Below are positions 1 to 64,000 of a DNA stretch of 64,000 bases, in pieces (the first letter of the stretch is position 1; each line of letters begins with the position of its first letter). Where the stretch lies: contig NZ_KB893146.1 in NCBI RefSeq assembly GCF_000374005.1, forward strand, positions 250,075 through 314,074, given 5' to 3'. Below the pieces are notes generated by a model. That model had not been told where the DNA came from and made no database searches. It saw only the letters and a list, made by a program, of their open reading frames with translations. A program made the position numbers and the translations under genes. The stretch is from Kiloniella laminariae DSM 19542 (GTDB taxonomy: Bacteria; Pseudomonadota; Alphaproteobacteria; Kiloniellales; Kiloniellaceae).

Positions 1-399
1 AATATTCCCTACCTTCGCACCAACGCGCAAGGTTTCAAACAGATCGTCGTCAATCTCTTGAGTAATGCTATCCACTTTACCCCGCGTGGCGGGCAGGTTG
101 AAATCTCGACACTTTATGATGCACACCACGGCTTGACGATCCGGGTGGCAGATACGGGGGTTGGAATCGCCAAAGATGACCTGCCTCTCGTGACGGATCC
201 CTTCTGGAAAACATCCGATGGGAATGAAGAACGCAGCGGGCTGGGTCTGAGCATTGTCAAGTCGATTACGGAACGAAACAAAGGACGTTTGTCGATAGAA
301 AGTGAACTGGGAAAGGGGACGACAGTAACGGTCAATTTCCCGGTAGACCGTCTGGTTGAACGTTCAGAATTGCTCTTGGGCAAAGCCAAAACGGCCTAG
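1..399 (+). CDS. Sensor histidine kinase, C-terminal HATPase part (5' end outside window)
   Basis: The reading frame is already open at base 1, so this is the last 132 residues of a larger kinase. It shows the ATP-binding HATPase_c fold: an N box (VNLLSNAIHF, about residues 17-26 of the visible part), a G1 box (DTGVGIA, 51-57), an F-box-like DPFWK (67-71) and a G2 box (SGLGLSIVK, 79-87). The domain binds ATP for autophosphorylation of a histidine that lies upstream of the window. An internal TTG at 58 is not a credible start because the N box begins before it. The sensor region and partner regulator cannot be seen. The gene ends at a strong hairpin shared with the convergent sppA. Confidence 0.9.
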   Translation, partial: NIPYLRTNAQGFKQIVVNLLSNAIHFTPRGGQVEISTLYDAHHGLTIRVADTGVGIAKDDLPLVTDPFWKTSDGNEERSGLGLSIVKSITERNKGRLSIESELGKGTTVTVNFPVDRLVERSELLLGKAKTA

Positions 400-437
400 T
401 GAGAAACCCAAAAAATAACACTTATCTATGAAGCTGA

Positions 438-475
438 ACACAGCCTGCCAATTATAAAAATATGGCAGGCTGTGT
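438..475. terminator. Bidirectional hairpin terminator between kinase gene and sppA
   Basis: A perfect 13-bp stem (438-450 with 463-475) surrounds a 12-nt A/T-rich loop. It is followed on the plus strand by TTTTGA. It lies between the convergent stops of the kinase and sppA and could terminate both. Confidence 0.75.
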
Positions 476-496
476 TTTGATTGCTGCGGGCCTGGG

Positions 497-2305
497 TTAC
501 TGGTGACCCAGAGGGGCAAGGCCGGAATGAAGAACCGAAGCCCTGCGATCCCGGGTTGTTTGTTCAAATTCCTGCAGGAGGGGAGAAGCGACCCGAACAA
601 CTTCTTTCACAGAATTTATGACTGCAGGATCACTCAGGATCATTGAGCTGCCCAATAGCCCCTCAAGAAGTTCCTCCAGCGGATCTTTGGGAGTTGGCAG
701 AATAACAAGTTCGTGCTGCGTTCCCGCGTCGATTGCCGCCATTTCACGCGTGGCCTGCAGGGCTTCGCGGAACCCCCCAAGGTCATCCACAAGACCGTTT
801 TTCCTGGCCTGGGCTCCAGACCAGATCTGGCCTTTGGCAACAGTGTGTACTGCTGGCTGGCTCATGCCCCGGCCTTCACTTACCTTGAGAGTGAAGTCTT
901 CGTAGACCCGATCGAGTGAGTCGTGCAAATGTGTCCAGCCTTCGCTGTCAAAAGGTTTGTTGGCACTGTAAAGGTCGGCATTCTCTCCGGCTTTCACGCC
1001 ATCCCATTTGACGCCAATTTTATCCCACAATCCTGTGAGTACCATTTTCCCGCCGGCAACCCCGATTGACCCTGTGATGGTGACGGGATTGGCAAATATC
1101 CGGTCAGCAGGCGCAGAAATAAAATATCCGCCAGAGGCCGCGACTTCTCCCATGGACACAATCACCGGTTTGCCAAGTTCTTTGGCTCGCTTGACTTCCC
1201 GCCACATAACATCCGAAGCGACGTAGGAACCGCCGGGGCTGTCAATACGAAGAAGAATGGCCTTGATGGTATCATCGTCGATTGCATCAGAAAGAGCTTC
1301 GGCAATGGTGTCTGAACCCATTGACATCCCGCCGCCAAAAAAGGGATCACCCTGGCTGTCACCCAGATGGATTTCGCCCTGACCGTATATCACGGCAATA
1401 CGAGGCGCATTTTCAGGCACTGTTGGCTGGCTGGCGAAGGTGTAGTCGCTCAGATGCACAAATTCGCGATCTTCCACCTGTGCTTCCGCCAGAAGTTCAT
1501 CCCAATAGCCAACCCGATCGACCAGGTCATTATCAAGGGCCTGCAGGGCGCTGAAAGGGGCCTGATTCATAAAGGCTATAATCTCGCCCGGTTTTTCACG
1601 GCTGATGGAGATCTCGTTTGCAATTTGCTCCAGGATGGAATCAAGGGCTGCTTTTGTATTTTTGCGGACGGGTTCCGGCATGGCCTTATCAGTAAAGGTA
1701 TTCATCACGCCTTTGAATTCGTGGCGCTGGCTGAATTGTGGCTGAACCCCAATTTCATCCAGCACAGGCCGCAAATAGGGCATCTCCATGCTGAAGCCGG
1801 AAATGTCTAGATCTCCCGAGGGCTGGATCCAGATGTTTTCAGCTGCACTGGCAAGATAGTAATGCAAGGTGCCGTGCCCGGCTTCGCCATAAGTTTCGGC
1901 AAAAGAAGCAGACCATTTGCCTGATTTTGTAAAGTCGCGCACTGCCCGTCTCAGCTCTTGTGCCTGTGCAAGGCCCAGAGAGCCCTGTCCGGCACGAATA
2001 AGCAAGCCCTTGACCCGGTCGTCGCCCTGAGCCCGGTAGAGTGCGTCTATCGCGTCGTGCAGGGGCAGTCCAGGTTGCAGCGAACTGCTGAGGAAAGACG
2101 TCTGCCCCGGGCCTTCCCAGATGCCCTCGGAAAGATCAATGGTCAGGATTATTTCTGCAGGCAGGTCCTGCTTTGCTGCCCGTCGGGTAAGGTCGTCAGC
2201 ATTATTGAGAAATGTCCCGATCAGCAGCCCGAGGAGAAGAACAAGAAGACCAAGTGCGGCAAAGATACCGACAATGCCCTTGAACAGAAAGCGCAGGAAT
2301 GACAT
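497..2305 (-). CDS. sppA: Signal peptide peptidase SppA, 67K type
   Basis: This 602-residue inner-membrane serine protease is expected to degrade cleaved signal peptides. One N-terminal membrane segment (about residues 8-32) anchors two tandem ClpP-like S49 domains. The Ser/Lys dyad is split between them, as in Escherichia coli SppA: a candidate lysine is K198 in the N-terminal domain (motif RHEFKGVMNTF), and the nucleophile is S391 in AASGGYFIS of the C-terminal domain. The SPGGSY motif near residue 356 is also typical. The length matches the long, proteobacterial 67K type rather than the short 36K type. The gene stands alone, divergent from the RNA methyltransferase gene across 275 bp. Confidence 0.95.
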   Translation of the reverse strand: MSFLRFLFKGIVGIFAALGLLVLLLGLLIGTFLNNADDLTRRAAKQDLPAEIILTIDLSEGIWEGPGQTSFLSSSLQPGLPLHDAIDALYRAQGDDRVKGLLIRAGQGSLGLAQAQELRRAVRDFTKSGKWSASFAETYGEAGHGTLHYYLASAAENIWIQPSGDLDISGFSMEMPYLRPVLDEIGVQPQFSQRHEFKGVMNTFTDKAMPEPVRKNTKAALDSILEQIANEISISREKPGEIIAFMNQAPFSALQALDNDLVDRVGYWDELLAEAQVEDREFVHLSDYTFASQPTVPENAPRIAVIYGQGEIHLGDSQGDPFFGGGMSMGSDTIAEALSDAIDDDTIKAILLRIDSPGGSYVASDVMWREVKRAKELGKPVIVSMGEVAASGGYFISAPADRIFANPVTITGSIGVAGGKMVLTGLWDKIGVKWDGVKAGENADLYSANKPFDSEGWTHLHDSLDRVYEDFTLKVSEGRGMSQPAVHTVAKGQIWSGAQARKNGLVDDLGGFREALQATREMAAIDAGTQHELVILPTPKDPLEELLEGLLGSSMILSDPAVINSVKEVVRVASPLLQEFEQTTRDRRASVLHSGLAPLGHQ

Positions 2306-2580
2306 GAGCAGAAATCCGGATGTTAATATGGAAAAACCTTAATAGAGGCAGAGTATGACACCCTTGCTCTATTGCAAGTGCAGGTTGGCAACTTTGTCCA
2401 GATATATGGGGAAGCAAGACGAGAATGAAACTCAAAACGTCCGAAGTCTTGTCATTTTGCAGGGCAGGGATGTGGTACAGGGTGGCTGCTTGTGATTGCG
2501 GTGTGTAAAAAAGCTGCTAGATTGGCGCAAATTCATCCGCAAACCGGGTGACATAAATTCATAAGAAGGTAGTCAGGAAG

Positions 2581-3942
2581 ATGCGACGCAAAGCGCGCCC
2601 GGGTGGCGGTAAACAGCTTGAGCTGGTGATAGACAGTCTTGGCGCACGAGGAGATGGTGTTGCTGAACATGAAGGTCGCCCTGTTTATGTGCCCGGCACC
2701 ATGCCGGGGGATCGTTTGCGGGTAAAACTGGTCGGCGAAAGGTCTGGCGGCTTTAAGGCAGAGATCCTTGAATTGCTGGAAGCGGGCGACAGTCATGTCG
2801 ATGCACCTTGCCAGCATTATGGTGTTTGTGGTGGCTGTAACGTTCAGCACGTCGCACCGGAATTTTATCGTCGCTGGAAACGGGATATTGTTGTTCAGGC
2901 CCTGACCCGTAAAGGGTTTAGTGGCGGTGAAGTTGCCGAAATGGTCCAGGTCGAGGCAGGCACGCGGCGCCGAGCTGTTTTTTCTGCTCTTGCCCGGGGA
3001 AAGAAAGTCTCCCTGGGATTTCACGAGCGGGAAAGCCACCGGGTTGTGGATGTCACCGATTGTAAACTTCTGAACAGCAGTCTGGCCGGGATGATTGCAC
3101 CTCTGCGCGAGCTTCTGGTGGTTCTGCTGGTGCCAGAACAGGAAAAAGCCGATATCACGGCGATTTCTTCACCCGCAGGTCTGGATATTCTGGTTGTCAG
3201 CACAGCAAAACTGACGCTTGAAGGGCGTGAAGCCATCACGGACTTTGCCGGGAAAAATGCAGTTGCACGCTTTGCCTGGAACCGGCCGGGAGAAGAACCA
3301 GAACCTGTTGCGATACGGGACAAGCCGATACAGGTTTTTGGCGATATTCCGGTTCTTCCGCCAGAAGGAGCATTCTTACAGCCAAGTACCGAGGGACAGC
3401 AGGTTCTGACTGATCTGGTCATGGGGTATCTGCCGGACACTTTTGAAACCGTTGCAGATCTTTTTTCCGGCTGCGGAACCTTTACCTTTCCTTTGTCAAA
3501 ACGCGCCCAGGTCCATGCGGTGGAAGGTGATGAACGGGCGGTGATGGCCTTGACGACCTCAGCCAGACGCAATGAAACGGCTCACCGGATTACCAGCGAT
3601 TGTCGCGATCTTGATAAAGATCCGATCACCGAGGAAGAGCTGGAGGGCGGAGACTGTGTGGTAATTGACCCGCCTCGCACCGGTGCAAGGGAGCAGTGTT
3701 ACGAACTGGCAAAATCGGACATCAAGACCATTGTCTATGTATCCTGTAGCCCGAGTACCTTTGCCCGGGATGCCCGCATTCTGGTAGAGGGCGGCTATAG
3801 CCTTCAGGAAGTGACACCGGTTGACCAGTTTATCTGGAGCGAGCATGTCGAGCTGGTGGCTCGCTTTGAAGCAGAATATGACACAGATGATGATTCTGCA
3901 GACGATAATTCTGTTGATCTGGATACTGTAGCAGGCTCCTAA
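2581..3942 (+). CDS. TRAM-domain, Fe-S class I SAM-dependent RNA methyltransferase (RlmD/TrmA family)
   Basis: Predicted to place a 5-methyl group on a uridine of 23S rRNA or tRNA. The 453-residue protein has an N-terminal TRAM domain (about 10-70), then the cysteines of a 4Fe-4S cluster (C77, C83, C86 in CQHYGVCGGC, with C161 the likely fourth ligand). The C-terminal Rossmann methyltransferase domain contains ADLFSGCGTFTFPL, VIDPPRTGA and the catalytic cysteine in YVSCSPSTF (about C389). An acidic D/S-rich tail of about 20 residues follows. The start has AGGAAG immediately upstream. Whether the target is U1939, U747 or a tRNA position cannot be decided from sequence. The 3' end overlaps the convergent ABM gene by 4 bases. 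Confidence 0.9.
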   Translation: MRRKARPGGGKQLELVIDSLGARGDGVAEHEGRPVYVPGTMPGDRLRVKLVGERSGGFKAEILELLEAGDSHVDAPCQHYGVCGGCNVQHVAPEFYRRWKRDIVVQALTRKGFSGGEVAEMVQVEAGTRRRAVFSALARGKKVSLGFHERESHRVVDVTDCKLLNSSLAGMIAPLRELLVVLLVPEQEKADITAISSPAGLDILVVSTAKLTLEGREAITDFAGKNAVARFAWNRPGEEPEPVAIRDKPIQVFGDIPVLPPEGAFLQPSTEGQQVLTDLVMGYLPDTFETVADLFSGCGTFTFPLSKRAQVHAVEGDERAVMALTTSARRNETAHRITSDCRDLDKDPITEEELEGGDCVVIDPPRTGAREQCYELAKSDIKTIVYVSCSPSTFARDARILVEGGYSLQEVTPVDQFIWSEHVELVARFEAEYDTDDDSADDNSVDLDTVAGS

Positions 3943-4586
3943 AGGGTAGCTCTGGCTTCATGGTCAGGCAAGGGGAGCAACAGATCTTCGATCAACCGCA
4001 TCCTGGTTTCCTGCTGCTCACGGGTAAGGCAGCTGCGCATCACGGCCTTTTCTTCCTCCGTAACCACGGGGTGAGAAAAGGCATGATCGCGCATCTCCTG
4101 ACTGGGCCAGATCGCATAGGCTACCCAGCTTCCGTCGCTGCCCAGATGCAGCCGTGACCCCTGGAATCGATAACGGGAACGTAGCTCCAGTGTGACACGA
4201 TGCCAGATTTCCTTGAACGGCTGGATCAGGGAAGGATTGATTTGCCAGCTGTAAAGTACGGCGAAAATATCAGGATCTTCTTCGGCAAGCGGCAGGAGCA
4301 GATCGTCTGTTATCTTCAGTGTCTGTTCGGGAAAACGTTCCTGGATGGCTTCTTGCATCTGCAGGACAGGGTGCCGGGGCAGATCGCCAGCGGCAAAGGC
4401 TTTCGATCTCAGCTCCAGGGTTTCCCACAGGGCATAAGCCAGATAACTGCCGTCGTCACATCTGTGCAACCGGGAGCCAAATGCACCTGCATTTTTTCGC
4501 AAGGCAAGTGTGGTTTCTCTCCAGGCCGTAATGAAATCGGCCTCTCTGGAGGGTATAAGTTCCCAACGATAGAGAATGGCTTGCAT
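3939..4586 (-). CDS. Duplicated dimeric alpha/beta-barrel (ABM-like) protein
   Basis: A 215-residue soluble protein made of two copies of one domain of about 100 residues (about 1-100 and 105-205). Each copy starts with an [IV]LY.W.[IL].PS segment and later has the signature GSRLH followed by DGS.[LV]AYA[IL]W, so the copies align by eye. The fold resembles antibiotic-biosynthesis monooxygenase/dimeric alpha-beta barrel proteins. A fused pair would act as an intramolecular dimer. I see no cofactor motif and cannot assign a substrate. It lies between the RNA methyltransferase gene, whose end it overlaps, and the divergent hemH. Proximity to hemH brings heme-degrading ABM enzymes to mind, but no heme-binding histidine is conserved in both halves. 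Confidence 0.7.
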   Translation of the reverse strand: MQAILYRWELIPSREADFITAWRETTLALRKNAGAFGSRLHRCDDGSYLAYALWETLELRSKAFAAGDLPRHPVLQMQEAIQERFPEQTLKITDDLLLPLAEEDPDIFAVLYSWQINPSLIQPFKEIWHRVTLELRSRYRFQGSRLHLGSDGSWVAYAIWPSQEMRDHAFSHPVVTEEEKAVMRSCLTREQQETRMRLIEDLLLPLPDHEARATL

Positions 4587-4702
4587 GAGACATTGTAGCG
4601 CGGAGGAGGGAAACTGGGAACTGGGGACTTTGCATGACGGTGCTGTCCGCCTATATTTCCCTGCAAGAATGATGTCTTGCCTCCAGCCCTTCAGAGGACC
4701 TT

Positions 4703-5746
4703 ATGCCTACTGCACAACCTGAAAAATGTTGTCCTGTTGATCATCCTGAAATTCCTGCTTCCAAGGTGGGGGTTCTCCTGATGAACCTTGGGACACCGGA
4801 TGGGACGGACTACTGGTCTATGCGCCGATATCTGGGAGAGTTCCTGAGTGACCAGCGCGTGATCGAGGCGCCGAAATGGCTGTGGCAGATTATCCTGCAG
4901 GGGATCATTCTGACAACAAGACCAGGCAAAAGTGGCAAGGCTTATGCGGAAATCTGGAACCGGGATAAAGATGAATCTCCTCTCCGGACTATTACTCGTG
5001 ACCAGGCGGAACAGCTTCAGGTGATGCTGGCGGAAAATCGCCCGAATGTCGTTGTCGACTGGGGCTGGAGATATGGAAATCCGGCGGTAAAGGGACGGAT
5101 TGAAGCGCTGCAGAAACAGGGCTGCGATCGTATCTTGCTGTTTGCCCTCTATCCGCAATATTCGGCTACCACTACAGCGACCGCCTATGACAAGTGTTTT
5201 GATGCCCTGAAGACCATGCGCTGGCAGCCCGCGGTGCGTTGTGTTCCCACTTACCATGACCATCCGGTCTATATTGACGCGCTGGCAAACTCTGTTGAGC
5301 AAGGGTTGGCCAAACTCGACTGGAAGCCGGATGTGACGATCGCGTCATTTCATGGACTGCCGATCGAGTACCATGAAAAAGGCGATCCCTATTATTGCCA
5401 CTGTGCCAAGACCACCAGATTGCTGCGGGAAAAACTCGGCTGGCCGGATGAAAAGCTGAAGCTCTGTTTCCAGTCGCTCTTCGGACCCAAGGAATGGCTT
5501 AAGCCCTATACCCAGCCGACAGTGGAGGAAATGGCCAGGAACGGGGTGAAAAATCTGGTGATTCTGACACCGGGCTTTTCGGTTGACTGTGTCGAAACTC
5601 TGGAAGAAATCGACATTGGTGTGCGCGAAGCATTTCTTGAGAATGGTGGGGCGAACTTTGCTTTTATTCCCTGCTTGAATGCGGATGAGGGGGGAATGAA
5701 GGTTATTCACGACATAACATTGCAAGAGTTACAGGGCTGGATCTGA
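4703..5746 (+). CDS. hemH: Ferrochelatase HemH
   Basis: Inserts Fe2+ into protoporphyrin IX, the last step of protoheme synthesis, at the cytoplasmic membrane surface. The 347-residue protein has the family motifs in order: GVLLMNLGTPD (23-33), LYPQYSATTTAT (149-160), the active-site histidine H217 in SFHGLP, and the conserved glutamate E299 in the segment GFSVDCVETLEEI. Length is normal for a bacterial ferrochelatase. The ATG is preceded by AGAGGA. A hydrolase gene follows after 29 bp in the same direction, probably co-transcribed. hemA lies 16 kb downstream in the same window, on the opposite strand. Confidence 0.97.
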   Translation: MPTAQPEKCCPVDHPEIPASKVGVLLMNLGTPDGTDYWSMRRYLGEFLSDQRVIEAPKWLWQIILQGIILTTRPGKSGKAYAEIWNRDKDESPLRTITRDQAEQLQVMLAENRPNVVVDWGWRYGNPAVKGRIEALQKQGCDRILLFALYPQYSATTTATAYDKCFDALKTMRWQPAVRCVPTYHDHPVYIDALANSVEQGLAKLDWKPDVTIASFHGLPIEYHEKGDPYYCHCAKTTRLLREKLGWPDEKLKLCFQSLFGPKEWLKPYTQPTVEEMARNGVKNLVILTPGFSVDCVETLEEIDIGVREAFLENGGANFAFIPCLNADEGGMKVIHDITLQELQGWI

Positions 5747-5775
5747 TTCGCTGCTGTTAACCTTCCGGAGGGATT

Positions 5776-6306
5776 ATGAAGGCACTGCTTGTTATCGATT
5801 TTCAAAAAGGGATTTCCTTTGATCCGGCGGCGCATGCGTTGGCGGAAACCCGCGATGTATTGCGTAGGGCCCTGGAGAGCGCGCGAAATGAAGGGATTCC
5901 TGTTGTTTTTGTCCAGCATGGCGAAGCGGGTACTTCATTTGAACGCAATACTGAGGGATGGAATTTTTTTGATGATGTTGCTCCGCTTGCAGGGGAAGCA
6001 GTTGTAGAAAAGGCATCCTGTGATGCTTTTCGCCATACTGAGCTTGATGAGGTCTTGCAATCTCTGGGGGCCGATACCCTGATAATCGGCGGCTATGCGA
6101 CAGAATTCTGTATCGATACCTCGATCAGGGCAGCGGCGAGCCGGGGTTATAAAACGCTGGTCATGCAAGACGGGCACACGACCCGCGACCGTGAACATCT
6201 TTCGGCGATTGAGATCAAAAAACACCACAACTGGATCTGGCCCAATATGACCAACCCGGAGCATGAAATTTCTTTGTTGCCCGCTGTAGAGTGTTTCAAG
6301 CTGTGA
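5776..6306 (+). CDS. Isochorismatase-fold cysteine hydrolase
   Basis: A 176-residue cytoplasmic hydrolase with the Asp-Lys-Cys triad of the isochorismatase/nicotinamidase superfamily: D8 (LLVIDFQKG), K79 (VEKASCDAF) and C112 (YATEFCIDTSIRAA). Members hydrolyse amides such as nicotinamide or N-carbamoyl compounds, or vinyl ethers. The substrate here is not evident. The start ATG has a strong GGAGG eight bases upstream and lies 29 bp after hemH, suggesting one transcript. A second, only distantly similar family member lies at about 42 kb. Confidence 0.88.
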   Translation: MKALLVIDFQKGISFDPAAHALAETRDVLRRALESARNEGIPVVFVQHGEAGTSFERNTEGWNFFDDVAPLAGEAVVEKASCDAFRHTELDEVLQSLGADTLIIGGYATEFCIDTSIRAAASRGYKTLVMQDGHTTRDREHLSAIEIKKHHNWIWPNMTNPEHEISLLPAVECFKL

Positions 6307-6322
6307 GCTTGTAAAGAGACGG

Positions 6323-8647
6323 TTATTTCAACGCCGAGAGGATGTTGGAGTAGTCATCACTCCAGATTTTTGTGTCCGGATCGCTTGCAAGTTCCCTCCA
6401 GATGTTGGGTGTCTTTTCGCCTGATCCAGAACTTTCCAGAGGAATGAGCCGATCCAGTTTGCTCCTGTCTTTTGACAGGGCCACCCATGACGAGAGGAAA
6501 TGGTATGGCTTGTCCTTCGCCTGCTCTGCAGTTGGAACGTAGCGATAGATTCTGCTGTGCAGTCCGGTGATCTGTGCCGTCGTGGCAACTGCGGACTCCA
6601 GATCGAAAAAGCGGTTGGAAATGTGGAGCAGAATAATGCCGCCGGAGCCGACCTTGTTTCCGTAAATCTCAAAGGCCTCTTTGGTCAGGAGATGAAGCGG
6701 AATGGCATCGGATGAAAAGGCATCGGCGATCAGAAGATCATAGGAACTGTCCGGGATATTTTGAAGAGAAAGACGTCCGTCGCCAATGACAACCCCGGCG
6801 CGGGCAGGGCAGTTTTCCAGATAAGTGAAGATACTGGTGTCGCGGGCAAGGCGTTCAACCAGAGGATCAATTTCAAAAAAAGTCCACTGCTGATGTTCCT
6901 GGCCATAACAAAGCACCGTGCCTGCTCCGAGACCTATCGCGGCAACCTTTTGCGGTTGCAAGTTCTCTTTTTCATAGGACTCAAACAAACGACCGACACC
7001 AGAATTGCGGTGATAATAACTCAAAGGTTCAAGCGAGTTGGTAATTTGGATTCCATGAACAGTGGTTCCGTGTTTGGCAAGGCGGACAAATTCCCCGGAA
7101 TTGTCATCTGATAATTTTTCCATAACCGAATAGACGCCGAAAAAACTGCGTTCATGAAAGATGCGTTGATCGCCCTGCAGACCCAGCTGTCCACTGTAAA
7201 ACAGGCAAAAGACGATCCCTAAAGTAAAGCGGATGGGCCGACCGATACCTTCGACCAAAAGAATGATAATCAGGGTGAAAAGACCAAAGGTAATCAGCTC
7301 AAGACCAAAGTCGATCCGGGTTTTGACAAGGTTGACCAGGCCGAGGAAAACAAGAACAAGAACAGGAAGCCCAATATCTGCAACCAGCGTTTCGGCTTTT
7401 TTCCCAAGTAATTTGTTGAAGATGATCATCTTTGGGCTATCGGATTGAGGCATAAGCAAAGCTGCAACAATCAAAAGCAGGGCATATTCATAGATATCGG
7501 AAAAGAGGAGCGGAGCAAGGATGCCGACAAGAATGCCACCAAGGACCCCGCCCAGGGACATGGCGATATAGAAGCGGGTCAGGTATCTGGCATCGGGGCG
7601 CCGGGTAACAAGTTGACTGTGGCAGTAAAGGGCAATGATGAAAAAGCAGACAAGGTTTCCGGCCAGAAAAAACAGGATCGTCTGAACAGAAAGCGCGATG
7701 ATATTGTAGATCGCTGCGGCCAGCAGAAAGTAGGGGGCCAGAAGATTGATGGCTTTGTTGGAAATCCATGGTCTTCGGGCAAAGGCAATTACAAAGGTCA
7801 GAAGATAGAGCGCCAGCGGGATTACCCAGAGCAGGGGCATGGCAATCAGGTCTGTGGTGATTTTGTTGGTGACACTCAGGAGCAGGGCAGAGGGGATCAG
7901 TCCGAGTAATATCCAGGACAGATAATTTGTCGTTGTTGGTTTGGCCGACGGCAAAAGATCGGTGCTTTCAGGCTCATCTGAAGTGAGTGATACCGGGCGT
8001 CGCCTTAGCAACAGTCCACAGATCAGGATAAGGCCAAACAGCAGGGCAAAACCTCCCGACCAGAGAATGCCCTGGGACGAGAGGCCGAACCGGATTTCGA
8101 TAAACAGGGGGTAAGCGAAGAGGGCAGCCATGCTGCCGATGTTGCTGGCAGCGTAGAGAAAATAGGGGTCTGCGGCAGAGGGATCACCGGAAGACCTGAA
8201 CCAGTTTTGCAGCAGGGGAGCATTGGCCGAGATAATAAAAAACGGCGCGCCAATCGAGACCATAAACAATCCGAGCAGCCAGACAATTGGCCAGTCTTCC
8301 GAGGGAGAGGTGAAATACTGCGAGATTGCAATTGGCAAAGCCGCTGCGGCTATGAGCATAATCGCCAGGTGAATAAGGATCTGACGTTTCAGCGAGAATG
8401 TCTCGGAAAGAAAATGGGCGTAGATATAACCCGCGAGCAACAGGGCCTGAAAGAAGACCATTGCCGTGTTCCAGATTGCCGGAGCACCCCCAAGCAGCGG
8501 CAGGACAAGCTTGGTAAACTGGGGCTGGATAAGAAACAGCAAAAAGGCGCTGAGACAAAGCGTGAGGACAAAGAGAACTCGAACCAGATGAGCTTGCTGG
8601 TTGCTGTGCCGGGACGCAGCCGTGGCGGCAATATTGGTTTTCTGCAT
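6323..8647 (-). CDS. Membrane-fused spermidine synthase-like protein
   Basis: A 774-residue fusion. Roughly the first 480 residues are hydrophobic with a dozen or more membrane segments (for example LVRVLFVLTLCLSAFLLFLI). The C-terminal 200 residues form a soluble Rossmann methyltransferase-like domain of the polyamine synthase family, with IGLGAGTVLCYG from about 571, the acidic strand end EIDP (592-595) and DAFSSDAIP (642-650). In true spermidine synthases the last motif contains the catalytic aspartate. Such fused proteins are widespread, but their aminopropyl-transferase activity and the role of the membrane half are largely unproven. The gene follows aroC on the same strand, 107 bp away. 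Confidence 0.8.
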   Translation of the reverse strand: MQKTNIAATAASRHSNQQAHLVRVLFVLTLCLSAFLLFLIQPQFTKLVLPLLGGAPAIWNTAMVFFQALLLAGYIYAHFLSETFSLKRQILIHLAIMLIAAAALPIAISQYFTSPSEDWPIVWLLGLFMVSIGAPFFIISANAPLLQNWFRSSGDPSAADPYFLYAASNIGSMAALFAYPLFIEIRFGLSSQGILWSGGFALLFGLILICGLLLRRRPVSLTSDEPESTDLLPSAKPTTTNYLSWILLGLIPSALLLSVTNKITTDLIAMPLLWVIPLALYLLTFVIAFARRPWISNKAINLLAPYFLLAAAIYNIIALSVQTILFFLAGNLVCFFIIALYCHSQLVTRRPDARYLTRFYIAMSLGGVLGGILVGILAPLLFSDIYEYALLLIVAALLMPQSDSPKMIIFNKLLGKKAETLVADIGLPVLVLVFLGLVNLVKTRIDFGLELITFGLFTLIIILLVEGIGRPIRFTLGIVFCLFYSGQLGLQGDQRIFHERSFFGVYSVMEKLSDDNSGEFVRLAKHGTTVHGIQITNSLEPLSYYHRNSGVGRLFESYEKENLQPQKVAAIGLGAGTVLCYGQEHQQWTFFEIDPLVERLARDTSIFTYLENCPARAGVVIGDGRLSLQNIPDSSYDLLIADAFSSDAIPLHLLTKEAFEIYGNKVGSGGIILLHISNRFFDLESAVATTAQITGLHSRIYRYVPTAEQAKDKPYHFLSSWVALSKDRSKLDRLIPLESSGSGEKTPNIWRELASDPDTKIWSDDYSNILSALK

Positions 8648-8683
8648 GAATAGATCCTGAGTTGCTTACAGGATCATAGAGCC

Positions 8684-8701
8684 AGCTGTCTTAAGACAGC
8701 T
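8684..8701. repeat. Perfect palindrome upstream of the fused membrane protein gene
   Basis: AGCTGTC-TTAA-GACAGCT is an exact 7-bp inverted repeat in the 107-bp gap between aroC and the fused spermidine synthase-like gene. No T-run follows on either strand, so an operator or weak terminator are both possible. Confidence 0.4.
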
Positions 8702-8754
8702 TTAAGCTGCTGGCGAGAAAAGAATAGCTATTGCAGTTCAAATGGGTAACAGGC

Positions 8755-9837
8755 TCAGCGGCACTGTGCCTTGTGGCGCAGCCAGTGATCGGCGAGGGTC
8801 AGGGCCATCATGGCCTCTCCCACAGGAACCCCCCGGATGCCGACACAGGGATCGTGACGTCCCTTGGTGAAAATTTCGGTTTCATCACCATCACTGGTGA
8901 TTGTCTTGCGGGTCTGTAAAATCGAACTGGTTGGCTTGATGGCGAAGCGGACGACCACGTCCTGCCCTGTGGAAATACCACCGAGTATGCCACCAGCGTG
9001 GTTGCTGGTGAAGTGGGGTTTGCTGTCTTTCATCCGGATCTCGTCGGCATTTTCCTCACCGCTATAGGCCGCAGTATCAAAGCCGTCGCCGATTTCGACA
9101 CCCTTGACGGCATTGATCGACATCATGGCCTTGGCCAGATCAGAATCAAGCTTGTCGTAGACCGGATCCCCCAGTCCGACAGGAACATTACTGGCGACCA
9201 CCTCGATAACAGCCCCAAGGGATGAGCCAGCCTTGCGGGCAGAATCAAGGTAGGTTTCCCATTCTTTTGCCGCGACCGGGTCCGGGCACCAGAAAGGGTT
9301 CTTGTTAATTTCGTCCCAGTCCCATCGGCTGCGATCAATCTTGTGCGGGCCCATCTGGACCAGCGCCCCACGGATTTGCACGCCGCCTTCGATCTGGGTA
9401 TCAAGAACCTTGCGCGCGATTGCGCCAGCGGCAACCCGCATGGCGGTTTCGCGTGCAGAAGATCGTCCGCCACCGCGATAATCCCGGATACCGTATTTTT
9501 CCCAATAGGTATAATCGGCATGACCGGGACGGAATTTTTTGGCGATATCCCCATAGTCCTTGGAGCGCTGGTCGGTGTTTTCAATAATCAGACCAATGGG
9601 CGTTCCTGTGGTTTTGCCTTCAAAGACCCCGGAGACGATTTTGACAAGGTCAGCTTCCTGTCGCTGGGTGGTGAAGCGGTTCTGCCCGGGTTTCCTAGCG
9701 TTGAGATAACCCTGGATATCGGCTTCTGACAGGTCGATCAACGGTGGTGTACCATCAACGACACAGCCGATAGACGGACCATGGCTTTCGCCCCAGGTCG
9801 TGAAACGGAAGATCTCGCCAAAGGAATTACCGGCCAT
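8755..9837 (-). CDS. aroC: Chorismate synthase AroC
   Basis: Converts 5-enolpyruvylshikimate-3-phosphate to chorismate, the final shikimate step, using reduced FMN. The 360-residue protein starts [20 protein letters not shown], the canonical N-terminus with the first active-site histidine. It continues with RPGHADYTY, the [12 protein letters not shown] signature and the [10 protein letters not shown] signature, and ends normally. fabI lies upstream on the same strand, separated by 125 bp that contain a strong hairpin, so transcription may be partly independent. Confidence 0.98.
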
Positions 9838-9885
9838 GATACTCTCTCGGGGTTCGGGTTTTGTTTTTTATCTCTATTTTGAACT

Positions 9886-9919
9886 CAGGGGGAGCAGCAG
9901 CCCTGCCGCGCTCCCCCTG
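9886..9919 (-). terminator. GC-rich hairpin between fabI and aroC
   Basis: A perfect 10-bp inverted repeat (CAGGGGGAGC at 9886-9895 and its complement at 9910-9919) lies downstream of fabI. No uridine run follows in the fabI direction, so it could be a weak terminator, an mRNA-stabilising stem, or a partial block between fabI and aroC. Confidence 0.5.
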
Positions 9920-9962
9920 TTTGTTCGTGCCTTTTCAGGCCTGCCATATGAGCAGAGGTCAA

Positions 9963-10802
9963 TTAGCCCTGCGGGTTAAAGTTTGCCAGCAGTTCGGACA
10001 GGTCCTTGGCTTTGTCAACGTTCATCATGCCAACAACATGATAGCCGGAATCGACATGATGAACTTCGCCGGTAACACCACCTGCCAGATCTGAAAGCAG
10101 ATAGAGGCCTGCGCCGCCAACCTGCTCGATGCTGACGTTGCGTTGCAGCGGAGAGTTGTACTCGTTCCATTTCAGGATGTGGCGGAAGTCACCAATACCT
10201 GAAGCGGCAAGTGTTTTGATCGGTCCGGCAGAGATCGCATTGACCCGGATGTTATCCGGACCAAGGTCAGCAGCGAGATAGCGCACAGATGCTTCCAGTG
10301 CGGCTTTGGCAACTCCCATTACGTTGTAATGCGGCATAACCTGTTCGGCACCGTAATAGGTGAGGGTGACAAGGCTGCCACCATCCGTCATCAAAGGTGC
10401 TGCATGCTGAGCAATAGAGGTAAAGGAATAGCAGGAGATATCCAGGCTCTGCAGGAAGTTCTTGCGGCTGGTGTTGAGATACTTGCCTTTTAGCTCTTCC
10501 TTGTCAGCATAGGCAATGGCATGAACGAGGAAGTCGAGTTTGCCCCATTTTTCCTCGATTGCTTGGAAAGTTGCCTTGACGCTGGCGTCGTCGGTCACAT
10601 CACACTGGAGCAGAATGTCGGAGTTGACTGAAGCAGCCAGAGGCTCAACACGTTTTTTCAGAGCATCGCCTTGATAGGTGAATGCCAGTTCCGCGCCTTG
10701 GTCGGCAACCGCTTTGGCGATCCCCCAGGCAATAGAGCGGTCATTGGCAACACCCATTACAAGGCCACGTTTGCCAGCCATTATCGGTTGTGGGTTGGAC
10801 AT
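9963..10802 (-). CDS. fabI: Enoyl-[acyl-carrier-protein] reductase (NADH) FabI
   Basis: Reduces trans-2-enoyl-ACP to acyl-ACP, the last step of each fatty-acid elongation round. The 279-residue SDR-fold protein has the FabI-type nucleotide-binding start GKRGLVMGVANDRSIAWGIA (10-29) and the catalytic Tyr-X6-Lys pattern Y159...K166 in HYNVMGVAKAALE. The C-terminal GGVTGEVHHVDSGYH is typical. GAGGAA stands five bases before the ATG. The 183-bp divergent region to the YihY-type gene must carry both promoters. The FabI type makes the enzyme a potential triclosan target. Confidence 0.97.
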   Translation of the reverse strand: MSNPQPIMAGKRGLVMGVANDRSIAWGIAKAVADQGAELAFTYQGDALKKRVEPLAASVNSDILLQCDVTDDASVKATFQAIEEKWGKLDFLVHAIAYADKEELKGKYLNTSRKNFLQSLDISCYSFTSIAQHAAPLMTDGGSLVTLTYYGAEQVMPHYNVMGVAKAALEASVRYLAADLGPDNIRVNAISAGPIKTLAASGIGDFRHILKWNEYNSPLQRNVSIEQVGGAGLYLLSDLAGGVTGEVHHVDSGYHVVGMMNVDKAKDLSELLANFNPQG

Positions 10803-10985
10803 AGGGTTCCTCGCTGTGAGATTGTCCTGATAAAAAGGTGCAGCATCCTACAACATTGCCGGGATTGGTCAAAGAAATGGCGACGTCTAGAGTGCATTTT
10901 CTGACTTTTTAGCTGGGAAATTTGTTTCGCGCCAGCGATAGTTAACCACAAATGCGAAATTGGTAGGGTTCAGGGGGACGATCTG

Positions 10986-12242
10986 GTGACAGATTCGACG
11001 TTAAAAAGACTGCTGGTCATGTTGAAACAGCTCGCAGACCGAAAAACACTAATCAATACGGGGCGATTTCTTCGTTATGTCCTGCGGCGGTTTGATAAGG
11101 ACAAGGGGACGCGTGTTGCTGCCTCGCTGAGCTATTCGTCTTTGCTGGCGATCGTTCCGATGATGACTATTGCCCTGGCCCTGATGTCAGCTTTTCCGGG
11201 ATTCGAGGATTCTCGCAGCACGCTCCAGAATTCCTTGCTGAAAAATATTCTTCCGGCCGCCGAACTGGAAATTGCAGAGCAGCTCAACAGTTTTGTCGCC
11301 AATGCCCAGAATATGACGGCGATCGGCGTTCTGGCGCTGGCTGTGACGGCTATCATGCTGCTCTATACAATCTCACATTCTTTCAACTCAATCTGGTGCG
11401 TGCAGGAACGGCGCCCTCTTTTCAATTTAATCCTGGTCTACTGGGCATTGCTTACACTTGGCCCCTTGTTGCTGGGGGCTTCACTTACTGTCTCCAGCTA
11501 TGGTTTTGCTATGGCAGAGCTCGTCGGCGGGGGCAGTTACACCCGGTCATTTGTAAGCCGGATACTACCAATAGTTCTTGGCGGGACAGCTTTTACCCTG
11601 CTTTATCTGGTGGTCCCCAACCGACCAGTCCTTTTCAAGCACGCTCTGGCTGGTGGCGTGGCGGCAACAACTCTCTTCGAGCTGCTCAAGCGCGGTTTTG
11701 GCCTTTACCTTTCTTATTTTCCCTCTTACCAGGCGATTTACGGAGCGATGGCAACGATCCCGATTTTCCTGATCTGGATGTATCTCTCCTGGGTGGTTGT
11801 GCTGTTGGGTGCGGAAATTGCGGCAGCCTTGCCCGAGCGCCGGGCTGTTCTCCGCCGGGGGATCAGGCGGGAGGGGATCGGCGATTATCTTTCCCTGATG
11901 ATTGCCCTGCTTCGTAAGCTTGAGAAGGCCGGGCATCACGGAACGTCCCTGAAAGAGACTGTCATGATGAAGGGCTTGCCAGCTGATCTGCGGGCAACAG
12001 GTGAAGTTCTTTATGATCTGAAACGGTTGCGCATTGCCAACCGGACCGGACGAGGGCGATGGATTCTCTGCCGGGATCTCTCGGCTGTTACGCTGGAGGA
12101 TCTGTTAAAAGAACTGGATCTGGATTATCTGCCCCGGCGCAACTGGCCCGAAGGCATCGCGGATGTCCTCAGGGCACTGGAAGAGAACCCGGTTGAAGTT
12201 CGAAAAAAATCGCTGAAAGAAATTCTTCGCCAGTCGGAATAG
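10986..12242 (+). CDS. YihY family inner-membrane protein
   Basis: A 418-residue integral membrane protein of the YihY/virulence factor BrkB family. It has about six membrane segments between residues 30 and 290, preceded by the typical RFDKDKGTRVAASLSYSSLLAIVPM region and followed by a soluble C-terminal tail of about 130 residues. The family was once annotated as ribonuclease BN, which is now known to be wrong; its actual role is unclear. The start is GTG at 10986 with AGGGGG nine bases upstream. It is transcribed divergently from fabI and convergently with the CbpM gene. Confidence 0.88.
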   Translation: MTDSTLKRLLVMLKQLADRKTLINTGRFLRYVLRRFDKDKGTRVAASLSYSSLLAIVPMMTIALALMSAFPGFEDSRSTLQNSLLKNILPAAELEIAEQLNSFVANAQNMTAIGVLALAVTAIMLLYTISHSFNSIWCVQERRPLFNLILVYWALLTLGPLLLGASLTVSSYGFAMAELVGGGSYTRSFVSRILPIVLGGTAFTLLYLVVPNRPVLFKHALAGGVAATTLFELLKRGFGLYLSYFPSYQAIYGAMATIPIFLIWMYLSWVVVLLGAEIAAALPERRAVLRRGIRREGIGDYLSLMIALLRKLEKAGHHGTSLKETVMMKGLPADLRATGEVLYDLKRLRIANRTGRGRWILCRDLSAVTLEDLLKELDLDYLPRRNWPEGIADVLRALEENPVEVRKKSLKEILRQSE

Positions 12243-12308
12243 GTTTGCGGAGTAGGCTTGTTACAAAACGCGCTACTACAGACTACAGACTGGCAAACAA
12301 GACAGGAG

Positions 12309-12629
12309 CTACCCCCTGCTGCGGATAATCTCTTCCAGTTCCTGTCGTGAGTCTGCGGGCAGAGCCTGAATCGCCGTGGCGAGATGTCCTAGCAGGGTCC
12401 GCAGGTTATAGACCTGATCCATACTGCGCAAAATGATCGGCATGGCTTCGTAGTTGACACCAATGTCGTTGATCATTTCGTTGAGCAGCCTGACGCGGGA
12501 TTCATCGTCATCGGTAAAGAGGATCGTTCCATCCTCCTGGGTCGGCAGAACCCAGTTGTGTTCGATCCATTCCGAAAGCTCGGAGCCGCTGATATTCAGA
12601 TCATCAACAATTTCGTCAAAACTCTTCAT
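12309..12629 (-). CDS. cbpM: Chaperone modulator CbpM-like protein
   Basis: A protein of 106 residues when started at the ATG at 12629 (MKSFDEIVDDLN). An upstream in-frame TTG at 12731 would add 34 residues of unconvincing sequence. The ATG has GGAG 12 bases upstream and fits the usual length of about 100. Features are the helical SGSELSEWIEHNWVLP segment and the leucine/acid-rich C-terminal helix. CbpM-type proteins bind the J-domain of CbpA and inhibit its stimulation of DnaK. The gene lies directly downstream of the cbpA-like gene on the same strand, the standard pairing, which is the main support. Confidence 0.8.
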   Translation of the reverse strand: MKSFDEIVDDLNISGSELSEWIEHNWVLPTQEDGTILFTDDDESRVRLLNEMINDIGVNYEAMPIILRSMDQVYNLRTLLGHLATAIQALPADSRQELEEIIRSRG

Positions 12630-12761
12630 GACTGTCGCCGTCTCCGGATTAAATTCTGTGATAGATATTCTGGGATAGACATTATGTGCCCTACCTAGGC
12701 GCTCTGAAGGACGGACGCAAGAGGTGATCAACCTTAGCAGTTCAAAAAGAGCAGCTCTGGT

Positions 12762-13697
12762 CTAATCAAAAAGACCGGTGTGTTTGCGTGGGTCGTAGTT
12801 TTTGGTCTTGGCCCAGTTCCTTAAGAACTCCCGCAATTCCTTGTCGGTTTCTTCCGGCAGGTAAACCTGCAGGCGGATCAGCTGGTCGCCCCGGTTAACC
12901 CCCTTGATGTCATCTATGCCTTTGCCTTTGAGACGCAAGGTGGTGCCGGTATTGGAGTCCGGCGGAATTCTTACCTTCACACGACCAGTGACTGTCGGCA
13001 CTGTCAGCGTGGTTCCCTCCAGCGCTTCTGCCAGTGATATTGGTAAGTCGAGATAGACGTCGCGTCCTTTTCGAGAAAAAAGGGGATGGCTTTCAATTTT
13101 GACTTCTATCAGGGCATCCCCATTGGGACCGCCGCCCATGCCGGGAAGACCTTTGGTTTTAAGGCGTAGAACCTGCTTGTCTTCGGTGCCAGGCGGGATG
13201 GTGATGTTCAGGGATTTGCCGTCTGCCAGATCAATCCGCTTGACGGCTCCTGCCGCTGCTTCAACGAAGTTCACAGAGCAGGAGTACTTGACGTCACTGC
13301 CCTTGCGTTGAGGGGGAGCTGTTCTTGTCTGTCGTTTCCTTGCGCCAAAGAGATCGGAAAAAATATCCCCGATGTCCATTTCGCTACCAAAGTCAAAACC
13401 ACCACCAGCCCCGCCAGCTGCAGCACCACGCGGTTGTCCCCGTTGTGTATATCCGCCGTGGAAGGGATTGCTGGCCTGTCCGGAAGCATCAATCTGCCCC
13501 CGGTCATATTGCTGCTTTTTCTTGGCATCACCGAGAATGTTATAAGCTTGCGAGATTTCCTTGAACTTCTGTTCAATGGCCTTGTCATCCGGATTGAGGT
13601 CCGGATGATATTGTTTCGCCAATTTGCGATAGCCAGCCTTGATTTCCGCATCCGAAGCGGTTTTGCTGACCCCGAGAGTTTTGTAGAGATCTTGCAT
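12762..13697 (-). CDS. cbpA: CbpA-type DnaJ co-chaperone
   Basis: A 311-residue class II Hsp40 that would deliver substrates to DnaK. Residues 1-70 are a J-domain with the HPD motif at 31-33 and the typical YDRG end. A Gly-rich linker follows (about 75-125, with GGAGGGFDFGSEMDIGDIF), then two peptide-binding C-terminal domains (GTEDKQVLRLKTKGLPGMGG and IPPDSNTGTTLRLKGKG). There is no zinc-finger region, which distinguishes it from DnaJ itself. The CbpM gene follows on the same strand and probably regulates it at protein level. Confidence 0.9.
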   Translation of the reverse strand: MQDLYKTLGVSKTASDAEIKAGYRKLAKQYHPDLNPDDKAIEQKFKEISQAYNILGDAKKKQQYDRGQIDASGQASNPFHGGYTQRGQPRGAAAGGAGGGFDFGSEMDIGDIFSDLFGARKRQTRTAPPQRKGSDVKYSCSVNFVEAAAGAVKRIDLADGKSLNITIPPGTEDKQVLRLKTKGLPGMGGGPNGDALIEVKIESHPLFSRKGRDVYLDLPISLAEALEGTTLTVPTVTGRVKVRIPPDSNTGTTLRLKGKGIDDIKGVNRGDQLIRLQVYLPEETDKELREFLRNWAKTKNYDPRKHTGLFD

Positions 13698-13931
13698 TAT
13701 GGGTGATGAAACTCAGTCATATGTTACAGAAAGTCACCGACAGTGCTGTCTTTTAATTGCCGGGACAGCTGCCTGTGGCAGACACAAAATAATATAATAG
13801 ATTAAACATAACTTTAAAGAGACAAGCCCGGTTCTACAAGGAATGTAATAGCTTTGCAGTGGCTTTGTTATCTTGCCAGTTTGTCACGGAAACGAAAAAC
13901 AGCTGTCATAGAGCGAAAAGCGAAGACGCAA

Positions 13932-13958
13932 AAGCCCTGATGAAAATCATCAGGGCTT
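13932..13958 (-). terminator. Terminator of the glycine-zipper lipoprotein gene
   Basis: A perfect 12-bp stem (AAGCCCTGATGA and its complement) has a 3-nt loop and runs into TTTTGCG on the minus strand, 31 bp beyond the stop at 13990. It is a clear intrinsic terminator. Confidence 0.8.
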
Positions 13959-13989
13959 AATCGGGTAACGGGGTGATTAACAGGAGTGA

Positions 13990-14454
13990 TTACTGAATTT
14001 CCCAGGAGCCGTCGGGTTGGCGACAGGCTGTCCCATAGGCTTCTTCAGTTTTTCCACCAACAACAACAGTTTGTTGGTATTCGCGGCAATAGGCACCCGA
14101 GGAGGATTTTCCGTCACGTACCGGGGTGACTGTGCCGGAATGTCCTGTGTCAGGGTTGTTCCAGGCGATGGTCTGACCAACCGGAGCTGTCTGGGCCCGG
14201 GTATAGGCTGCATCTGCCTTTTTCTTGTCTTCATCATCCATGTAGCGACCAACCTCGCTGCCAAGAAGTCCGCCGAGAACAGCGCCTGTTGCCGCTGCAA
14301 CAATCCGTCCGTTACCTTTGCCGAACTGGGCACCAAGAAGTCCACCAGCAACTGCGCCGCCAAGTCCGCCAACAGTTTGTTTTACGCCGCGATCAGCACA
14401 GGCTGTGGTCATAAGAGCGATCATCAGAACAGCTATACTCGTTTTGAGTTTCAT
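13990..14454 (-). CDS. Glycine-zipper 2TM surface-antigen-like lipoprotein
   Basis: Starting at the ATG at 14454 gives 154 residues with a classical signal sequence (MKLKTSIAVLMIALMTTAC) ending in a weak lipobox at C19. A longer frame back to 14529 lacks this logic. A glycine-zipper region follows (about 28-70, GGLGGAVAGGLLGAQFG and GAVLGGLLGSEVGRYMD). The C-terminal part carries the 17-kDa-surface-antigen signature YCREYQQTVVVGGK with TACRQPDGSW at the end. Such proteins sit in the outer membrane or periplasm, and their roles are mostly structural or unknown. It is divergent from pdxH. Confidence 0.85.
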   Translation of the reverse strand: MKLKTSIAVLMIALMTTACADRGVKQTVGGLGGAVAGGLLGAQFGKGNGRIVAAATGAVLGGLLGSEVGRYMDDEDKKKADAAYTRAQTAPVGQTIAWNNPDTGHSGTVTPVRDGKSSSGAYCREYQQTVVVGGKTEEAYGTACRQPDGSWEIQ

Positions 14455-14766
14455 CTTCTTGTTCTCTTGCAGTTGTTTTGCCGGGTCGGGGAAAAGTATA
14501 ACACATGCCTTGTACCCAATCCGAACCATCCTAAATCAACACTATCGATAGAGAGAAATTGAGGCCGTTTTATGGCTTAAACCATGATCCTGTGACATTT
14601 ATGTGTCCGGATGCGCGTTTTTTCAAAAGATTGATTTCCTGTCTGGTTTTGCAAAACTGTCGCAGTCAGAACGGTTGTTCGTTTTCCCGCAATCTGTTAC
14701 GCCTTCAGGTAGCGTTATGTTCTTGTTTAGCCCCTCTGATGTCTCTGTATATTTATAGCAAATAAA

Positions 14767-15399
14767 ATGAGGCCGGAAATACCGGGAAATACCATGATCC
14801 GCGACACGACACCGTCAGATCCCTATCACGTTTTTGCTGCCTGGTTGAAAGAGGCAGAAGAAAAAGAGCTCAATGACCACAATGCCATGTGCCTGGCGTC
14901 TGTAGATGCTGACGGCATGCCTTCAGCCCGTATGGTCTTGCTCAAGGATTGGGATCACGAGGGATTTATTTTCTATACAAACTTTGAAAGCCGGAAAGGT
15001 GAACAGCTGCTGGCCCATCCCAAGGCAGCTTTGATGTTCCACTGGAAATCAGTGCGTCGGTCGGTGCGGATAGAAGGGATGGTCGAGCAGGTCACTGCGG
15101 AAGAGGCAGATGAATATTTTGCCAGTCGCCCGAAACAGAGCCAGATCGGTGCCTGGGCCAGCGATCAGTCCCGTCCTTTGAAGGGAAGATTCGAACTGGA
15201 GAAAAAAGTCGCAAAATTCGCAGCCAAATACGGATTGGGAACCGTGCCGCGGCCGCCACACTGGTCCGGTTTTCGTGTTCGGCCGCAGCGGATTGAATTT
15301 TGGCAGGACGGTCCTTTCCGGCTGCACGACCGTCTGGTTTACCACAGTGTTTCCGGTGGATCTGAGAAACGCTGGACAACGGAACGTCTCTATCCCTGA
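14767..15399 (+). CDS. pdxH: Pyridoxamine 5'-phosphate oxidase PdxH
   Basis: FMN-dependent oxidase that makes pyridoxal 5'-phosphate from pyridoxine or pyridoxamine phosphate. The 210-residue protein shows [20 protein letters not shown] and [10 protein letters not shown] of the FMN site, ARPK-like [13 protein letters not shown], and the C-terminal family signature [11 protein letters not shown] with RLHDR. Two in-frame ATGs exist: 14767, with no evident ribosome site, and 14794, with GGGAAA upstream. The second (201 residues) may be the real start. It heads a co-directional run with the cation efflux, SDR and mod genes. Confidence 0.93.
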
Positions 15400-15466
15400 G
15401 GTACGGTTTTAACCGTCTTGTGAGAAAATCTCGACGAACAGTTTGGCCATCAGACGGGATAACTGG

Positions 15467-16414
15467 ATGAGCGAAAATACTTTGAATCACAGAGAGCAGA
15501 CTGCACTGCTTATGAAGCGGGCGGCTTATGCGGCTGTTTTGACTGCTCTGGTTCTGATTGGAGCAAAGTTATCTGCCTGGGCTTACACTGGTTCGGTTTC
15601 AATTTTGACGACTCTGGTCGATTCTCTGCTGGATGCAGGAGCTTCTCTGCTCAATTTACTGGCGATCCATCATGCGCTCACTCCAGCTGATAAGGAACAT
15701 CGTTTCGGCCATGGCAAGGCCGAGGGACTGGCCGCTCTGGCCCAATCTGCCTTTATCACAGGATCAGCCGTCTTTCTTATGCTGCAGGCGGGGGAGCGTC
15801 TTGCGTCTCCTCAGCCGATCAGCAACAGCAACCTTGGAATTGCTGTGATGGTTTTTTCTATCCTCGCAACATTTATTCTTACGCGTTATCAGCACAGGGT
15901 TGTGAAACAGACGGGGTCTGTCGCGATTCAGGCCGATGCTCTCCATTATGTTGGTGATATGGTTGTTAATGCCTCGGTTATTCTGGCCCTGCTACTGGGA
16001 AAATATCTTGATCTGCCCTGGATTGATCCGCTTTTTGCTCTGCTGATCTCCTGCTATATCCTCAGCTATGCTTGGAGTATCTTCAAAAAGGCGCTGGATA
16101 TGCTGATGGACCGGGAGCTCCCCGATGACGAGCGCCGGAAGATCAAAGAACTGGTTCTGGCGCATACCGAAGTTCTCGGGCTGCACGACTTGCGAACCAG
16201 GATTTCCGGGCCTGATCTTTTTATCCAGTTTCATATGGAACTGGATGGGCATATTGCCCTGGCGCAATCCTATGCCATTGCCGAGGAAGTTGATCGGGAG
16301 ATCTGTGTGATTTACCCCCATGCAGAGATTATAGTGTTGCAGGAACCTTATGGAATTGAAGTGAGCAAGATCGTGCGTGCTCAACGGGACGAGGAGAAAA
16401 AGAATGCAAGGTGA
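15467..16414 (+). CDS. Cation diffusion facilitator, FieF type
   Basis: A 315-residue metal/proton antiporter of the CDF family that should export divalent cations (Fe2+, Zn2+ or Cd2+) from the cytoplasm. It has about six membrane segments, the D-X3-D site of TM2 (VDSLLDAGASLLN), the loop HRFGHGKAEGLAAL typical of FieF/YiiP, the TM5 site QADALHYVGDMVVN, and a ferredoxin-like cytoplasmic C-domain with conserved histidines. The ATG at 15467 was preferred over an upstream TTG at 15443. It lies 67 bp after pdxH, and its end overlaps the next gene by 11 bases, implying translational coupling. Metal specificity is inferred only. Confidence 0.9.
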   Translation: MSENTLNHREQTALLMKRAAYAAVLTALVLIGAKLSAWAYTGSVSILTTLVDSLLDAGASLLNLLAIHHALTPADKEHRFGHGKAEGLAALAQSAFITGSAVFLMLQAGERLASPQPISNSNLGIAVMVFSILATFILTRYQHRVVKQTGSVAIQADALHYVGDMVVNASVILALLLGKYLDLPWIDPLFALLISCYILSYAWSIFKKALDMLMDRELPDDERRKIKELVLAHTEVLGLHDLRTRISGPDLFIQFHMELDGHIALAQSYAIAEEVDREICVIYPHAEIIVLQEPYGIEVSKIVRAQRDEEKKNAR

Positions 16415-17177
16415 AAGGTCCGGTAATCACGAGGTTGATCCTGAACAGCGCAAGACACTGGTCCTGACCGGTGCCAGCCGAGGGATCGGTCATTCGACTG
16501 TCCAGTATTTCAGTCAGCGAAACTGGCGGGTGATTACCTGTTCGCGCGAGAATATCCCGGATCACTGTCGCCGTGATCCAAACTGGACCGAACATATCGT
16601 CACGGATCTGAACAACACGGAAAGTACACAAAAATTCATTGATAGGGCCAATGAAATTCTGGGTGATGCCCCGTTGCATGCGCTGGTCAACAATGCGGCG
16701 GTATCACCCAAGACAACCTACAAGGAACGTCTGGGCTGTCTGAACGGGGATGTGGAAACCTGGCGCGAGGTCTTTGAACTCAATTTTTTTGCTCCGCTTA
16801 TGTTGTGTCGTGGTTTTGCTCCTGCCTTGGGGCGAGGAGAAGGGGCTGTCGTTAACATTACCTCTATTGCTGGGCACGGGGTTCATCCCTTTGCCGGTTC
16901 TGCCTATTCCACCTCGAAATCTGCTCTTTCGGCACTGACGCGCGAGCTGGCTGTGGAGTTTGCCCGTTTTGGGGTGCGGGTGAATGCTGTCGCACCCGGG
17001 GAAATCGAAACAGACATGATCGGCGAGGAATATGAAGCTCTGATTCCACGGATACCCATGAACCGGATGGGGCAACCTGCCGAGGTCGCATCAGCGGTTT
17101 ACCAGCTCTGTACACCCAATTTTGGCTATGTGACCGGAACCGAGATTTTTGTGACGGGCGGACAACATCTGTTTTAG
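16404..17177 (+). CDS. SDR family NAD(P)-dependent oxidoreductase
   Basis: A 257-residue classical short-chain dehydrogenase: cofactor motif TGASRGIG (22-29), NNAAVSP, catalytic serine in NITSIAGHG, and YSTSK (Tyr/Lys) followed by the usual VNAVAPGEIETDM. The ATG at 16404 has GAGGAG seven bases upstream. The in-frame GTG at 16377 lies inside the previous gene and is less likely. The start overlaps the last 11 bases of the cation-efflux gene. The substrate is unknown. Its position between a metal exporter and modA does not reveal a pathway. Confidence 0.88.
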   Translation: MQGERSGNHEVDPEQRKTLVLTGASRGIGHSTVQYFSQRNWRVITCSRENIPDHCRRDPNWTEHIVTDLNNTESTQKFIDRANEILGDAPLHALVNNAAVSPKTTYKERLGCLNGDVETWREVFELNFFAPLMLCRGFAPALGRGEGAVVNITSIAGHGVHPFAGSAYSTSKSALSALTRELAVEFARFGVRVNAVAPGEIETDMIGEEYEALIPRIPMNRMGQPAEVASAVYQLCTPNFGYVTGTEIFVTGGQHLF

Positions 17178-17207
17178 GCTGATACTGTGATACAGGGAAT
17201 AACTTTG

Positions 17208-18008
17208 ATGGTTCGCGGATGGAAGCGGTTATTCCTGAGTATCCTGAGTGCTGTTGTTGTCAATCTGGTTGTTGCGTTTTCTGTTCAGGCCGAGACAGTC
17301 GGTGTTGCTGTGGCCTCCAATTTCAAAACCACGGCAGAGGCGCTCTCGCGCTCCTTTTCTGCAAAAAGCGGCCATGACGTTGTGTTGAGTTCCGGCTCGA
17401 CAGGTAAACTTTACACCCAGATTAAAAACGGAGCTCCTTTCGAAGTTTTTCTGGCCGCTGATTCCCTGCGTGCGGCGCTGAGTGAAAAGAACGGGCTGGC
17501 TGTCACCGGGAGCCGTTTTACCTACGCAAGGGGACGCATTGCTCTCTGGAGCCGGATGCCTGATCTGGCCGGACTCGGCCCGGATTATCTCAAGGGAAAT
17601 ACAGTAACCCGTCTGGCCATTGCCAACCCCAAGACGGCACCTTATGGCCAGGCCGCGATAGAGATGTTGAAAAAGCTGAAACTCTATGAGGTGGTGAAGC
17701 ACAAGATTGTTCAGGGGGAAAATATCGCCCAGACCTACCAGTTTGCCTACAGCAGAAATGCAGAAGTCGGAGTTGTTGCTTTATCTCAGCTTGTTCACCC
17801 GGAGAAAGAGGGCTCCGATCAGGATGGCAAGCTTGACGAATTTACTTGGGTGGTTCCTGAGCATTTACATCAGCCGATTGACCAGCAGGCAGTTCTCCTG
17901 GTTAAGGGGCAAGACAATCCTGCTGCGACAGCTTTTATAGGTTATTTAAAAAGTGACGAAGCGGCTGCAATCATTCAGAGTTTCGGCTACGCTACAGTCA
18001 AACCATAA
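17208..18008 (+). CDS. modA: Molybdate ABC transporter, periplasmic binding protein ModA
   Basis: Captures molybdate (or tungstate) in the periplasm. With the ATG at 17208 the protein has 266 residues and a signal peptide ending FSVQA-ET. A GTG at 17187 would add seven residues, and AGGGA lies about 11 bases before the ATG. The mature part has the ModA features VAVASNFKTTAEALSRSF, SSGSTGKLYTQI, PFEVFLAAD and LAIANPKTAPYGQAA, which form the oxyanion site. modB and modC follow in the same direction, giving a complete transporter. Confidence 0.95.
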   Translation: MVRGWKRLFLSILSAVVVNLVVAFSVQAETVGVAVASNFKTTAEALSRSFSAKSGHDVVLSSGSTGKLYTQIKNGAPFEVFLAADSLRAALSEKNGLAVTGSRFTYARGRIALWSRMPDLAGLGPDYLKGNTVTRLAIANPKTAPYGQAAIEMLKKLKLYEVVKHKIVQGENIAQTYQFAYSRNAEVGVVALSQLVHPEKEGSDQDGKLDEFTWVVPEHLHQPIDQQAVLLVKGQDNPAATAFIGYLKSDEAAAIIQSFGYATVKP

Positions 18009-18054
18009 TTAATGGCATTCAGTTTATTGAATTTGTTTCGGGAGTTCTGAGGGG

Positions 18055-18720
18055 ATGTTGGATCCGATCTGGATCACGGTCAAACTGGCCTTCATTACCA
18101 CTATGGTTCTCCTGGTGCTGGGGACACCTGTGGCCTGGTGGCTGGCACGTTCCAGATCCTGGTGGAAAGAAGCGGTGGCTGCTGTCGTTGCGCTCCCCAT
18201 CGTTTTGCCTCCGACAGTTCTTGGTTTTTATCTGTTGATTGCCCTTGGACCTGATAGTCCTTTGGGGCAGTTGGCGACACAGCTTTTTGGTCGTGCTTTG
18301 CCCTTTACCTTTGCCGGACTGGTGGTTGGCTCGGTAATCTATTCCATGCCCTTTGTTATCCAGCCGATCCGCAATGCCTTCGAGGCAATTGGCGAACGGC
18401 CGTTGGAAGTAGCTGCGACACTGCGGGCCAGTCCGCTGGATACATTTTTTGCTGTCGCTATTCCACTGGCACGCCCGGGGTTTCTTACCGGTGCAGTTCT
18501 CGGCTTTGCTCATACCGTTGGTGAGTTTGGTGTGATCTTGATGATCGGCGGCAATATTCCGGGGGAAACGCGGGTTCTGTCTGTTGCAATCTATGATCAT
18601 GTCGAGGCCCTTGAATGGGGGCAGGCCCATGTGCTCTCAGTCGGGCTTCTGATTTTTTCTTTCCTTGTTATTCTCAGCATGATCCTGCTGGAAAAGAAAA
18701 TGGGGCGACGCTTGAGATGA
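18055..18720 (+). CDS. modB: Molybdate ABC transporter permease ModB
   Basis: A 221-residue inner-membrane permease with about five membrane segments and the EAA loop ([23 protein letters not shown]) that docks on the ATPase, followed by the ModB-typical [20 protein letters not shown]. It starts 46 bp after modA. Its stop overlaps the modC start in an ATGA arrangement, so the two are translationally coupled. Confidence 0.96.
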
Positions 18721-19844
18721 GCCAGATTATTGCCCGCTTCTCGGGTCCACTGGATGATTTTGATCTGGACAGTGAATTCACCATTCCAGCGAAAGGTGTT
18801 ACTGCTCTTTTTGGGCAGTCGGGATGTGGCAAGACCTCTGTATTACGTTGTCTGGCGGGACTAAACCGCCAGCCCGGTGGTTTCCTCTCGGTCAAGGGGC
18901 AGGTCTGGCAGGATGAAACAAGTTTTCTTCCTACGCATCAACGTCCTGTGGGCGTGGTGTTTCAGGAGGCAAGCCTTTTTCCCCACCTCTCAGTTAAAGA
19001 CAATCTAGTTTTTGGGCAGAAACGTGCGGGGGAACGAGGTGAACTGTTGCGGCTTGACGATATCGTCGCTTTACTGGGGGTGGGCGATCTTCTTGGGCGT
19101 TCGCCCTTAACCCTCTCAGGGGGAGAGCGTCAGCGGGTCGCGATCGGCCGGGCGCTGCTTTGTGGGCCTGAACTGATGCTCATGGATGAACCCCTGGCTG
19201 CATTGGACCGGTTCAGTAAAGACGAGATTATTCCTTATCTGGAAACACTTTTCAGGAAGCTGGATATTCCGATGATCTTTGTTTCGCATGATACCGACGA
19301 GGTGGAGCGTCTGGCGGACTGGATGGTGTTGATGGAGAAGGGAAGGGTGCTTTCTTCCGGGCCTCTGGGGGATGTTCTGTCCGATCCTGAACTCTTTATT
19401 GCCCGGGGAGCCAAGACGGCCTCTGTTGTCGAAGGGCGAGTAACCGGGTTCGATCCGGAAGATCTTCTCAGCGAGATGAGCGTAACCGGAGGCAAAATTC
19501 TGGTGCCGGGAAAATTGGGCGAGATCGGCACGCTGCAACGGATCAGAATTTCGGCCAATGATGTCAGTCTGGCGCGTGAAAAACCGTCACGTACGACGAT
19601 ATTAAACGTCTTGCCGGTCAGAATTTTGACAATTCATTCCCTTGATGAAGCACGGGTCAATGTCCTGCTTTCTGCAGGGCACGGGGGCTCAGCAGCGGAT
19701 AATGGGGAACCGCGGGTCAGGTTTATTGCCCGTATTACCCGTCGCTCGCTTCGGAATTTTGCCTTCGAAGTCGGACAGGATATCTATGCCCAGGTCAAAT
19801 CTGTCTCAATGCTCAACCGCCAAGGGCGAAGAGCCGATAGTTGA
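18717..19844 (+). CDS. modC: Molybdate ABC transporter ATP-binding protein ModC
   Basis: A 375-residue ATPase that powers ModAB. The order is Walker [10 protein letters not shown] (33-41), Q-loop [11 protein letters not shown], signature [16 protein letters not shown], Walker [13 protein letters not shown] and switch histidine FVSHD. A C-terminal mop/TOBE region (about 300-365) would bind oxyanion for trans-inhibition. The true start is the ATG at 18717 inside the modB stop; the frame extends upstream to 18615, but that sequence is read from modB in another frame. No ModE regulator is visible in the window. Confidence 0.95.
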
Positions 19845-19913
19845 GGCCAAAGTTTTTACTGGAAAAAGACTAAAGATCGCGTGATTGGTTAGTAGGTGAA
19901 AATCGCCTGAGGG

Positions 19914-20444
19914 TTATTCGATGCTTGCGGCCATGGCTTCGTAACTAGCAAGCTGCTCCCGGGTATGTGTGATATCCTGATCCAGCCAGCCACTGAACTC
20001 GCCTTTGGCCGGGGTATAGCCCTGTTTCAGTTCAAGTAATCTGTTGAGCTGGCGTTCGTGGATATCAACCAGCAGGTTGATCTGCATATTCCGGGTTTTC
20101 TCGTCAGCAAGATGCAGAAGCCGCATTTTAATGGCAATGATCAGCTTGCTCATATCTGTGACTGGCGCGCGAAGATTGGAAGCCATCAGCTCGTTAAATT
20201 CTTCCCTGCCTGTCTCGGTCAGACAAAGTTCTGTTTCATTATCAGGGCTTTTCTTGACGAGCCCTTCAACCTTCAGAACTTCCAGAGGGGTACCTATCAG
20301 GTCGAGGGATGGACCGACAACAAGGCTGGTAAAGCCGCGAACGGTCTGGGCCAATTCGCCATAACTCATGGATTTTTCCAGCAAAAGTCCCAGCGCAAGA
20401 AGGCGCGTGGCTTCGGCAGGGACCAGAGTATTGTCGCGGTACAT
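19914..20444 (-). CDS. PadR-like transcriptional regulator
   Basis: A 176-residue protein with an N-terminal winged-helix (about 12-75; LLALGLLLEKSMSYGELAQTV ... LEVLKVEGLVKK) and a C-terminal helical region of the PadR/VirR type (MRLLHLADEKTRNMQINLLVDIHERQLNRL) that should form an antiparallel dimer. AGGAG precedes the ATG by eight bases. The upstream gap holds a perfect CAGATGA-N4-TCATCTG palindrome, a candidate autoregulatory operator, and a Fur-like box. Targets are unknown. It lies downstream of hemA on the same strand. Confidence 0.75.
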   Translation of the reverse strand: MYRDNTLVPAEATRLLALGLLLEKSMSYGELAQTVRGFTSLVVGPSLDLIGTPLEVLKVEGLVKKSPDNETELCLTETGREEFNELMASNLRAPVTDMSKLIIAIKMRLLHLADEKTRNMQINLLVDIHERQLNRLLELKQGYTPAKGEFSGWLDQDITHTREQLASYEAMAASIE

Positions 20445-20474
20445 CGGTTCGCTCCTGAAAAGAAGACTCTAGGG

Positions 20475-20492
20475 CAGATGAATAATCATCTG
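20475..20492. promoter_or_regulatory. Palindrome upstream of the PadR-like gene (candidate operator)
   Basis: CAGATGA-ATAA-TCATCTG is a perfect 7-bp inverted repeat about 30 bp before the regulator start. This is a usual place for an autorepression operator. It does not match the ATGT-N8-ACAT consensus of classic PadR sites. Confidence 0.45.
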
Positions 20493-20532
20493 CAGGGAAC
20501 CTATCGTGCCGCGTTCCTCTTGTCCAGTCAAA

Positions 20533-20547
20533 TGAGAATGATTCGCA
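20533..20547. promoter_or_regulatory. Fur-box-like 7-1-7 inverted repeat
   Basis: TGAGAAT-G-ATTCGCA matches 12 of 15 positions of the 7-1-7 Fur consensus TGATAATGATTATCA. It lies about 90 bp upstream of the PadR-like gene, directly after the hemA stop. Chance occurrence cannot be excluded. Confidence 0.35.
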
Positions 20548-20558
20548 AATTAAGAGGG

Positions 20559-21770
20559 CTATGCCGCAATTTGAAGTTTTAGTTCCTGCCAGATCTCTTT
20601 AAGTGCCTGGGCAAGATAGGAGATATCTTCATCACTGTGAACCGGGGACGGCGTCAGCCTCAAGCGCTCGGTTCCCTTGGGAACTGTCGGGTAGTTGATC
20701 GGCTGGACATAAATTCCGTAGCGGGTCATCAAGGTGTCGGTAATCTGGCGGCAGAGAACCGGATCGCCAACCATGACAGGAACGATATGGGTCTCTGAAT
20801 GCTGAACCGGAAGGCCAGCTTCCTTGAGCAGGCGGCGTGTTTCATTCGCACGATCCTGATGGCGGGAACGTTCAAAGCTGCTCTGCTTGAGGTGCTGGAT
20901 ACTGGCCAGAGCTCCTGCGGCAACAGCGGGCGGCAAGGAGGTTGTGAAGATAAAGCCTGAGGCATAGCTCCGGATAAAGTCGATCAGGCTTGCTGTTGCT
21001 GTGATGTAGCCTCCGACAACACCAACGGCCTTGCCGAGGGTGCCTTCGATAATGTCCAGCCGGTGACAGAGATTATCCCGATCGGCAATGCCTCCTCCAC
21101 GGGGACCATAGAGGCCGACAGCGTGTACTTCATCCAGATAGGTGATCGCGTTATATTTGTCTGCCAGATCGCAGAAAGCCTCGATCGGTGCCACGTCCCC
21201 ATCCATCGAATAGACGGATTCAAACGCGATGATTTTGGGGCGAGCCGGGTCAATTTCCTTCAGGCAGGCTTCAAGATCAGCCACATCGTTGTGCTTGAAG
21301 ATAATCTTTTCGGCCTTGCTGTGCCGGATGCCTTCGATCATGGAGGCATGGTTCATGGAATCTGACAGAACCACACAGTTGGGTAGTTTTCCAGCCAGTG
21401 TACTCAGTGCAGCCCAGTTGGATACATAGCCGGAGGTGAAAAGCAGAGCGGCTTCCTTGTGATGCCAGTCTGCCAGTTCCTGTTCCAGAAGCACATGATA
21501 GTGATTGTTGCCGGAGATATTGCGGGTGCCGCCTGCGCCAGCACCACACTTGTCGAGTGCTTCATGCATGGCAGCGATAACCTTCGGATTTTGCCCCATA
21601 CCCAGATAATCGTTGGAACACCAGACAGTGACCGGACGATTGCCCTTGTCGCTGTAATGGGTTGCACTGGGAAACTGGCCGGCCTTACGTTCAAGGTCAG
21701 CAAATACCCGATAGCGTCCTTCTTCCTTGAGGTCAGCTACCGCGGTGCTGAAAAACTTTTCGTAATCCAT
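20559..21770 (-). CDS. hemA: 5-aminolevulinate synthase HemA
   Basis: Condenses glycine and succinyl-CoA to 5-aminolevulinate (Shemin pathway), the committed tetrapyrrole step characteristic of Alphaproteobacteria. The 403-residue fold-type I PLP enzyme has the expected motifs: [10 protein letters not shown] (51-60), [12 protein letters not shown] (76-87), [10 protein letters not shown] (213-222) and the PLP lysine K247 in EGTLGKAVG. The C-terminal HIVPVMVGD and [12 protein letters not shown] segments are normal. A 323-bp gap lies upstream with an FNR-like site. The next gene on the strand is the PadR-like regulator. Confidence 0.97.
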
Positions 21771-21998
21771 CTGCTCTTCTCGCCTAACGTGGGCCGTTTA
21801 AATCCGGCTTGTTGTTGCTTGTTGCAAGGCTTCCCCAAAACAAGCTTATCAGTTGCTGAATTAATGAATAGTGTACCCCAAATCAACAACAATTGGCAGT
21901 CTATTGCGTCATCATACTATCACCAACGCGACTGAACGACGCATTAAGATAACAAGGTCTGCACAAAAGGATGTTACCTCTTTGCACTGCTCCTGCAT

Positions 21999-22012
21999 TG
22001 ATCGATGTCAAG
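21999..22012. promoter_or_regulatory. FNR-like binding site upstream of hemA
   Basis: TTGAT-CGAT-GTCAA matches the FNR/FnrL consensus TTGAT-N4-ATCAA at nine of ten positions. It lies about 230 bp before the hemA start, so a long leader would be needed for direct activation. FnrL control of hemA is known in Rhodobacter; here it is inference. Confidence 0.4.
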
Positions 22013-22055
22013 AGTCCGTGAATTTTATGAAACCGGGATACCCGCGGGGATAAAT

Positions 22056-22086
22056 GATAGAAGGTGGTGATGTGTCACCTTCTATC
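22056..22086 (-). terminator. Hairpin after the class III aminotransferase gene
   Basis: A perfect 11-bp stem (GATAGAAGGTG at 22056-22066 and its complement at 22076-22086) lies eight bases after the stop. The following minus-strand sequence is A/T-rich but lacks a long T-run. Confidence 0.5.
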
Positions 22087-22093
22087 GCATAAA

Positions 22094-23482
22094 CTAGGCG
22101 GGCAGCAGCCCTTCTTGTCTTGTCCAGTCCAATGTTCTTTCCAGCGCTTTTGCAAAGCGTTCGATCATTTGATCTATCTGATCATCAGTGATGATCAGAG
22201 GAGGACAGAAAGCAATGGTGTCGCCCATGTTGCGGATAATCAGTCCTTCCTCAACGGCCCGCTCATTTAAATAGGTGCCGACCTTGCCTGCAGGCGAAAA
22301 GCTTTCCCTGGTTTGTTTGTTCTGAACAAGTTCAACACCGGCAATAAGCCCGACACCCCGGACTTCCCCCACCAGAGGATGGTCTTTGAAGACAGAAAGT
22401 TTGTTTTGAAGATGTGCTCCGGTTTCTGCCGCTTGGGCAAAGAGGTTACGTTCTTCGTAGATCTTCAGGGTTTCAAGCGCGACCGCAGCGCAGACAGGAT
22501 GCCCGGAATAAGTAAAGCCGTGACCGAGTACGCCGATTTTGTCAGAATTGTCGGCAATGACCTGATAGAACTTGTCATTCATCATCACGGCTGAGATCGG
22601 AAGATAGGAAGAGCTGAGTGCTTTGGCCATGGACATGATGTCGGGTTTTATGCCGAAGGTCTGGCTGCCAAAGGCATTGCCTGTACGGCCAAACCCGCAG
22701 ATTACTTCATCCGCAATCAACAGGATATCGTGTTTCTTGAGCACGGCCTGGATCTTTTCCCAGTAGGTTGCTGGCGGAACGATTACGCCGCCGGCTCCCA
22801 TTACAGGTTCCCCGATAAAAGCCGCGATGGTGTCAGGACCTTCGGCCAGGATCATTGCTTCAAGTTCCTGGGCCATACGGCTGGCAAAAGCTTCTTCACT
22901 TTCTCCTTCTTTCCCAAAGCGCCAGTAGTGGGGGCAGGAAGTATGGAGAATGTTTTTGATCGGTAAATCAAAGTCGGTCTGGTTGATGGGCAGACCTGTC
23001 ATGCTTGCTGTTGCAACTGTGACGCCGTGATACCCCTTTATCCGGCTGATGATTTTCTTCTTCTCGGGACGGCCCAGAGCATTGTTGTAGTACCAGATCA
23101 GTTTGACGATCGTGTCGTTGGCTTCCGAACCAGAATTGGCAAAGATCACTTTGGACATGGGCACGGGAGCCATGGCGATCAGTTTCTCTGAAAGCTCGAC
23201 GGGAGGGATCGGTGTCTTGTGGGTGAAGCCGTGGTAAAACGGCAGGGCGCGCATTTGTTTGGCAGCAGCCTCAGCCAGACGTTCCTCGCTGAAACCCAGA
23301 GAGGTGGACCAAAGTCCTGCCATGCCTTCGATGTAGGATTTTCCCTGATCATCGAAGACTTCAATGCCCTTGCCGTGGGTCATCACAAGCGGACCTTTTT
23401 TCTCGTGGGCCCTGGCATTTGTATAGGGGTGCAGGCAATAGGCGATGTCGCGACGGGCAATCGAATTAGGCTTGGGGCTCAT
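22094..23482 (-). CDS. Class III PLP-dependent aminotransferase (omega-transaminase type)
   Basis: A 462-residue fold-type I aminotransferase resembling omega-amino acid/polyamine:pyruvate transaminases. Motifs include ANSGSEANDT, YHGVTVAT, the cofactor aspartate in IADEVICGFGR (D258) and the PLP lysine K287 in SMAKALSSSYLP. The ATG at 23482 has AGGAAA eight bases upstream and is better than the GTG at 23503. Likely substrates are putrescine, GABA, beta-alanine or taurine-like amines, with pyruvate as acceptor; sequence alone does not choose. It stands alone, upstream of hemA on the same strand. Confidence 0.88.
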   Translation of the reverse strand: MSPKPNSIARRDIAYCLHPYTNARAHEKKGPLVMTHGKGIEVFDDQGKSYIEGMAGLWSTSLGFSEERLAEAAAKQMRALPFYHGFTHKTPIPPVELSEKLIAMAPVPMSKVIFANSGSEANDTIVKLIWYYNNALGRPEKKKIISRIKGYHGVTVATASMTGLPINQTDFDLPIKNILHTSCPHYWRFGKEGESEEAFASRMAQELEAMILAEGPDTIAAFIGEPVMGAGGVIVPPATYWEKIQAVLKKHDILLIADEVICGFGRTGNAFGSQTFGIKPDIMSMAKALSSSYLPISAVMMNDKFYQVIADNSDKIGVLGHGFTYSGHPVCAAVALETLKIYEERNLFAQAAETGAHLQNKLSVFKDHPLVGEVRGVGLIAGVELVQNKQTRESFSPAGKVGTYLNERAVEEGLIIRNMGDTIAFCPPLIITDDQIDQMIERFAKALERTLDWTRQEGLLPA

Positions 23483-23757
23483 GAAATTTTCCTGTTTGGT
23501 CACAAAATGCGTTTATTGGTGAGGTTGGATCATAGGGTGAAATGACCTGCAGACCCTGAGAACCAGGCAATTACACCCGAGTGTCAGGCTTTCTTCAAGG
23601 AGAGAAAAGGGGCAAGCAATTTTGTACTTTGCTCACCGTATTTTCAATGAAGGGAGGGAGGTTCCGATCTCTTATTAATATGGCAATGATTTCCCTTTAG
23701 GATCGGGGGGCTGTCATTGGATGACGTTTGATAAATTGTTTCAAGGATTGTGACGGA

Positions 23758-25077
23758 ATGAGTTCCAGGGAAGATGAATCTTATCAGCTGTTGCAACAAG
23801 ATTTTGTCGACCAGTGCCACAGTGTTGTTGAAGATCTTGAAGATCGCCTCAATCAGGTCTACGCCGGACAGATGAGCGAGACTGAAGCGATTCAACTCAT
23901 CCGCAGAGAAGCGCATAATCTCAAAGGCCAGGGGACAGTGTTCGGGTTTTCCGTGATTGCCATGATTGCACACAGGCTGGAAGACTATCTGGCGAAAACC
24001 AACAGTTTGGGTGGAGAAAATATCGATGCTGTAAATGTGTATCTGGATCACATCGGTAAGCTGGCTAATGTTAATCGGATACTGGATCAGGCTGACGCGG
24101 CACAGCTGCTGCGTTCTCTTCCCCAGGCCTTCGACTCGTCACAGGGACAGCCCGACCCGGAAACCGGTACGGTCGAAGAAGTTGAGGTGATGGTCTCTAT
24201 TTCCAGTCGGTTGCATCTTCATCGGCTGGCTCAGGAACTGAATCGACCGGGATGGCGGATGATTTCTTTTGGCAATACACTGGAATTGCTTGAAAATGCC
24301 CTGGCCAGCCCACCGGATGGTGTTATCGTTTCTGGGGAGATGCCAAAGGTTTCAGGTATAGACCTTGGGCGCATATTTCAAATACTTGATCGTGTTCGCA
24401 GCATACCCTTCGTGCTTCTGACAAGCCGGAGAAAAGATGATGTTCATTTTTCAGGGTTACCAGAACGGATTGAATTTATCAGCACGGGTTCCAGCTTCTC
24501 TGAAGATGTACTCAGGATTTCCAAATGCTTCTCTGCGGCAGCAAAAAATACTGTGGCATCTCGGACGCCAAAACAGAAAAGGCTTCTGGGAGATGAAAAA
24601 GCTTCATTAACCGCGACTGTAAAAAAAGCAGGTTCGCCCCGGAGGCCAGAGAATAGCGCGGGACAGGAGCAGCAGGAAAAATACGGCAACCTGAAAGTGT
24701 TGGTCGCGGAAGACAACAAGATTAACAGGGTTCTTATTCAGAGCTTTTTTGAAAAACGGCCTTTTGATCTGACCTTTGCTGAAAATGGTATCGAAGCGGT
24801 CGAATGCTGCCGCAGGCAAGCTTTCGATGTTGTGTTGATGGATGTCATAATGCCTGAAATGGATGGGATTGAAGCCACCGGGAAAATCAGGGGATTGGAA
24901 AATAGTTGGGCCGGGAGTGTGCCGATTATCGCCCTTACGGCAGATGATACTGAAAAAGATCGCTTGCGCTACAGGGAAGCAGGCATGAACGGCTGTATTG
25001 GAAAACCAATTGATCCAACGGCACTGGCAGAGATGATCAACAGCCTTGTGGGTCGTCCAGGCCCTGAAAGGGGCTGA
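23758..25077 (+). CDS. HPt / pseudo-receiver / receiver protein without kinase domain
   Basis: A 439-residue signalling protein when started at the ATG at 23758; a longer ATG at 23728 adds 10 residues. Residues 5-110 are an HPt domain with the phosphorylatable H53 in EAHNLKGQGT. Residues about 135-260 look like a degenerate receiver: IVSGEMPKVSG aligns with the phosphoacceptor loop but has Ser in place of Asp. Residues 314-432 are a canonical receiver (VLVAEDNKIN, phosphoacceptor D362 in VVLMDVIMPEMDG, ALTADD, GKPID). No histidine kinase or output domain exists, so it probably relays phosphate from a separate hybrid kinase. Confidence 0.85.
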   Translation: MSSREDESYQLLQQDFVDQCHSVVEDLEDRLNQVYAGQMSETEAIQLIRREAHNLKGQGTVFGFSVIAMIAHRLEDYLAKTNSLGGENIDAVNVYLDHIGKLANVNRILDQADAAQLLRSLPQAFDSSQGQPDPETGTVEEVEVMVSISSRLHLHRLAQELNRPGWRMISFGNTLELLENALASPPDGVIVSGEMPKVSGIDLGRIFQILDRVRSIPFVLLTSRRKDDVHFSGLPERIEFISTGSSFSEDVLRISKCFSAAAKNTVASRTPKQKRLLGDEKASLTATVKKAGSPRRPENSAGQEQQEKYGNLKVLVAEDNKINRVLIQSFFEKRPFDLTFAENGIEAVECCRRQAFDVVLMDVIMPEMDGIEATGKIRGLENSWAGSVPIIALTADDTEKDRLRYREAGMNGCIGKPIDPTALAEMINSLVGRPGPERG

Positions 25078-25143
25078 AGAGGCAGAGATTAAAAAAATCT
25101 GTAAGGCATGTCTGTGCAATATTTATGTGGAAAAGGTGACAAC

Positions 25144-26751
25144 GTGAAAAAGAACTCCCAATACAGGATCGGGAAAGCATTGCTGGTTTTCTCGGTACTG
25201 TTTTTGTTCTTTGCAGGGCGCGACAACACTGTTGCTGCTGAGAGTACCTTTCGCTGGGCCTATCAGGGAGATATCCAGTCTCTCGACCCCCACGTTCTGA
25301 ATGAAAGCTTTACCCTGGGATTTCTCTCCAACGTGTATGAAGGGCTTGTTCGCCGGGATCATAATCTCGGAATTGAACCGGCCCTGGCCGCAAGCTGGGA
25401 GCAACTTGAGCCGACCCGGTGGCGTTTCCATCTGCGACAAGGCGTTGTCTTTCACAATGGAAATCCTTTTACAGCAAGCGATGTGGTTTTTACCTTTGAG
25501 CGGGCTTTACATAAGGACGCGAATGCCAAGAGTTATATCCCGGCGGGCCTGGAAATTGAAGTAGTTGACGATTTTACGATCGATTTCATTACAGCAACTC
25601 CCAATCCGATACTGTTTCACGAATGGCCAAACCTTCTGATCATGGACCGGGAGTGGAGCGAGGCAAATGGGGCCGAAATTCCGGCATCAGTAGCTGAAGG
25701 ACGTATAGGTTTTGCTTCTGCCCACGCCAATGGCACAGGGGCGTTTCGGCTGCTTTCCCGGGTAGAGGGCGGAGCTGCCGAACTGGAAGTCAATAACCAG
25801 TGGTGGGACGAGAAAAAACATAACCTGGACCGCGTGATTTTTACCCCAATAGGCAAAGATGCGACAAGGGTTGCCGCGTTGATTTCAGGTGAGATGGATC
25901 TGATTTATCCTGTTCCACTACAGGATATGGCCGCGATTGAGGCGCTGGAAGAAACAAGAGTTGTTGCCGGACCGGAAGTCAGAACAATGTTTCTGGGCAT
26001 GGATCAAATGCGCGACGAGCTGCTCTATTCCAATGTGATGGGTGAAAATCCTTTGGCAGATCGCAGGGTGCGTGAAGCATTTTACCGGGCCATAGACGTG
26101 GAACTTCTGAACAGAAAAGTCCTCTATGGCATCGGGATGCCAGCTGCGACGATGATTTCCCCTCTGTTGTTTGCTCCTGCCAAAGATATGCAGCGATTAG
26201 ATTATGATCCGGAAAAGGCGCGGAATCTGTTAAAAGAAGCCGGCTATGAAAAAGGGTTTGAACTGGAGTTGCTTTGTCCCAATGACCGCTATCTAAAGGA
26301 TGAAGAAATCTGTCTCGCCGTAGCGGCTTTCCTGGCCAAAATCGGGGTTACAGCCAAGGTTGAAGCCATCCCTAAATCACAGTTCTTTAAACGTCTGTTG
26401 GGTCAGGATACCTCGTTCTATTTTCTCGGTTGGACCCCCGGGAGCCTGGACAGTTACAACGTGATCCAGAATGTGATCGGCAGTCCGGACAAAGAATTGA
26501 AACGGGGCGGGTTTAATTTCGGGGGTTACAGCAATCCCCGCATTGATCAGTTGGCTGAAAAAATCCTGGTTGAGATTGATCAGGGCAGACGGAACGAACT
26601 GATTACCCAGGCCTATCAGATTCTCGCCGAGGATGTTGGTTATATCCCGCTACACCAACAGGGGGTGGTCTGGGGTGTTCGTCGTGGTATCGAAGTTCGG
26701 AGCAGGGCGGATGACAGCCTGATGCTCTACACGATTACAAAGGCCCGCTAG
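25144..26751 (+). CDS. Family 5 extracellular solute-binding protein (peptide/nickel type)
   Basis: A periplasmic binding protein of the DppA/OppA/NikA type. Starting at the GTG at 25144 gives 535 residues with a classic signal peptide (KKNSQYRIGKALLVF... ending VAA-ES) and AAAGG about seven bases upstream. The ATG at 25108 would place 12 extra residues before the positively charged region. Typical motifs are QSLDPHVLNES, YEGLVRRD, LRQGVVFHNGNPFTASDVVFTFERAL and the C-terminal YIPLHQQ. No permease or ATPase genes are adjacent, so it is an orphan or shares a distant transporter. The ligand is unknown. Confidence 0.88.
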   Translation: MKKNSQYRIGKALLVFSVLFLFFAGRDNTVAAESTFRWAYQGDIQSLDPHVLNESFTLGFLSNVYEGLVRRDHNLGIEPALAASWEQLEPTRWRFHLRQGVVFHNGNPFTASDVVFTFERALHKDANAKSYIPAGLEIEVVDDFTIDFITATPNPILFHEWPNLLIMDREWSEANGAEIPASVAEGRIGFASAHANGTGAFRLLSRVEGGAAELEVNNQWWDEKKHNLDRVIFTPIGKDATRVAALISGEMDLIYPVPLQDMAAIEALEETRVVAGPEVRTMFLGMDQMRDELLYSNVMGENPLADRRVREAFYRAIDVELLNRKVLYGIGMPAATMISPLLFAPAKDMQRLDYDPEKARNLLKEAGYEKGFELELLCPNDRYLKDEEICLAVAAFLAKIGVTAKVEAIPKSQFFKRLLGQDTSFYFLGWTPGSLDSYNVIQNVIGSPDKELKRGGFNFGGYSNPRIDQLAEKILVEIDQGRRNELITQAYQILAEDVGYIPLHQQGVVWGVRRGIEVRSRADDSLMLYTITKAR

Positions 26752-26954
26752 AGTAAGGAGGAGATTGCCTGCTACGATAAGCGAGAAGGAAAGCCTGATT
26801 GAATTGTGATAAAGGTGGCCTTCTCGGTTTGGGGGAGTAGTATTGCAGCAACCTCACTTCGCAAACAGGGCTGAAATCTTGGTCCTTGTCTTGTGCTACC
26901 TCTCCAGCGATCCAGGCATTCTGCTTTCGGAAAGCTGTTACAGTCCGGATTATC

Positions 26955-27899
26955 ATGCTCACGGTTTTCGAAAGTATTCTTCCGATTTTCGCCATTGTTA
27001 TGCTTGGCTTTGGCCTGCGGAAGTCGAATTTTGTTCCGGCTGATCACTGGCGTGTGGTTGAAGAGCTCTGTTTTTGGGTTTTCTTCCCGACGCTTCTGGC
27101 CGAGACCCTGATCAAGGCCGACCTGGAATCTATTGCACTTGGTCCCTATGTCTTTACGCTGTTGGCCATGCTTGTGACCATGGCGGTCCTGACTCTTCTG
27201 ACCTGGCCGTTTCTTGATCGCTTTTGGCAAACAAAACGCGGACAGTTTTCGACCATTTTCCAGACGACGACCCGTTGGCACGGCTTTATCGCCTTGGCGA
27301 TCGTTTTCAAACTCTATGGTGATGACGGGGCTGCGCTTATTGCCGTGGCCATTGCTGTGATGGTGCCCACGCTCCAGGTTTCGAATATCTTTGTACTGGC
27401 GACCTTTTCCTCAAATGACCGCCCGCCTGTTGCACAAATTGTAAAAATCATTCTGAAGAATCCTCTGATCTGGGGTGTTTCTGCCGGGTTGGTAATTAAT
27501 CTGACCCAGATCACAGTCTGGTCGCCCATCATGACGATGGTTGATCTGTTGGGGCGCTCGGCGCTTGCCATATCCCTGCTGGCTCTTGGTGCCGGTTTGA
27601 GCCTGAAAGCAGCCCTTAAACCCTCAAAAGAGTTGCTGGTCGGTCTGGTCGGGAAGCTGTTTCTAACCCCGGCTGTTATGGCTTTCTGGGCGCTCTGGTT
27701 CGGGGTAAGTGGTTTGTCGTTTTCGGTGCTTCTGGTCTGTGCTTCCGTGCCGACGGCGATGAACGGGTATCTGCTGGCCAAAAAAATGGGTGGTGATGCC
27801 GATCTCTATGCTGCGACCTCCACGGTTCAGACTGTGGTTTCCTTCTTCTCAATTCCCATGATTCTGTGGTTGGGTAAGTCCTTTTTTGGCGCAACCTAG
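26955..27899 (+). CDS. AEC family transporter (auxin efflux carrier-like)
   Basis: A 314-residue membrane protein with about ten hydrophobic segments in two five-helix halves, starting MLTVFESILPIFAIVMLGFG, the canonical N-terminus of bacterial AEC permeases. That supports the ATG at 26955 over the frame start at 26886. Polar breaks in the middle of helices (for example SALAISLLALGAGLSLK and VPTAMNGYLLAKK) fit the BASS/AEC fold. Relatives export or import carboxylates such as malonate or malate; the substrate is not evident. Its stop overlaps by a few bases the end of a small convergent gene. Confidence 0.88.
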   Translation: MLTVFESILPIFAIVMLGFGLRKSNFVPADHWRVVEELCFWVFFPTLLAETLIKADLESIALGPYVFTLLAMLVTMAVLTLLTWPFLDRFWQTKRGQFSTIFQTTTRWHGFIALAIVFKLYGDDGAALIAVAIAVMVPTLQVSNIFVLATFSSNDRPPVAQIVKIILKNPLIWGVSAGLVINLTQITVWSPIMTMVDLLGRSALAISLLALGAGLSLKAALKPSKELLVGLVGKLFLTPAVMAFWALWFGVSGLSFSVLLVCASVPTAMNGYLLAKKMGGDADLYAATSTVQTVVSFFSIPMILWLGKSFFGAT

Positions 27900-28078
27900 G
27901 TTTTGGATACAGATATTCCAGTATTCTGACAGTCTGTTATTTCAGGTCGCATAGCTTGTCTCTGCCCTATTGGCCAGAGCCAGGATAATCGAGCCAAAAT
28001 CTGACCGACAAGATCTATCGCAGTTTGACTTCTGATTGTGCGGGCGCGGGTTTCATACAGATCTCTTGTGTGTAGCAT
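27896..28078 (-). CDS. Small unrecognised protein divergent from a LysR gene
   Basis: A 60-residue frame starting MLHTRDLYETRART and ending in the AEC gene stop. Support is positional: AACAGGAG lies seven bases before the ATG at 28078, an excellent ribosome site, and the frame fills the gap up to the neighbouring gene. The middle (TAIDLVGQILARLSWLWPIG) is a possible amphipathic or membrane helix, and the rest is Arg/Thr-rich. I recognise no family. It would be transcribed divergently from the LysR gene across a 96-bp region with a strong inverted repeat, so it is a plausible LysR target. Confidence 0.5.
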   Translation of the reverse strand: MLHTRDLYETRARTIRSQTAIDLVGQILARLSWLWPIGQRQAMRPEITDCQNTGISVSKT

Positions 28079-28124
28079 GTCAAAACTCCTGTTGCTGGTG
28101 AAATGACTATCCCACATAAAGATG

Positions 28125-28164
28125 TTTGGTATAATGGCGGATATTTTTGCAACTCTATACCAAA
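28125..28164. promoter_or_regulatory. 9-bp inverted repeat in the LysR divergent promoter region
   Basis: TTTGGTATA (28125-28133) and its exact complement TATACCAAA (28156-28164) have centres 31 bp apart, three helical turns, just before the LysR start. The left arm overlaps a TATAAT sequence at 28130-28135. The layout suits a dimer-of-dimers LysR operator. Confidence 0.55.
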
Positions 28165-28174
28165 GTTTGGAATA

Positions 28175-29080
28175 ATGAGGCTGGAAGATTTAAAATTTTT
28201 TGTTCGACTGGCTCTGCTGAACAATGTGTCAGCAGCAGGAAAGGAATTTGGCTTATCCCCTTCAGCATCCTCTGCACGCCTGGCCACATTAGAGAGAAAA
28301 CTTGGAACTCAACTGTTTTCCCGCACAACCCGTCAATTGGCCCTGACTGAAAGTGGCAAGGTACTACTTGGGCATGTTCAGGCGGGGCTTGAGGAAATAT
28401 CCACCGGAATTAACCTGCTCAACGAAGCCACTGATGTCCCGAGCGGAACGGTACGAATATCCTGCAATATGTTTTTTGGACGGAAACATGTTTTGCCCTA
28501 TCTCAATGAATTTATAAAGCTTTACCCGCAAGTTAAACTGGAAATGAGTTTCTCAGACAGGTTGGTTGACCTGATCGGAGAAGGTTTTGACATGGTAATA
28601 CGTGCTGCTGCCCTGCCGGATTCAACTCTGCGAGCCCGGAGGCTGGGTGGTAATCCCCGGGTACTTTGTGCTGCTCCTTCTTATCTGGCGAGGAAGGGAG
28701 TGCCCGAGTGTCCGGCAGATCTGGCTGTGCATGATTGCATCGGGGCCAGCTTTTTGCCTGTCTGGTATTTTTCAGGCGCGAAGGGAGAAATTGCTGTGCC
28801 AGTTACTTCGGCTCTGACGGGTGACAGTGGTGACTACGCCTATGACGCAGCGTTGCTTGGTCTGGGACTGACGGTCAAATCAGTTGCGCATGTATGGGAA
28901 GATTTACGATCTGGCCGGCTTGTCGCCGTGATGGAAAATTATCCTGTCGCCAGGGCGGGGGATATCTGGGCTGTGTATCCTCCAGGGAAATTCACCCCGC
29001 CGAAGATATCGACTCTTATAGATTTTTTACAGGAAAAGTACGGGAATCCTCCCTATTGGGAGACAGATTACCGGAAATAA
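28175..29080 (+). CDS. LysR family transcriptional regulator
   Basis: A 301-residue regulator starting MRLEDLKFFVRLALLNNVSA, the standard LysR N-terminus, which fixes the ATG at 28175. The winged helix-turn-helix covers about 1-60 (AAGKEFGLSPSASSARLATL), followed by a linker helix and a periplasmic-binding-protein-like effector domain (about 90-295, VRISCNMFFGRKHVLPYLNEF). The closest textbook type is the DmlR/AaeR-like group. It is divergent from a small gene and downstream of the AEC permease; either could be its target. Confidence 0.9.
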   Translation: MRLEDLKFFVRLALLNNVSAAGKEFGLSPSASSARLATLERKLGTQLFSRTTRQLALTESGKVLLGHVQAGLEEISTGINLLNEATDVPSGTVRISCNMFFGRKHVLPYLNEFIKLYPQVKLEMSFSDRLVDLIGEGFDMVIRAAALPDSTLRARRLGGNPRVLCAAPSYLARKGVPECPADLAVHDCIGASFLPVWYFSGAKGEIAVPVTSALTGDSGDYAYDAALLGLGLTVKSVAHVWEDLRSGRLVAVMENYPVARAGDIWAVYPPGKFTPPKISTLIDFLQEKYGNPPYWETDYRK

Positions 29081-29107
29081 AATATTTCACTTTCCAAACC
29101 GGGCATA

Positions 29108-29141
29108 AAAATGGCGGCCCCGGATAGAGTGCCGCCATTTT
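29108..29141. terminator. Bidirectional terminator between LysR gene and pyrE
   Basis: An 11-bp perfect stem, AAAATGGCGGC and its complement, has a 12-nt loop and A/T-runs on both sides. It lies between convergent stops at 29080 and 29159. Confidence 0.8.
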
Positions 29142-29158
29142 GAAAAGCAGGGGCGTAT

Positions 29159-29830
29159 TTAATCTGCCTTGCCGCCGCGTTCGCGGGACCAGTCGATCGG
29201 ATTGTTCAGGAAGGAGCGAACCTGTTCCAGACCTTCATCGGCGAGATATCCTTTTTCCTCCGCCACCTGCAGGGCATCCCACCAAGTTGCCAGGGCGTGC
29301 AGGGTGACGCCTTCTTTTGCCAGATCACTGATCGACTGGGGGAAAATGCCATAATGGAAGAAAACAAAGGTATGATCGCATTTTGACCCGGCCTTGCGGA
29401 TGGCCTCGACAAAGTTGAGCTTGGAGCCGCCGTCTGTCGCAAGGTCTTCAACCAGAAGCACCCGGCTGCCTTCGGGCATGTAGCCTTCGATCTGAGCATC
29501 ACGTCCAAAACCTTTTGGTTTTTTACGTACATACAGCATAGGCAGGCCCATCCGTTCGGCGATCATCGCAGCGAAGGGAATGCCCGCTGTTTCGCCCCCG
29601 GCAATGGCATCAAGTGATTCATATCCGATATCACGCTGGATCAGCTCGACTGCCATATCCATCAGTTTGGCCCGGGCTCGCGGAAAAGAAATGATCTTGC
29701 GACAGTCAACATAGACCGGGCTGATGCGGCCCGAGGTAAAGGTAAAGGGATCTTCCGGGCGGAAAAGCACGGCTTCGATCTCCATAAGAATGGAGGCGGT
29801 TGTACGTGCGGTGTCGGTGATCTGGCTCAT
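29159..29830 (-). CDS. pyrE: Orotate phosphoribosyltransferase PyrE
   Basis: Joins orotate and PRPP to form OMP in pyrimidine synthesis. Starting at the ATG at 29830 ([13 protein letters not shown], with GGGAA seven bases upstream) gives 223 residues. An ATG four codons upstream is also possible, while the frame back to 30025 is non-homologous leader. The PRPP-binding motif is [14 protein letters not shown], preceded by [18 protein letters not shown] of the flexible loop. The extended C-terminal end, about 25 residues with DWSRERGGK, is seen in alphaproteobacterial relatives. Confidence 0.93.
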
Positions 29831-30061
29831 CTCGGTTCCCATCTCTATCGTCTGTGAGGGCTGCGGATTGATTTTGCCTTGTTTAGCTTTTGTCACGCTT
29901 TTCTGCAATGAAATTTGAGAGAAAGCTCTGCAGCGCAACAATAAGGAGCCTTGCAGTCTAATGAAACGTTCCGGTAGGATCGTTATCTGCGTCGGCTCCT
30001 CGGCGGCGAGCAATACGTGCAACATTTTCTAAAGCAACATGGGTTATGAAGTGGTGCTACA

Positions 30062-30691
30062 GTGAAGAAGTTCATGAAAAGAGCACAGTTTGAAAATATT
30101 TTTGGCGACAAGGCTTTATCATATGACCTTTTTTATAAGCACAACATCGCCCTTCGCTTTGAGCTTGAGCTTCCCCATAAAGGCGCTTTTCATGAAGAGT
30201 TCCTTTACTCTTGGGAACGCGCACAAACCATTATCCAACGAGTGTTTAATTCTGAAAGCTGTATAGGTGTCTGTTTAGCCCTAGAGAGCGATAGAAAATC
30301 TACATATTCTATCCGTGAACAAATATATGACTTGGAATGTAATGGTATTAATATCCCTAGAGATCGTGAGTATTGGTCTATACTGGAGGAAGAAAATGAA
30401 GGGAATGAATATTATTTGTATCGCCACTTCATTTTGTATGATGCTCCCTGTAAAGATCTCAAGTCGCTGATTTGGATTTCTTTGGCAAAATCTTTGGGTA
30501 TACGTCCTGATATACATGGAGAGGTTTACATATTCGACCTTGAAAAACAGATACTCGCTCATCCCTATGATAACCAAGGTATTGATCTGATCAGTCCCAA
30601 TATTGATAAACTCACCCCCATTTACCACGACTTAAACCATCTTCTTTTCGACTATGACAGAAAAGAAATGGATAGGGTATTTAAGGCCTAA
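30062..30691 (+). CDS. DUF3885 domain protein in an AT-rich patch
   Basis: A 209-residue soluble protein starting at the GTG at 30062, or the ATG at 30074. The C-terminal half has the DUF3885 pattern: IFDLEKQILAHPYDNQGIDLI followed by LTPIYHDLNHLLFDYDRKEMD. No catalytic motif is evident. Base composition is well below the window (many A/T-ending codons), and the gene is flanked by non-coding AT-rich DNA, so it was probably acquired recently. DUF3885 proteins are scattered and often lie near polymorphic toxin or immunity loci; an immunity-like role is only inference. Confidence 0.75.
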   Translation: MKKFMKRAQFENIFGDKALSYDLFYKHNIALRFELELPHKGAFHEEFLYSWERAQTIIQRVFNSESCIGVCLALESDRKSTYSIREQIYDLECNGINIPRDREYWSILEEENEGNEYYLYRHFILYDAPCKDLKSLIWISLAKSLGIRPDIHGEVYIFDLEKQILAHPYDNQGIDLISPNIDKLTPIYHDLNHLLFDYDRKEMDRVFKA

Positions 30692-31010
30692 ACCCGTTGT
30701 TTATCTGAGATCTGTTCCAAGATCCTTGGTGTTTTATAACTAACTCGCCTTTTCCAACAAGCCTTCAAGATTTCGAATGATAGTTAAATACAACACTCAG
30801 AGACACGTTTTTCAACGATACCTAAGTAAGCATCGGACATTACAAAAAAGGGCGTTTCGACGGTGATCTATAAACGTCCATGATATAAGGTGATTGGTTT
30901 TAAAGAACCTGGGTCAGGACTTAATTCATTCTTCTTGCTACAAGCGGGGGGAAAGAAGGCACGCTTTGCTGCGATGATTTTTTGAAGATCTTATCTCAAT
31001 CGAGGCCTAT
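30692..31010. other. 319-bp AT-rich gap after the DUF3885 gene
   Basis: I see no convincing gene, RNA or terminator in this stretch. A/T content is high like that of the preceding gene, suggesting both came in together. The ribosome site and start of the crotonase gene lie at its end. Confidence 0.4.
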
Positions 31011-31823
31011 ATGACAAAACCAGAAACCGTGGAGGGAACAGATAAAGAGAACTCTGTCCTGCTTCAACGCAATGGGGCCATTGCAACGGTCATCCTGAAT
31101 CGACCTGAAAAGCGGAACGCCTTCAATCTCGCGATGTGGGCGCGGTTGGGCGATGTGATGCAGGAGGTTTCCGAAGATGATGGCTTGCGCTGCATCGTCA
31201 TTCGAGGGGCAGGAGGGCGTGCCTTTGCGGCTGGTGCAGACATCGCTGAGTTTGAGCAGGTGCGTTTTTCGTCATCTCAGGCGGAAGAATATGCCAAGCC
31301 GATGGATCGGGCGGCGGAGGCAATCCGGGACTGCCCCCATCCCACCCTTGCCTTTATCGAAGGCGCCTGTATGGGCGGTGGGCTGGAGCTGGCGGCGCAG
31401 TGCGATCTTCGAATTGCCAATGCTTCGGCAAAGTTCGGAATTCCAATCAACCGGATCGGCAATGTTCTGCCTTCCCCGGCGATGCTGGCGCTGGTCGATC
31501 TGGTTGGCAGAAGTACAACGCTTGAATTGTTGCTGGAGGGGCGGATTTTTACGGCGGAAGAGGCCTATATAAAGGGGCTTGTCGGTCGCGTTGTCGAGGA
31601 TGAGGTCGCGGAAGAAGAAGTATACAAGTCTGCAGGGAGAATTGCCGAAGGGGCTCCTTTGGCGGCACGCTGGCACAAGAGGCATGCAACGCGCGCTCTT
31701 GATCCAAAACCCTTGAGTTCAGAGGAACACAGAGAACCATTTCTCTGTTGTGATACCGACGATTATAAAGAGGGCATCAGAGCCTTCCTTGAAAAGCGCA
31801 AGCCCGTTTTCAGGGGAAAGTGA
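31011..31823 (+). CDS. Enoyl-CoA hydratase/isomerase (crotonase) family protein
   Basis: A 270-residue crotonase-fold acyl-CoA enzyme. The oxyanion-hole regions are visible (GGRAFAAGADIAEF at 64-77; ACMGGGLELAAQCDLRIA). The first catalytic glutamate of hydratases is kept in GGGLELA. The second, normally in a QPEI-like segment, is replaced (GIPINRIGN), so simple hydratase chemistry is doubtful, and an isomerase, hydrolase or lyase role is possible. The C-terminal EGIRAFLEKRKPVF is typical. It stands alone, ending at a shared terminator with the convergent MDR gene. Confidence 0.85.
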   Translation: MTKPETVEGTDKENSVLLQRNGAIATVILNRPEKRNAFNLAMWARLGDVMQEVSEDDGLRCIVIRGAGGRAFAAGADIAEFEQVRFSSSQAEEYAKPMDRAAEAIRDCPHPTLAFIEGACMGGGLELAAQCDLRIANASAKFGIPINRIGNVLPSPAMLALVDLVGRSTTLELLLEGRIFTAEEAYIKGLVGRVVEDEVAEEEVYKSAGRIAEGAPLAARWHKRHATRALDPKPLSSEEHREPFLCCDTDDYKEGIRAFLEKRKPVFRGK

Positions 31824-31828
31824 AAGAG

Positions 31829-31867
31829 CCGGAGCAGAGTGTTTCAAGTCTCTGCCCCGGTGCTTTT
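31829..31867. terminator. Terminator between crotonase and MDR genes
   Basis: CCGGAGCAGAG (31829-31839) pairs with CTCTGCCCCGG (31850-31860) with a single mismatch, followed by TGCTTTT on the plus strand. Confidence 0.7.
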
Positions 31868-31903
31868 GTAAAACCGGATATGATTCCGGGGATCTTCTTG
31901 CTC

Positions 31904-32908
31904 TTAGACAGCGATGGCGATTTTGCCAAAATGTCCGGCTGTTTTCATTGCTTCGAAGGCTTTGGGGGTATCGTTAAAATCAAAGACCTGATCGATCACC
32001 GGGCGGATCTGGTGACGGGTCATCTGGGCCAGCATGTTGATAAACATGTCGCGGCTGCCAACCATGATGCCTTGCAGGCGCAGTTTTTTAAACAGGATCG
32101 GTAACGGTGAGATATTATGGCCGGGGTCAGCCTGTACCCCGATCATGGTGATTCGCCCGTTGAAGCGTGCAGCCTGAAGCGACTGTTCAAGTGTGCCGGG
32201 ACCCCCTGTGTCGAGCACAACATCAGCGCCGACGCCATCGGTCAAGCGCAGAACTTCTGCAGCCCAGTCGGGTGTCTCGCGGTAATTGACCAGATGATCT
32301 GCCCCCATTTTTTTTGCACGGGCCAGTTTGTCGTTGCTGCTTGACGTAATAATGACCTTTGCCCCCAGTGATTTAGCAAACTGCAGGGCAAAGAGGGAAA
32401 CCCCGCCTGTACGAAGAGTGACAACCGTTTGCCCGGGTTTAAGATCCCCTGTTTCCATCAGGGCATTCCAGGCCGTCAGGGCCGCACAGGGAAGGGAAGC
32501 TGCTTCTTCATAGCTGAGAAAATCGGGAATTTTGACCAGAGCTTTGGTCGGCAAGATGACCTCTTCGGCCAGCACGCCGTCGATTGATGCTCCCATGGCG
32601 GTGTACTGCGGGTCAAAGGCCCCGCTCTGCCAGTCGCGCCAGAACATGTTGGCAACGCGGTCTCCTGGGGCAAAGTCTGTGACACCTTCGCCAATCGCAA
32701 TGATTTGACCTGCCCCGTCAGAAAGCGGGATCAAGCCGCCTTCTTTGGTTTGCGGGGTGCTGCCATTGGCCACGAGAAGATCACGATAGTTGAGCGACGT
32801 GGCGTGCATACGCAACCGGACCTCGCCTGGGCCGGGGTTGCCAATGCTGATTTCCTGTTGCTGCAAGTCCAGTTTTTCTGTGTTTGGGATAACTTTCCAG
32901 GCTTTCAT
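31904..32908 (-). CDS. Zinc-independent MDR oxidoreductase (quinone oxidoreductase-like)
   Basis: A 334-residue medium-chain dehydrogenase/reductase with a GroES-like N-terminal domain and a Rossmann NAD(P)-binding domain. The segment SLNYRDLLVANG has Asn where zinc alcohol dehydrogenases have the catalytic Cys, and no structural zinc cysteine lobe is present. It is therefore of the quinone-oxidoreductase/enoyl-reductase type rather than a zinc enzyme. The cofactor loop is atypical (TLRTGGVSLFALQFAKSLGA). GGAG precedes the ATG by seven bases. It is divergent from the LysR gene at 33053, its probable regulator. Confidence 0.85.
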   Translation of the reverse strand: MKAWKVIPNTEKLDLQQQEISIGNPGPGEVRLRMHATSLNYRDLLVANGSTPQTKEGGLIPLSDGAGQIIAIGEGVTDFAPGDRVANMFWRDWQSGAFDPQYTAMGASIDGVLAEEVILPTKALVKIPDFLSYEEAASLPCAALTAWNALMETGDLKPGQTVVTLRTGGVSLFALQFAKSLGAKVIITSSSNDKLARAKKMGADHLVNYRETPDWAAEVLRLTDGVGADVVLDTGGPGTLEQSLQAARFNGRITMIGVQADPGHNISPLPILFKKLRLQGIMVGSRDMFINMLAQMTRHQIRPVIDQVFDFNDTPKAFEAMKTAGHFGKIAIAV

Positions 32909-33022
32909 GATTTTCTCCAGTTGAAAGGGTTTATCGAGATCAGGATGGTTGCTTTCCCGTCCGCTGCCTGAATAGTTAGGAAAGAAATATACATTCGACT
33001 AATTTATTATTTGTATGATATT

Positions 33023-33039
33023 CATTCAGTTTGTGAATG
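33023..33039. promoter_or_regulatory. LysR-type palindrome upstream of the second LysR gene
   Basis: CATTCA-GTTTG-TGAATG is a perfect 6-bp inverted repeat with the T-N11-A spacing of LysR boxes. It lies 13 bp before the regulator start, in the 144-bp region divergent from the MDR gene. Confidence 0.45.
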
Positions 33040-33052
33040 TGTTGAGGCGGAA

Positions 33053-33994
33053 ATGCAAAACCTCGATCTGAATCTTCTGGTGGTGTTTGAAGCCATCATG
33101 ACGGAACGCTCGATGACCGGGGCAGCCCGGCGGATTGGCATGACGCAACCAGCCGTATCCAATGCTGTGGCACGCATGCGGCAGGTCTGGAATGATCCGC
33201 TTTTTGTCAAGCAGGGGCGGGGGATCAGGCCAACCCCCTATGCAGAACGGCTGTGGGAAAAAACCAGGGCTCCCCTGCTGGAAATCAGGGATGCAGCTTC
33301 TGGTGATCAGTTTGACCCGGGGAAAAGCGGCCGGGTTTTCCGAATTGGTGTAACTGAATATCCCGTGGACATGCTCTGGTTGCCCTTGCGCAAGCTTCTC
33401 GAGCAGGAGGCACCGGGAGTGTCGCTGCATTCTGTTCCCTTGCATGGGAACACAGAAGAACTGTTGCTTGATGCCTCTGTTGATCTGGTGATCCATTATT
33501 ATGTGGGCAGGCACAGGCAGATTCGCTCTTCCTGGCTGTTTAATAACCATCTCGTTTGTGCGGTTCGGCCAGACCATCCTATGATCCAGTCTTTGAAGTC
33601 TGGCGATATGCTGCCGCTGGAAGACTATCTCGCCGCGGATCATCTGATGGTGTCGCTCACCGGGGCGGCGAGTGCCAATGTGGACACTATTCTGCGCAGG
33701 CAGGGTCTTGTCCGTCGCGTAGCAATGACTGTAACTCATTTTGCTGCCATACCGCCGTTGCTTATGCAGACGGATCTGGTCTGCGTGACACCTCAGGCTG
33801 TTGTTGCCCGGGCAGTCAAGGCCGGGGATCTGATTATCGTCCCCTTGTCCTTCGAGATCGAACCCGCACCGATTTCACTTGTCTGGCACAGCCGACAGGA
33901 CAGGGATCCCGGCAGCATCTGGATGCGGAAACTGATTTCAGACTTCGCAACTACGGAATCAAGACGGCTGGCTGATTATTTTTTGCAGGGGTAA
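33053..33994 (+). CDS. LysR family transcriptional regulator
   Basis: A 313-residue regulator starting MQNLDLNLLVVFEAIMTERSM, typical of the NodD/LeuO-like LysR branch. GAGGCGGA precedes the ATG at 33053. The helix-turn-helix is GAARRIGMTQPAVSNAVARMR (about 20-40), followed by an effector-binding domain from about residue 92 (RIGVTEYPVDMLWLPL). It is divergent from the MDR oxidoreductase gene and probably controls it, with a palindrome between them. Confidence 0.9.
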   Translation: MQNLDLNLLVVFEAIMTERSMTGAARRIGMTQPAVSNAVARMRQVWNDPLFVKQGRGIRPTPYAERLWEKTRAPLLEIRDAASGDQFDPGKSGRVFRIGVTEYPVDMLWLPLRKLLEQEAPGVSLHSVPLHGNTEELLLDASVDLVIHYYVGRHRQIRSSWLFNNHLVCAVRPDHPMIQSLKSGDMLPLEDYLAADHLMVSLTGAASANVDTILRRQGLVRRVAMTVTHFAAIPPLLMQTDLVCVTPQAVVARAVKAGDLIIVPLSFEIEPAPISLVWHSRQDRDPGSIWMRKLISDFATTESRRLADYFLQG

Positions 33995-34199
33995 GAGATG
34001 AACTGGCTTGAGTGATGCTTCACCGGGGAAGAGAAACGGCGTGCCGGGAGCAGGTGCTGCTTGATTTGTTTTCAAAATTTCTCAGGGAGCATTTCTGCGT
34101 TTTGATATGGTTTCAAATACTTGATCTATTGACCGGATAGCCTGAGAAATTTACTCTCTGGTTGAATTTTGGTTTTCCCCCTTTCTATCAGGTGAATGT

Positions 34200-34721
34200 A
34201 TGCATCAGACGATAAGTCTGTCCGGGATACCAGTGACGAACCCGGTGTCTGTCATGGCGTCATTTTACGCCAATTTGACCGGAGCAGCTTTGTCCCGACT
34301 GATGCCTTTACCGGATAAAATTGATGATAACCCTGACTTTACACTGCCTTTATGGACTTCTTTTGACCCTCTGAAAGTGCGAAAAATTTTGCCCTGGGTG
34401 ATGGTGATCCAGCGCGTGGGACCTGGGCCGGAAGGGCATGTTATCAAGTTGGAAGGCAATCGTATTGTCGAGCTTTCAGGTGTCAACTCCATGGGCAAAA
34501 GTCTTGCTGAGGCTTTTGACGCCGAGGTGGCAGCAATCAAGTGGCAAGAACTTGACCAGGTTTCGAAAAGCCGGAGCGTGTCTTATACCCGAAGCCCTGT
34601 TCCCCGGGATAATCGATCCTTTATCGAGATCTTTCGCGGCTGTTTTCCTTTTTGTGATGAGGAAGGCGTGGTGAGCAGGTTTCTTGTCGTTGTTGCTCCC
34701 GTCAGGGATGGCTTGATTTAG
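34200..34721 (+). CDS. PAS_5-domain protein of unknown function
   Basis: A 173-residue protein with the alphaproteobacterial PAS_5 (formerly DUF1457) pattern: a leading LPLWTSFDPLKVRKILPWVMVIQRV, then the GNRIVELSGVNSMGKSL segment, and the terminal sheet of a PAS fold (RFLVVVAPVRDG). Such proteins are widespread single-domain PAS proteins in this class; no partner or ligand is known from this context. An internal ATG at residue 19 is an alternative start. The upstream 205 bp hold nothing I recognise. Confidence 0.75.
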   Translation: MHQTISLSGIPVTNPVSVMASFYANLTGAALSRLMPLPDKIDDNPDFTLPLWTSFDPLKVRKILPWVMVIQRVGPGPEGHVIKLEGNRIVELSGVNSMGKSLAEAFDAEVAAIKWQELDQVSKSRSVSYTRSPVPRDNRSFIEIFRGCFPFCDEEGVVSRFLVVVAPVRDGLI

Positions 34722-34748
34722 GAGGCAATTGCTTTTGGCAAAATGCTC

Positions 34749-35189
34749 CTAGAATATTTTCATCACAGCTTCGCCCTGTCCGACCAACTGTTTGTGCTGG
34801 TTAAAGACTTCGCAAGACAGGAATTTGGTACTTTTCCCCCCGCCCTTGTAAATGCCCGTAGCATAAAGTGTGTCGCCGACATTGGCAGGAGCTGTGAACA
34901 GAGTTGTCAGGGAGAGTGTTACTGCGCGGCGCTGTTTGGACGGATCGGGATTGTGGATAATTGCGTAACCGCAGGCGGTGTCAATCAGGGTCGCCAGAAC
35001 GCCGCCGTGCATGATGCCTGCCCGGTTTAGATGACACTCAGCGATGGTCAGGATAACGGTTGCCCGGTTTTCAGACCATTGCCCCAGTTCATAGCCCATA
35101 TGCTGGCCAAAGTTGCTGAGTTTATCCTCGGGCTTGTCCCCAGGCCTGACTTGTGAGGAAGTTTGGTTCTTGTTGTCCTTGTCGGTCAT
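34749..35189 (-). CDS. PaaI-type hotdog-fold thioesterase
   Basis: A 146-residue acyl-CoA thioesterase-like protein. The hotdog signature is clear: NRAGIMHGGVLATLIDTACGYAI (about 55-77), followed by LSLTTLFTAPANVGDTLYATG and a final VGQGEAVMKIF. The N-terminal 25 residues are polar and non-conserved (DKDNKNQTSSQVRPGDK). Relatives hydrolyse aromatic or short acyl-CoA thioesters. It lies convergent to the PAS_5 gene and downstream of the Lrp-type regulator on the same strand. Confidence 0.87.
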   Translation of the reverse strand: MTDKDNKNQTSSQVRPGDKPEDKLSNFGQHMGYELGQWSENRATVILTIAECHLNRAGIMHGGVLATLIDTACGYAIIHNPDPSKQRRAVTLSLTTLFTAPANVGDTLYATGIYKGGGKSTKFLSCEVFNQHKQLVGQGEAVMKIF

Positions 35190-35307
35190 TCAGGCTGTTC
35201 CCGTTGCTGAAATAGTCTGCTGCTCCCCAGGAGCATAGGATGACCTGTTCAGCGGAGCAAGCTGTGGATACGCCGGAGGCTCTGCACTGAGAAAGGCACT
35301 CGCTGGA

Positions 35308-35787
35308 TCAGAAATTGTCTTTTACATGCAGGATATTGGTGTTCTTGACTTCTTCCATGACCACATAGCTGTGAGTCTGGGAGACACCGGGAGCCGCAGC
35401 CAGCTTGTCGCCCAAAATTCCCCGATATTCAGTCATATCTGCTGCCCGAACTTTGATTAGATAGTCGAATCCGCCAGAGACCATATGACATTCCAGTACT
35501 TCCGGGATTTGCATAATGGTGGTTTTGAATTCTTCAAAAAACGCAGAGGTGGTTTTTTCGAGGGTAATCTGAACAAATACCAGCAGATTGACGTTGATTT
35601 TGGCCGGGTTAAGCGTCGCCATATACCCCTTGATATAGTTGCTCTGCTCCAGCCGCCGTACCCGTTCAAGGCAGGGGGTCGGGCTGAGGTTGACCCGGCG
35701 GGCCAGCTCAACATTGGAGATGCGGCCATCTTCCTGGAGGACGCGCAGAATGTTGCGATCAATTCGATCAAGGGTTCGTTCTGTCAT
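35308..35787 (-). CDS. putR: Lrp/AsnC-type regulator, probable proline-responsive activator of putA
   Basis: A 159-residue Lrp-family protein. The N-terminal helix-turn-helix is LDRIDRNILRVLQEDGRISN with ARRVNLSPTPCLERVRRLEQ (about 5-50). A RAM ligand-binding domain follows (about 70-150), with ECHMVSGGFDYLIKVRAADM. It is divergent from putA with only about 120 bp between the starts, the arrangement known for PutR of Rhizobium, Agrobacterium and Rhodobacter, which activates putA in response to proline. The assignment depends on that context. Confidence 0.88.
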   Translation of the reverse strand: MTERTLDRIDRNILRVLQEDGRISNVELARRVNLSPTPCLERVRRLEQSNYIKGYMATLNPAKINVNLLVFVQITLEKTTSAFFEEFKTTIMQIPEVLECHMVSGGFDYLIKVRAADMTEYRGILGDKLAAAPGVSQTHSYVVMEEVKNTNILHVKDNF

Positions 35788-35907
35788 ATCGGAATATATA
35801 ACTATAAAAATGCTAATTTACTAGAGAAAATATCGTGTATTTTTGATAAATGGCAGCACATATCGCTGATTGTGCGATACTCTCTTTGTGCTCTGGTTAT
35901 CATCGGG

Positions 35908-38900
35908 ATGCTGGAGGTGAGCTTTGACAACGCGGTTTCCGGGATTGAAAAGATGATCATTGATAAAGAAATGGCCAATGCGACCCCTTTGATGGCAGCG
36001 CTACGCAGCGCCTATCGCATGGATGAGAGTGCAGCTGTAAAGGCCCTGATTGCCTCTGTCGATTTTCCGAGTGAGGCCCTGGACAGGATTTCTGCCCGTG
36101 CCCGGGATCTGGTCAAGGAAGTTCGCAAATCCCGTGTTGGACAGGGCGGCATTGATGCTTTCATGCACGAGTTTGAATTGTCTTCTAAAGAAGGTGTGGT
36201 TCTGATGTGCCTAGCCGAAGCTTTACTGCGGGTGCCGGACAGTGAAACCATCGACAAGTTGATCCGTGACAAGCTGACTTCGGCTGACTGGGAAGCGCAT
36301 CTCGGCCATAGTGAATCCCTGTTTGTAAATGCCTCGACCTGGGCGCTGATGCTGACTGGTCGGGTTGTGACGATCAAAAAAGAAGAAAGCCGCGATCTTT
36401 CCAATCTGCTGCACAAAATGGTGCAAAAAAGTGGTGAGCCTGTCATTCGCAAAGCTGTACGCCAGGCAATGAAGATTCTGGGCAAGCAGTTCGTCATGGG
36501 CCGCACCATTAAAGAAGCTCTTGTTCGCGCTGTTGAGGAAGAGAAAAAAGGCTATCGCTATTCATACGATATGCTGGGCGAGGGTGCCCGGACCATGCCG
36601 GATGCGGACCGCTATTTCGAGGCTTATCGGGCCGCGATTGAAAAGATCGGTGCTGCGGCCAAGGGGCGTGGTGTAATCAGCTCTCCTGGTATTTCAATTA
36701 AACTTTCCGCCATTCATCCCCGCTATCAGTTCAGTCATCTGGACCGGGTCATGAACGAAGTTGTTCCGCGTTTGAAAGCTCTGGCTCTTGATGCAAAAAA
36801 ATATGACATCGGTCTGACGATTGATGCTGAAGAAGCCGACCGTCTGGAAATTTCCCTCGCGGTACTCGAAGCAGTATCTGGCGATCCTGATCTAAAAGGC
36901 TGGAGCGGCCTTGGGCTGGCGGTTCAGGCTTACCAGAAACGCGCCCCTTTTGTTATCGACTGGCTGGCTGATATGGCCCATCGTCACGGGCGCCGTCTGA
37001 TGGTCCGGCTGGTCAAAGGGGCCTATTGGGACACGGAAATCAAGGTTGCCCAGGAACAAGGCCAGGATGGTTATCCGGTCTATACCCGCAAGATTTCTAC
37101 CGATGTTTCCTATTTGTCCTGCGCCCGCAAGATGCTGGCTGATCCAGAAGCTTTCTATCCGCAATTCGCCAGCCATAACGCGCACACCGTGGCCTCCATT
37201 CTAGAGATGGCCAAAGTCGGACAGGACTTTGAATTCCAGCGCCTGCACGGTATGGGAGAAGCCCTTTATGAGCAGGTCGTCGGTAAAGAGGGCAAGGGAT
37301 ATCCCGTGCGCATCTATGCGCCGGTTGGCAGTCATGAAGATCTCCTGGCGTATCTGGTCCGGCGCTTGCTGGAGAACGGTGCAAACTCTTCCTTTGTCAA
37401 TCGTATTCAGGATGAAAAACTGCCGATTGACGAGATTATTGCCGATCCGATCCAGAAGGCGCGCTCTCTGTTTAATATTCCGCACCCGCAGATTCCTTTG
37501 CCGCTCAATCTCTATGGAACCGAGCGTCAGAACTCCCTCGGACTGGACCTGTCAGATGCGCCAAAACTGGTTGATCTGGGAACAAAGATGAAAGCTTTTG
37601 CTTCGACGGGCTGGAGTGGAGGCCCGATCATTGGTGGTCTGGAAGTTCCAGGTGCCAAGCAAAAGGTGACATCACCTTCTGATCGCCAGGACAAGGTCGG
37701 TGAAATGGCCTGGGCCTCAAGCGAGCAGGCTGAGCAAGCAGTCGCCCGCGCGGATCGCGCCTGGTGGGGCTGGAACAAGACACCGGCTGCCAAGCGGGCG
37801 GAATGTCTTGAACGCATGGCCGATCTGATGGAAGAAAATACCCCGGAATTGATGGCGCTGTGTATGCGGGAAGCCGGAAAAAACACGGCGGATGCAATTG
37901 CCGAAGTACGTGAAGCGGTTGATTTTTGTCGCTATTATGCCGTGCGCTGTCGCCGTGAATTTGGAGATGCGATGGTGATGCCTGGCCCCACTGGAGAGCG
38001 CAACGAGTTGTCCCTGCAGGGACGTGGTGTCTTCCTCTGTATCAGCCCGTGGAATTTCCCGCTGGCGATTTTCCTTGGGCAGGTCAGTGCGGCATTGGCT
38101 GCCGGGAACGCTGTCATTGCCAAACCGGCTGAGCAGACCGGGCTGGTTGCTGCTGCAGCAATCAAGCTGTTCCACCGTGCAGGTGTACCGGGGGATGTAT
38201 TACACCTTCTGCCAGGGGATGGCCCGACAGTTGCCGGACCACTGTTATCAGATGAGCGGATCAAGGGGGTTGCCTTTACCGGCTCAACCGAAACCGCCAA
38301 GCTGATCCAGCGGGCGCTTGCGGCGCGTGATGGCGAGATTGTGCCCTTGATCGCCGAGACGGGCGGGCAGAACGCCATGATCGTGGATTCAACGGCGCTA
38401 CCGGAACAGGTGGTACGGGATGTGTTGCTGTCCTCTTTCCAGAGTGCAGGGCAGCGGTGTTCAGCGCTTCGGGTGCTTTTCCTGCAGTCGGATGTGGCTG
38501 ATAAAGTTCTGACCATGCTGGGCGGGGCCATGGACGAGTTGACCATCGGGGATGCGGCGGATCTGGCAACGGATGTTGGTCCTGTGATTGACGAAGATGC
38601 CCAGGCCATGCTGACAGCGCATATCGAACGCATGCGCAAGGAAGCGAAGGTTATTCGGGACTTGCCTTTGCCAGCCTCTACCGCAAAGGGGACATTCGTT
38701 GCGCCTGCGGCCTTTGAGATTGCGGGGCTTCATGTGCTGCAAAAGGAAATCTTTGGCCCCGTGCTGCACGTTATCCGTTTCAAGGCCTCCGAGCTCGACA
38801 GCATTATTGACCAGATCAACAACTCCGGCTTTGGCCTGACCCTGGGTATTCACAGCCGCATTGACGAAACCGTCAATCACATCTGTCAGCGGGTGCGCGT

Positions 38901-39090
38901 GGGCAATGCCTATGTCAACCGCAACCAGATCGGCGCGATTGTCGGGGTCCAGCCTTTTGGTGGTACCGGGCTTTCCGGCACAGGACCCAAAGCAGGCGGT
39001 CCGCGCTATCTGCACCGTTTTGCCACGGAATATGCGGTCAGTATTGATACAACGGCGGCAGGTGGAAACACCTCGTTGATGACGCTCTAG
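35908..39090 (+). CDS. putA: Bifunctional proline dehydrogenase / L-glutamate gamma-semialdehyde dehydrogenase PutA
   Basis: Oxidises proline to glutamate in two steps. The open frame extends upstream through the divergent regulator; the first suitable ATG past it is 35908 (1060 residues), with 35953 an alternative (1045 residues, GGGA upstream). FAD proline dehydrogenase domain: RLVKGAYWDTEIK and RIYAPVGSHEDLLAYLVRRLLENGANSSFVN. Aldehyde dehydrogenase domain: ISPWNFPLAIF, AETGGQNAMIVDS and the catalytic cysteine C851 in SAGQRCSALR. There is no N-terminal ribbon-helix-helix domain, so it is not self-regulating, which fits an Lrp-type activator next door. Confidence 0.96.
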   Translation: MLEVSFDNAVSGIEKMIIDKEMANATPLMAALRSAYRMDESAAVKALIASVDFPSEALDRISARARDLVKEVRKSRVGQGGIDAFMHEFELSSKEGVVLMCLAEALLRVPDSETIDKLIRDKLTSADWEAHLGHSESLFVNASTWALMLTGRVVTIKKEESRDLSNLLHKMVQKSGEPVIRKAVRQAMKILGKQFVMGRTIKEALVRAVEEEKKGYRYSYDMLGEGARTMPDADRYFEAYRAAIEKIGAAAKGRGVISSPGISIKLSAIHPRYQFSHLDRVMNEVVPRLKALALDAKKYDIGLTIDAEEADRLEISLAVLEAVSGDPDLKGWSGLGLAVQAYQKRAPFVIDWLADMAHRHGRRLMVRLVKGAYWDTEIKVAQEQGQDGYPVYTRKISTDVSYLSCARKMLADPEAFYPQFASHNAHTVASILEMAKVGQDFEFQRLHGMGEALYEQVVGKEGKGYPVRIYAPVGSHEDLLAYLVRRLLENGANSSFVNRIQDEKLPIDEIIADPIQKARSLFNIPHPQIPLPLNLYGTERQNSLGLDLSDAPKLVDLGTKMKAFASTGWSGGPIIGGLEVPGAKQKVTSPSDRQDKVGEMAWASSEQAEQAVARADRAWWGWNKTPAAKRAECLERMADLMEENTPELMALCMREAGKNTADAIAEVREAVDFCRYYAVRCRREFGDAMVMPGPTGERNELSLQGRGVFLCISPWNFPLAIFLGQVSAALAAGNAVIAKPAEQTGLVAAAAIKLFHRAGVPGDVLHLLPGDGPTVAGPLLSDERIKGVAFTGSTETAKLIQRALAARDGEIVPLIAETGGQNAMIVDSTALPEQVVRDVLLSSFQSAGQRCSALRVLFLQSDVADKVLTMLGGAMDELTIGDAADLATDVGPVIDEDAQAMLTAHIERMRKEAKVIRDLPLPASTAKGTFVAPAAFEIAGLHVLQKEIFGPVLHVIRFKASELDSIIDQINNSGFGLTLGIHSRIDETVNHICQRVRVGNAYVNRNQIGAIVGVQPFGGTGLSGTGPKAGGPRYLHRFATEYAVSIDTTAAGGNTSLMTL

Positions 39091-39114
39091 TCCTGACTGA
39101 TATGGTTAAAAAAA

Positions 39115-39147
39115 GCAAACCCGGTTGCCATCAGCAACCGGGTTTGC
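39115..39147 (-). terminator. Strong hairpin after putA
   Basis: A perfect 14-bp stem (GCAAACCCGGTTGC at 39115-39128 and its complement at 39134-39147) has a 5-nt loop. The T-run lies on the minus strand (AAAAAAA upstream on plus). In the putA direction only the stem is present, so it may act mainly as a stabiliser or barrier. Confidence 0.6.
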
Positions 39148-39241
39148 TGTTGCCTGCTCATGGCTATGGCGTGCCAAGGCTGCTTGCTGTAAGTCTTGTT
39201 ATCGAAGGACATAAGGCCTGAAAAGCAGCGGGAGTGTATAG

Positions 39242-39775
39242 GTGGAGCGGGAAGATAACCGGGAATTTGTTCTGGAGGCCTTGCGGGCAAATGAAGTTTT
39301 GCGCTGGTTTGCTCAACCGAAAGCCGGACCGCTGTGGAAACACGAAAGGGCAACGGCACTGAGCAGAAGTCTGGTTTTGATCTGGGCTGTTTTACTGTTT
39401 TTTTGTGGGCTGATGAGCCTCGCGCAGTCTGCGACCATACCCTTGCTCATCCTGCTCCTTGTTGCATCGGGTGCCCTGATCCTCCGCGTTATCTGGATTT
39501 ATTATCTGTCGCGGCGCCTGACCTACGCCCTGACATCTAAGCGCCTGCTTGTCCTGCTGGAGGCTGGCCGACCCATTGAATATAAAAGCTATTTGCTTAG
39601 CCAGATCAGCAAGATTGACCGGGAAGAGAACAACGATGGCTCAAGCAACATTGTTCTCTCGATCCAGCCAAGAAATGCATACGGGAATGACACGACGGAT
39701 GGCCTTTGGTGCATCCCAGAGGTCGAAGAGTTTGAGAGGGAACTTTTCGACCTCTGTCCTGGACTTAAACCGTAA
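39242..39775 (+). CDS. Two-TM membrane protein with PH-like domain
   Basis: A 177-residue protein starting at GTG with GGGAG nearby. Residues about 38-90 contain two membrane helices (LVLIWAVLLFFCGLMSLA and LLILLLVASGALILRVIWI). The rest (YALTSKRLLVLLEAGRPIEYKSYLLSQIS) resembles bacterial PH domains fused to membrane pairs. Function is unknown. It is convergent with prfH and belongs to no evident operon. Confidence 0.6.
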   Translation: MEREDNREFVLEALRANEVLRWFAQPKAGPLWKHERATALSRSLVLIWAVLLFFCGLMSLAQSATIPLLILLLVASGALILRVIWIYYLSRRLTYALTSKRLLVLLEAGRPIEYKSYLLSQISKIDREENNDGSSNIVLSIQPRNAYGNDTTDGLWCIPEVEEFERELFDLCPGLKP

Positions 39776-39799
39776 GGTGAGGATTACCTGGGATATACT

Positions 39800-40459
39800 C
39801 TAAAGTTTTTCTATGAACCTTTCTCCTTTGAAACAGCGTACAGGGTTTCCTCGCTCCAGTTGATGATGCTTGAGGTTTTCATCTCGCTGGGCCCCGGCGT
39901 GGAAAAGAGAATGCTGAACCGATAACTGTTCAGATAAACGTTGAAGAGCGAGCTGTTTGTTGCGGTGTTGTGATCTTTGATCACGGGCAATTGCTGTTAG
40001 CCCTGTGGGCTGATGGATGGCACGAACTGCGCTATCCGTTGTGTTTTGGTGCTGGCCTCCGGGACCACCAGCCCTAAAGGTTTCAAATTTCACATCGGAC
40101 GGCTCAATTTCTTGTGGCAGATCCGGTTGATGATCAATATTGAAGACGCCCACAAACCAGTTTTGACGCCGATGACCCGGCCGGGATGTGCTTGGGGAAA
40201 TCCATTGGATCGTTCCCAGCCATCTGTTGGCAAAAGCTTTGGCACAATCTCCGTAAAGGAGAACAATGGCTGAAGCAGGAAGATTTTCTCCATGTGCTGA
40301 TTTTCCTGTGGCTTTATCAAAAACGATTTCGCAATTTATGCCCCGATCATCAGCCTCATCTGAGATCTTTTTCAACACATGACGTACGGCGACTTTACAT
40401 TCTGTTGGGCCATTTCCACTGGTGACCAGAAGGCGCAACGAAGCAGGAAAATTATTCAT
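39800..40459 (-). CDS. prfH: Peptide chain release factor H (PrfH)
   Basis: A 219-residue class I release-factor homologue. The GGQ catalytic loop is intact in [20 protein letters not shown] (GGQ at 134-136), followed by [20 protein letters not shown] of domain 3. The N-terminal 115 residues are unlike the codon-recognition domain of RF1/RF2, and there is no PxT or SPF anticodon tripeptide, as expected for PrfH. PrfH is reported to free peptides from ribosomes damaged in the 16S decoding centre. It overlaps rtcB by eight bases, the conserved partnership, so the two are co-translated. Confidence 0.92.
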
Positions 40460-41630
40460 GAGTGTTTCTCCTGCTTGTTGGTTTATTTTTTTCTGGTCTG
40501 GCTTTCTTGAAAGTAACGATAGGTTTGAACGCAGCGACTGTGATCGCCAGTTGTTTCTCTGTCAGTTCTTTCAAAACCTGTACAGGGCTTTTATAGGCAT
40601 CAGGAGCCTCTTCTATAAGAAGATGCTTGTCCTCGCATACCACATGTCCTCCATAAGAGGTTCTGCTTAGTCTGAGCTGGTCAGATTTTCTGTTCTTCAG
40701 GCGTCCATGCATTGAGCTCCGATCATATTTTCGCCCAGCCCCATGGGAGATAGAAAAGAGGGATTCCTCATTACTGTTGGTTGGTTTCAAGAGGTAGCTT
40801 AGGGAGTCTCTTGAGCCAGCTAGTGGTACAAAGGGGATATCTGCTTTAGCTGCTCCTTTTCGGTGGAGGAAAGCACCTTTCATTCCTTCGATCAGATTAT
40901 GAGGTGAATCTGAAAGAAGCCTTGCTTCGCTCCGAAGAGCCTTAGCCGCGCGTTGGGCGATGATTTGGCGGTTTAGACTGGCCCAGGCGACAGCTTGATC
41001 GTGCCGGGCCAGATAGTCGATGGCCTGGGGATGGTCGGGATACAGATCAGCAGGACCTTGAGAACAGATCTCTTCAAAAATTGCAGTTCCAAAACTCCGG
41101 GAACCGGAATGAATAAGGAGATAAGAGGCGCCCCTGATGAGGCCTGATTGTTCCGCCAGCTCTTGATTATGAACTTTGTCGAGAATCTGTAGTTCGCAAA
41201 AGTGATTGCCACCACCAATCGTGCCTAGACTTGTGGGGGATGCATCTAATGGTAAGCCCCATTTTTCGAGAAGGGGAAAAGGATCACCTTCCCAGATGCC
41301 CTCAAGAGATCTAAGTCGGTTGGCGGCCTTTTCTGCTCGTATCTTTCTTGCAGGAAGATCAAGTATGAAAAGCGACATGCCACATCCAATATCGTTTCCA
41401 ACCAGTTGAGGGTGCAACAAGTTAGAGAGAATTGCTGTGCCGACAGGTCCATATTTTCCTGGATGAAGATCAGGAAAAGCTGCGACCTGTAACACATTAC
41501 TCATTTGTGCGACGCGATGAAGTTGTTCTTCAGCCTTGCCTTCAATCCAGACGTCTGGGGAGTAAAATTTTCGAACGGGAGCACCCTGCCATTCTGTGTG
41601 CAGGGGGGCGTTCGTTTTTGAAGTGCCCAT
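40452..41630 (-). CDS. rtcB: RNA ligase RtcB, PrfH-associated type (RtcB3-like)
   Basis: A 392-residue GTP-dependent 3'-phosphate RNA ligase. Metal and active-site residues are recognisable: D80 and C83 in [10 protein letters not shown]143 in [10 protein letters not shown]174 in [10 protein letters not shown]244 in SPHNLIEG, and the guanylylated histidine H296 in [14 protein letters not shown]. The subtype coupled to prfH is the one reported to reseal 16S rRNA cut in the decoding centre; here that is inferred from the eight-base overlap with prfH. The ribosome site is weak (AAAGG) and touches a predicted stem in the leader. No RtcR regulator or RtcA is seen. Confidence 0.93.
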
Positions 41631-41966
41631 GTAATTGGCCTTTAAAAACAGGAGTACGCACCTGAAAGAGAGACTTTCAGGAGACGTCCCAGACGAAGCC
41701 GAAATTTCAGCCTAGTTTGGGAGAATTGCCTCAAGGGGCAAACGGTCAAAATCACGCATTTTTTGCTCCTGTTTTTAAAGTTTCAAAGGTTTAGGGGGCT
41801 CATATGGGAGCCTCTCCCCAAGGAAGAAAAGATACTATCTTCAACGTTGAAATACCTTTAGCTCTCTATCGCTTCAAGATAAATCTCTTGTTGTGTTGTA
41901 TAAAAGCATCTGTCTGTGATATTTTTGCACCAGTTGTTTTGTGGAGGTTGCCGCGAGTTTGTTCTA
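41631..41966. other. 336-bp gap upstream of rtcB
   Basis: It contains the inverted-repeat-bounded element at 41640-41780 and about 185 bp of moderately AT-rich DNA. I see no classic sigma-54 (GG-N10-GC) element of the RtcR-regulated kind. A 68-codon frame on the plus strand (41804-42010) is not convincing. Confidence 0.5.
41640..41780 (-). promoter_or_regulatory. Candidate structured leader RNA of rtcB-prfH
   Basis: A perfect 15-bp inverted repeat (CTTTAAAAACAGGAG at 41640-41654, complement at 41766-41780) encloses 111 bp. Inside are three further stems: 41661-41668 with 41674-41681 (8 bp, 5-nt loop), 41687-41691 with 41718-41722 (5 bp), and 41726-41730 with 41737-41741 (5 bp, 6-nt loop). 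Transcribed towards rtcB, the outer stem ends ten bases before the start codon and includes most of its AAAGG ribosome site. This could form a multibranch leader controlling translation. A small transposable element with terminal repeats is an alternative, but no flanking duplication is seen. Confidence 0.5.
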
Positions 41967-42536
41967 TTACACCAGATGGTTCAGGGCGTCGTCGCTGGGG
42001 GTTACTTTAGCGTAGGCAAAGGCAAGTGCTGACATAAAGGCGGCATGAACCTGTTCAGCGGGAATAGTAACCCCTTTGAATTCAAGGTCGCGGGTGGCGC
42101 AGGCGTCTTCAGCCACAACACAGTCAAAGCCATGGTCGGATGCAGCGCGGGTCAGGGCATCAATGCACATATGGCTCATCGAGCCTGCAATGACCAGCTT
42201 TGTAAATCCTTGTTTCTTCAATATTTCAAGCAATTCCGTATTTTTAAAGCCGTTGATTTCGGATTTGATCACCACTGTTTCGTTTTCTTTGGGGGTGACG
42301 GCTTGATGAATAGCTGCCCCTCCTGTCCCAGGAGCAAAGAACGGGGCATCCGCCGTATCGGAAATATGCTGGATATGAATAACCGGAAGAGAGCGTGAAC
42401 GGCAATGTTCCAGCAATTTTTGCGCCTTTTCAGCAGCTTGTTCCTGTTTTTGCAGCGGCCAGTTTCCACCCAGAAAATAATCGTTCTGGATATCAACAAG
42501 GATCAGGGCAGTTCTGGTGGTATTTTCTGGATGCAT
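41967..42536 (-). CDS. Isochorismatase-fold cysteine hydrolase
   Basis: A 189-residue hydrolase started at the ATG at 42536, which has AGAGGGA eight bases upstream; the frame extends to 42554. The triad is visible: Asp in LILVDIQNDYF, Lys in VIKSEINGF, and Cys in SMSHMCIDALTRAASDHG. The substrate is unknown. It is transcribed divergently from a GlxA-type regulator across 116 bp with a palindrome, a common layout in which the regulator controls the hydrolase. Confidence 0.88.
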   Translation of the reverse strand: MHPENTTRTALILVDIQNDYFLGGNWPLQKQEQAAEKAQKLLEHCRSRSLPVIHIQHISDTADAPFFAPGTGGAAIHQAVTPKENETVVIKSEINGFKNTELLEILKKQGFTKLVIAGSMSHMCIDALTRAASDHGFDCVVAEDACATRDLEFKGVTIPAEQVHAAFMSALAFAYAKVTPSDDALNHLV

Positions 42537-42561
42537 GATGTTTTCCCTCTGCATGTAAAAT

Positions 42562-42588
42562 TTGCGGTGAAATTTTCTGATACCGCAA
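42562..42588. promoter_or_regulatory. Palindrome between the hydrolase and GlxA-type regulator genes
   Basis: TTGCGGT (42562-42568) and ACCGCAA (42582-42588) form a perfect 7-bp inverted repeat with centres 20 bp apart, two helical turns, in the shared promoter region. It is a candidate operator for the AraC/GlxA regulator. Confidence 0.45.
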
Positions 42589-42652
42589 TAAAGCTTTTTC
42601 CATGTTAGGAAGGTATAGGCGGATATGACAAAAAAGAGGTGAAATCTGACAA

Positions 42653-43630
42653 ATGAGTAAAGAGGTTCATCTTGCTGTACTGGCGTATCCCGGGGTGATG
42701 CAATCAGCTCTTCACGGTTTGACCGAGCTTTTTGATGTAACCAACAGTCTGGTCACTGCACATCCGGATTCTGACTGGCCGATCTTTCGCTGTAGGATAC
42801 AGAATGTCGAACCGGCTTTGTCAGAAGTAAAATCTGGGCAGGAAAAAACAATCGACCAGGCCTCTGAAGAGATCGCGGCTTATGATGTGGTTATTCTGCC
42901 GCCCCGCACGACAAAGACGGACTGGAATCCCGGGGATGGAAACTGTCGAAACTGGCTTCAAGAACAACATGGCAAGGGCGCTATTTTAGCCTCAGCCTGT
43001 GCAGGAGCGTTTCTTCTGGCTGATGCTGGTCTGCTCAGGGGTCGTCGGGTGACAACCCATTGGGGGCTGGCAGAGGAGTTCCGAGAGCTCTATCCTGAAA
43101 TTAACCTGTGTGAGCAGGAACTGTTACTGGATGAAGGCGATATCATTACTGCTGGCGGGATGATGGCCTGGATGGATCTGGCTTTGCGACTGGTGGAGCG
43201 TTTTGCCAGCCCTTTTCTTTCTCTGGAATTGGGTAAATATTTTCTGGTTGATACAGGGCAGCGGGATCAGCGGTGCTATCAGAACTTTTCTCCGAAATTC
43301 TCTCACGGCGACCAGGAGGTATTGAACCTGCAGCGCTGGTTGCAGGCGAACTGGAACGAGGGCGTCGACATTGGTGAAATGGCAAGGATTGCCCAGATGG
43401 GCGAACGTACATTGCAGCGCCGTTTTACCAAGGCAACAGGCCTTTCCCCCTCAATCTACGTAATGGAGTTGAGGTTGCAAAAGGCACGGGAATACCTTGA
43501 GGTCAGCCGTATGACAGTTGATGAAATCGTCTGGAAGGTTGGATATGAAGACCAGAGTTCATTTCGCAAGCTGTTTAAACGTGAAACAGGCTTGACGCCA
43601 AGTGAATACCGAAAGCGTTTTTCAAGATAA
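42653..43630 (+). CDS. GlxA family transcriptional regulator (DJ-1/PfpI plus AraC HTH)
   Basis: A 325-residue regulator. The N-terminal half is a DJ-1/PfpI-like domain with the nucleophile-elbow cysteine in ASACAGAFLLADAGLL, followed by the RRVTTHWGLAEEF segment. The C-terminal 100 residues are a double AraC helix-turn-helix (MARIAQMGERTLQRRFTKAT and YLEVSRMTVDEIVWKVGYED). GAGGTGA lies about 11 bases before the ATG. It is divergent from the isochorismatase-fold hydrolase gene, a likely target. Confidence 0.92.
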   Translation: MSKEVHLAVLAYPGVMQSALHGLTELFDVTNSLVTAHPDSDWPIFRCRIQNVEPALSEVKSGQEKTIDQASEEIAAYDVVILPPRTTKTDWNPGDGNCRNWLQEQHGKGAILASACAGAFLLADAGLLRGRRVTTHWGLAEEFRELYPEINLCEQELLLDEGDIITAGGMMAWMDLALRLVERFASPFLSLELGKYFLVDTGQRDQRCYQNFSPKFSHGDQEVLNLQRWLQANWNEGVDIGEMARIAQMGERTLQRRFTKATGLSPSIYVMELRLQKAREYLEVSRMTVDEIVWKVGYEDQSSFRKLFKRETGLTPSEYRKRFSR

Positions 43631-43670
43631 GTCCGCCATATTGTAAATACAGACAAATAGGGGAATAGTC

Positions 43671-44639
43671 TTGCTATCGCAGGGCAAGGTTTCTAAATTG
43701 GCGCTCAACTTTATTTCGGATCTTTTTAAGACTATGGCAAGCAAAGACATCTGGTCCCGATTGACTGTGCTGACTGTCACCCACAATGGGGGGGAGGTGG
43801 TTGGCAATATGTTGAAAACTATACCAGCTCAAGCTTCATTGATTGTGGTAGATAATGCTTCGACTGACGATACTCTTGATATCGTGCGATCATTAGCGCC
43901 AAAGGCGAAGTTGATCTGCAATGAAATCGGCCTTGGTTATGGCAACGGGATGAATTGTGGTCTCCAGGTCGTAGAAACCGAGTTTGCCTTGCTGGTAAAT
44001 CCTGATTCAGTTCTGACAGAAGAAGCAATCACGGCTTTGATCGAGGCGGCGGACCGTTTCCCGGAAGGCGGTCTTTTCGGGCCGACTGTTCTCAACCCTG
44101 ATGGTTCCATCGAGCTTTCGCATGATGTAAACATGTTTGCCCGTTCTGCTCTTGGGAAAAGAGTAGGGGAAGTTTCTCCCGAAGGGCCAATCAGTGCAGA
44201 TTTTGTTTCTGGCGCTGTGGTGCTGTTGCGTATGGCTGCAGGTCGTGAAGTTGGTTTCTTTGATCCGGAAATTTTTCTTTATTATGAGGATGATGATATT
44301 TGTACCCGCCTTCGTCAGGCGGGGCATAGTGTTATTCTGGTTCCTTCGGCGGTGATTACGCATATCGGCGGTGGGTCGGTGCGACCAAATCAGGCGTATT
44401 ATTGGGAAAAATTCTGGCATATTTCCTGGTCCCGGCTTTATTTCGAGAAAAAATATCATGGAACCAGCTCTGCCCGGCGGTTAGGCTGGCGTTATGCCTT
44501 ACGGTATGCATTGAAAGCAGTTGGCTACATGCTGGTCTGGAATAAAACCAAAGCCTGGAGAGATGCTGCCCGCTGTGCAGGTGCTCTTGGTTTTCTGTTT
44601 GGTAAGCGGGCCTCGGTCATGCCAGTGGCTACAGCTTGA
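43671..44639 (+). CDS. GT2 family glycosyltransferase (rhamnosyltransferase-like)
   Basis: A 322-residue glycosyltransferase with the GT2 fold: TVLTVTHNGGEVVGNML, VVDNASTDDTLDI, the nucleotide-metal motif region LLVNPDSVL, and FLYYEDDDICTRLRQAG, resembling WbbL-type rhamnosyl transferases. It begins at a TTG at 43671 with AGGGGA seven bases upstream. The ATG at 43734 (301 residues) is an alternative with a poorer site. It is the first gene of a co-directional CDP-sugar cluster, so the product is probably a 6-deoxyhexosyl transferase for a surface polysaccharide; the acceptor is unknown. Confidence 0.88.
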   Translation: MLSQGKVSKLALNFISDLFKTMASKDIWSRLTVLTVTHNGGEVVGNMLKTIPAQASLIVVDNASTDDTLDIVRSLAPKAKLICNEIGLGYGNGMNCGLQVVETEFALLVNPDSVLTEEAITALIEAADRFPEGGLFGPTVLNPDGSIELSHDVNMFARSALGKRVGEVSPEGPISADFVSGAVVLLRMAAGREVGFFDPEIFLYYEDDDICTRLRQAGHSVILVPSAVITHIGGGSVRPNQAYYWEKFWHISWSRLYFEKKYHGTSSARRLGWRYALRYALKAVGYMLVWNKTKAWRDAARCAGALGFLFGKRASVMPVATA

Positions 44640-44659
44640 TAAAAAGAAAGTAAGTGACA

Positions 44660-45430
44660 ATGAAAGCAGTGATCCTTGCGGGTGGACTGGGAAGCCGGAT
44701 TTCAGAAGAGACAGATCTGAAACCCAAACCGATGGTCGAGATTGGCGGCATGCCTATTCTCTGGCATATCATGAAAATTTACAGCAGCAACGGGATCAAT
44801 GAATTTGTCATATGCCTTGGTTACAAGGGCTATGTGATCAAGGAATATTTTGCCAACTATTTCCTGCACAATGCGGATGTGACGATTGATCTGGCCAATA
44901 ACCAGCTGGAATATCACGCGTCAAAAGCTGAATCCTGGAAAATCTCATTGGTTGATACAGGCCCGATGACCCAGACGGGGGGGCGTGTCCGCCGTGTTGC
45001 GCCGTATCTGGACAAGGACGAACCTTTCTGTCTGACTTACGGAGACGGTGTCGGAAACGTGAATGTGCGTGAGGCTATTGCCCTGCATAAAAAATCCGGC
45101 CGCAAGGCGACGATGACCGTTGTCACTCCTCCCGGCCGTTTCGGTGCTGCGATTATTGAGGGAGACGGGGTTTCGGCTTTTACAGAAAAACCGCACGGGG
45201 AACAGGGCCGGATCAATGCGGGATATTTTGTCTGTGATCCGTCGGTTATCGACCTGATTGATGGGGACACAACAGTCTGGGAGAAAGAACCACTGCAGAA
45301 GCTGGCGGCACAGGGCGAACTGACGGCTTACAGCCATGACGGTTTCTGGCAACCGATGGATACCCTGCGAGAGAAAAACGAGCTGGAAGCTTTGTGGGCC
45401 AGCGGGAAAGCTCCTTGGAAGATCTGGTGA
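44660..45430 (+). CDS. rfbF: Glucose-1-phosphate cytidylyltransferase RfbF
   Basis: Makes CDP-glucose from CTP and glucose-1-phosphate. The 256-residue protein starts MKAVILAGGLGSRISEETDL with the nucleotidyltransferase signature (LAGGLGSR) and PKPMVEIGG. It continues with YGDGVGNVNV and ends in the RfbF-typical HDGFWQPMDTLREKNELEALW, which separates it from GalU/RmlA-type enzymes. The ATG at 44660 was preferred to a GTG two codons upstream. It leads into rfbG after 28 bp. Confidence 0.95.
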   Translation: MKAVILAGGLGSRISEETDLKPKPMVEIGGMPILWHIMKIYSSNGINEFVICLGYKGYVIKEYFANYFLHNADVTIDLANNQLEYHASKAESWKISLVDTGPMTQTGGRVRRVAPYLDKDEPFCLTYGDGVGNVNVREAIALHKKSGRKATMTVVTPPGRFGAAIIEGDGVSAFTEKPHGEQGRINAGYFVCDPSVIDLIDGDTTVWEKEPLQKLAAQGELTAYSHDGFWQPMDTLREKNELEALWASGKAPWKIW

Positions 45431-45458
45431 TTATCATCTTGATGACAGCGAGGATTTG

Positions 45459-46517
45459 ATGGGGCTGAATCCCGATTTTTGGCGCGGCAAACGCGTTCTG
45501 CTGACCGGGCATACGGGTTTTAAGGGGGCTTGGCTAAACCAGTGGCTTCGTTTGATGGGGGCGGATGTTCTTGGATTTTCCCTTGCACCGGAAACCAATC
45601 CCAATCTACATGATTTGCTTGACCTCTCTGAGGAGAAAAGCTGCATTGGGGATCTTCGTGATCTTCGCATGGTCAAATCAGTCGTTGCACAACATCAGCC
45701 ACAAATTGTTCTGCATCTTGCGGCACAGGCGCTGGTGCGCAGAAGTTATCGGGATCCACTGGAAAGTTTCTCGACGAATGTGATGGGCACAGCCAATCTG
45801 CTGGAGGCTTTGCGCGACTGTCCTTCGCTTGAAGCGGTTCTGGTCGTCACGAGTGACAAGGCTTATGAGAACGACGAGCGTGCTGTCCCTTTCCGTGAGG
45901 GTGACGCATTGGGAGGGAAGGATCCCTACAGTGCGTCAAAAGGCTGTCAGGAGATCATCACGCATAGCTACGCTCGCAGTTTCTTTTCAGGCAAATCCAT
46001 TCCGGTGGGAACCGCCCGTGCAGGCAACGTTATCGGAGGAGGTGACTGGTCTGATGATCGTTTGATGACAGATGTGATCGCGGCTCTATACAACGGAAAA
46101 GACATTATCCTGCGCAATCCCCTGGCAACCAGACCCTGGCAACATGTGTTGGAACCGCTGGGCGGTTATCTGCTTTTTGCGCAGAAGCTTGCGAAGAAAG
46201 AAGTTAATCTTCCGGCTGTTAATTTCGGGCCAGAGGGTTCTGCCACTGTTCAAGCTGTTGTTGAAAAAATTTGCTGCCTCTGGGGTGGTGGTAGCCGCTG
46301 GGTGCAGGATGAGGCCGAACAGCCTGCGGAAGCCCATGCTTTGGCGCTGGATGTGAACCTTGCAGCTGAAAAATTGGGCTGGCGACCTTTATTGGGGTTT
46401 GAGGAAACGCTGCAGTGGATTGTTTCCTGGCACAAGACACATAAAGATGGCGGGGATGTCAAAAAAATGACCCTTGCGCAAATTTCTACCTTTCAAAGCT
46501 TACTGGCGGGATCATGA
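45459..46517 (+). CDS. rfbG: CDP-glucose 4,6-dehydratase RfbG
   Basis: Converts CDP-glucose to CDP-4-keto-6-deoxyglucose. The 352-residue extended SDR has FWRGKRVLLTGHTGFKGAWL (8-27), VLHLAAQALVRRSY, the catalytic pair in YSASKGCQEI and the RfbG-like ARAGNVIGGGDWS. GAGGA stands just before the ATG at 45459; the frame upstream of it belongs to rfbF in another frame. Its last four bases overlap the methyltransferase start (ATGA). Confidence 0.95.
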   Translation: MGLNPDFWRGKRVLLTGHTGFKGAWLNQWLRLMGADVLGFSLAPETNPNLHDLLDLSEEKSCIGDLRDLRMVKSVVAQHQPQIVLHLAAQALVRRSYRDPLESFSTNVMGTANLLEALRDCPSLEAVLVVTSDKAYENDERAVPFREGDALGGKDPYSASKGCQEIITHSYARSFFSGKSIPVGTARAGNVIGGGDWSDDRLMTDVIAALYNGKDIILRNPLATRPWQHVLEPLGGYLLFAQKLAKKEVNLPAVNFGPEGSATVQAVVEKICCLWGGGSRWVQDEAEQPAEAHALALDVNLAAEKLGWRPLLGFEETLQWIVSWHKTHKDGGDVKKMTLAQISTFQSLLAGS

Positions 46518-47746
46518 GCAGTCTACATTGCCGTTCTTGTGGAACGGAACTTAAACACACTTTTCTGGATCTCGGGCAGACCCCGCTGGCGAATTCTTAC
46601 ATAAAAAAAGAAAATGAAAAAACGGCTGAAAAACAGTATCCGCTACACGCACGGGTCTGCCATAGCTGTTTTCTGGTTCAGGTCGAGGACGTGGTACCTC
46701 CAGAGGATATCTTTTCCGATTACGCCTATTTCTCGTCCTACGCATCAAGTTGGGTTGAGCATGCAAAAAGCTATGCAGACAATGCAATCAGGCGGTTCGA
46801 TCTGACTGAGAAGAGCTTTGTCGTTGAGGTTGCCTCGAACGATGGCTATCTGCTCCAGCATTTTGTAAAGCAGTCAATCCCGGTTCTGGGGGTTGAGCCT
46901 GCAGCGAATGTAGCGGTGGAAGCACGTAAAAAATCAGTACCAACTACGGTTGCCTTCTTTGGTCGGGAAACCGCTCTGAAGGTGCGCGCGGATCACGGAC
47001 CTGCCGATCTGATGGCCGCAAACAACGTCCTGGCACATGTTCCCGATATCAATGACTTTGTAGCCGGATTTGAGACTCTGCTCAGTGATAAAGGGGTTGT
47101 CAGCTTTGAATTTCCAAGTTTGCTCAAACTGATCGAGAATGTCCAGTTTGATACGATTTATCATGAGCATTTTTCCTATCTCTCGCTCTTTGCGATTGAG
47201 AAATGTTTCTCGCGCAATGGACTGAAGGTCTTTGATGTTGAAGAGCTCTCCACACATGGCGGTTCCTACAGGGTTTGGGCCTGCAAGAGGGATGCAGATC
47301 GGGCAGAGACAGAACAGCTGGTGAAAACCAGACAGGGTGAACAACTTGCCAAACTTGATTCTCTTGCCGGATATCAGAACTTTGAGCCCCGGGTACAGAA
47401 ATTGCGCGACGATTTATTGATTTTTCTCAAGCAGGCTAAAGCAGATGGTAAACGGGTCATCGGTTATGGTGCTGCAGCCAAGGGAAACACACTTCTAAAT
47501 TACTGCGGGATTGATTCGGAGTTGATTTCGCATGTGGCTGACTTGAATCCTCACAAGCAGAATACCCTGCTTCCGGGCAGCCGGATTCCTGTGATTTCCC
47601 CGGACGAAATTTCTAATCTCAAGCCTGATTACATTCTTATTCTGCCGTGGAATCTCAAAGTGGAAATTTCGAGCTCTCTAGCTTACGTCCGGGACTGGGG
47701 TTGTCACTTTGTCATTCCTGTACCATCGACCGAGGTTCTTGCGTGA
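46514..47746 (+). CDS. C-methyltransferase with N-terminal zinc motif (NDP-hexose 3-C-methyltransferase type)
   Basis: A 410-residue SAM-dependent enzyme. Residues 6-52 carry two CxxC pairs (C6/C9, C49/C52) of the putative zinc-binding Methyltransf_13 domain. The SAM-binding loop is VVEVASNDGYLLQ (103-115). The C-terminal Methyltransf_14 part has VIGYGAAAKGNTLLNY and PDYILILPWNLKVEI. Relatives such as TylC3/EryB3 put a methyl on C3 of NDP-4-keto-deoxysugars. Here the substrate is probably the CDP-4-keto-6-deoxyhexose from RfbG, inferred from the ATGA overlap with rfbG and the GTGA overlap with the next gene. Confidence 0.88.
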   Translation: MSSLHCRSCGTELKHTFLDLGQTPLANSYIKKENEKTAEKQYPLHARVCHSCFLVQVEDVVPPEDIFSDYAYFSSYASSWVEHAKSYADNAIRRFDLTEKSFVVEVASNDGYLLQHFVKQSIPVLGVEPAANVAVEARKKSVPTTVAFFGRETALKVRADHGPADLMAANNVLAHVPDINDFVAGFETLLSDKGVVSFEFPSLLKLIENVQFDTIYHEHFSYLSLFAIEKCFSRNGLKVFDVEELSTHGGSYRVWACKRDADRAETEQLVKTRQGEQLAKLDSLAGYQNFEPRVQKLRDDLLIFLKQAKADGKRVIGYGAAAKGNTLLNYCGIDSELISHVADLNPHKQNTLLPGSRIPVISPDEISNLKPDYILILPWNLKVEISSSLAYVRDWGCHFVIPVPSTEVLA

Positions 47747-48276
47747 AGTTTCTCTCCACAGATATCAAAGGCCTGTTCCTCTGCGAACTGGAGCCGATAA
47801 GTGATGAGAGAGGTTTTTTTTCACGCGCCTTCTGTGGCAAGGAATTTTCAGAAAAGGCGACCGACTTTACCGTGTCCCAAATCAACCTTTCTGGCAATGT
47901 GAACCGGGGAACACTCCGGGGATTGCATTATCAGGGAGTACCTGTCCCCGACCCCAAGGTGGTTCGCTGCATTCGTGGCGCGGTCTGGGATGTGGTGGTT
48001 GATTTGCGCCAGAATTCGCCGAGCTATCTCAAGTGGATCGGGGCAGAACTTACGGCTGACAACCGCAAGGCCTTTGTGATTCCCGGCGGCTGTGCACACG
48101 GTTTTCTGACTCTCGAAGATAACAGTGAACTGCTCTACCTGATGGGGGCAGATTTTGTTCCAGAACTGGCCCGAGGCCAACGCTGGGATGACCCCGCCTT
48201 TGGGATTGAATGGCCGGAAAAACCGCTGGTGATTAGTGAGCGCGATGCAAATTACCCGGATTATGTTCTGCCATGA
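47743..48276 (+). CDS. RfbC/RmlC-like NDP-4-keto-6-deoxyhexose epimerase
   Basis: A 177-residue cupin-fold epimerase starting at a GTG that overlaps the previous stop (GTGA). Family motifs are DERGFFSRAF, GTLRGLHYQG (catalytic histidine), VVRCIRGAVWDVVVDLR and IPGGCAHGFLTLED. In the CDP pathway it would epimerise C5, or C3 and C5, of the 4-keto sugar, possibly after methylation. A single-centre epimerase acting on a 3-C-methylated sugar is plausible, since C3 then carries no proton to exchange. It overlaps the next gene by ATGA. Confidence 0.88.
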   Translation: MKFLSTDIKGLFLCELEPISDERGFFSRAFCGKEFSEKATDFTVSQINLSGNVNRGTLRGLHYQGVPVPDPKVVRCIRGAVWDVVVDLRQNSPSYLKWIGAELTADNRKAFVIPGGCAHGFLTLEDNSELLYLMGADFVPELARGQRWDDPAFGIEWPEKPLVISERDANYPDYVLP

Positions 48277-49196
48277 GCAGGATCCTTGTAACAGGTGGCA
48301 ATGGATTTATCGGCCAGCACAGTGTTACAGCCCTGCAAACCGCAGGGCACGAAGTAATTCGGCTTCTACGAAACGCACCCAGTCCTGCTGATGAGAAAAC
48401 GGGCTGCATCATTGTCGGAGATTTGCTCCGTGACGGTGAGCCGGAACGGATCGCCCGTGATGTCAGAGCAGATCTGCTGGTGCACCTGGCCTGGGAAACG
48501 GAACACGGTCAGTTCTGGCACGCCGAAATCAACAGGCGCTGGGAAACCCAGTCGGTCCGTCTTGTCGAGGCTTTCTGGAATTCAGGGGGGATAAAAGCGG
48601 TTTGTGCCGGCACCTGTGCTGAATATGACTGGAACGCCCTTGGGCCAAATAAGGATCTCGATGAAGAGGACTCTTCCCTTGTTCCTGCGACGCTCTATGG
48701 GCAGAGCAAGTTTTCCTGTTTTAAGACTCTGAACGACAAAAGTGTTGCGGGTGCTGGAGCATTGGCATGGGGGCGGGTTTTCTTGTTATTTGGACGAGGA
48801 GAAACCCCGGGCCGTTTCATTCCTTCTATAATGCGGGCCTTGCTCGCGAACAAGGAAGCGCCCATGTCTTCGGGGAAGCAGGTGCGTGATTTTCTTGACA
48901 GCAGGGATGTCGGTGCAGCTTTTGCGGCGCTTGCTTTATCCGAAGTAGAAGGTGCGGTGAATATCTCGTCAGGAGAGGGACGGAGCCTTCTGTCAGTTGC
49001 CCGGATGATTGCAGACAAACTTGGCAACCGGGATTTGCTACGACCAGGTACTTATCCTGACCGGGAAGGCGAACCGCATCGTCTGGTGGGATGTAATAAA
49101 AAACTGATAGGTGAAGTCGGCTTTAGCTCCCGATATTCACTTGAGCAGGGGCTTGATCATAGCCTTTCCTACTGGAAGCATCAGATGGATTTATAA
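48273..49196 (+). CDS. NAD-dependent epimerase/dehydratase (likely 4-ketoreductase)
   Basis: A 307-residue extended SDR with VTGGNGFIGQHSV (6-18), LVHLAWETEHGQFW, the catalytic YGQSKF and a substrate-side QVRDFLDSRDVGAAF. It ends the CDP-sugar operon, coupled to the upstream epimerase by an ATGA overlap. The final step of such a pathway is usually reduction of the 4-keto group, so a CDP-4-keto-hexose reductase is the best guess. A shared terminator with the convergent aldehyde dehydrogenase gene follows. Confidence 0.85.
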   Translation: MSRILVTGGNGFIGQHSVTALQTAGHEVIRLLRNAPSPADEKTGCIIVGDLLRDGEPERIARDVRADLLVHLAWETEHGQFWHAEINRRWETQSVRLVEAFWNSGGIKAVCAGTCAEYDWNALGPNKDLDEEDSSLVPATLYGQSKFSCFKTLNDKSVAGAGALAWGRVFLLFGRGETPGRFIPSIMRALLANKEAPMSSGKQVRDFLDSRDVGAAFAALALSEVEGAVNISSGEGRSLLSVARMIADKLGNRDLLRPGTYPDREGEPHRLVGCNKKLIGEVGFSSRYSLEQGLDHSLSYWKHQMDL

Positions 49197-49250
49197 AGGC
49201 AAAATTTATCTGCTAGTCGAAACGATCTCTGATTTTCGATTAAATAAAAA

Positions 49251-49280
49251 AACCCGGCTCGTTCAGAGCCGGGTTTTTTA
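49251..49280. terminator. Bidirectional terminator of the CDP-sugar operon and aldehyde dehydrogenase gene
   Basis: AACCCGGCTC-GTTCA-GAGCCGGGTT is a perfect 10-bp stem with TTTTTA after and AAAAA before it, between convergent stops at 49196 and 49299. Confidence 0.85.
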
Positions 49281-49298
49281 TTGGAACTTATCTGCCTA

Positions 49299-50690
49299 TC
49301 AGATTTTGGTACGCAGGTGGAAGGACTTTGGACGGGTCAGGTGCTCGTAGGCAACAGCTGAGAGGCTACAGCCGCGGCCGGAATTTTTGACGCCGGTCCA
49401 GGCCAGGGCGGGATCGAGATAATCACAGCGGTTCATGAACCAGGTGCCGGTTTCAATGTTGTCGCCGATGGCCAGCGCAGCCTCGACATCATTGGTCCAG
49501 ATCGACGCGGTCAGGCCGAATTCGCTGTCGTTCATCAGTTTGATGGCTTCTTCGTCGGAAGAAACCTTCATCACGCCGACGACAGGGCCAAAGCTCTCTT
49601 CATTCATGACGCGCATGGAGTGATCGACGTTCACGACCAGCTGTGGTGCAAGGTAGGGGGTTCCCTCCTTGTTTGCGGCAAAGAAACCGGGATCGATCAG
49701 GGCAGAGGCACCAGCCTTGACGGCATCGGCAACCTGGCTGCGGACAAAGTCGGCGGCACTGGTTTTGACAACTGGACCGAGGTTGGTATTGGCATCTGTC
49801 GGATTGCCGAGCTTGTACTGTTTGATGAGATCTACAGCACCGGAGACAAAATCGTCATAGACGGAGGCGTGAACGTAGATCCGCTCGATACCGCAGCAGG
49901 ACTGGCCGGAGTTGAACATGGCTCCATCAACAAGGCTTTCAACAGCGTAGGCAACGTTTGCATCAGCACGAACATAACCGGGGTCTTTGCCACCAAGCTC
50001 GAGACCTGTTGCGATGAAGCGTCCGGATGCGGCTTTCTGGATCGCATGACCTGCGGGCACGGAACCGGTGAAGTTGACAAAATCAACACCATCCGTGCCG
50101 ATCAGGCGGGCAGCGCCATCGTGGCTCATATGCAGATGCTGGAATACGCCATCCGGCAAACCCGCAGCTTTGAAGGCTTCGGTAAAGCGTTCGGCGCAAA
50201 GCGGGGTCTGGGCCGCGTGTTTCAGGAGCACTGTGTTGCCGGAAAGCAGGGCAGGAACAATACAGTTGACCGCGGTCATCAGCGGGAAGTTCCAGGGGGC
50301 AACGACGAAGACAACGCCCAGTGCTTCCTTGCGGATGAAGCGGGTGAAGCCTTCTTTGTCGCCCACATTCCGGTCAGCAAGGGATTCCGGGGCGATCTGG
50401 ATCATGTAGCGGGCGCGTTCCTCGAAACCGCGAATTTCACCGGGGGACTGGGAAATCGGGCGGCCGATCTGCCAGGTGATCTCCTCGGCAATCGCGGCGC
50501 TATTGGCGACAAAGTAATCGACGGCCTTGCTGATCAGGGCCTGTTTCTCGCTCAAAGGAACCTTGCGCCAGCTTTTCTGGGCGGCGACAGATTTGTCCAG
50601 GGCGGCCTGGATGTCACGGTCACTGGCCAGTGGACGTTCCACATAAACGGAACCGTCAACAGGTGAGATGCATTTTAAAATTTCGCTCAT
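49299..50690 (-). CDS. NAD(P)-dependent aldehyde dehydrogenase
   Basis: A 463-residue ALDH superfamily enzyme oxidising an aldehyde to an acid. It has APWNFPLMTAVN (131-142), FTGSVPAG (207-214), the general base E231 in GLELGGKDP and the nucleophile in FNSGQSCCG (C265). The start at 50690 follows AAGGAG; an upstream frame to 50762 is non-homologous. The substrate is not clear. The upstream 435 bp contain inverted and tandem repeats that could regulate it. Confidence 0.92.
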   Translation of the reverse strand: MSEILKCISPVDGSVYVERPLASDRDIQAALDKSVAAQKSWRKVPLSEKQALISKAVDYFVANSAAIAEEITWQIGRPISQSPGEIRGFEERARYMIQIAPESLADRNVGDKEGFTRFIRKEALGVVFVVAPWNFPLMTAVNCIVPALLSGNTVLLKHAAQTPLCAERFTEAFKAAGLPDGVFQHLHMSHDGAARLIGTDGVDFVNFTGSVPAGHAIQKAASGRFIATGLELGGKDPGYVRADANVAYAVESLVDGAMFNSGQSCCGIERIYVHASVYDDFVSGAVDLIKQYKLGNPTDANTNLGPVVKTSAADFVRSQVADAVKAGASALIDPGFFAANKEGTPYLAPQLVVNVDHSMRVMNEESFGPVVGVMKVSSDEEAIKLMNDSEFGLTASIWTNDVEAALAIGDNIETGTWFMNRCDYLDPALAWTGVKNSGRGCSLSAVAYEHLTRPKSFHLRTKI

Positions 50691-50781
50691 GGAAGGGGCT
50701 CTCCTTGGTGTTGTGGAGTGTTTTTGTGCGATAGTCTTAAACTGAAGCAGAGAAGGCGACAAGAGAGGCAGAAGGAAGCCC

Positions 50782-50825
50782 AGCTATGCAAATTATGCAT
50801 GGCTGTAAGCGAAAAATGCATAGCT
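50782..50825. promoter_or_regulatory. 9-bp inverted repeat upstream of the aldehyde dehydrogenase gene
   Basis: AGCTATGCA (50782-50790) and TGCATAGCT (50817-50825) are exact complements, with a third ATGCAT between them. It is about 100 bp upstream of the ALDH start and is a candidate operator. Confidence 0.45.
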
Positions 50826-50884
50826 AGATCTTTTGCTTCTGCATCCTGGAAGAGTGACTTGTTCTTTAATTCATCTGCACTGGC

Positions 50885-50932
50885 AGGTCTACTATCCAGG
50901 TCTACTATCCAGGCTAATATCCAGGCTAATAT
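50885..50932. repeat. Short tandem repeat, four units of 12-13 bp
   Basis: Two exact copies of AGGTCTACTATCC are followed by AGGCTAATATCC and a partial fourth AGGCTAATAT. The units resemble each other (AGG-CTA-TAT-CC). They lie beside a palindrome at 50934-50947, so they may be protein-binding iterons or slippage products. Confidence 0.75.
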
Positions 50933-50933
50933 A

Positions 50934-50947
50934 TTGTACCTGTACAA
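50934..50947. promoter_or_regulatory. Palindrome TTGTAC-CT-GTACAA
   Basis: A perfect 6-bp inverted repeat with a 2-bp spacer directly follows the tandem repeat. It is a candidate operator for either divergent gene. Confidence 0.4.
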
Positions 50948-51125
50948 AAAAATCCTCTCGCGTCCCTAGCTTTATTTAATTAAGGACTCGTTAAGATTAA
51001 GAGAATAAACTATGTTATAACCAGATTTTTATCAGAGCACGTAGCTCAACCGCACGGATAGTCAGAAAGAACTGTGAAAGTTCTTTTGTCAGGCGATCAT
51101 GTGGGGACCTCAGGAGGAGGAAAAA

Positions 51126-52220
51126 ATGGCACTTTCCGCTTTGGGACTGCTGCAGCAGGGCCTCGACAGGCTGCGCGGATTCCCTGATCAATCTTCAGAT
51201 AAAACCCTTCCCCAGAATGCCAATGCTACAGGGCAGGCAGGTGGGCAAGCGCGTGCCAACGGGCAAAATTCCCTGGCAGGAGAGGCGAATTCGGGTAAAT
51301 CCGGGCGCCGCCCCTTCAAGGATGCTGTCGACGTTCCGGCCAGCCTTTTGAAGAACAGGGCCGGGGATGTCGAAAAGGGTGATAAGAAACAAACAGCGGA
51401 TGTCGCCGTTAGTCCGAGTGAAGCAATCCAAAAACTTCTCGGCTCGGCACTTGATGCTATTGTTGGTACACTGGCAGAAGTCTTTGAGCGCCTTGGCAGT
51501 ACCAAAGAAGCCGCGCTTGAGTTTGCACAGGGCCTGGTTAATTCCATTAAACAGGGAGCCAGCAGTTCGGACGAGTTCAGTTTTTCCTTTGAGCAGGCGG
51601 TTTCAATCAACTCCCGCAAGGCGGTTTCCTACAGCGGGGCTGATGGAACTGGTTCGGGGGTTACTGAGCGGGCCTATCTTGCCGTTCAGTCGCTGGATAT
51701 CTATGTGAACAACAAAACCGGCGAGTTTTCCTTTAACTTTGCTTCTGTACAGGCCGAAGTGACAAAAACCACAGCCGTTGCCCAATCGTCCTCTGCTGCG
51801 GGCGCAGCCTCTGCCCTGGGTAATGTATTCCAGGCGCTCGGGAATGATTCTTTGCTGGATGCAGGTAATGGTCTGGGACTGGACAAGGCAGGGAAGGGGA
51901 TCGACGAGATCCTGAACCAGCTTGTTGGTCAGCGCAAACAGAACACTTCTGCCGAGGAGACGAGCCCTGCTCTGGAAGGGATACCGCTGATCGGATTACC
52001 GATAGAAGAGCCACTGATCTCCTTGCGTGAACGGGAAGAAATTCCGGCTCGTGGCGAAGGCGAAGATTCTTTTACCCGTTTCCGGGCTGATCTTCTTGTG
52101 TCCTTGGGACAGCTGTTCAATGGGCAAGATGGTCCGGTACTGGAGGACCGCCAGGGCGTTCGGCATTTGCTGCGTGAAGGGCTGGCTGATTTTGCGCCGC
52201 GTGTTGGTGTGGACGCCTGA
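51126..52220 (+). CDS. Unrecognised 364-residue protein
   Basis: The ATG at 51126 has AGGAGG immediately upstream with ideal spacing, so the gene is very likely real. No signal peptide or membrane segment is seen. Residues about 20-95 are low-complexity and polar (N/G/Q/K-rich, ATGQAGGQARANGQN). A helical segment follows (SEAIQKLLGSALDAIVGTL), then beta-like stretches (FSFSFEQAVSIN; SLDIYVNNKTGEFSFNF), an Ala/Ser-rich patch and an acidic C-terminus with SFTRFRADLLVSLGQLFNG. I recognise no family. It stands alone with its own terminator. Confidence 0.75.
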   Translation: MALSALGLLQQGLDRLRGFPDQSSDKTLPQNANATGQAGGQARANGQNSLAGEANSGKSGRRPFKDAVDVPASLLKNRAGDVEKGDKKQTADVAVSPSEAIQKLLGSALDAIVGTLAEVFERLGSTKEAALEFAQGLVNSIKQGASSSDEFSFSFEQAVSINSRKAVSYSGADGTGSGVTERAYLAVQSLDIYVNNKTGEFSFNFASVQAEVTKTTAVAQSSSAAGAASALGNVFQALGNDSLLDAGNGLGLDKAGKGIDEILNQLVGQRKQNTSAEETSPALEGIPLIGLPIEEPLISLREREEIPARGEGEDSFTRFRADLLVSLGQLFNGQDGPVLEDRQGVRHLLREGLADFAPRVGVDA

Positions 52221-52319
52221 AGATAGAGGTTTGATTGTCGTACGGTGTTTGTGGCGACAAAAGGTTTCGGAGGAATGCCTCCGGAAAGCAGAGTGCAGAG
52301 AAAATGTGTTTGTAGCTGG

Positions 52320-52354
52320 AACCCGGGGGCTTTATCCGAGCCCCCGGGTTTCTT
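52320..52354. terminator. Terminator between the unrecognised gene and an SDR gene
   Basis: A perfect 11-bp GC-rich stem (AACCCGGGGGC with its complement at 52340-52350) has a 9-nt loop, followed by TCTTC. It lies between convergent stops. Confidence 0.75.
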
Positions 52355-52359
52355 CGTGA

Positions 52360-53127
52360 TCAGGGGCGTGCCAGGAGCCCGCCGTCGACAATCAACTCTG
52401 TTCCGGTTATGTAACTGGCGAGATCAGACAGCAGAAAGAGAGTGGCGTTTGCCATGTCCTGGGTTGTGCCCGCCCGTCCCAGGGGAATTACTTTTTCTGT
52501 GTTTTTTTGAACAGAAGGATCCTTGACCCAGCGATCCTGCATCGGAGAGACCGTTGGCCCGGGCAAAAGTGAATTGGAGCGGATGCCATCGGCAGCCCCT
52601 TCCATGGCAACGGTCTTTGACAGGGATATGATGCCGGCTTTTGAGGCCTGGTAGGCAACCTGGGGCTTGTCATCGCCGCGCAGGGCCTGGACAGAGGCAA
52701 CATGGACCATGGCACCCCCCCCGGTTTTGCGCATCAATGGCAAGGCATGGCGGCAGGTGATGACCATAGATTTAAGGTTGATATTCATAATCTGGTCCCA
52801 GGCATCAAGGTTGACTTCTTCGGTCGAACGATCCCGGTCAAACCAGAGTACTCCGGCGGCATTGACCAGATAATCCAGCCGTCCTGTCCGGATAAAAGCA
52901 TCGTTCATAACCTGGTTTATAAAAACATCGTCGGTGATATCTCCTTTGGCCATGACAGCCTGTCCCGGTCCCCAGGTCGCAAGATCGGTTCCAGGTTCCT
53001 TGATATCAATCAGGACGACATAGGCACCAGCTCGAACCAGATCCAGAGCAATATTCAGTCCCATGCCCCCTGCGGCACCGGTGATGATGGCGGTTTTCCC
53101 TGAAAAACTTGTATCTAAAAAACTCAT
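52360..53127 (-). CDS. SDR family oxidoreductase
   Basis: A 255-residue classical SDR: TGAAGGMG cofactor loop (about 15-22), NAAGVL, catalytic serine in VHVASVQAL, and YQASKAG, ending SYITGTELIVDGG. The ATG at 53127 has AGGA eight bases upstream. A Met/Trp-rich insertion near the substrate loop (SPMQDRWVKDP) is common in family members acting on hydroxy-acids or sugars. The substrate is unknown. It lies downstream of the htpX-like gene on the same strand, 134 bp away. Confidence 0.88.
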   Translation of the reverse strand: MSFLDTSFSGKTAIITGAAGGMGLNIALDLVRAGAYVVLIDIKEPGTDLATWGPGQAVMAKGDITDDVFINQVMNDAFIRTGRLDYLVNAAGVLWFDRDRSTEEVNLDAWDQIMNINLKSMVITCRHALPLMRKTGGGAMVHVASVQALRGDDKPQVAYQASKAGIISLSKTVAMEGAADGIRSNSLLPGPTVSPMQDRWVKDPSVQKNTEKVIPLGRAGTTQDMANATLFLLSDLASYITGTELIVDGGLLARP

Positions 53128-53230
53128 ATGATGTTCCTGAAAGCGGGCCTGTCCTGTCACCTGTCGTGCAAGAGGCCAAGTGGTATTCTTCAGGATCATA
53201 GCCGGAATTTAATTTTTTAAAACACAGCTT

Positions 53231-53267
53231 TTTTGATCAATGCGGATCAAAAGGAAAAGCTTTAGCC
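53231..53267. repeat. Repeat copy after the htpX-like gene
   Basis: TTTTGATC-N6-GATCAAAA is a perfect 8-bp inverted repeat extended by GGAAAAGCTTTA. A near-identical copy lies at 54398-54433, after lemA. On the minus strand it has no downstream U-run, so a simple terminator is not certain. Confidence 0.5.
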
Positions 53268-54293
53268 AAGATTCATCAACCGCTTGATTCTCAACGAGGT
53301 TGCGGGGTGAGTCGACGTCAGGTCCCCCGCAGTTTCACTGAAGGCCCGGTTGGGATTGATGATAAAGAGATGTTCTGTAGCGCTGTTCTTTTGTGCCAGA
53401 TGTGCATGGTCGTTGATTTTTAACAGGGCAGATGCCAGCCCTTTGGGGTTGCGTGTGAGCTGAGCGGCCGTCGCATCGGCGAGATATTCTCTTTCGCGGG
53501 AGATTGCCATACGTACGAGCAACGCTACGATCGGGGCAAGAATGGCAGCCAGTAACCAAACCGCTCCGGCAATAAGCATGATCATGCCAGCTCCTTTTGA
53601 ATCGCTGTCTTTTGCTCGGGAGGATCGGGGAGAAAAGAACAGACGAGACAGGCGGAGCATTAGTTCAGCAAACAGGGCGATAAGGCCCGCCCCGACAGCA
53701 ACCAGCACTGCATACTGGACATCCCGGTTGAGGATGTGGGCCATTTCATGGGCAACAACACCCTGTAACTCTTCGCGAGAGAGTTCGTTATAGAGCCCGG
53801 ATGTCACGGTGACGGCAGCAAGATCCGGACGCAGGCCTGTGGCAAAGGCATTCATTCCTTCGTCATGGATAATATAGACGGCAGGTTTCGGGAGACCGGA
53901 AGCGACTGCCATCTCTTCAATCACATTGTGCAGTCTGCTGTATTCTTCTGTGTCAGCCTTAACAGCACTGTTGAGGCTGAGCAGTGTCCTGTCTGCAAAA
54001 AACCAGGTCCAACAGAGTGACAGAAGAGAGAAGGTACACATGCCCGCAGCCCCGACCAGCCCCCATTCACTGTTCAGGGTACGTTGCAAAATCTCAAGTG
54101 TTCCGCTGCGTGAGCCAATTGTTGCAAGAGCTGGATGTGCGCCACTTAGAATCTCGGCAGCCCAACCCGATACAAAACCCAGTCCTATGGCTGTGATGAT
54201 CATGACCAGACAGAGAACAAACGAATTACGCCTATTTCTGGCCTGGGCACCTTTGAAATCAGTGGACTGGATCACAAGGGAAGCAGTGCTCAT
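53262..54293 (-). CDS. HtpX-like M48 membrane metalloprotease
   Basis: A 343-residue zinc protease of the M48 family. It has two N-terminal membrane segments (about 25-50 and 80-105), the catalytic HEMAH motif at 182-186 in VVAHEMAHILNRD, two more membrane segments (about 195-215 and 240-265), and the downstream glutamate in REREYLADATAA that completes the zinc site. It would degrade misfolded membrane proteins, with the active site in the cytoplasm. lemA lies directly upstream on the same strand, a frequent pairing. Confidence 0.9.
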   Translation of the reverse strand: MSTASLVIQSTDFKGAQARNRRNSFVLCLVMIITAIGLGFVSGWAAEILSGAHPALATIGSRSGTLEILQRTLNSEWGLVGAAGMCTFSLLSLCWTWFFADRTLLSLNSAVKADTEEYSRLHNVIEEMAVASGLPKPAVYIIHDEGMNAFATGLRPDLAAVTVTSGLYNELSREELQGVVAHEMAHILNRDVQYAVLVAVGAGLIALFAELMLRLSRLFFSPRSSRAKDSDSKGAGMIMLIAGAVWLLAAILAPIVALLVRMAISREREYLADATAAQLTRNPKGLASALLKINDHAHLAQKNSATEHLFIINPNRAFSETAGDLTSTHPATSLRIKRLMNLG

Positions 54294-54397
54294 GCAAAGA
54301 CCATTTCCTGAATGAAATTGGAAGGAGCCAAAGCACTTTTTGTTTAATCAGAAACGGAAAAAATTCTTTGGCTATCTGGTTTGTCGCGTTTTTTTCT

Positions 54398-54433
54398 CTT
54401 TTGATTGTTTCCGATCAAAAGGAAAAAGCTTTA
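54398..54433. repeat. Repeat copy after lemA
   Basis: CTTTTGAT-N8-ATCAAAAG is an 8-bp inverted repeat followed by GAAAAAGCTTTAC. It matches the element after the htpX-like gene (GATCAAAAGGAAAAGCTTTA, with one A-run difference). Confidence 0.5.
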
Positions 54434-54450
54434 CGGGGAAATAACCGTGA

Positions 54451-55011
54451 CTAGAAGGAGACGGTCGGTGCATCCTGAAGATAGTTCCGGGTGACGTCAT
54501 CGAGTTCCCAAAGATCTTCCATCTTGAATTTGAAAATATTTGCAAAAATATTGGAGGGGAACTGCTGGACCTGGTTGTTTTGTTCTGTCGCAATATCGTT
54601 GTAATGCTGACGGGCAAAAGCGACCTTGTTCTCGGTTGTTGCCAGTTCTTCTGTCAGATTACTGACATTGCCCTGAGATTTTATGTCCGGGTAGTTCTCC
54701 ATGACAGCAAGCAGGTTGGCTGTGGCATTGGACAAAAGGTTGTTACTCTCAATGGCTTCGCTTCGGCTGCCAGCGGATGCGGCACGGGCGCGCGCTTCGG
54801 TGACTTCGGTCAGCACGGCCTTTTCATGGGCCATAAAGCCCTTGACGGTTTCGACAAGATTAGGGATCAGATCAATACGACGCTTGAGCTGGACATCAAT
54901 CTGCCGCCAGGCATTTTCAACCGAATTGCGTCCCGAAACCAGTTTGTTGTATGTCATGATGGCATAAAGTGCCGCGAGGACGACGAGGCCCAGAAGAATA
55001 TATTCGATCAT
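54451..55011 (-). CDS. lemA: LemA family protein
   Basis: A 186-residue membrane-anchored protein. The N-terminal helix (MIEYILLGLVVLAALYAIMTY) is followed by a long helical LemA domain starting YNKLVSGRNSVENAWRQIDV and containing LKRRIDLIPNLVETVKGF, and ending FNNQVQQFPSNIFA-like (QNNQVQQFPSNIFANIF). The ATG at 55011 has AGGAC eight bases upstream. LemA proteins commonly pair with M48 proteases, as here, but their biochemical role is unproven. Confidence 0.93.
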   Translation of the reverse strand: MIEYILLGLVVLAALYAIMTYNKLVSGRNSVENAWRQIDVQLKRRIDLIPNLVETVKGFMAHEKAVLTEVTEARARAASAGSRSEAIESNNLLSNATANLLAVMENYPDIKSQGNVSNLTEELATTENKVAFARQHYNDIATEQNNQVQQFPSNIFANIFKFKMEDLWELDDVTRNYLQDAPTVSF

Positions 55012-55203
55012 CACTTGTCCTGTCAGCTGAAGCTCTGTTCCTGATGAAGAGAGAAAAGTTATCGGGATAAACAATTCATTGGTGTGTTTGTTCTTTTTAT
55101 ATAGCTTTGCCTTGGGAAAATGAACAACCCATTTTTCATAAGCGTATCTGTTTCATCTAAAACAGGGGAGGAGTCTAAAGGCCAGGGGGATAAGGGTTTT
55201 GGA

Positions 55204-55857
55204 TCAGGATTTTCTGGTTTTTAGAGGTTTGGTTCTTTCCGGGTAGCAGGTCGAGCAGATTTCGCATTTGGTACCATCACAGCCGCGTGCTGAACAATAT
55301 TCACGTCCATAATAGATAATTTCGAGATGCAGATCGTTCCAGCGGTCCCGGCGGAAAAGTCTTTTCAGATCTTTCTCGGTGGTTTCGACATTTTTTCCAC
55401 TGCTCAGCCCCCAACGTTGGGCCAGCCGGTGAATGTGGGTGTCGACGGGGAAATTCGGGACACCGAAAGCCTGTGACATTACGACGCTGGCTGTTTTGTG
55501 TCCAACTCCGGGCAGCTCTTCCAGGGCTTCCAATGACTGAGGTACCTCGCCATCATATCGTTCGACCAAGATCCGGGAGAGTTCGGAAATGGCACTGGAT
55601 TTTCTGGGAGACAGGCCACAGGGGCGGATGATGGCGCGGATTTCCTCGACAGGAACCAGCATCATGTCAAAAGGATTATCAGCTCGTGAAAAGAGGGCGG
55701 GAGTAATTTTATTGACCCGTTCATCCGTACATTGAGCCGAGAGTAAAACCGCGACCAGAAGAGTGTAGGGATCTTTATGATCGAGCGGAATTGGAAGGAT
55801 CGGATAAAGTTCTTTCAATCGTCGGTCGATATATTCAACACGTTGTTTTTTAAGCAT
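55204..55857 (-). CDS. nth: Endonuclease III (Nth)
   Basis: A 217-residue base-excision repair glycosylase/AP lyase for oxidised pyrimidines. The helix-hairpin-helix is EELPGVGHKTASVV with the Schiff-base lysine K121 and the catalytic aspartate D139 in PVDTHIHRL. The C-terminal cysteines that should hold a 4Fe-4S cluster are C188, C193, C198, C201 and C204, spaced unlike the C-X6-C-X2-C-X5-C of Escherichia coli Nth. It stands alone, divergent from the chemoreceptor gene. Confidence 0.93.
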   Translation of the reverse strand: MLKKQRVEYIDRRLKELYPILPIPLDHKDPYTLLVAVLLSAQCTDERVNKITPALFSRADNPFDMMLVPVEEIRAIIRPCGLSPRKSSAISELSRILVERYDGEVPQSLEALEELPGVGHKTASVVMSQAFGVPNFPVDTHIHRLAQRWGLSSGKNVETTEKDLKRLFRRDRWNDLHLEIIYYGREYCSARGCDGTKCEICSTCYPERTKPLKTRKS

Positions 55858-56002
55858 TCTGAAATATGTCTCAAATTTCTTTATATTTTTCTTTGGCAGT
55901 TACCTTATTTTAACGCTCGGACCGAATAATCAGATCAGAAGCTATAAAAGCAACATCTTATTGTCTCGCAAAGAGCAATATCTAACAAGGTCGGGTTAAG
56001 TC

Positions 56003-58216
56003 GTGTCAGAAACAAAAATGAACACCCTTGATGAGCAACCGGAAGAGGTTGTTGTTGAGGCAGAGGTGCTGGAAGAAGCATCGCTTGATACATATAGAGA
56101 TGCCGAGATCGAAACAGAGGTCAGCCGGACCACTTTTCTGGGAAACCTGTCTGTATCAACGCGTATCTATGCGTTGATGTTGCTGGGTATTGTTGCCCTG
56201 GCAGTGATTTGCTCGATCTTTTTTGTCGGAGATATGATGCTGGCCAAAAGCCAGGAACAGCTGGCAGAAAATCAGTCCCGGCTTGAAGAGAGCCAGGTTG
56301 CCTTGTCGGCGGATCAGGAAAAGCTCGAAAATGCACAGCAAATTCAGAAGCTTGTCGATGAGATTGATGTCGGAATTAATCGTCTTGCCCTGAGCGAAAA
56401 AGATTTTCTTCTCAAAAGTGATCTCAAATACGAAGATCAGTTTTTTGTGGCAATGGATGTTGTGAACGCCAAGCTCAAAGAGCTGGAAACATTGGCAGAA
56501 GTCCCCGCATTAACCGAAGGGATTTCCGGGCTCAGAGCCAATTTGAGAAGTTTTGAAGAGAGCTTTGGCAAGGTTGTTGAAGACAAGAACACGCTCGGGC
56601 TGACAAAAAATGCTGGTCTGAAGGGGCGTTTAAATAATTCAGCCTTCGCCATCGAAGACAGCCTTAAAGCACCTTACCTGATCAAGCTTGCGGGCGAGAT
56701 GACAACGATCCGCACTGTTGAAAAAAGCTTTATCATCTCTCACGAACAAGAAGACATGGATGATGTCCTCAATCAGGGGAAAAAATTTCTTCGGAATGTG
56801 AAGTACGCGCTGCTTTCCAAAGACGAGAAAAAGAACATACAGACGCTGGTTGAGACTTATTTGAGCGATTTTGAGAAATTTGCTTCAACGACACTCAGCT
56901 TTGATGGCGGGACGGATCAATTGGTCCAGGCCTTTGGTACCCTTCATGCTCCGATTGAAGCAATGGGGGCCTACAGCAAAGATGAGCTGGCAGCCATTGC
57001 TGAGCGGGTGAGCAATGTTTCGTCAACTGTCGAAGCCATTTCGGTCGATGTCAAAAGCGTTTCAGCTGAAGCTGCTGATAATGCGACGGCTGTGCGTAAT
57101 CTGATTATCGGTGCTGGCATCGTCATTTTTATCCTTATGGTTGGTATTGGAGTCGTCGTGCTCCGGAGTTTGACCGGCCCGATCCGTTTGATAACCGACG
57201 TTACGACCCGCTTGTCGGAAGGGAACAAGGATGTTGATATTCCGGCGGTGGATAACCTGGACGAAGTCGGTGAAATGGCTCGGGCACTTCTGGTGTTCAA
57301 GGAAAATTTGATCGAGCGCGAGCGAATTGAAGAAGAACAGGAAGTGCAGCGTAAGGAAAGAGAGACTCGTGCTCTGCGTCTGGAGGAGCTGGCGAAGGTT
57401 TTCGACAGCGATGTTCGTGATGTGCTGGCTGCCTTGCAGAATTCAACAGGACGGATGGGCGATACAGCGAATACTATGTCTGATGTGGCTGAAGAAACCA
57501 AAGCCCAGTCTGCTGCTGTTGCTTCGGCATCGGATCTGGCCTCGACCAATGTTCAGACTGTGGCATCTGCAGCAGAGGAATTGTCTGCTTCGATCAACGA
57601 GATCAGTCGCCAGGTGATGGAATCTGCAAATGTCACGAACCGTGCGGTTTCTGAAGCGAGCAAGACCAGCCAGACGGTGCAGCAACTTTCAGAAGCAGCA
57701 CAGAAAATTGGCGAGGTTGTGCATCTGATCAATGATATTGCTGAACAGACCAATCTGCTGGCCTTGAATGCAACCATTGAAGCTGCCCGGGCTGGTGAAG
57801 CAGGCAAGGGTTTTGCCGTGGTGGCGTCCGAGGTGAAATCCCTTGCCAACCAAACCGCCAAGGCGACGGAAGAAATTTCTGAACAGATAGCGACCATGCA
57901 GCGTCAGACCGGCTCTGCTGTGACCGATATTGAGGGTATCAGCAAGATTATCAACCAGGTAAACGAAATTGCTTCGGGGATTTCTGCCGCGGTTGAGGAG
58001 CAGGGAGCTGCAACGCAGGAGATTGCCCGCAATACCCAGGAAGCTGCGCGTGGTACCCAGGAGGTCTCGTCGAATATTTCCGGAGTCAGTATGGCTGCCG
58101 AGAAATCCGGGAAAGCCTCTCAGGAAGTGAAGAATGCAGTGGGAGACCTTAAATCCCAGGGTGACCGTCTCAATGGTCAGGTTCGGGATTTCCTGCGGGA
58201 AATCAAGTCGGCCTAA
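56003..58216 (+). CDS. Methyl-accepting chemotaxis protein
   Basis: A 737-residue chemoreceptor. An unusual acidic cytoplasmic N-terminal stretch of about 50 residues ([16 protein letters not shown]) precedes TM1 (about 56-77). A periplasmic helical sensor with coiled-coil character spans about 80-360. TM2 (about 366-388), a HAMP domain (about 390-445) and the signalling domain follow, with the hairpin-tip sequence [19 protein letters not shown] (about 581-599). It starts at GTG 56003; an ATG five codons on is possible. No CheB/CheR tethering pentapeptide ends the protein. The ligand is unknown. Confidence 0.92.
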
Positions 58217-58242
58217 ACTAAAATTTGGTTTTTTGATTTGAC

Positions 58243-58278
58243 GGAGAGCAGGACAAGGGTCTTGCTCTCCATTTTTTT
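58243..58278 (+). terminator. Terminator of the chemoreceptor gene
   Basis: A 12-bp stem (58243-58254 with 58259-58270, one G-U) with a 4-nt loop is followed by ATTTTTTT. It is a clear intrinsic terminator just before the end of the convergent exporter gene. Confidence 0.85.
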
Positions 58279-58280
58279 GA

Positions 58281-59198
58281 TCACTTTTTATAATTGTTTT
58301 TCAGAGCAAGAAACCAGCCAAGTGACAAACGGCTGACAGCAATCCCGGAAAGGATCATGGCGAGGGCCAGGAGTGTTTCTGCGGGAAGGCGCTCGCCGAG
58401 GAATACTGTTCCCCAGATTACACCAAAAACCGGAACGAGATAGCCGACGTAAGAGACGAAGGTATAGCTGACTTCCCTGATCAGATAGAAGCGGAGTATA
58501 AAAGCCAAGGCTGTCGGAATAGCGCCGAGATAGACCAGGGCGGCCAGCGTTGACAGGCTACTGGCCGGGAGGCTCTGCCAGGGGGCATCAAGGAGCAGGC
58601 TGAAGGGCAGGATCTGTAGTGTCGCCACAAGCAGGATTGAAGCGGTGGTGATGGTGTTTGATTTCTCGCGGACACGTTTGACCAGAAGCCCGGAACCCGC
58701 GTAACACATGGCGGCAACCATCGTAGCCAATTGGGCTGGAACATCATCTCCGAACTCGGAAAAGCTGTCGAAACCCAGAATCAGCAACACACCGGAAAAG
58801 CCAATAATAACACCGAGGAGCTTGAAGAGGGTAAAGCGGTCATCAGTACTGAAAAAGTGGGAAAGTACGAGGGCGAGCAAGGGGCCGGTCGCCATCAGGA
58901 TCGCGGTCAAGCCAGATTCAATGTACTGCTCGGCCCAGCTGATCAGGGTAAAAGGGGCAGCCATGGTGAAAAAGCTGACGAAGAAAATCTGTATCCAGAA
59001 TTTTTTGCTGCGCGGGAGAGAGAGACCACGGCTGCGCATATAGCCGTAGATGATCACTGTCGCGATCAGCAGCCGGGAAGCCGCGATTGTTGCTGGAGGA
59101 ACCTCGTGAACAGTGATTTTGATGGCAAGGAAAGCGGACCCCCATATCGCTGCAAGCAGGATCAGAATAAAAGTATCTTTGAAGGTAGGGTTTCGCAT
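58281..59198 (-). CDS. DMT superfamily (EamA) transporter
   Basis: A 305-residue protein with about ten membrane helices in two EamA repeats, each starting with a helix ending in W/G-rich sequence (FILILLAAIWGSAFLAIKI; LSTLAALVYLGAIPTALAFI). The conserved AAPFTLISWAEQYIESGLTAI and VPVFGVIWGTVFLGERL segments are typical. It probably exports a metabolite or amino acid; the substrate cannot be told. Confidence 0.92.
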   Translation of the reverse strand: MRNPTFKDTFILILLAAIWGSAFLAIKITVHEVPPATIAASRLLIATVIIYGYMRSRGLSLPRSKKFWIQIFFVSFFTMAAPFTLISWAEQYIESGLTAILMATGPLLALVLSHFFSTDDRFTLFKLLGVIIGFSGVLLILGFDSFSEFGDDVPAQLATMVAAMCYAGSGLLVKRVREKSNTITTASILLVATLQILPFSLLLDAPWQSLPASSLSTLAALVYLGAIPTALAFILRFYLIREVSYTFVSYVGYLVPVFGVIWGTVFLGERLPAETLLALAMILSGIAVSRLSLGWFLALKNNYKK

Positions 59199-59401
59199 CT
59201 TGTTCCGTTTCTGTTCCTTCTTCTGGCTAGAGTGATATCGTTAAATTCATTGTCCTGGCAAGGAAAAATGACTTCGACGGTTGAATGCAAGATTGCTGTG
59301 GCAGGGATAGGGCGGTAAGGTGACGCCGATGTTCTTCGGACTGTTAAAGCCCTTGAAAGATGCAGAAAATTTTAGATTTAATAATAAAGTAGTGCTCCAG
59401 G

Positions 59402-60253
59402 ATGTCCGAGATCAAAGAACAGCATCGCCCGCGTATTATCGTTGTCGGTAATGAAAAAGGCGGCTCTGGCAAGTCGACCACCTCCATGCATTTGATTGTC
59501 TCCCTGCTCAGGGAAGGGTTCACTGTTGGGACGATTGATCTGGATGCCCGGCAGGGGACCCTGTCTCGTTATATCGAAAACCGTCAACATTTTGTTCAGA
59601 CGACCAATGCGCAGATCGCTGTTCCCGAGCATCGAAGGGTCTATCGCTCAGCCGTTGAAGACAGTGAGATCAGCAAGCAGGAAGATCGCCAGAACCTGGA
59701 ACGGGCGATGGAAGAGCTGTGGGATCGGGATTATCTGGTGTTTGATACACCCGGTAGTGACAACCATCTTTCCCGACTTGGTCATAGTTATGCAGATATT
59801 CTGATCACCCCGCTTAATGACAGCTTTCTCGACATGGATATGCTGGCAAAAATAGAAGTTGTTGATGACGATCTGAAACTGACACCCAGTACCTATAGCC
59901 AGATGGTCTGGGAACAGCGCCAGCAGCGGGCTATTCAGCGGAAACGACCGATTGACTGGGTTGTAATGCGGAACAGGCTTTCGCATATCGATGCCAAGAA
60001 CAAGCGTGACATGGGGCTGCTGCTGGAGCATCTGGCCAAACGGCTGCAGTTCCGTCTGGCTCCGGGCTTTGGGGAGAGGGTGATTTTTCGAGAGCTTTTC
60101 CCTAAAGGTTTAACGCTACTGGATCTTGATTCAGAAGACGCCGGGATATCTCTGAGTATGAGCCATGTTGCTGCACGTCAGGAAGTGAGGAGCCTGCTAC
60201 AGGCAATCGGCCTGAGCGGAGAAATGGCTATAGAACACCCTGAAACAATTTAA
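59402..60253 (+). CDS. mipZ: Division-plane positioning ATPase MipZ
   Basis: A 283-residue ParA-like ATPase that in Caulobacter forms a polar gradient and inhibits FtsZ, placing division at midcell. The deviant Walker A is GNEKGGSGKST (16-26), followed by IDLDARQGTLSRYIENR and VFDTPGSDNHLSRLGHSYAD. Residues VVMRNRLSHIDAKNKRDM and GFGERVIFRELFPKGLTLLD are diagnostic for MipZ rather than ParA. It is followed on the same strand by a VWA gene and a J-domain gene. Confidence 0.95.
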   Translation: MSEIKEQHRPRIIVVGNEKGGSGKSTTSMHLIVSLLREGFTVGTIDLDARQGTLSRYIENRQHFVQTTNAQIAVPEHRRVYRSAVEDSEISKQEDRQNLERAMEELWDRDYLVFDTPGSDNHLSRLGHSYADILITPLNDSFLDMDMLAKIEVVDDDLKLTPSTYSQMVWEQRQQRAIQRKRPIDWVVMRNRLSHIDAKNKRDMGLLLEHLAKRLQFRLAPGFGERVIFRELFPKGLTLLDLDSEDAGISLSMSHVAARQEVRSLLQAIGLSGEMAIEHPETI

Positions 60254-60279
60254 ACCTCCTGTATCTACAGGTATTGTTT
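60243..60279 (+). terminator. Weak hairpin after mipZ
   Basis: CCTGTA-TC-TACAGG is a perfect 6-bp stem (60258-60271) nested within AAACAAT/ATTGTTT arms. There is no long T-run; it may be a weak terminator or processing stem. Confidence 0.35.
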
Positions 60280-60415
60280 AATGAAAGCCGGAGCGACAAA
60301 AATCCTTGAGGGGGCTTTTGTGCGGGCGTAGCGATGATTATATATTTTGGTGGTAATTGCCTTTACACTGGAAATACCTCATTCCAGAAGCTTTTGATCT
60401 CTTGAAGGAAGCAGC

Positions 60416-61129
60416 GTGCCAGAGCAGAGACCATCCAAGCAAAAAATAGCACTTCGATCTTCGAAAGATGAAGTGAGTGCTTTTTTGACGAGGCTGGAAC
60501 AAACCCCGGCGAGGGGGATGGAAAGAGGTCGTCTTGTATTTGCCATGGATGCGACAGCAAGCCGTCAGTTCACCTGGGATCAGGCTTGCCATATTCAAGC
60601 GATGATGTTCGAGGAAGCCGGAAGAGTTGGTGGGCTGGATATCCAGTTGATTTTTTTTCGTGGCTTCCGGGAGTGCAAGTCAACATCCTGGATCTCTTCT
60701 GCACAGCAGTTACAAAAATTAATGACGTCAGTTCAATGTCTGGCGGGCAAGACACAGATCCGCAAGGTTCTGAAAAAGACACTGGATGAAACCCAGAAAA
60801 AACATGTGAATGCCCTGGTTTTTGTCGGGGATGCCATGGAAGAAGATGTGGACGAACTTGGGCACCTGGCTGGACAGCTGGGCTTGCATGCTGTGCCCTG
60901 TTTTATGTTTCACGAAGGGCGCGACCCTCTGGTGGAAAATGTTTATCGACAGGTTGCCCGTCTTTCCGGAGGGGCCTACTGCCCCTTTGATGAAGGCGCT
61001 GCTCAACAGCTGAGAGAACTGCTTTCGGCTGTTGCCGTTTTTGCCGCAGGAGGACGACGTGCCCTGTCTGATTTTAGCAAAGGTAAAAAAGGGGGCTCGA
61101 CCCTGTTGTTATCACAGCTGGGGAAATAG
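60416..61129 (+). CDS. VWA-like domain protein
   Basis: A 237-residue soluble protein starting at GTG with AAGGAAG six bases upstream. A von Willebrand A-like fold is suggested by RLVFAMDATASRQFTWDQA (a MIDAS-like D-A-T-A-S instead of D-x-S-x-S), then LVFVGDAMEEDVDELGHLAG and LHAVPCFMFHEGRDP. The N-terminal 35 residues are basic and polar. Its role is unknown. The same-strand order mipZ - VWA - J-domain protein suggests a shared transcript or function. Confidence 0.7.
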   Translation: MPEQRPSKQKIALRSSKDEVSAFLTRLEQTPARGMERGRLVFAMDATASRQFTWDQACHIQAMMFEEAGRVGGLDIQLIFFRGFRECKSTSWISSAQQLQKLMTSVQCLAGKTQIRKVLKKTLDETQKKHVNALVFVGDAMEEDVDELGHLAGQLGLHAVPCFMFHEGRDPLVENVYRQVARLSGGAYCPFDEGAAQQLRELLSAVAVFAAGGRRALSDFSKGKKGGSTLLLSQLGK

Positions 61130-61200
61130 GGTTTTTGCTCTTGTTTAAACGGACTTGAAACCTGGATTGTATATAAAAATGGGGAGAGGAGAATGATGCT

Positions 61201-61929
61201 GTGATTGCCTATTTTCTGGCCGGGGTGGCCCTGCTTCTGGCCCTGGTTTTCCTGGCTCAGTGGTACAGTCAGGCTTCTCCTTCGACTATTATTAAAACCC
61301 TTAAGCGAATTGCGATCTCGCTTGGCCTTTTTGTTGCCTTGTTTCTGATTTTAACTGGCCGCGTTTTATTGGTTTTGGGGGCCTTGCCTTTGCTGCTCCC
61401 TCTACTTCTGCGATATCGTGGAATCCTGCAGCGGCTGAAGATGGCAAGAGGTCCGGTTCCGGGGCAGTTTTCAGAAGTAGTAACCCGGTTTTTGCAAATG
61501 AGGCTGGACCATACAAGCGGTGAGATGAGCGGTCAGGTCATCTCTGGTGCGCAGGAGGGGAAATCCCTGTCTGATCTGTCTTCCGAGATGGTTGCCCAGC
61601 TCTATCGCGATTATCGGCTGGAGGACACTGAATCTGCTGATCTTATCCTGGCATATGCCCAACGCAGGTTTGGCAGTGACTGGATGCAAGAAGAAGAAGG
61701 GGCATCTGCTCAAGATTTCAGAGAAGGTAAGGCAGGGATGTCTGATACTGTCATGGATAAAAAGCAGGCGCTGGAGATCCTGGGGTTGAAAAAAGGTGCC
61801 TCTGCTGAGGAAATTCGGGAGGCTCATCGCTCCCTGATGCAAAAGCTGCATCCCGATCACGGGGGGAGCACATTTCTGGCAACCCAGATCAACAGGGCGA
61901 AAGATGTGCTCTTGAAAGGCCCGGGTTGA
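61201..61929 (+). CDS. Membrane-anchored J-domain protein (TIM14/DjlA-like)
   Basis: A 242-residue protein starting at GTG with GAGGAG eight bases upstream. The first 70 residues hold two membrane helices (IAYFLAGVALLLALVFLAQW; LGLFVALFLILTGRVLLVLG). A middle region (about 85-165) resembles TerB/DjlA-type helices. The C-terminal 60 residues are a J-domain with the HPD motif in LMQKLHPDHGGSTF. It would recruit DnaK to the inner membrane. It resembles the alphaproteobacterial relatives of mitochondrial Tim14/Pam18. Confidence 0.85.
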   Translation: MIAYFLAGVALLLALVFLAQWYSQASPSTIIKTLKRIAISLGLFVALFLILTGRVLLVLGALPLLLPLLLRYRGILQRLKMARGPVPGQFSEVVTRFLQMRLDHTSGEMSGQVISGAQEGKSLSDLSSEMVAQLYRDYRLEDTESADLILAYAQRRFGSDWMQEEEGASAQDFREGKAGMSDTVMDKKQALEILGLKKGASAEEIREAHRSLMQKLHPDHGGSTFLATQINRAKDVLLKGPG

Positions 61930-61993
61930 GTTCACCGTGTCTCTATGGCATGAGGTGTGTTGTTTAATTCTAGAATAAGGAGTGGGGGCCCAG

Positions 61994-62863
61994 ATGCGCC
62001 GACCCGTTCGTAAAGCGATTTTTCCTGTTGGTGGTCTTGGCACAAGATTTTTACCAGCGACCAAAGCCATGCCGAAAGAAATGCTTCCTGTGGTTGATAA
62101 ACCCTTGATCCAGTATGCGGTTGAAGAGGCGAAGGCTGCAGGAATTGAAGAGTTCATCTTTGTCACGGGTCGAGGGAAGGCCGCGATAGAGAACCATTTT
62201 GACCGGGAATACGAGCTTGAAGCCGTATTGCAGTCACGTGGCAAGCACAAGGAACTGGAGGATCTTTCTTCCTTGTTGCTTGAGGCTGGCAGTGTCACCT
62301 ATACCCGGCAACAGGAACCTTTGGGGCTGGGGCATGCTGTATGGTGTGCAAGAAATTTGATTGGCGATGAGCCTTTTGCTGTTTTGCTGGCAGATGACCT
62401 GGTGAAGTCCGATCAACCCTGTCTGAAACAGATGGTCGAACATTATGAGGATGTTGGCGGCCACCTTGTGGCGGTCATGGATGTCCCGAGAGAGCATACC
62501 AATCGTTATGGTATTCTTGATGTGGTCGAGGAAAAAGGGCCTCTGGCCCGGGCGCGGACCCTGATTGAAAAGCCTGATCCTGCTGAAGCCCCCTCTACCC
62601 TGTCGATTATCGGCCGTTATATTCTTGACCCTTCTGTTTTCAGAGAGCTGGACAAGAAACAACGGGGTGCGGGGGGTGAAATCCAGCTGACAGATGCACT
62701 GGCCAAGACACTGGACGATGTCACCTTCCATGGATTGCGTTTTGAAGGAACAAGGTTCGACTGTGGAAGCAAGGCGGGTTTCCTCGAGGCCACAATTGCT
62801 TTTGCTCTGGAGCGGGAAGACCTTGGTGTCCGAATGCGGGATATCCTCAACAAGTATGTATAG
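61994..62863 (+). CDS. galU: UTP-glucose-1-phosphate uridylyltransferase GalU
   Basis: Makes UDP-glucose for polysaccharide synthesis. With the ATG at 61994 it has 289 residues: KAIFPVGGLGTRFLPATKAM with PKEMLP (UTP site), LGLGHAVWCA, AVLLADD (metal-binding Asp) and the C-terminal FDCGSKAGFLEATIAFAL. The in-frame GTG at 61982 is too close to its purine tract to be favoured. ugd follows after 71 bp, so the pair supplies UDP-glucuronate. Confidence 0.96.
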   Translation: MRRPVRKAIFPVGGLGTRFLPATKAMPKEMLPVVDKPLIQYAVEEAKAAGIEEFIFVTGRGKAAIENHFDREYELEAVLQSRGKHKELEDLSSLLLEAGSVTYTRQQEPLGLGHAVWCARNLIGDEPFAVLLADDLVKSDQPCLKQMVEHYEDVGGHLVAVMDVPREHTNRYGILDVVEEKGPLARARTLIEKPDPAEAPSTLSIIGRYILDPSVFRELDKKQRGAGGEIQLTDALAKTLDDVTFHGLRFEGTRFDCGSKAGFLEATIAFALEREDLGVRMRDILNKYV

Positions 62864-62934
62864 GTAAACCGGTTTCAAACGGCCAGGCGACAGCTGTGCT
62901 TTGTCTGCTGATTGAAACGGCGTAGGAGAAAAAT

Positions 62935-64000
62935 ATGCGTATTGCGATGCTCGGGACAGGCTATGTTGGTCTGGTATCTGGAACCTGTTTCTCAGAGTTC
63001 GGGACAGATGTGGTCTGTGTCGACAAGGATGAAGCAAAGATCGAAGGCTTGAGAAACGGGGTGATCCCCATTTTTGAGCCGGGCCTGGAAACGCTGGTGA
63101 AAAAGAATGCGGCAGCGGGGCGTTTGAGCTTCTCTCTCGATCTGGCAGAAGCTGCCCGGGACGCGGATGCTATCTTTATTGCCGTTGGTACGCCTCCGGG
63201 ACCGCAGGATGGCCAGGCTGACCTTTCCTATGTCTATCAGGCTGCGCGGGAAATTGCCGCTGTTCTGGACGGCTATAAGGTGATTATCACCAAATCGACC
63301 GTCCCGGTTGGAACGGGGCGTGAAGTGGAGCGGATTATCCGTGAAGCCCGTCCCGATGCTGATTTTGATGTGGTCTCAAATCCCGAGTTTTTGCGTGAAG
63401 GGGCGGCGATCAACGATTTCATGCGTCCGGATCGCGTGGTCATCGGGGCGGAAAGCAAACGGGCTCAAGATGTTATGGCCGAGCTTTATCGCCCGCTTTA
63501 CCTGATTGAGACACCGATCATCTTCACCAAGTTGGAAACTTCCGAGCTTATCAAGTATGCGGGCAACGCTTTTCTGGCGACCAAGATTTCCTTTATCAAC
63601 CAGATGGCGGATCTTTGTGAAAAGGTCGGTGCCGATGTGCACCAGGTCGCCAAGGGGATTGGGCTGGATGGCCGGATCGGACGGAAATTTCTGCATGCCG
63701 GACCGGGCTATGGCGGTTCCTGTTTCCCCAAGGATACACAGGCTCTTGCCTATACGGCCCGTGTAAATGGTGCTCCGGTGAGTTTGGTCGAGGATGTGAT
63801 CTCTTACAATGCCGCCCGCAAGCGGAAGATGGCTGACAAGATCATTGCCCATTGTGGCGGTTCGGTTGCGGGTAAAAAAATTGCCGTGCTGGGCCTGACC
63901 TTCAAGCCGAACACGGATGACATGCGGGATTCCCCAAGTCTGGATATTATTCCGATTCTCCAGGCCCAAGGGGCAACAATCAGCGCCTATGACCCGGAGG
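62935..64000 (+). CDS. ugd: UDP-glucose 6-dehydrogenase Ugd (3' end outside window)
   Basis: Oxidises UDP-glucose to UDP-glucuronate with two NAD+. The frame starts at the ATG at 62935 (MRIAMLGTGYVGLVSGTCFS, Rossmann motif) and is open to the window edge; 355 residues are visible of an expected 430-450. Motifs include FIAVGTPPGPQDGQADLSY, SNPEFLREGAAINDF, KYAGNAFLATKISFIN and the catalytic cysteine C263 in GPGYGGSCFPKDT. It lies downstream of galU on the same strand, so the two are likely co-transcribed. Confidence 0.96.
   Translation, partial: MRIAMLGTGYVGLVSGTCFSEFGTDVVCVDKDEAKIEGLRNGVIPIFEPGLETLVKKNAAAGRLSFSLDLAEAARDADAIFIAVGTPPGPQDGQADLSYVYQAAREIAAVLDGYKVIITKSTVPVGTGREVERIIREARPDADFDVVSNPEFLREGAAINDFMRPDRVVIGAESKRAQDVMAELYRPLYLIETPIIFTKLETSELIKYAGNAFLATKISFINQMADLCEKVGADVHQVAKGIGLDGRIGRKFLHAGPGYGGSCFPKDTQALAYTARVNGAPVSLVEDVISYNAARKRKMADKIIAHCGGSVAGKKIAVLGLTFKPNTDDMRDSPSLDIIPILQAQGATISAYDPE

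What the first reader, a model, noticed from the sequence alone, without database searches (positions are those of the whole stretch)
41640..41780. Inverted-repeat-bounded, three-arm element in front of rtcB-prfH
Seen directly: a perfect 15-bp inverted repeat encloses 111 bp with three further stem-loops (8, 5 and 5 bp). The outer stem closes ten bases before the rtcB start and covers most of the weak ribosome site. Inference: a structured leader that senses cleaved or unligated RNA, or an uncharged state, and sets RtcB translation. A substrate-like leader cleaved by the same nucleases that trigger repair would make a simple feedback switch. I know of no described riboregulator of this operon type.
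Basis: partly seen in the sequence, partly recalled or inferred. Interest (0 to 1): 0.75.

Follow-up and report, generated by a model that had tools for sequence, protein, structure and literature searches.

The report
Leader-peptide switch before ribosome-repair genes
Just before the rtcB-prfH ribosome-repair genes lies a folded RNA with a tiny leader peptide gene, in which one stem hides the ribosome-binding sites of both the peptide and rtcB, so ribosomes that get stuck on the leader could switch on their own repair; a leader peptide was already known for this operon in Pseudomonas, and this is a differently built version.

Summary
The inverted repeat is real (perfect 15 bp, 111-nt spacer, one copy in the genome) and lies on the strand of rtcB2-prfH. 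The 3' arm covers 4 of 5 bases of rtcB's AAAGG, so one stem locks both sites. Both congeners found with prfH (2 of 8) have the element. SD-led mini-ORFs precede rtcB2 in 46 of 69 loci (2.9 expected) and 33 of 39 fetched later (1.5 expected). The outer stem changes sequence but keeps pairing (swap test z -7.4; controls -1.6 to +0.7). In a fold model, a ribosome on the mini-ORF start eases opening of rtcB's site in 14 of 30 alphaproteobacterial leaders, strongly in the window. Closest known: leader peptide PA5471.1 of the P. aeruginosa armZ(rtcB2)-prfH operon, where ribosome stalling switches the operon on. Best reading: an alphaproteobacterial leader-peptide attenuator, probably translational, sensing ribosomes that start but cannot elongate. 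Substrate-mimic and transposon readings are not supported. The kind is known, the layout new; the mechanism is inferred.

The parts
41766..41780 (-). 5' arm of the outer stem P0 (RNA sense CUUUAAAAACAGGAG)
   Evidence: perfect inverted repeat, fold, co-variation
41766..41770 (-). Ribosome site AGGAG of the leader ORF, inside the 5' arm, six bases before its ATG
   Evidence: sequence; duplex energy with the anti-SD -6.6 kcal/mol
41712..41759 (-). Leader ORF, 15 codons plus stop: MRDFDRLPLEAILPN*
   Evidence: translation; 15-codon ORF at the same place in G002 and G008
41726..41741 (-). Hairpin P1 within the leader ORF, 5 bp
   Evidence: part of it in the best fold; 80% of cells paired in 8 leaders
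41688..41721 (-). Hairpin P2, overlaps the leader stop codon (41714-41712)
   Evidence: 71% of cells paired in 8 leaders
41661..41681 (-). Hairpin P3, 8 bp
   Evidence: 52% of cells paired in 8 leaders, alignment poor there
41640..41654 (-). 3' arm of the outer stem P0 (RNA sense CUCCUGUUUUUAAAG)
41639..41643 (-). Presumed weak ribosome site AAAGG of rtcB2, 4 of 5 bases inside P0
   Evidence: sequence
40452..41630 (-). rtcB2, RNA ligase of the prfH-linked family
   Evidence: TIGR03073 318.9 bits, cut-off 271.8; NF007153 396.1 bits is below its cut-off of 407
39800..40459 (-). prfH, peptide chain release factor H, overlaps the end of rtcB2
   Evidence: TIGR03072 208.7 bits, cut-off 166.65

Best explanation
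A leader-peptide attenuator of the rtcB2-prfH ribosome rescue and repair operon. Healthy ribosomes pass the 15-codon leader quickly; the outer stem closes again and hides both the leader's and rtcB's ribosome sites (OFF). A ribosome that has initiated on the leader but cannot elongate stays on the 5' arm, holds the stem open and frees the rtcB site (ON), so RtcB2 and PrfH are made when decoding-dead ribosomes accumulate. Shown by computation: the leader ORF, the stem joining both ribosome sites, their conservation and co-variation, the operon. Inferred: control of translation rather than transcription, the start-parked ribosome as trigger, and rRNA damage at the decoding centre (or other early stalls) as natural signal.
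For: Leader ORF with SD in the 5' arm. SD-led ORFs of 10-20 codons before rtcB2 in 46 of 69 loci against 2.9 expected; 4 of 36 rtcB genes without detected prfH against 1.7; 2 of 47 other genes of the same loci, and 33 of 39 later loci against 1.5. Outer stem: swap test z -7.4, 0 of 20000 permutations, n=29, control windows z -0.3, -1.6, +0.7; in-register alignment of 8 leaders, 89% of cells paired, covariation 0.269 against 0.139 shuffled and at most 0.121 slid. Opening cost of rtcB's site in the window: 15.3 kcal/mol alone, 9.3 with a ribosome on the leader start, 15.3 mid-ORF, 14.7 at the stop; mean of 24 alpha leaders 9.1, 6.6, 9.2, 8.8. Same operon in P. aeruginosa: leader PA5471.1, ON when ribosomes stall, when the leader is deleted or with an amber codon 3 (passages). 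Colicin E3-cut ribosomes initiate at about 75% of normal but form no detectable codon-recognition complex (passages of PMC2615495).
Against: No expression data for this organism. RNAalifold on 23 leaders predicted no pair. True arms are the best partner in only 5 of 29 rows and in the top three in 10, since relatives share arms. In one search, pairs changed on both sides (4) are reached by 109 of 500 shuffles. G008 folds weakly (z -0.97) and its rtcB site opens less easily with a start-parked ribosome (7.0 to 9.3). Counting six further alpha leaders tested and left out, only 14 of 30 open more easily by 1 kcal/mol or more. In some searches the rtcB site of the window still costs 9 kcal/mol with the ribosome in place. 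23 of 69 loci, among them all seven actinobacterial ones, lack the ORF by my criterion.
Confidence: 0.7

Rival explanations
1. Leader-peptide attenuation of transcription: full translation of the leader lets a terminator form, a stalled ribosome prevents it, as proposed for PA5471.1.
For: Two papers give this for the P. aeruginosa leader of the same operon (passages). In the window the P0 3' arm CUCCUG is followed by UUUUU, which could resemble a terminator tail.
Against: The scan found no terminator-like site on the rtcB strand in 41500-42100. The U-run is inside the P0 stem and is absent in several relatives' arms, such as L230 and L049. One paper calls the P. aeruginosa mechanism translational. 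Neither control level was measured here.
Confidence: 0.18
2. One reading: a substrate-like RNA that is cut by the nucleases that trigger repair, or is bound by RtcB or PrfH, and so feeds back on RtcB.
For: Branched fold before an RNA ligase gene; not tested by any search.
Against: The conserved features include an SD-led ORF; inner hairpins are less conserved than the outer stem; no Rfam match and no tRNA in the window.
Confidence: 0.05
3. An amino-acid or drug-specific stalling peptide, of the trp/his or erm kind (these kinds recalled).
For: Short leader ORF before the regulated gene; Q3 and F4 of PA5471.1 matter in a cca mutant (passage).
Against: Leader peptides differ between groups, and in gamma- and betaproteobacterial leaders the same nucleotides are read in three frames; no residue run in the window's peptide.
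Confidence: 0.06
4. A transposable element with terminal inverted repeats.
For: Perfect terminal inverted repeat.
Against: One copy in the 4.44-Mb genome; the best other match is 29 bases at 31 bits. Same position with arms of other sequence in relatives.
Confidence: 0.01

Closest known systems
PA5471.1 leader peptide of the armZ (PA5471)-prfH (PA5470) operon, Pseudomonas aeruginosa
   Same: Same two-gene operon; short leader ORF (13 residues there, 15 here) before the rtcB-like gene; ribosome stalling on the leader linked to expression of the operon (passages).
   Different: About 250 bp upstream there, 129 nt start to start here. Proposed there: terminator from segments 3 and 4. Here one stem joins the two ribosome sites and no terminator was found. 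armZ also controls an efflux pump there. I did not obtain the PA5471.1 sequence, so RNA-level homology is untested.
RtcB2-PrfH operon of E. coli
   Same: Homologous genes; the E. coli copy examined has a 15-codon SD-led leader ORF, MTNPLSMTLCRPFQD. The operon protects E. coli ATCC25922 from colicin E3 (title and passages of PMC9223846); the K-12 homolog ykfJ was induced by 4-azaleucine (passage of PMC3516279).
   Different: Different RNA layout: in-ORF GCAGAC with downstream GUCUGC. The words leader and UTR do not occur in PMC9223846 or PMC1586002.
erm-type translational attenuators (recalled, not looked up)
   Same: Stalled ribosome on a leader ORF frees the ribosome site of a gene that protects the ribosome.
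   Different: There a drug-specific peptide stalls inside the ORF; here peptides vary and the model favours a ribosome at the start.

Membership tests
Leader-peptide attenuator of rtcB2-prfH operons (PA5471.1 kind) | Operon of an RtcB-like gene and prfH downstream | tested here: met
   TIGR03073 and TIGR03072 above cut-off, overlapping genes
Leader-peptide attenuator of rtcB2-prfH operons (PA5471.1 kind) | Short leader ORF with ribosome site upstream of the rtcB-like gene | tested here: met
   15 codons, AGGAG; present in G002 and G008
Leader-peptide attenuator of rtcB2-prfH operons (PA5471.1 kind) | Alternative RNA structures coupled to ribosome position | tested here: inconclusive
   model energies support it in the window and 14 of 30 alpha leaders, G008 goes the other way
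Leader-peptide attenuator of rtcB2-prfH operons (PA5471.1 kind) | Transcription terminator in the leader (as proposed for PA5471.1) | tested here: not met
   no terminator-like site on the rtcB strand in 41500-42100; the feature is itself disputed
Leader-peptide attenuator of rtcB2-prfH operons (PA5471.1 kind) | Induction when ribosomes stall on the leader | not testable with these tools
   needs reporters or ribosome profiling
Known Rfam RNA family | Match to a covariance model | tested here: not met
   window 0 matches; 20 related loci gave only four tRNAs of L072
Transposable element | Further copies in the genome | tested here: not met
   one full copy

The most novel reading that the evidence does not exclude
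Ribosome-parking leaders are the general sensory arm of rtcB2-prfH systems in Alpha-, Beta- and Gammaproteobacteria and travel with the operon, also on plasmids. They read not an amino acid or a drug but whether a ribosome that has initiated can leave the start codon. At least two RNA layouts reach the same logic: one stem locking two ribosome sites in alphaproteobacteria, a chain of alternative pairings in gamma- and betaproteobacteria. It would be a built-in damage sensor against ribosome-cutting toxins, and PA5471.1 would be its best-studied member.
Probability: 0.4. Interest if true: 0.8.

Novelty: new variant of a known kind. Interest (0 to 1): 0.62.

Why it matters
It would explain how cells make ribosome-repair proteins only when needed: ribosomes with a broken decoding centre can still start on a leader but not move on, and the leader turns that into synthesis of the ligase and release factor that rescue them. 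It would place the P. aeruginosa PA5471.1 switch, studied as a regulator of drug efflux, in a wider family whose original task may be ribosome repair, and offers laboratory E. coli and harmless alphaproteobacteria as test systems.

Tried and rejected
Mobile element: one copy only. tRNA or known RNA family: none at the element.

RNAalifold on 23 alpha leaders gave no pairs: MAFFT does not keep the arms in register. I used an alignment-free swap test (an earlier version with wider windows, n=17, gave z -4.8) and a smaller alignment of 8 window-type leaders. In one search two of five measures were unremarkable (4 pairs with both sides changed, reached by 109 of 500 shuffles; 8 further pair types, reached by 246 of 500).

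Gamma/beta-type leaders: R2:R3 swap z -5.6, R1:R2 z -3.0, R3:R4 z -2.6, but a control window gave z -3.0, so this test is not clean there; their pairing rests on the arms listed, where 2 of 19 (L085, L219) have no convincing partner. A start-parked ribosome eased the rtcB site by 1 kcal/mol or more in 9 of 22 of them.

A covariance-model search and a structure prediction were considered and not run.

Rows dropped or uneven: of the 64 prfH-positive loci, L048, L051 and L062 (near copies) were left out; nine loci were added without a prfH test of their own; L225 was skipped for lack of upstream DNA (69 of 70 counted). L231 was left out. The alpha sets were chosen for a recognisable leader, some with a weaker ribosome site than the criterion, so they are not random samples. 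One search holds 24 leaders and leaves out L047, L052, L059, L060, L061 and L118, none of which fell by 1 kcal/mol. rtcB starts were placed by script and look wrong in some loci (e.g. L045, L062, L085, L250-L252, L254, L255, L260), which affects distances there. The prfH-less control includes actinobacterial members of the rtcB2 family. The scans were capped at the best 80 loci each; only L139 was used.

Full report
WHAT IS THERE. The element at 41640-41780 is real. Its outer repeat is perfect over 15 bp, encloses 111 nt, and is one of two perfect 15-bp inverted repeats of span up to 200 in the window. Its RNA on the rtcB strand folds at -58.5 kcal/mol, z -6.1, 0 of 200 shuffles as stable. The downstream genes are rtcB2 (TIGR03073) and prfH (TIGR03072), both above their cut-offs. 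The outer stem ends nine bases before the rtcB ATG. The genome holds one full copy; the next best match is 29 bases at 31 bits.

On the rtcB strand the element holds a 15-codon ORF, 41759-41712, MRDFDRLPLEAILPN*, with AGGAG six bases before its ATG. That AGGAG is the inner end of the 5' arm of the outer stem. The 3' arm overlaps the presumed rtcB site AAAGG (41643-41639) in four of five bases. One stem therefore closes two ribosome sites. Hairpin P1 lies inside the ORF, and its stop codon lies in hairpin P2.

IN THE GENUS. Of the 8 congeners (one 77% complete), G002 and G008 have a real prfH; the hits in the others are those of ordinary release factors by their low scores. Both carry the element before rtcB2, each with a 15-codon ORF: MRDLRHLPLKAISLN and MHVSRCLPLGVMILS. 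The outer stem is kept with changes: A-U to G-C at one pair between window and G008, U-G for C-G in G002, and one broken pair in each of G002 and G008.

MORE WIDELY. RtcB2 relatives were collected from plasmids, genome contigs (best 80) and sampled genomes. With one criterion (ATG, 10-20 codons, ribosome-site energy -5.5 or better, stop 45-170 nt before rtcB) 46 of 69 loci have such an ORF; dinucleotide shuffles predict 2.9. The criterion was set after I had looked at many of these leaders. Among 36 rtcB genes without a detected prfH it is 4 (1.7 expected); among other genes of the same loci 2 of 47. With the criterion unchanged, 39 loci fetched afterwards, each with a prfH-like match in the locus, gave 33 (1.5 expected, 21 distinct peptides; many are close kin). 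Four of the six misses (L228, L230, L231, L239) have an ORF with a weaker ribosome site at the usual distance. The seven actinobacterial, two epsilonproteobacterial and three sphingomonad loci were all misses, though L077 has a longer, 31-codon ORF.

THE OUTER STEM CO-VARIES. In 24 alphaproteobacterial leaders the distance from leader start to rtcB start is 117-134 nt, and the two flanking regions pair with duplex energies of -8.3 to -22.0 kcal/mol. The arms differ, for example CUUUAAAAACAGGAG (window), CUGUUGCA (L230), CCAGAAAA (L236), CUUCGAAA (L049). When each 5' region is paired with every 3' region, true partners reach -14.3 kcal/mol on average and swapped ones -10.2 (z -7.4; 0 of 20000 permutations; n = 29); three control windows gave z -0.3, -1.6 and +0.7. 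True partners are best of all in 5 of 29 rows and among the top three in 10, as relatives share arms. In an alignment of eight window-type leaders 89% of cells in the stem are paired, four pairs change on both sides (eight cells, reached by 1 of 500 shuffles), and the covariation score is 0.269, against 0.139 in shuffles (0 of 500 reach it) and at most 0.121 when slid. The number of pairs changed on both sides alone is not unusual (109 of 500). P1, P2 and P3 are paired in 80%, 71% and 52% of cells. RNAalifold on 23 leaders predicted nothing. Folding z is below -1.65 in 14 of 17 alpha and 12 of 24 gamma/beta-type leaders, against 8 of 36 control regions.

A SECOND LAYOUT. In gamma- and betaproteobacterial leaders the ribosome site of the ORF can pair with an in-ORF CCUUUGCAGG, and that stretch can pair with a downstream GGCCUGCCAAU-like segment: GCAGAC/GUCUGC in E. 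coli, GCGGAC/GUCCGC in Proteus, 15 bp in L223. Seventeen of 19 leaders listed have a convincing partner. The shared nucleotides are read in all three frames, so RNA rather than peptide seems to be conserved. The swap test for this set has an unclean control (z -5.6 against -3.0). In E. coli 5343 of 5426 genomes match at least part of the 181-base leader query and 2282 cover 80% or more.

HOW IT MAY WORK. I computed the cost of opening the rtcB site (-18 to +3) with a ribosome footprint at different places. In the window: 15.3 kcal/mol alone, 9.3 with a ribosome on the leader start, 15.3 at mid-ORF, 14.7 at the stop. Means for 24 alpha leaders: 9.1, 6.6, 9.2, 8.8; a fall of 1 kcal/mol or more in 14 of 24 at the start and 6 of 24 at the stop; 2 of 24 rise at the start. 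Six more alpha leaders, tested only, show no such fall, so 14 of 30 in all; G008 rises from 7.0 to 9.3. In the gamma/beta-type set 9 of 22 fall at the start and none at the stop. This favours a switch that is ON while a ribosome lingers at the leader start. It fits damaged ribosomes: colicin E3-cut ribosomes initiate at about 75% of normal but bind no detectable ternary complex in the codon-recognition assay (passages of PMC2615495), and RtcB2-PrfH protects E. coli from colicin E3 (title and passages of PMC9223846). Shown: sequence, conservation, co-variation, model energies. Inferred: control of translation, start-parked ribosome as trigger, natural signal.

WHAT IS KNOWN. In P. aeruginosa the same operon, PA5471 (armZ)-PA5470 (prfH), has a 13-residue leader peptide, PA5471.1, about 250 bp upstream of PA5471. 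Ribosome-targeting drugs induce armZ through it; loss of cca raises ribosome association with its mRNA; deletion of the leader or an amber codon 3 raises ArmZ (passages of PMC12057347, PMC13041342, PMC3516279). The 2009 paper behind this is not held. PMC12057347 and PMC13041342 describe transcription attenuation, as a proposal in the former; PMC3575510 says translational attenuation (passage). PMC3516279 also says that the E. coli homolog ykfJ was inducible by 4-azaleucine. So the kind is known. New here are the layout (one stem over two ribosome sites, no terminator by the scan), the host group, and the evidence that such leaders accompany this operon in several proteobacterial groups. The searches 'PrfH, RtcB', 'prfH, leader peptide', 'PA5471, PA5471.1, leader', 'ArmZ, RtcB', 'rtcB2, prfH, regulation, leader', 'ykfJ, prfH' and 'PA5471, attenuation, translational, RtcB' listed no paper that, by title, start of abstract or the passages I opened, describes leaders of this operon outside Pseudomonas. 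I did not open all papers listed, and the library lacks most subscription papers. One genome-wide entropy scan lists the E. coli region before prfH/ykfJ as candidate 98 in a table (passage of PMC4448311).

VERDICT. A new variant of a known kind, with well-supported anatomy and a plausible, testable, unproven mechanism.

Noticed in passing
39114-39148: Perfect 15-bp inverted repeat with a 5-base loop just after the putA-like ORF (35485-39090, +), probably a terminator.
   Followed up: no
41967-42554 (-), and G002:C11:280194-280769, G008:C1:35368-35916: An isochorismatase-family gene lies upstream of the leader on the same strand in all three prfH carriers of the genus; the G002 copy has an internal TAA in the match.
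   Followed up: partly
L050, L051 (Shinella plasmids), locus 1-1248: A second, separate RtcB-family gene is annotated directly upstream of the leader and rtcB2-prfH.
   Followed up: no
L055 (IncC conjugative plasmid, Klebsiella pneumoniae): rtcB2-prfH with its leader ORF sits on a conjugative plasmid next to sul1, so the unit is carried by plasmids.
   Followed up: no
L277, L278 (E. coli ST540 and K-12 MG1655): Genomes in which rtcB2 is annotated as incomplete still hold all or part of the leader region.
   Followed up: partly
L082, L083 (epsilonproteobacterial loci), just before rtcB2: An SD-led short ORF seems to run into or end close to rtcB2, missed by the criterion used; seen by eye.
   Followed up: no
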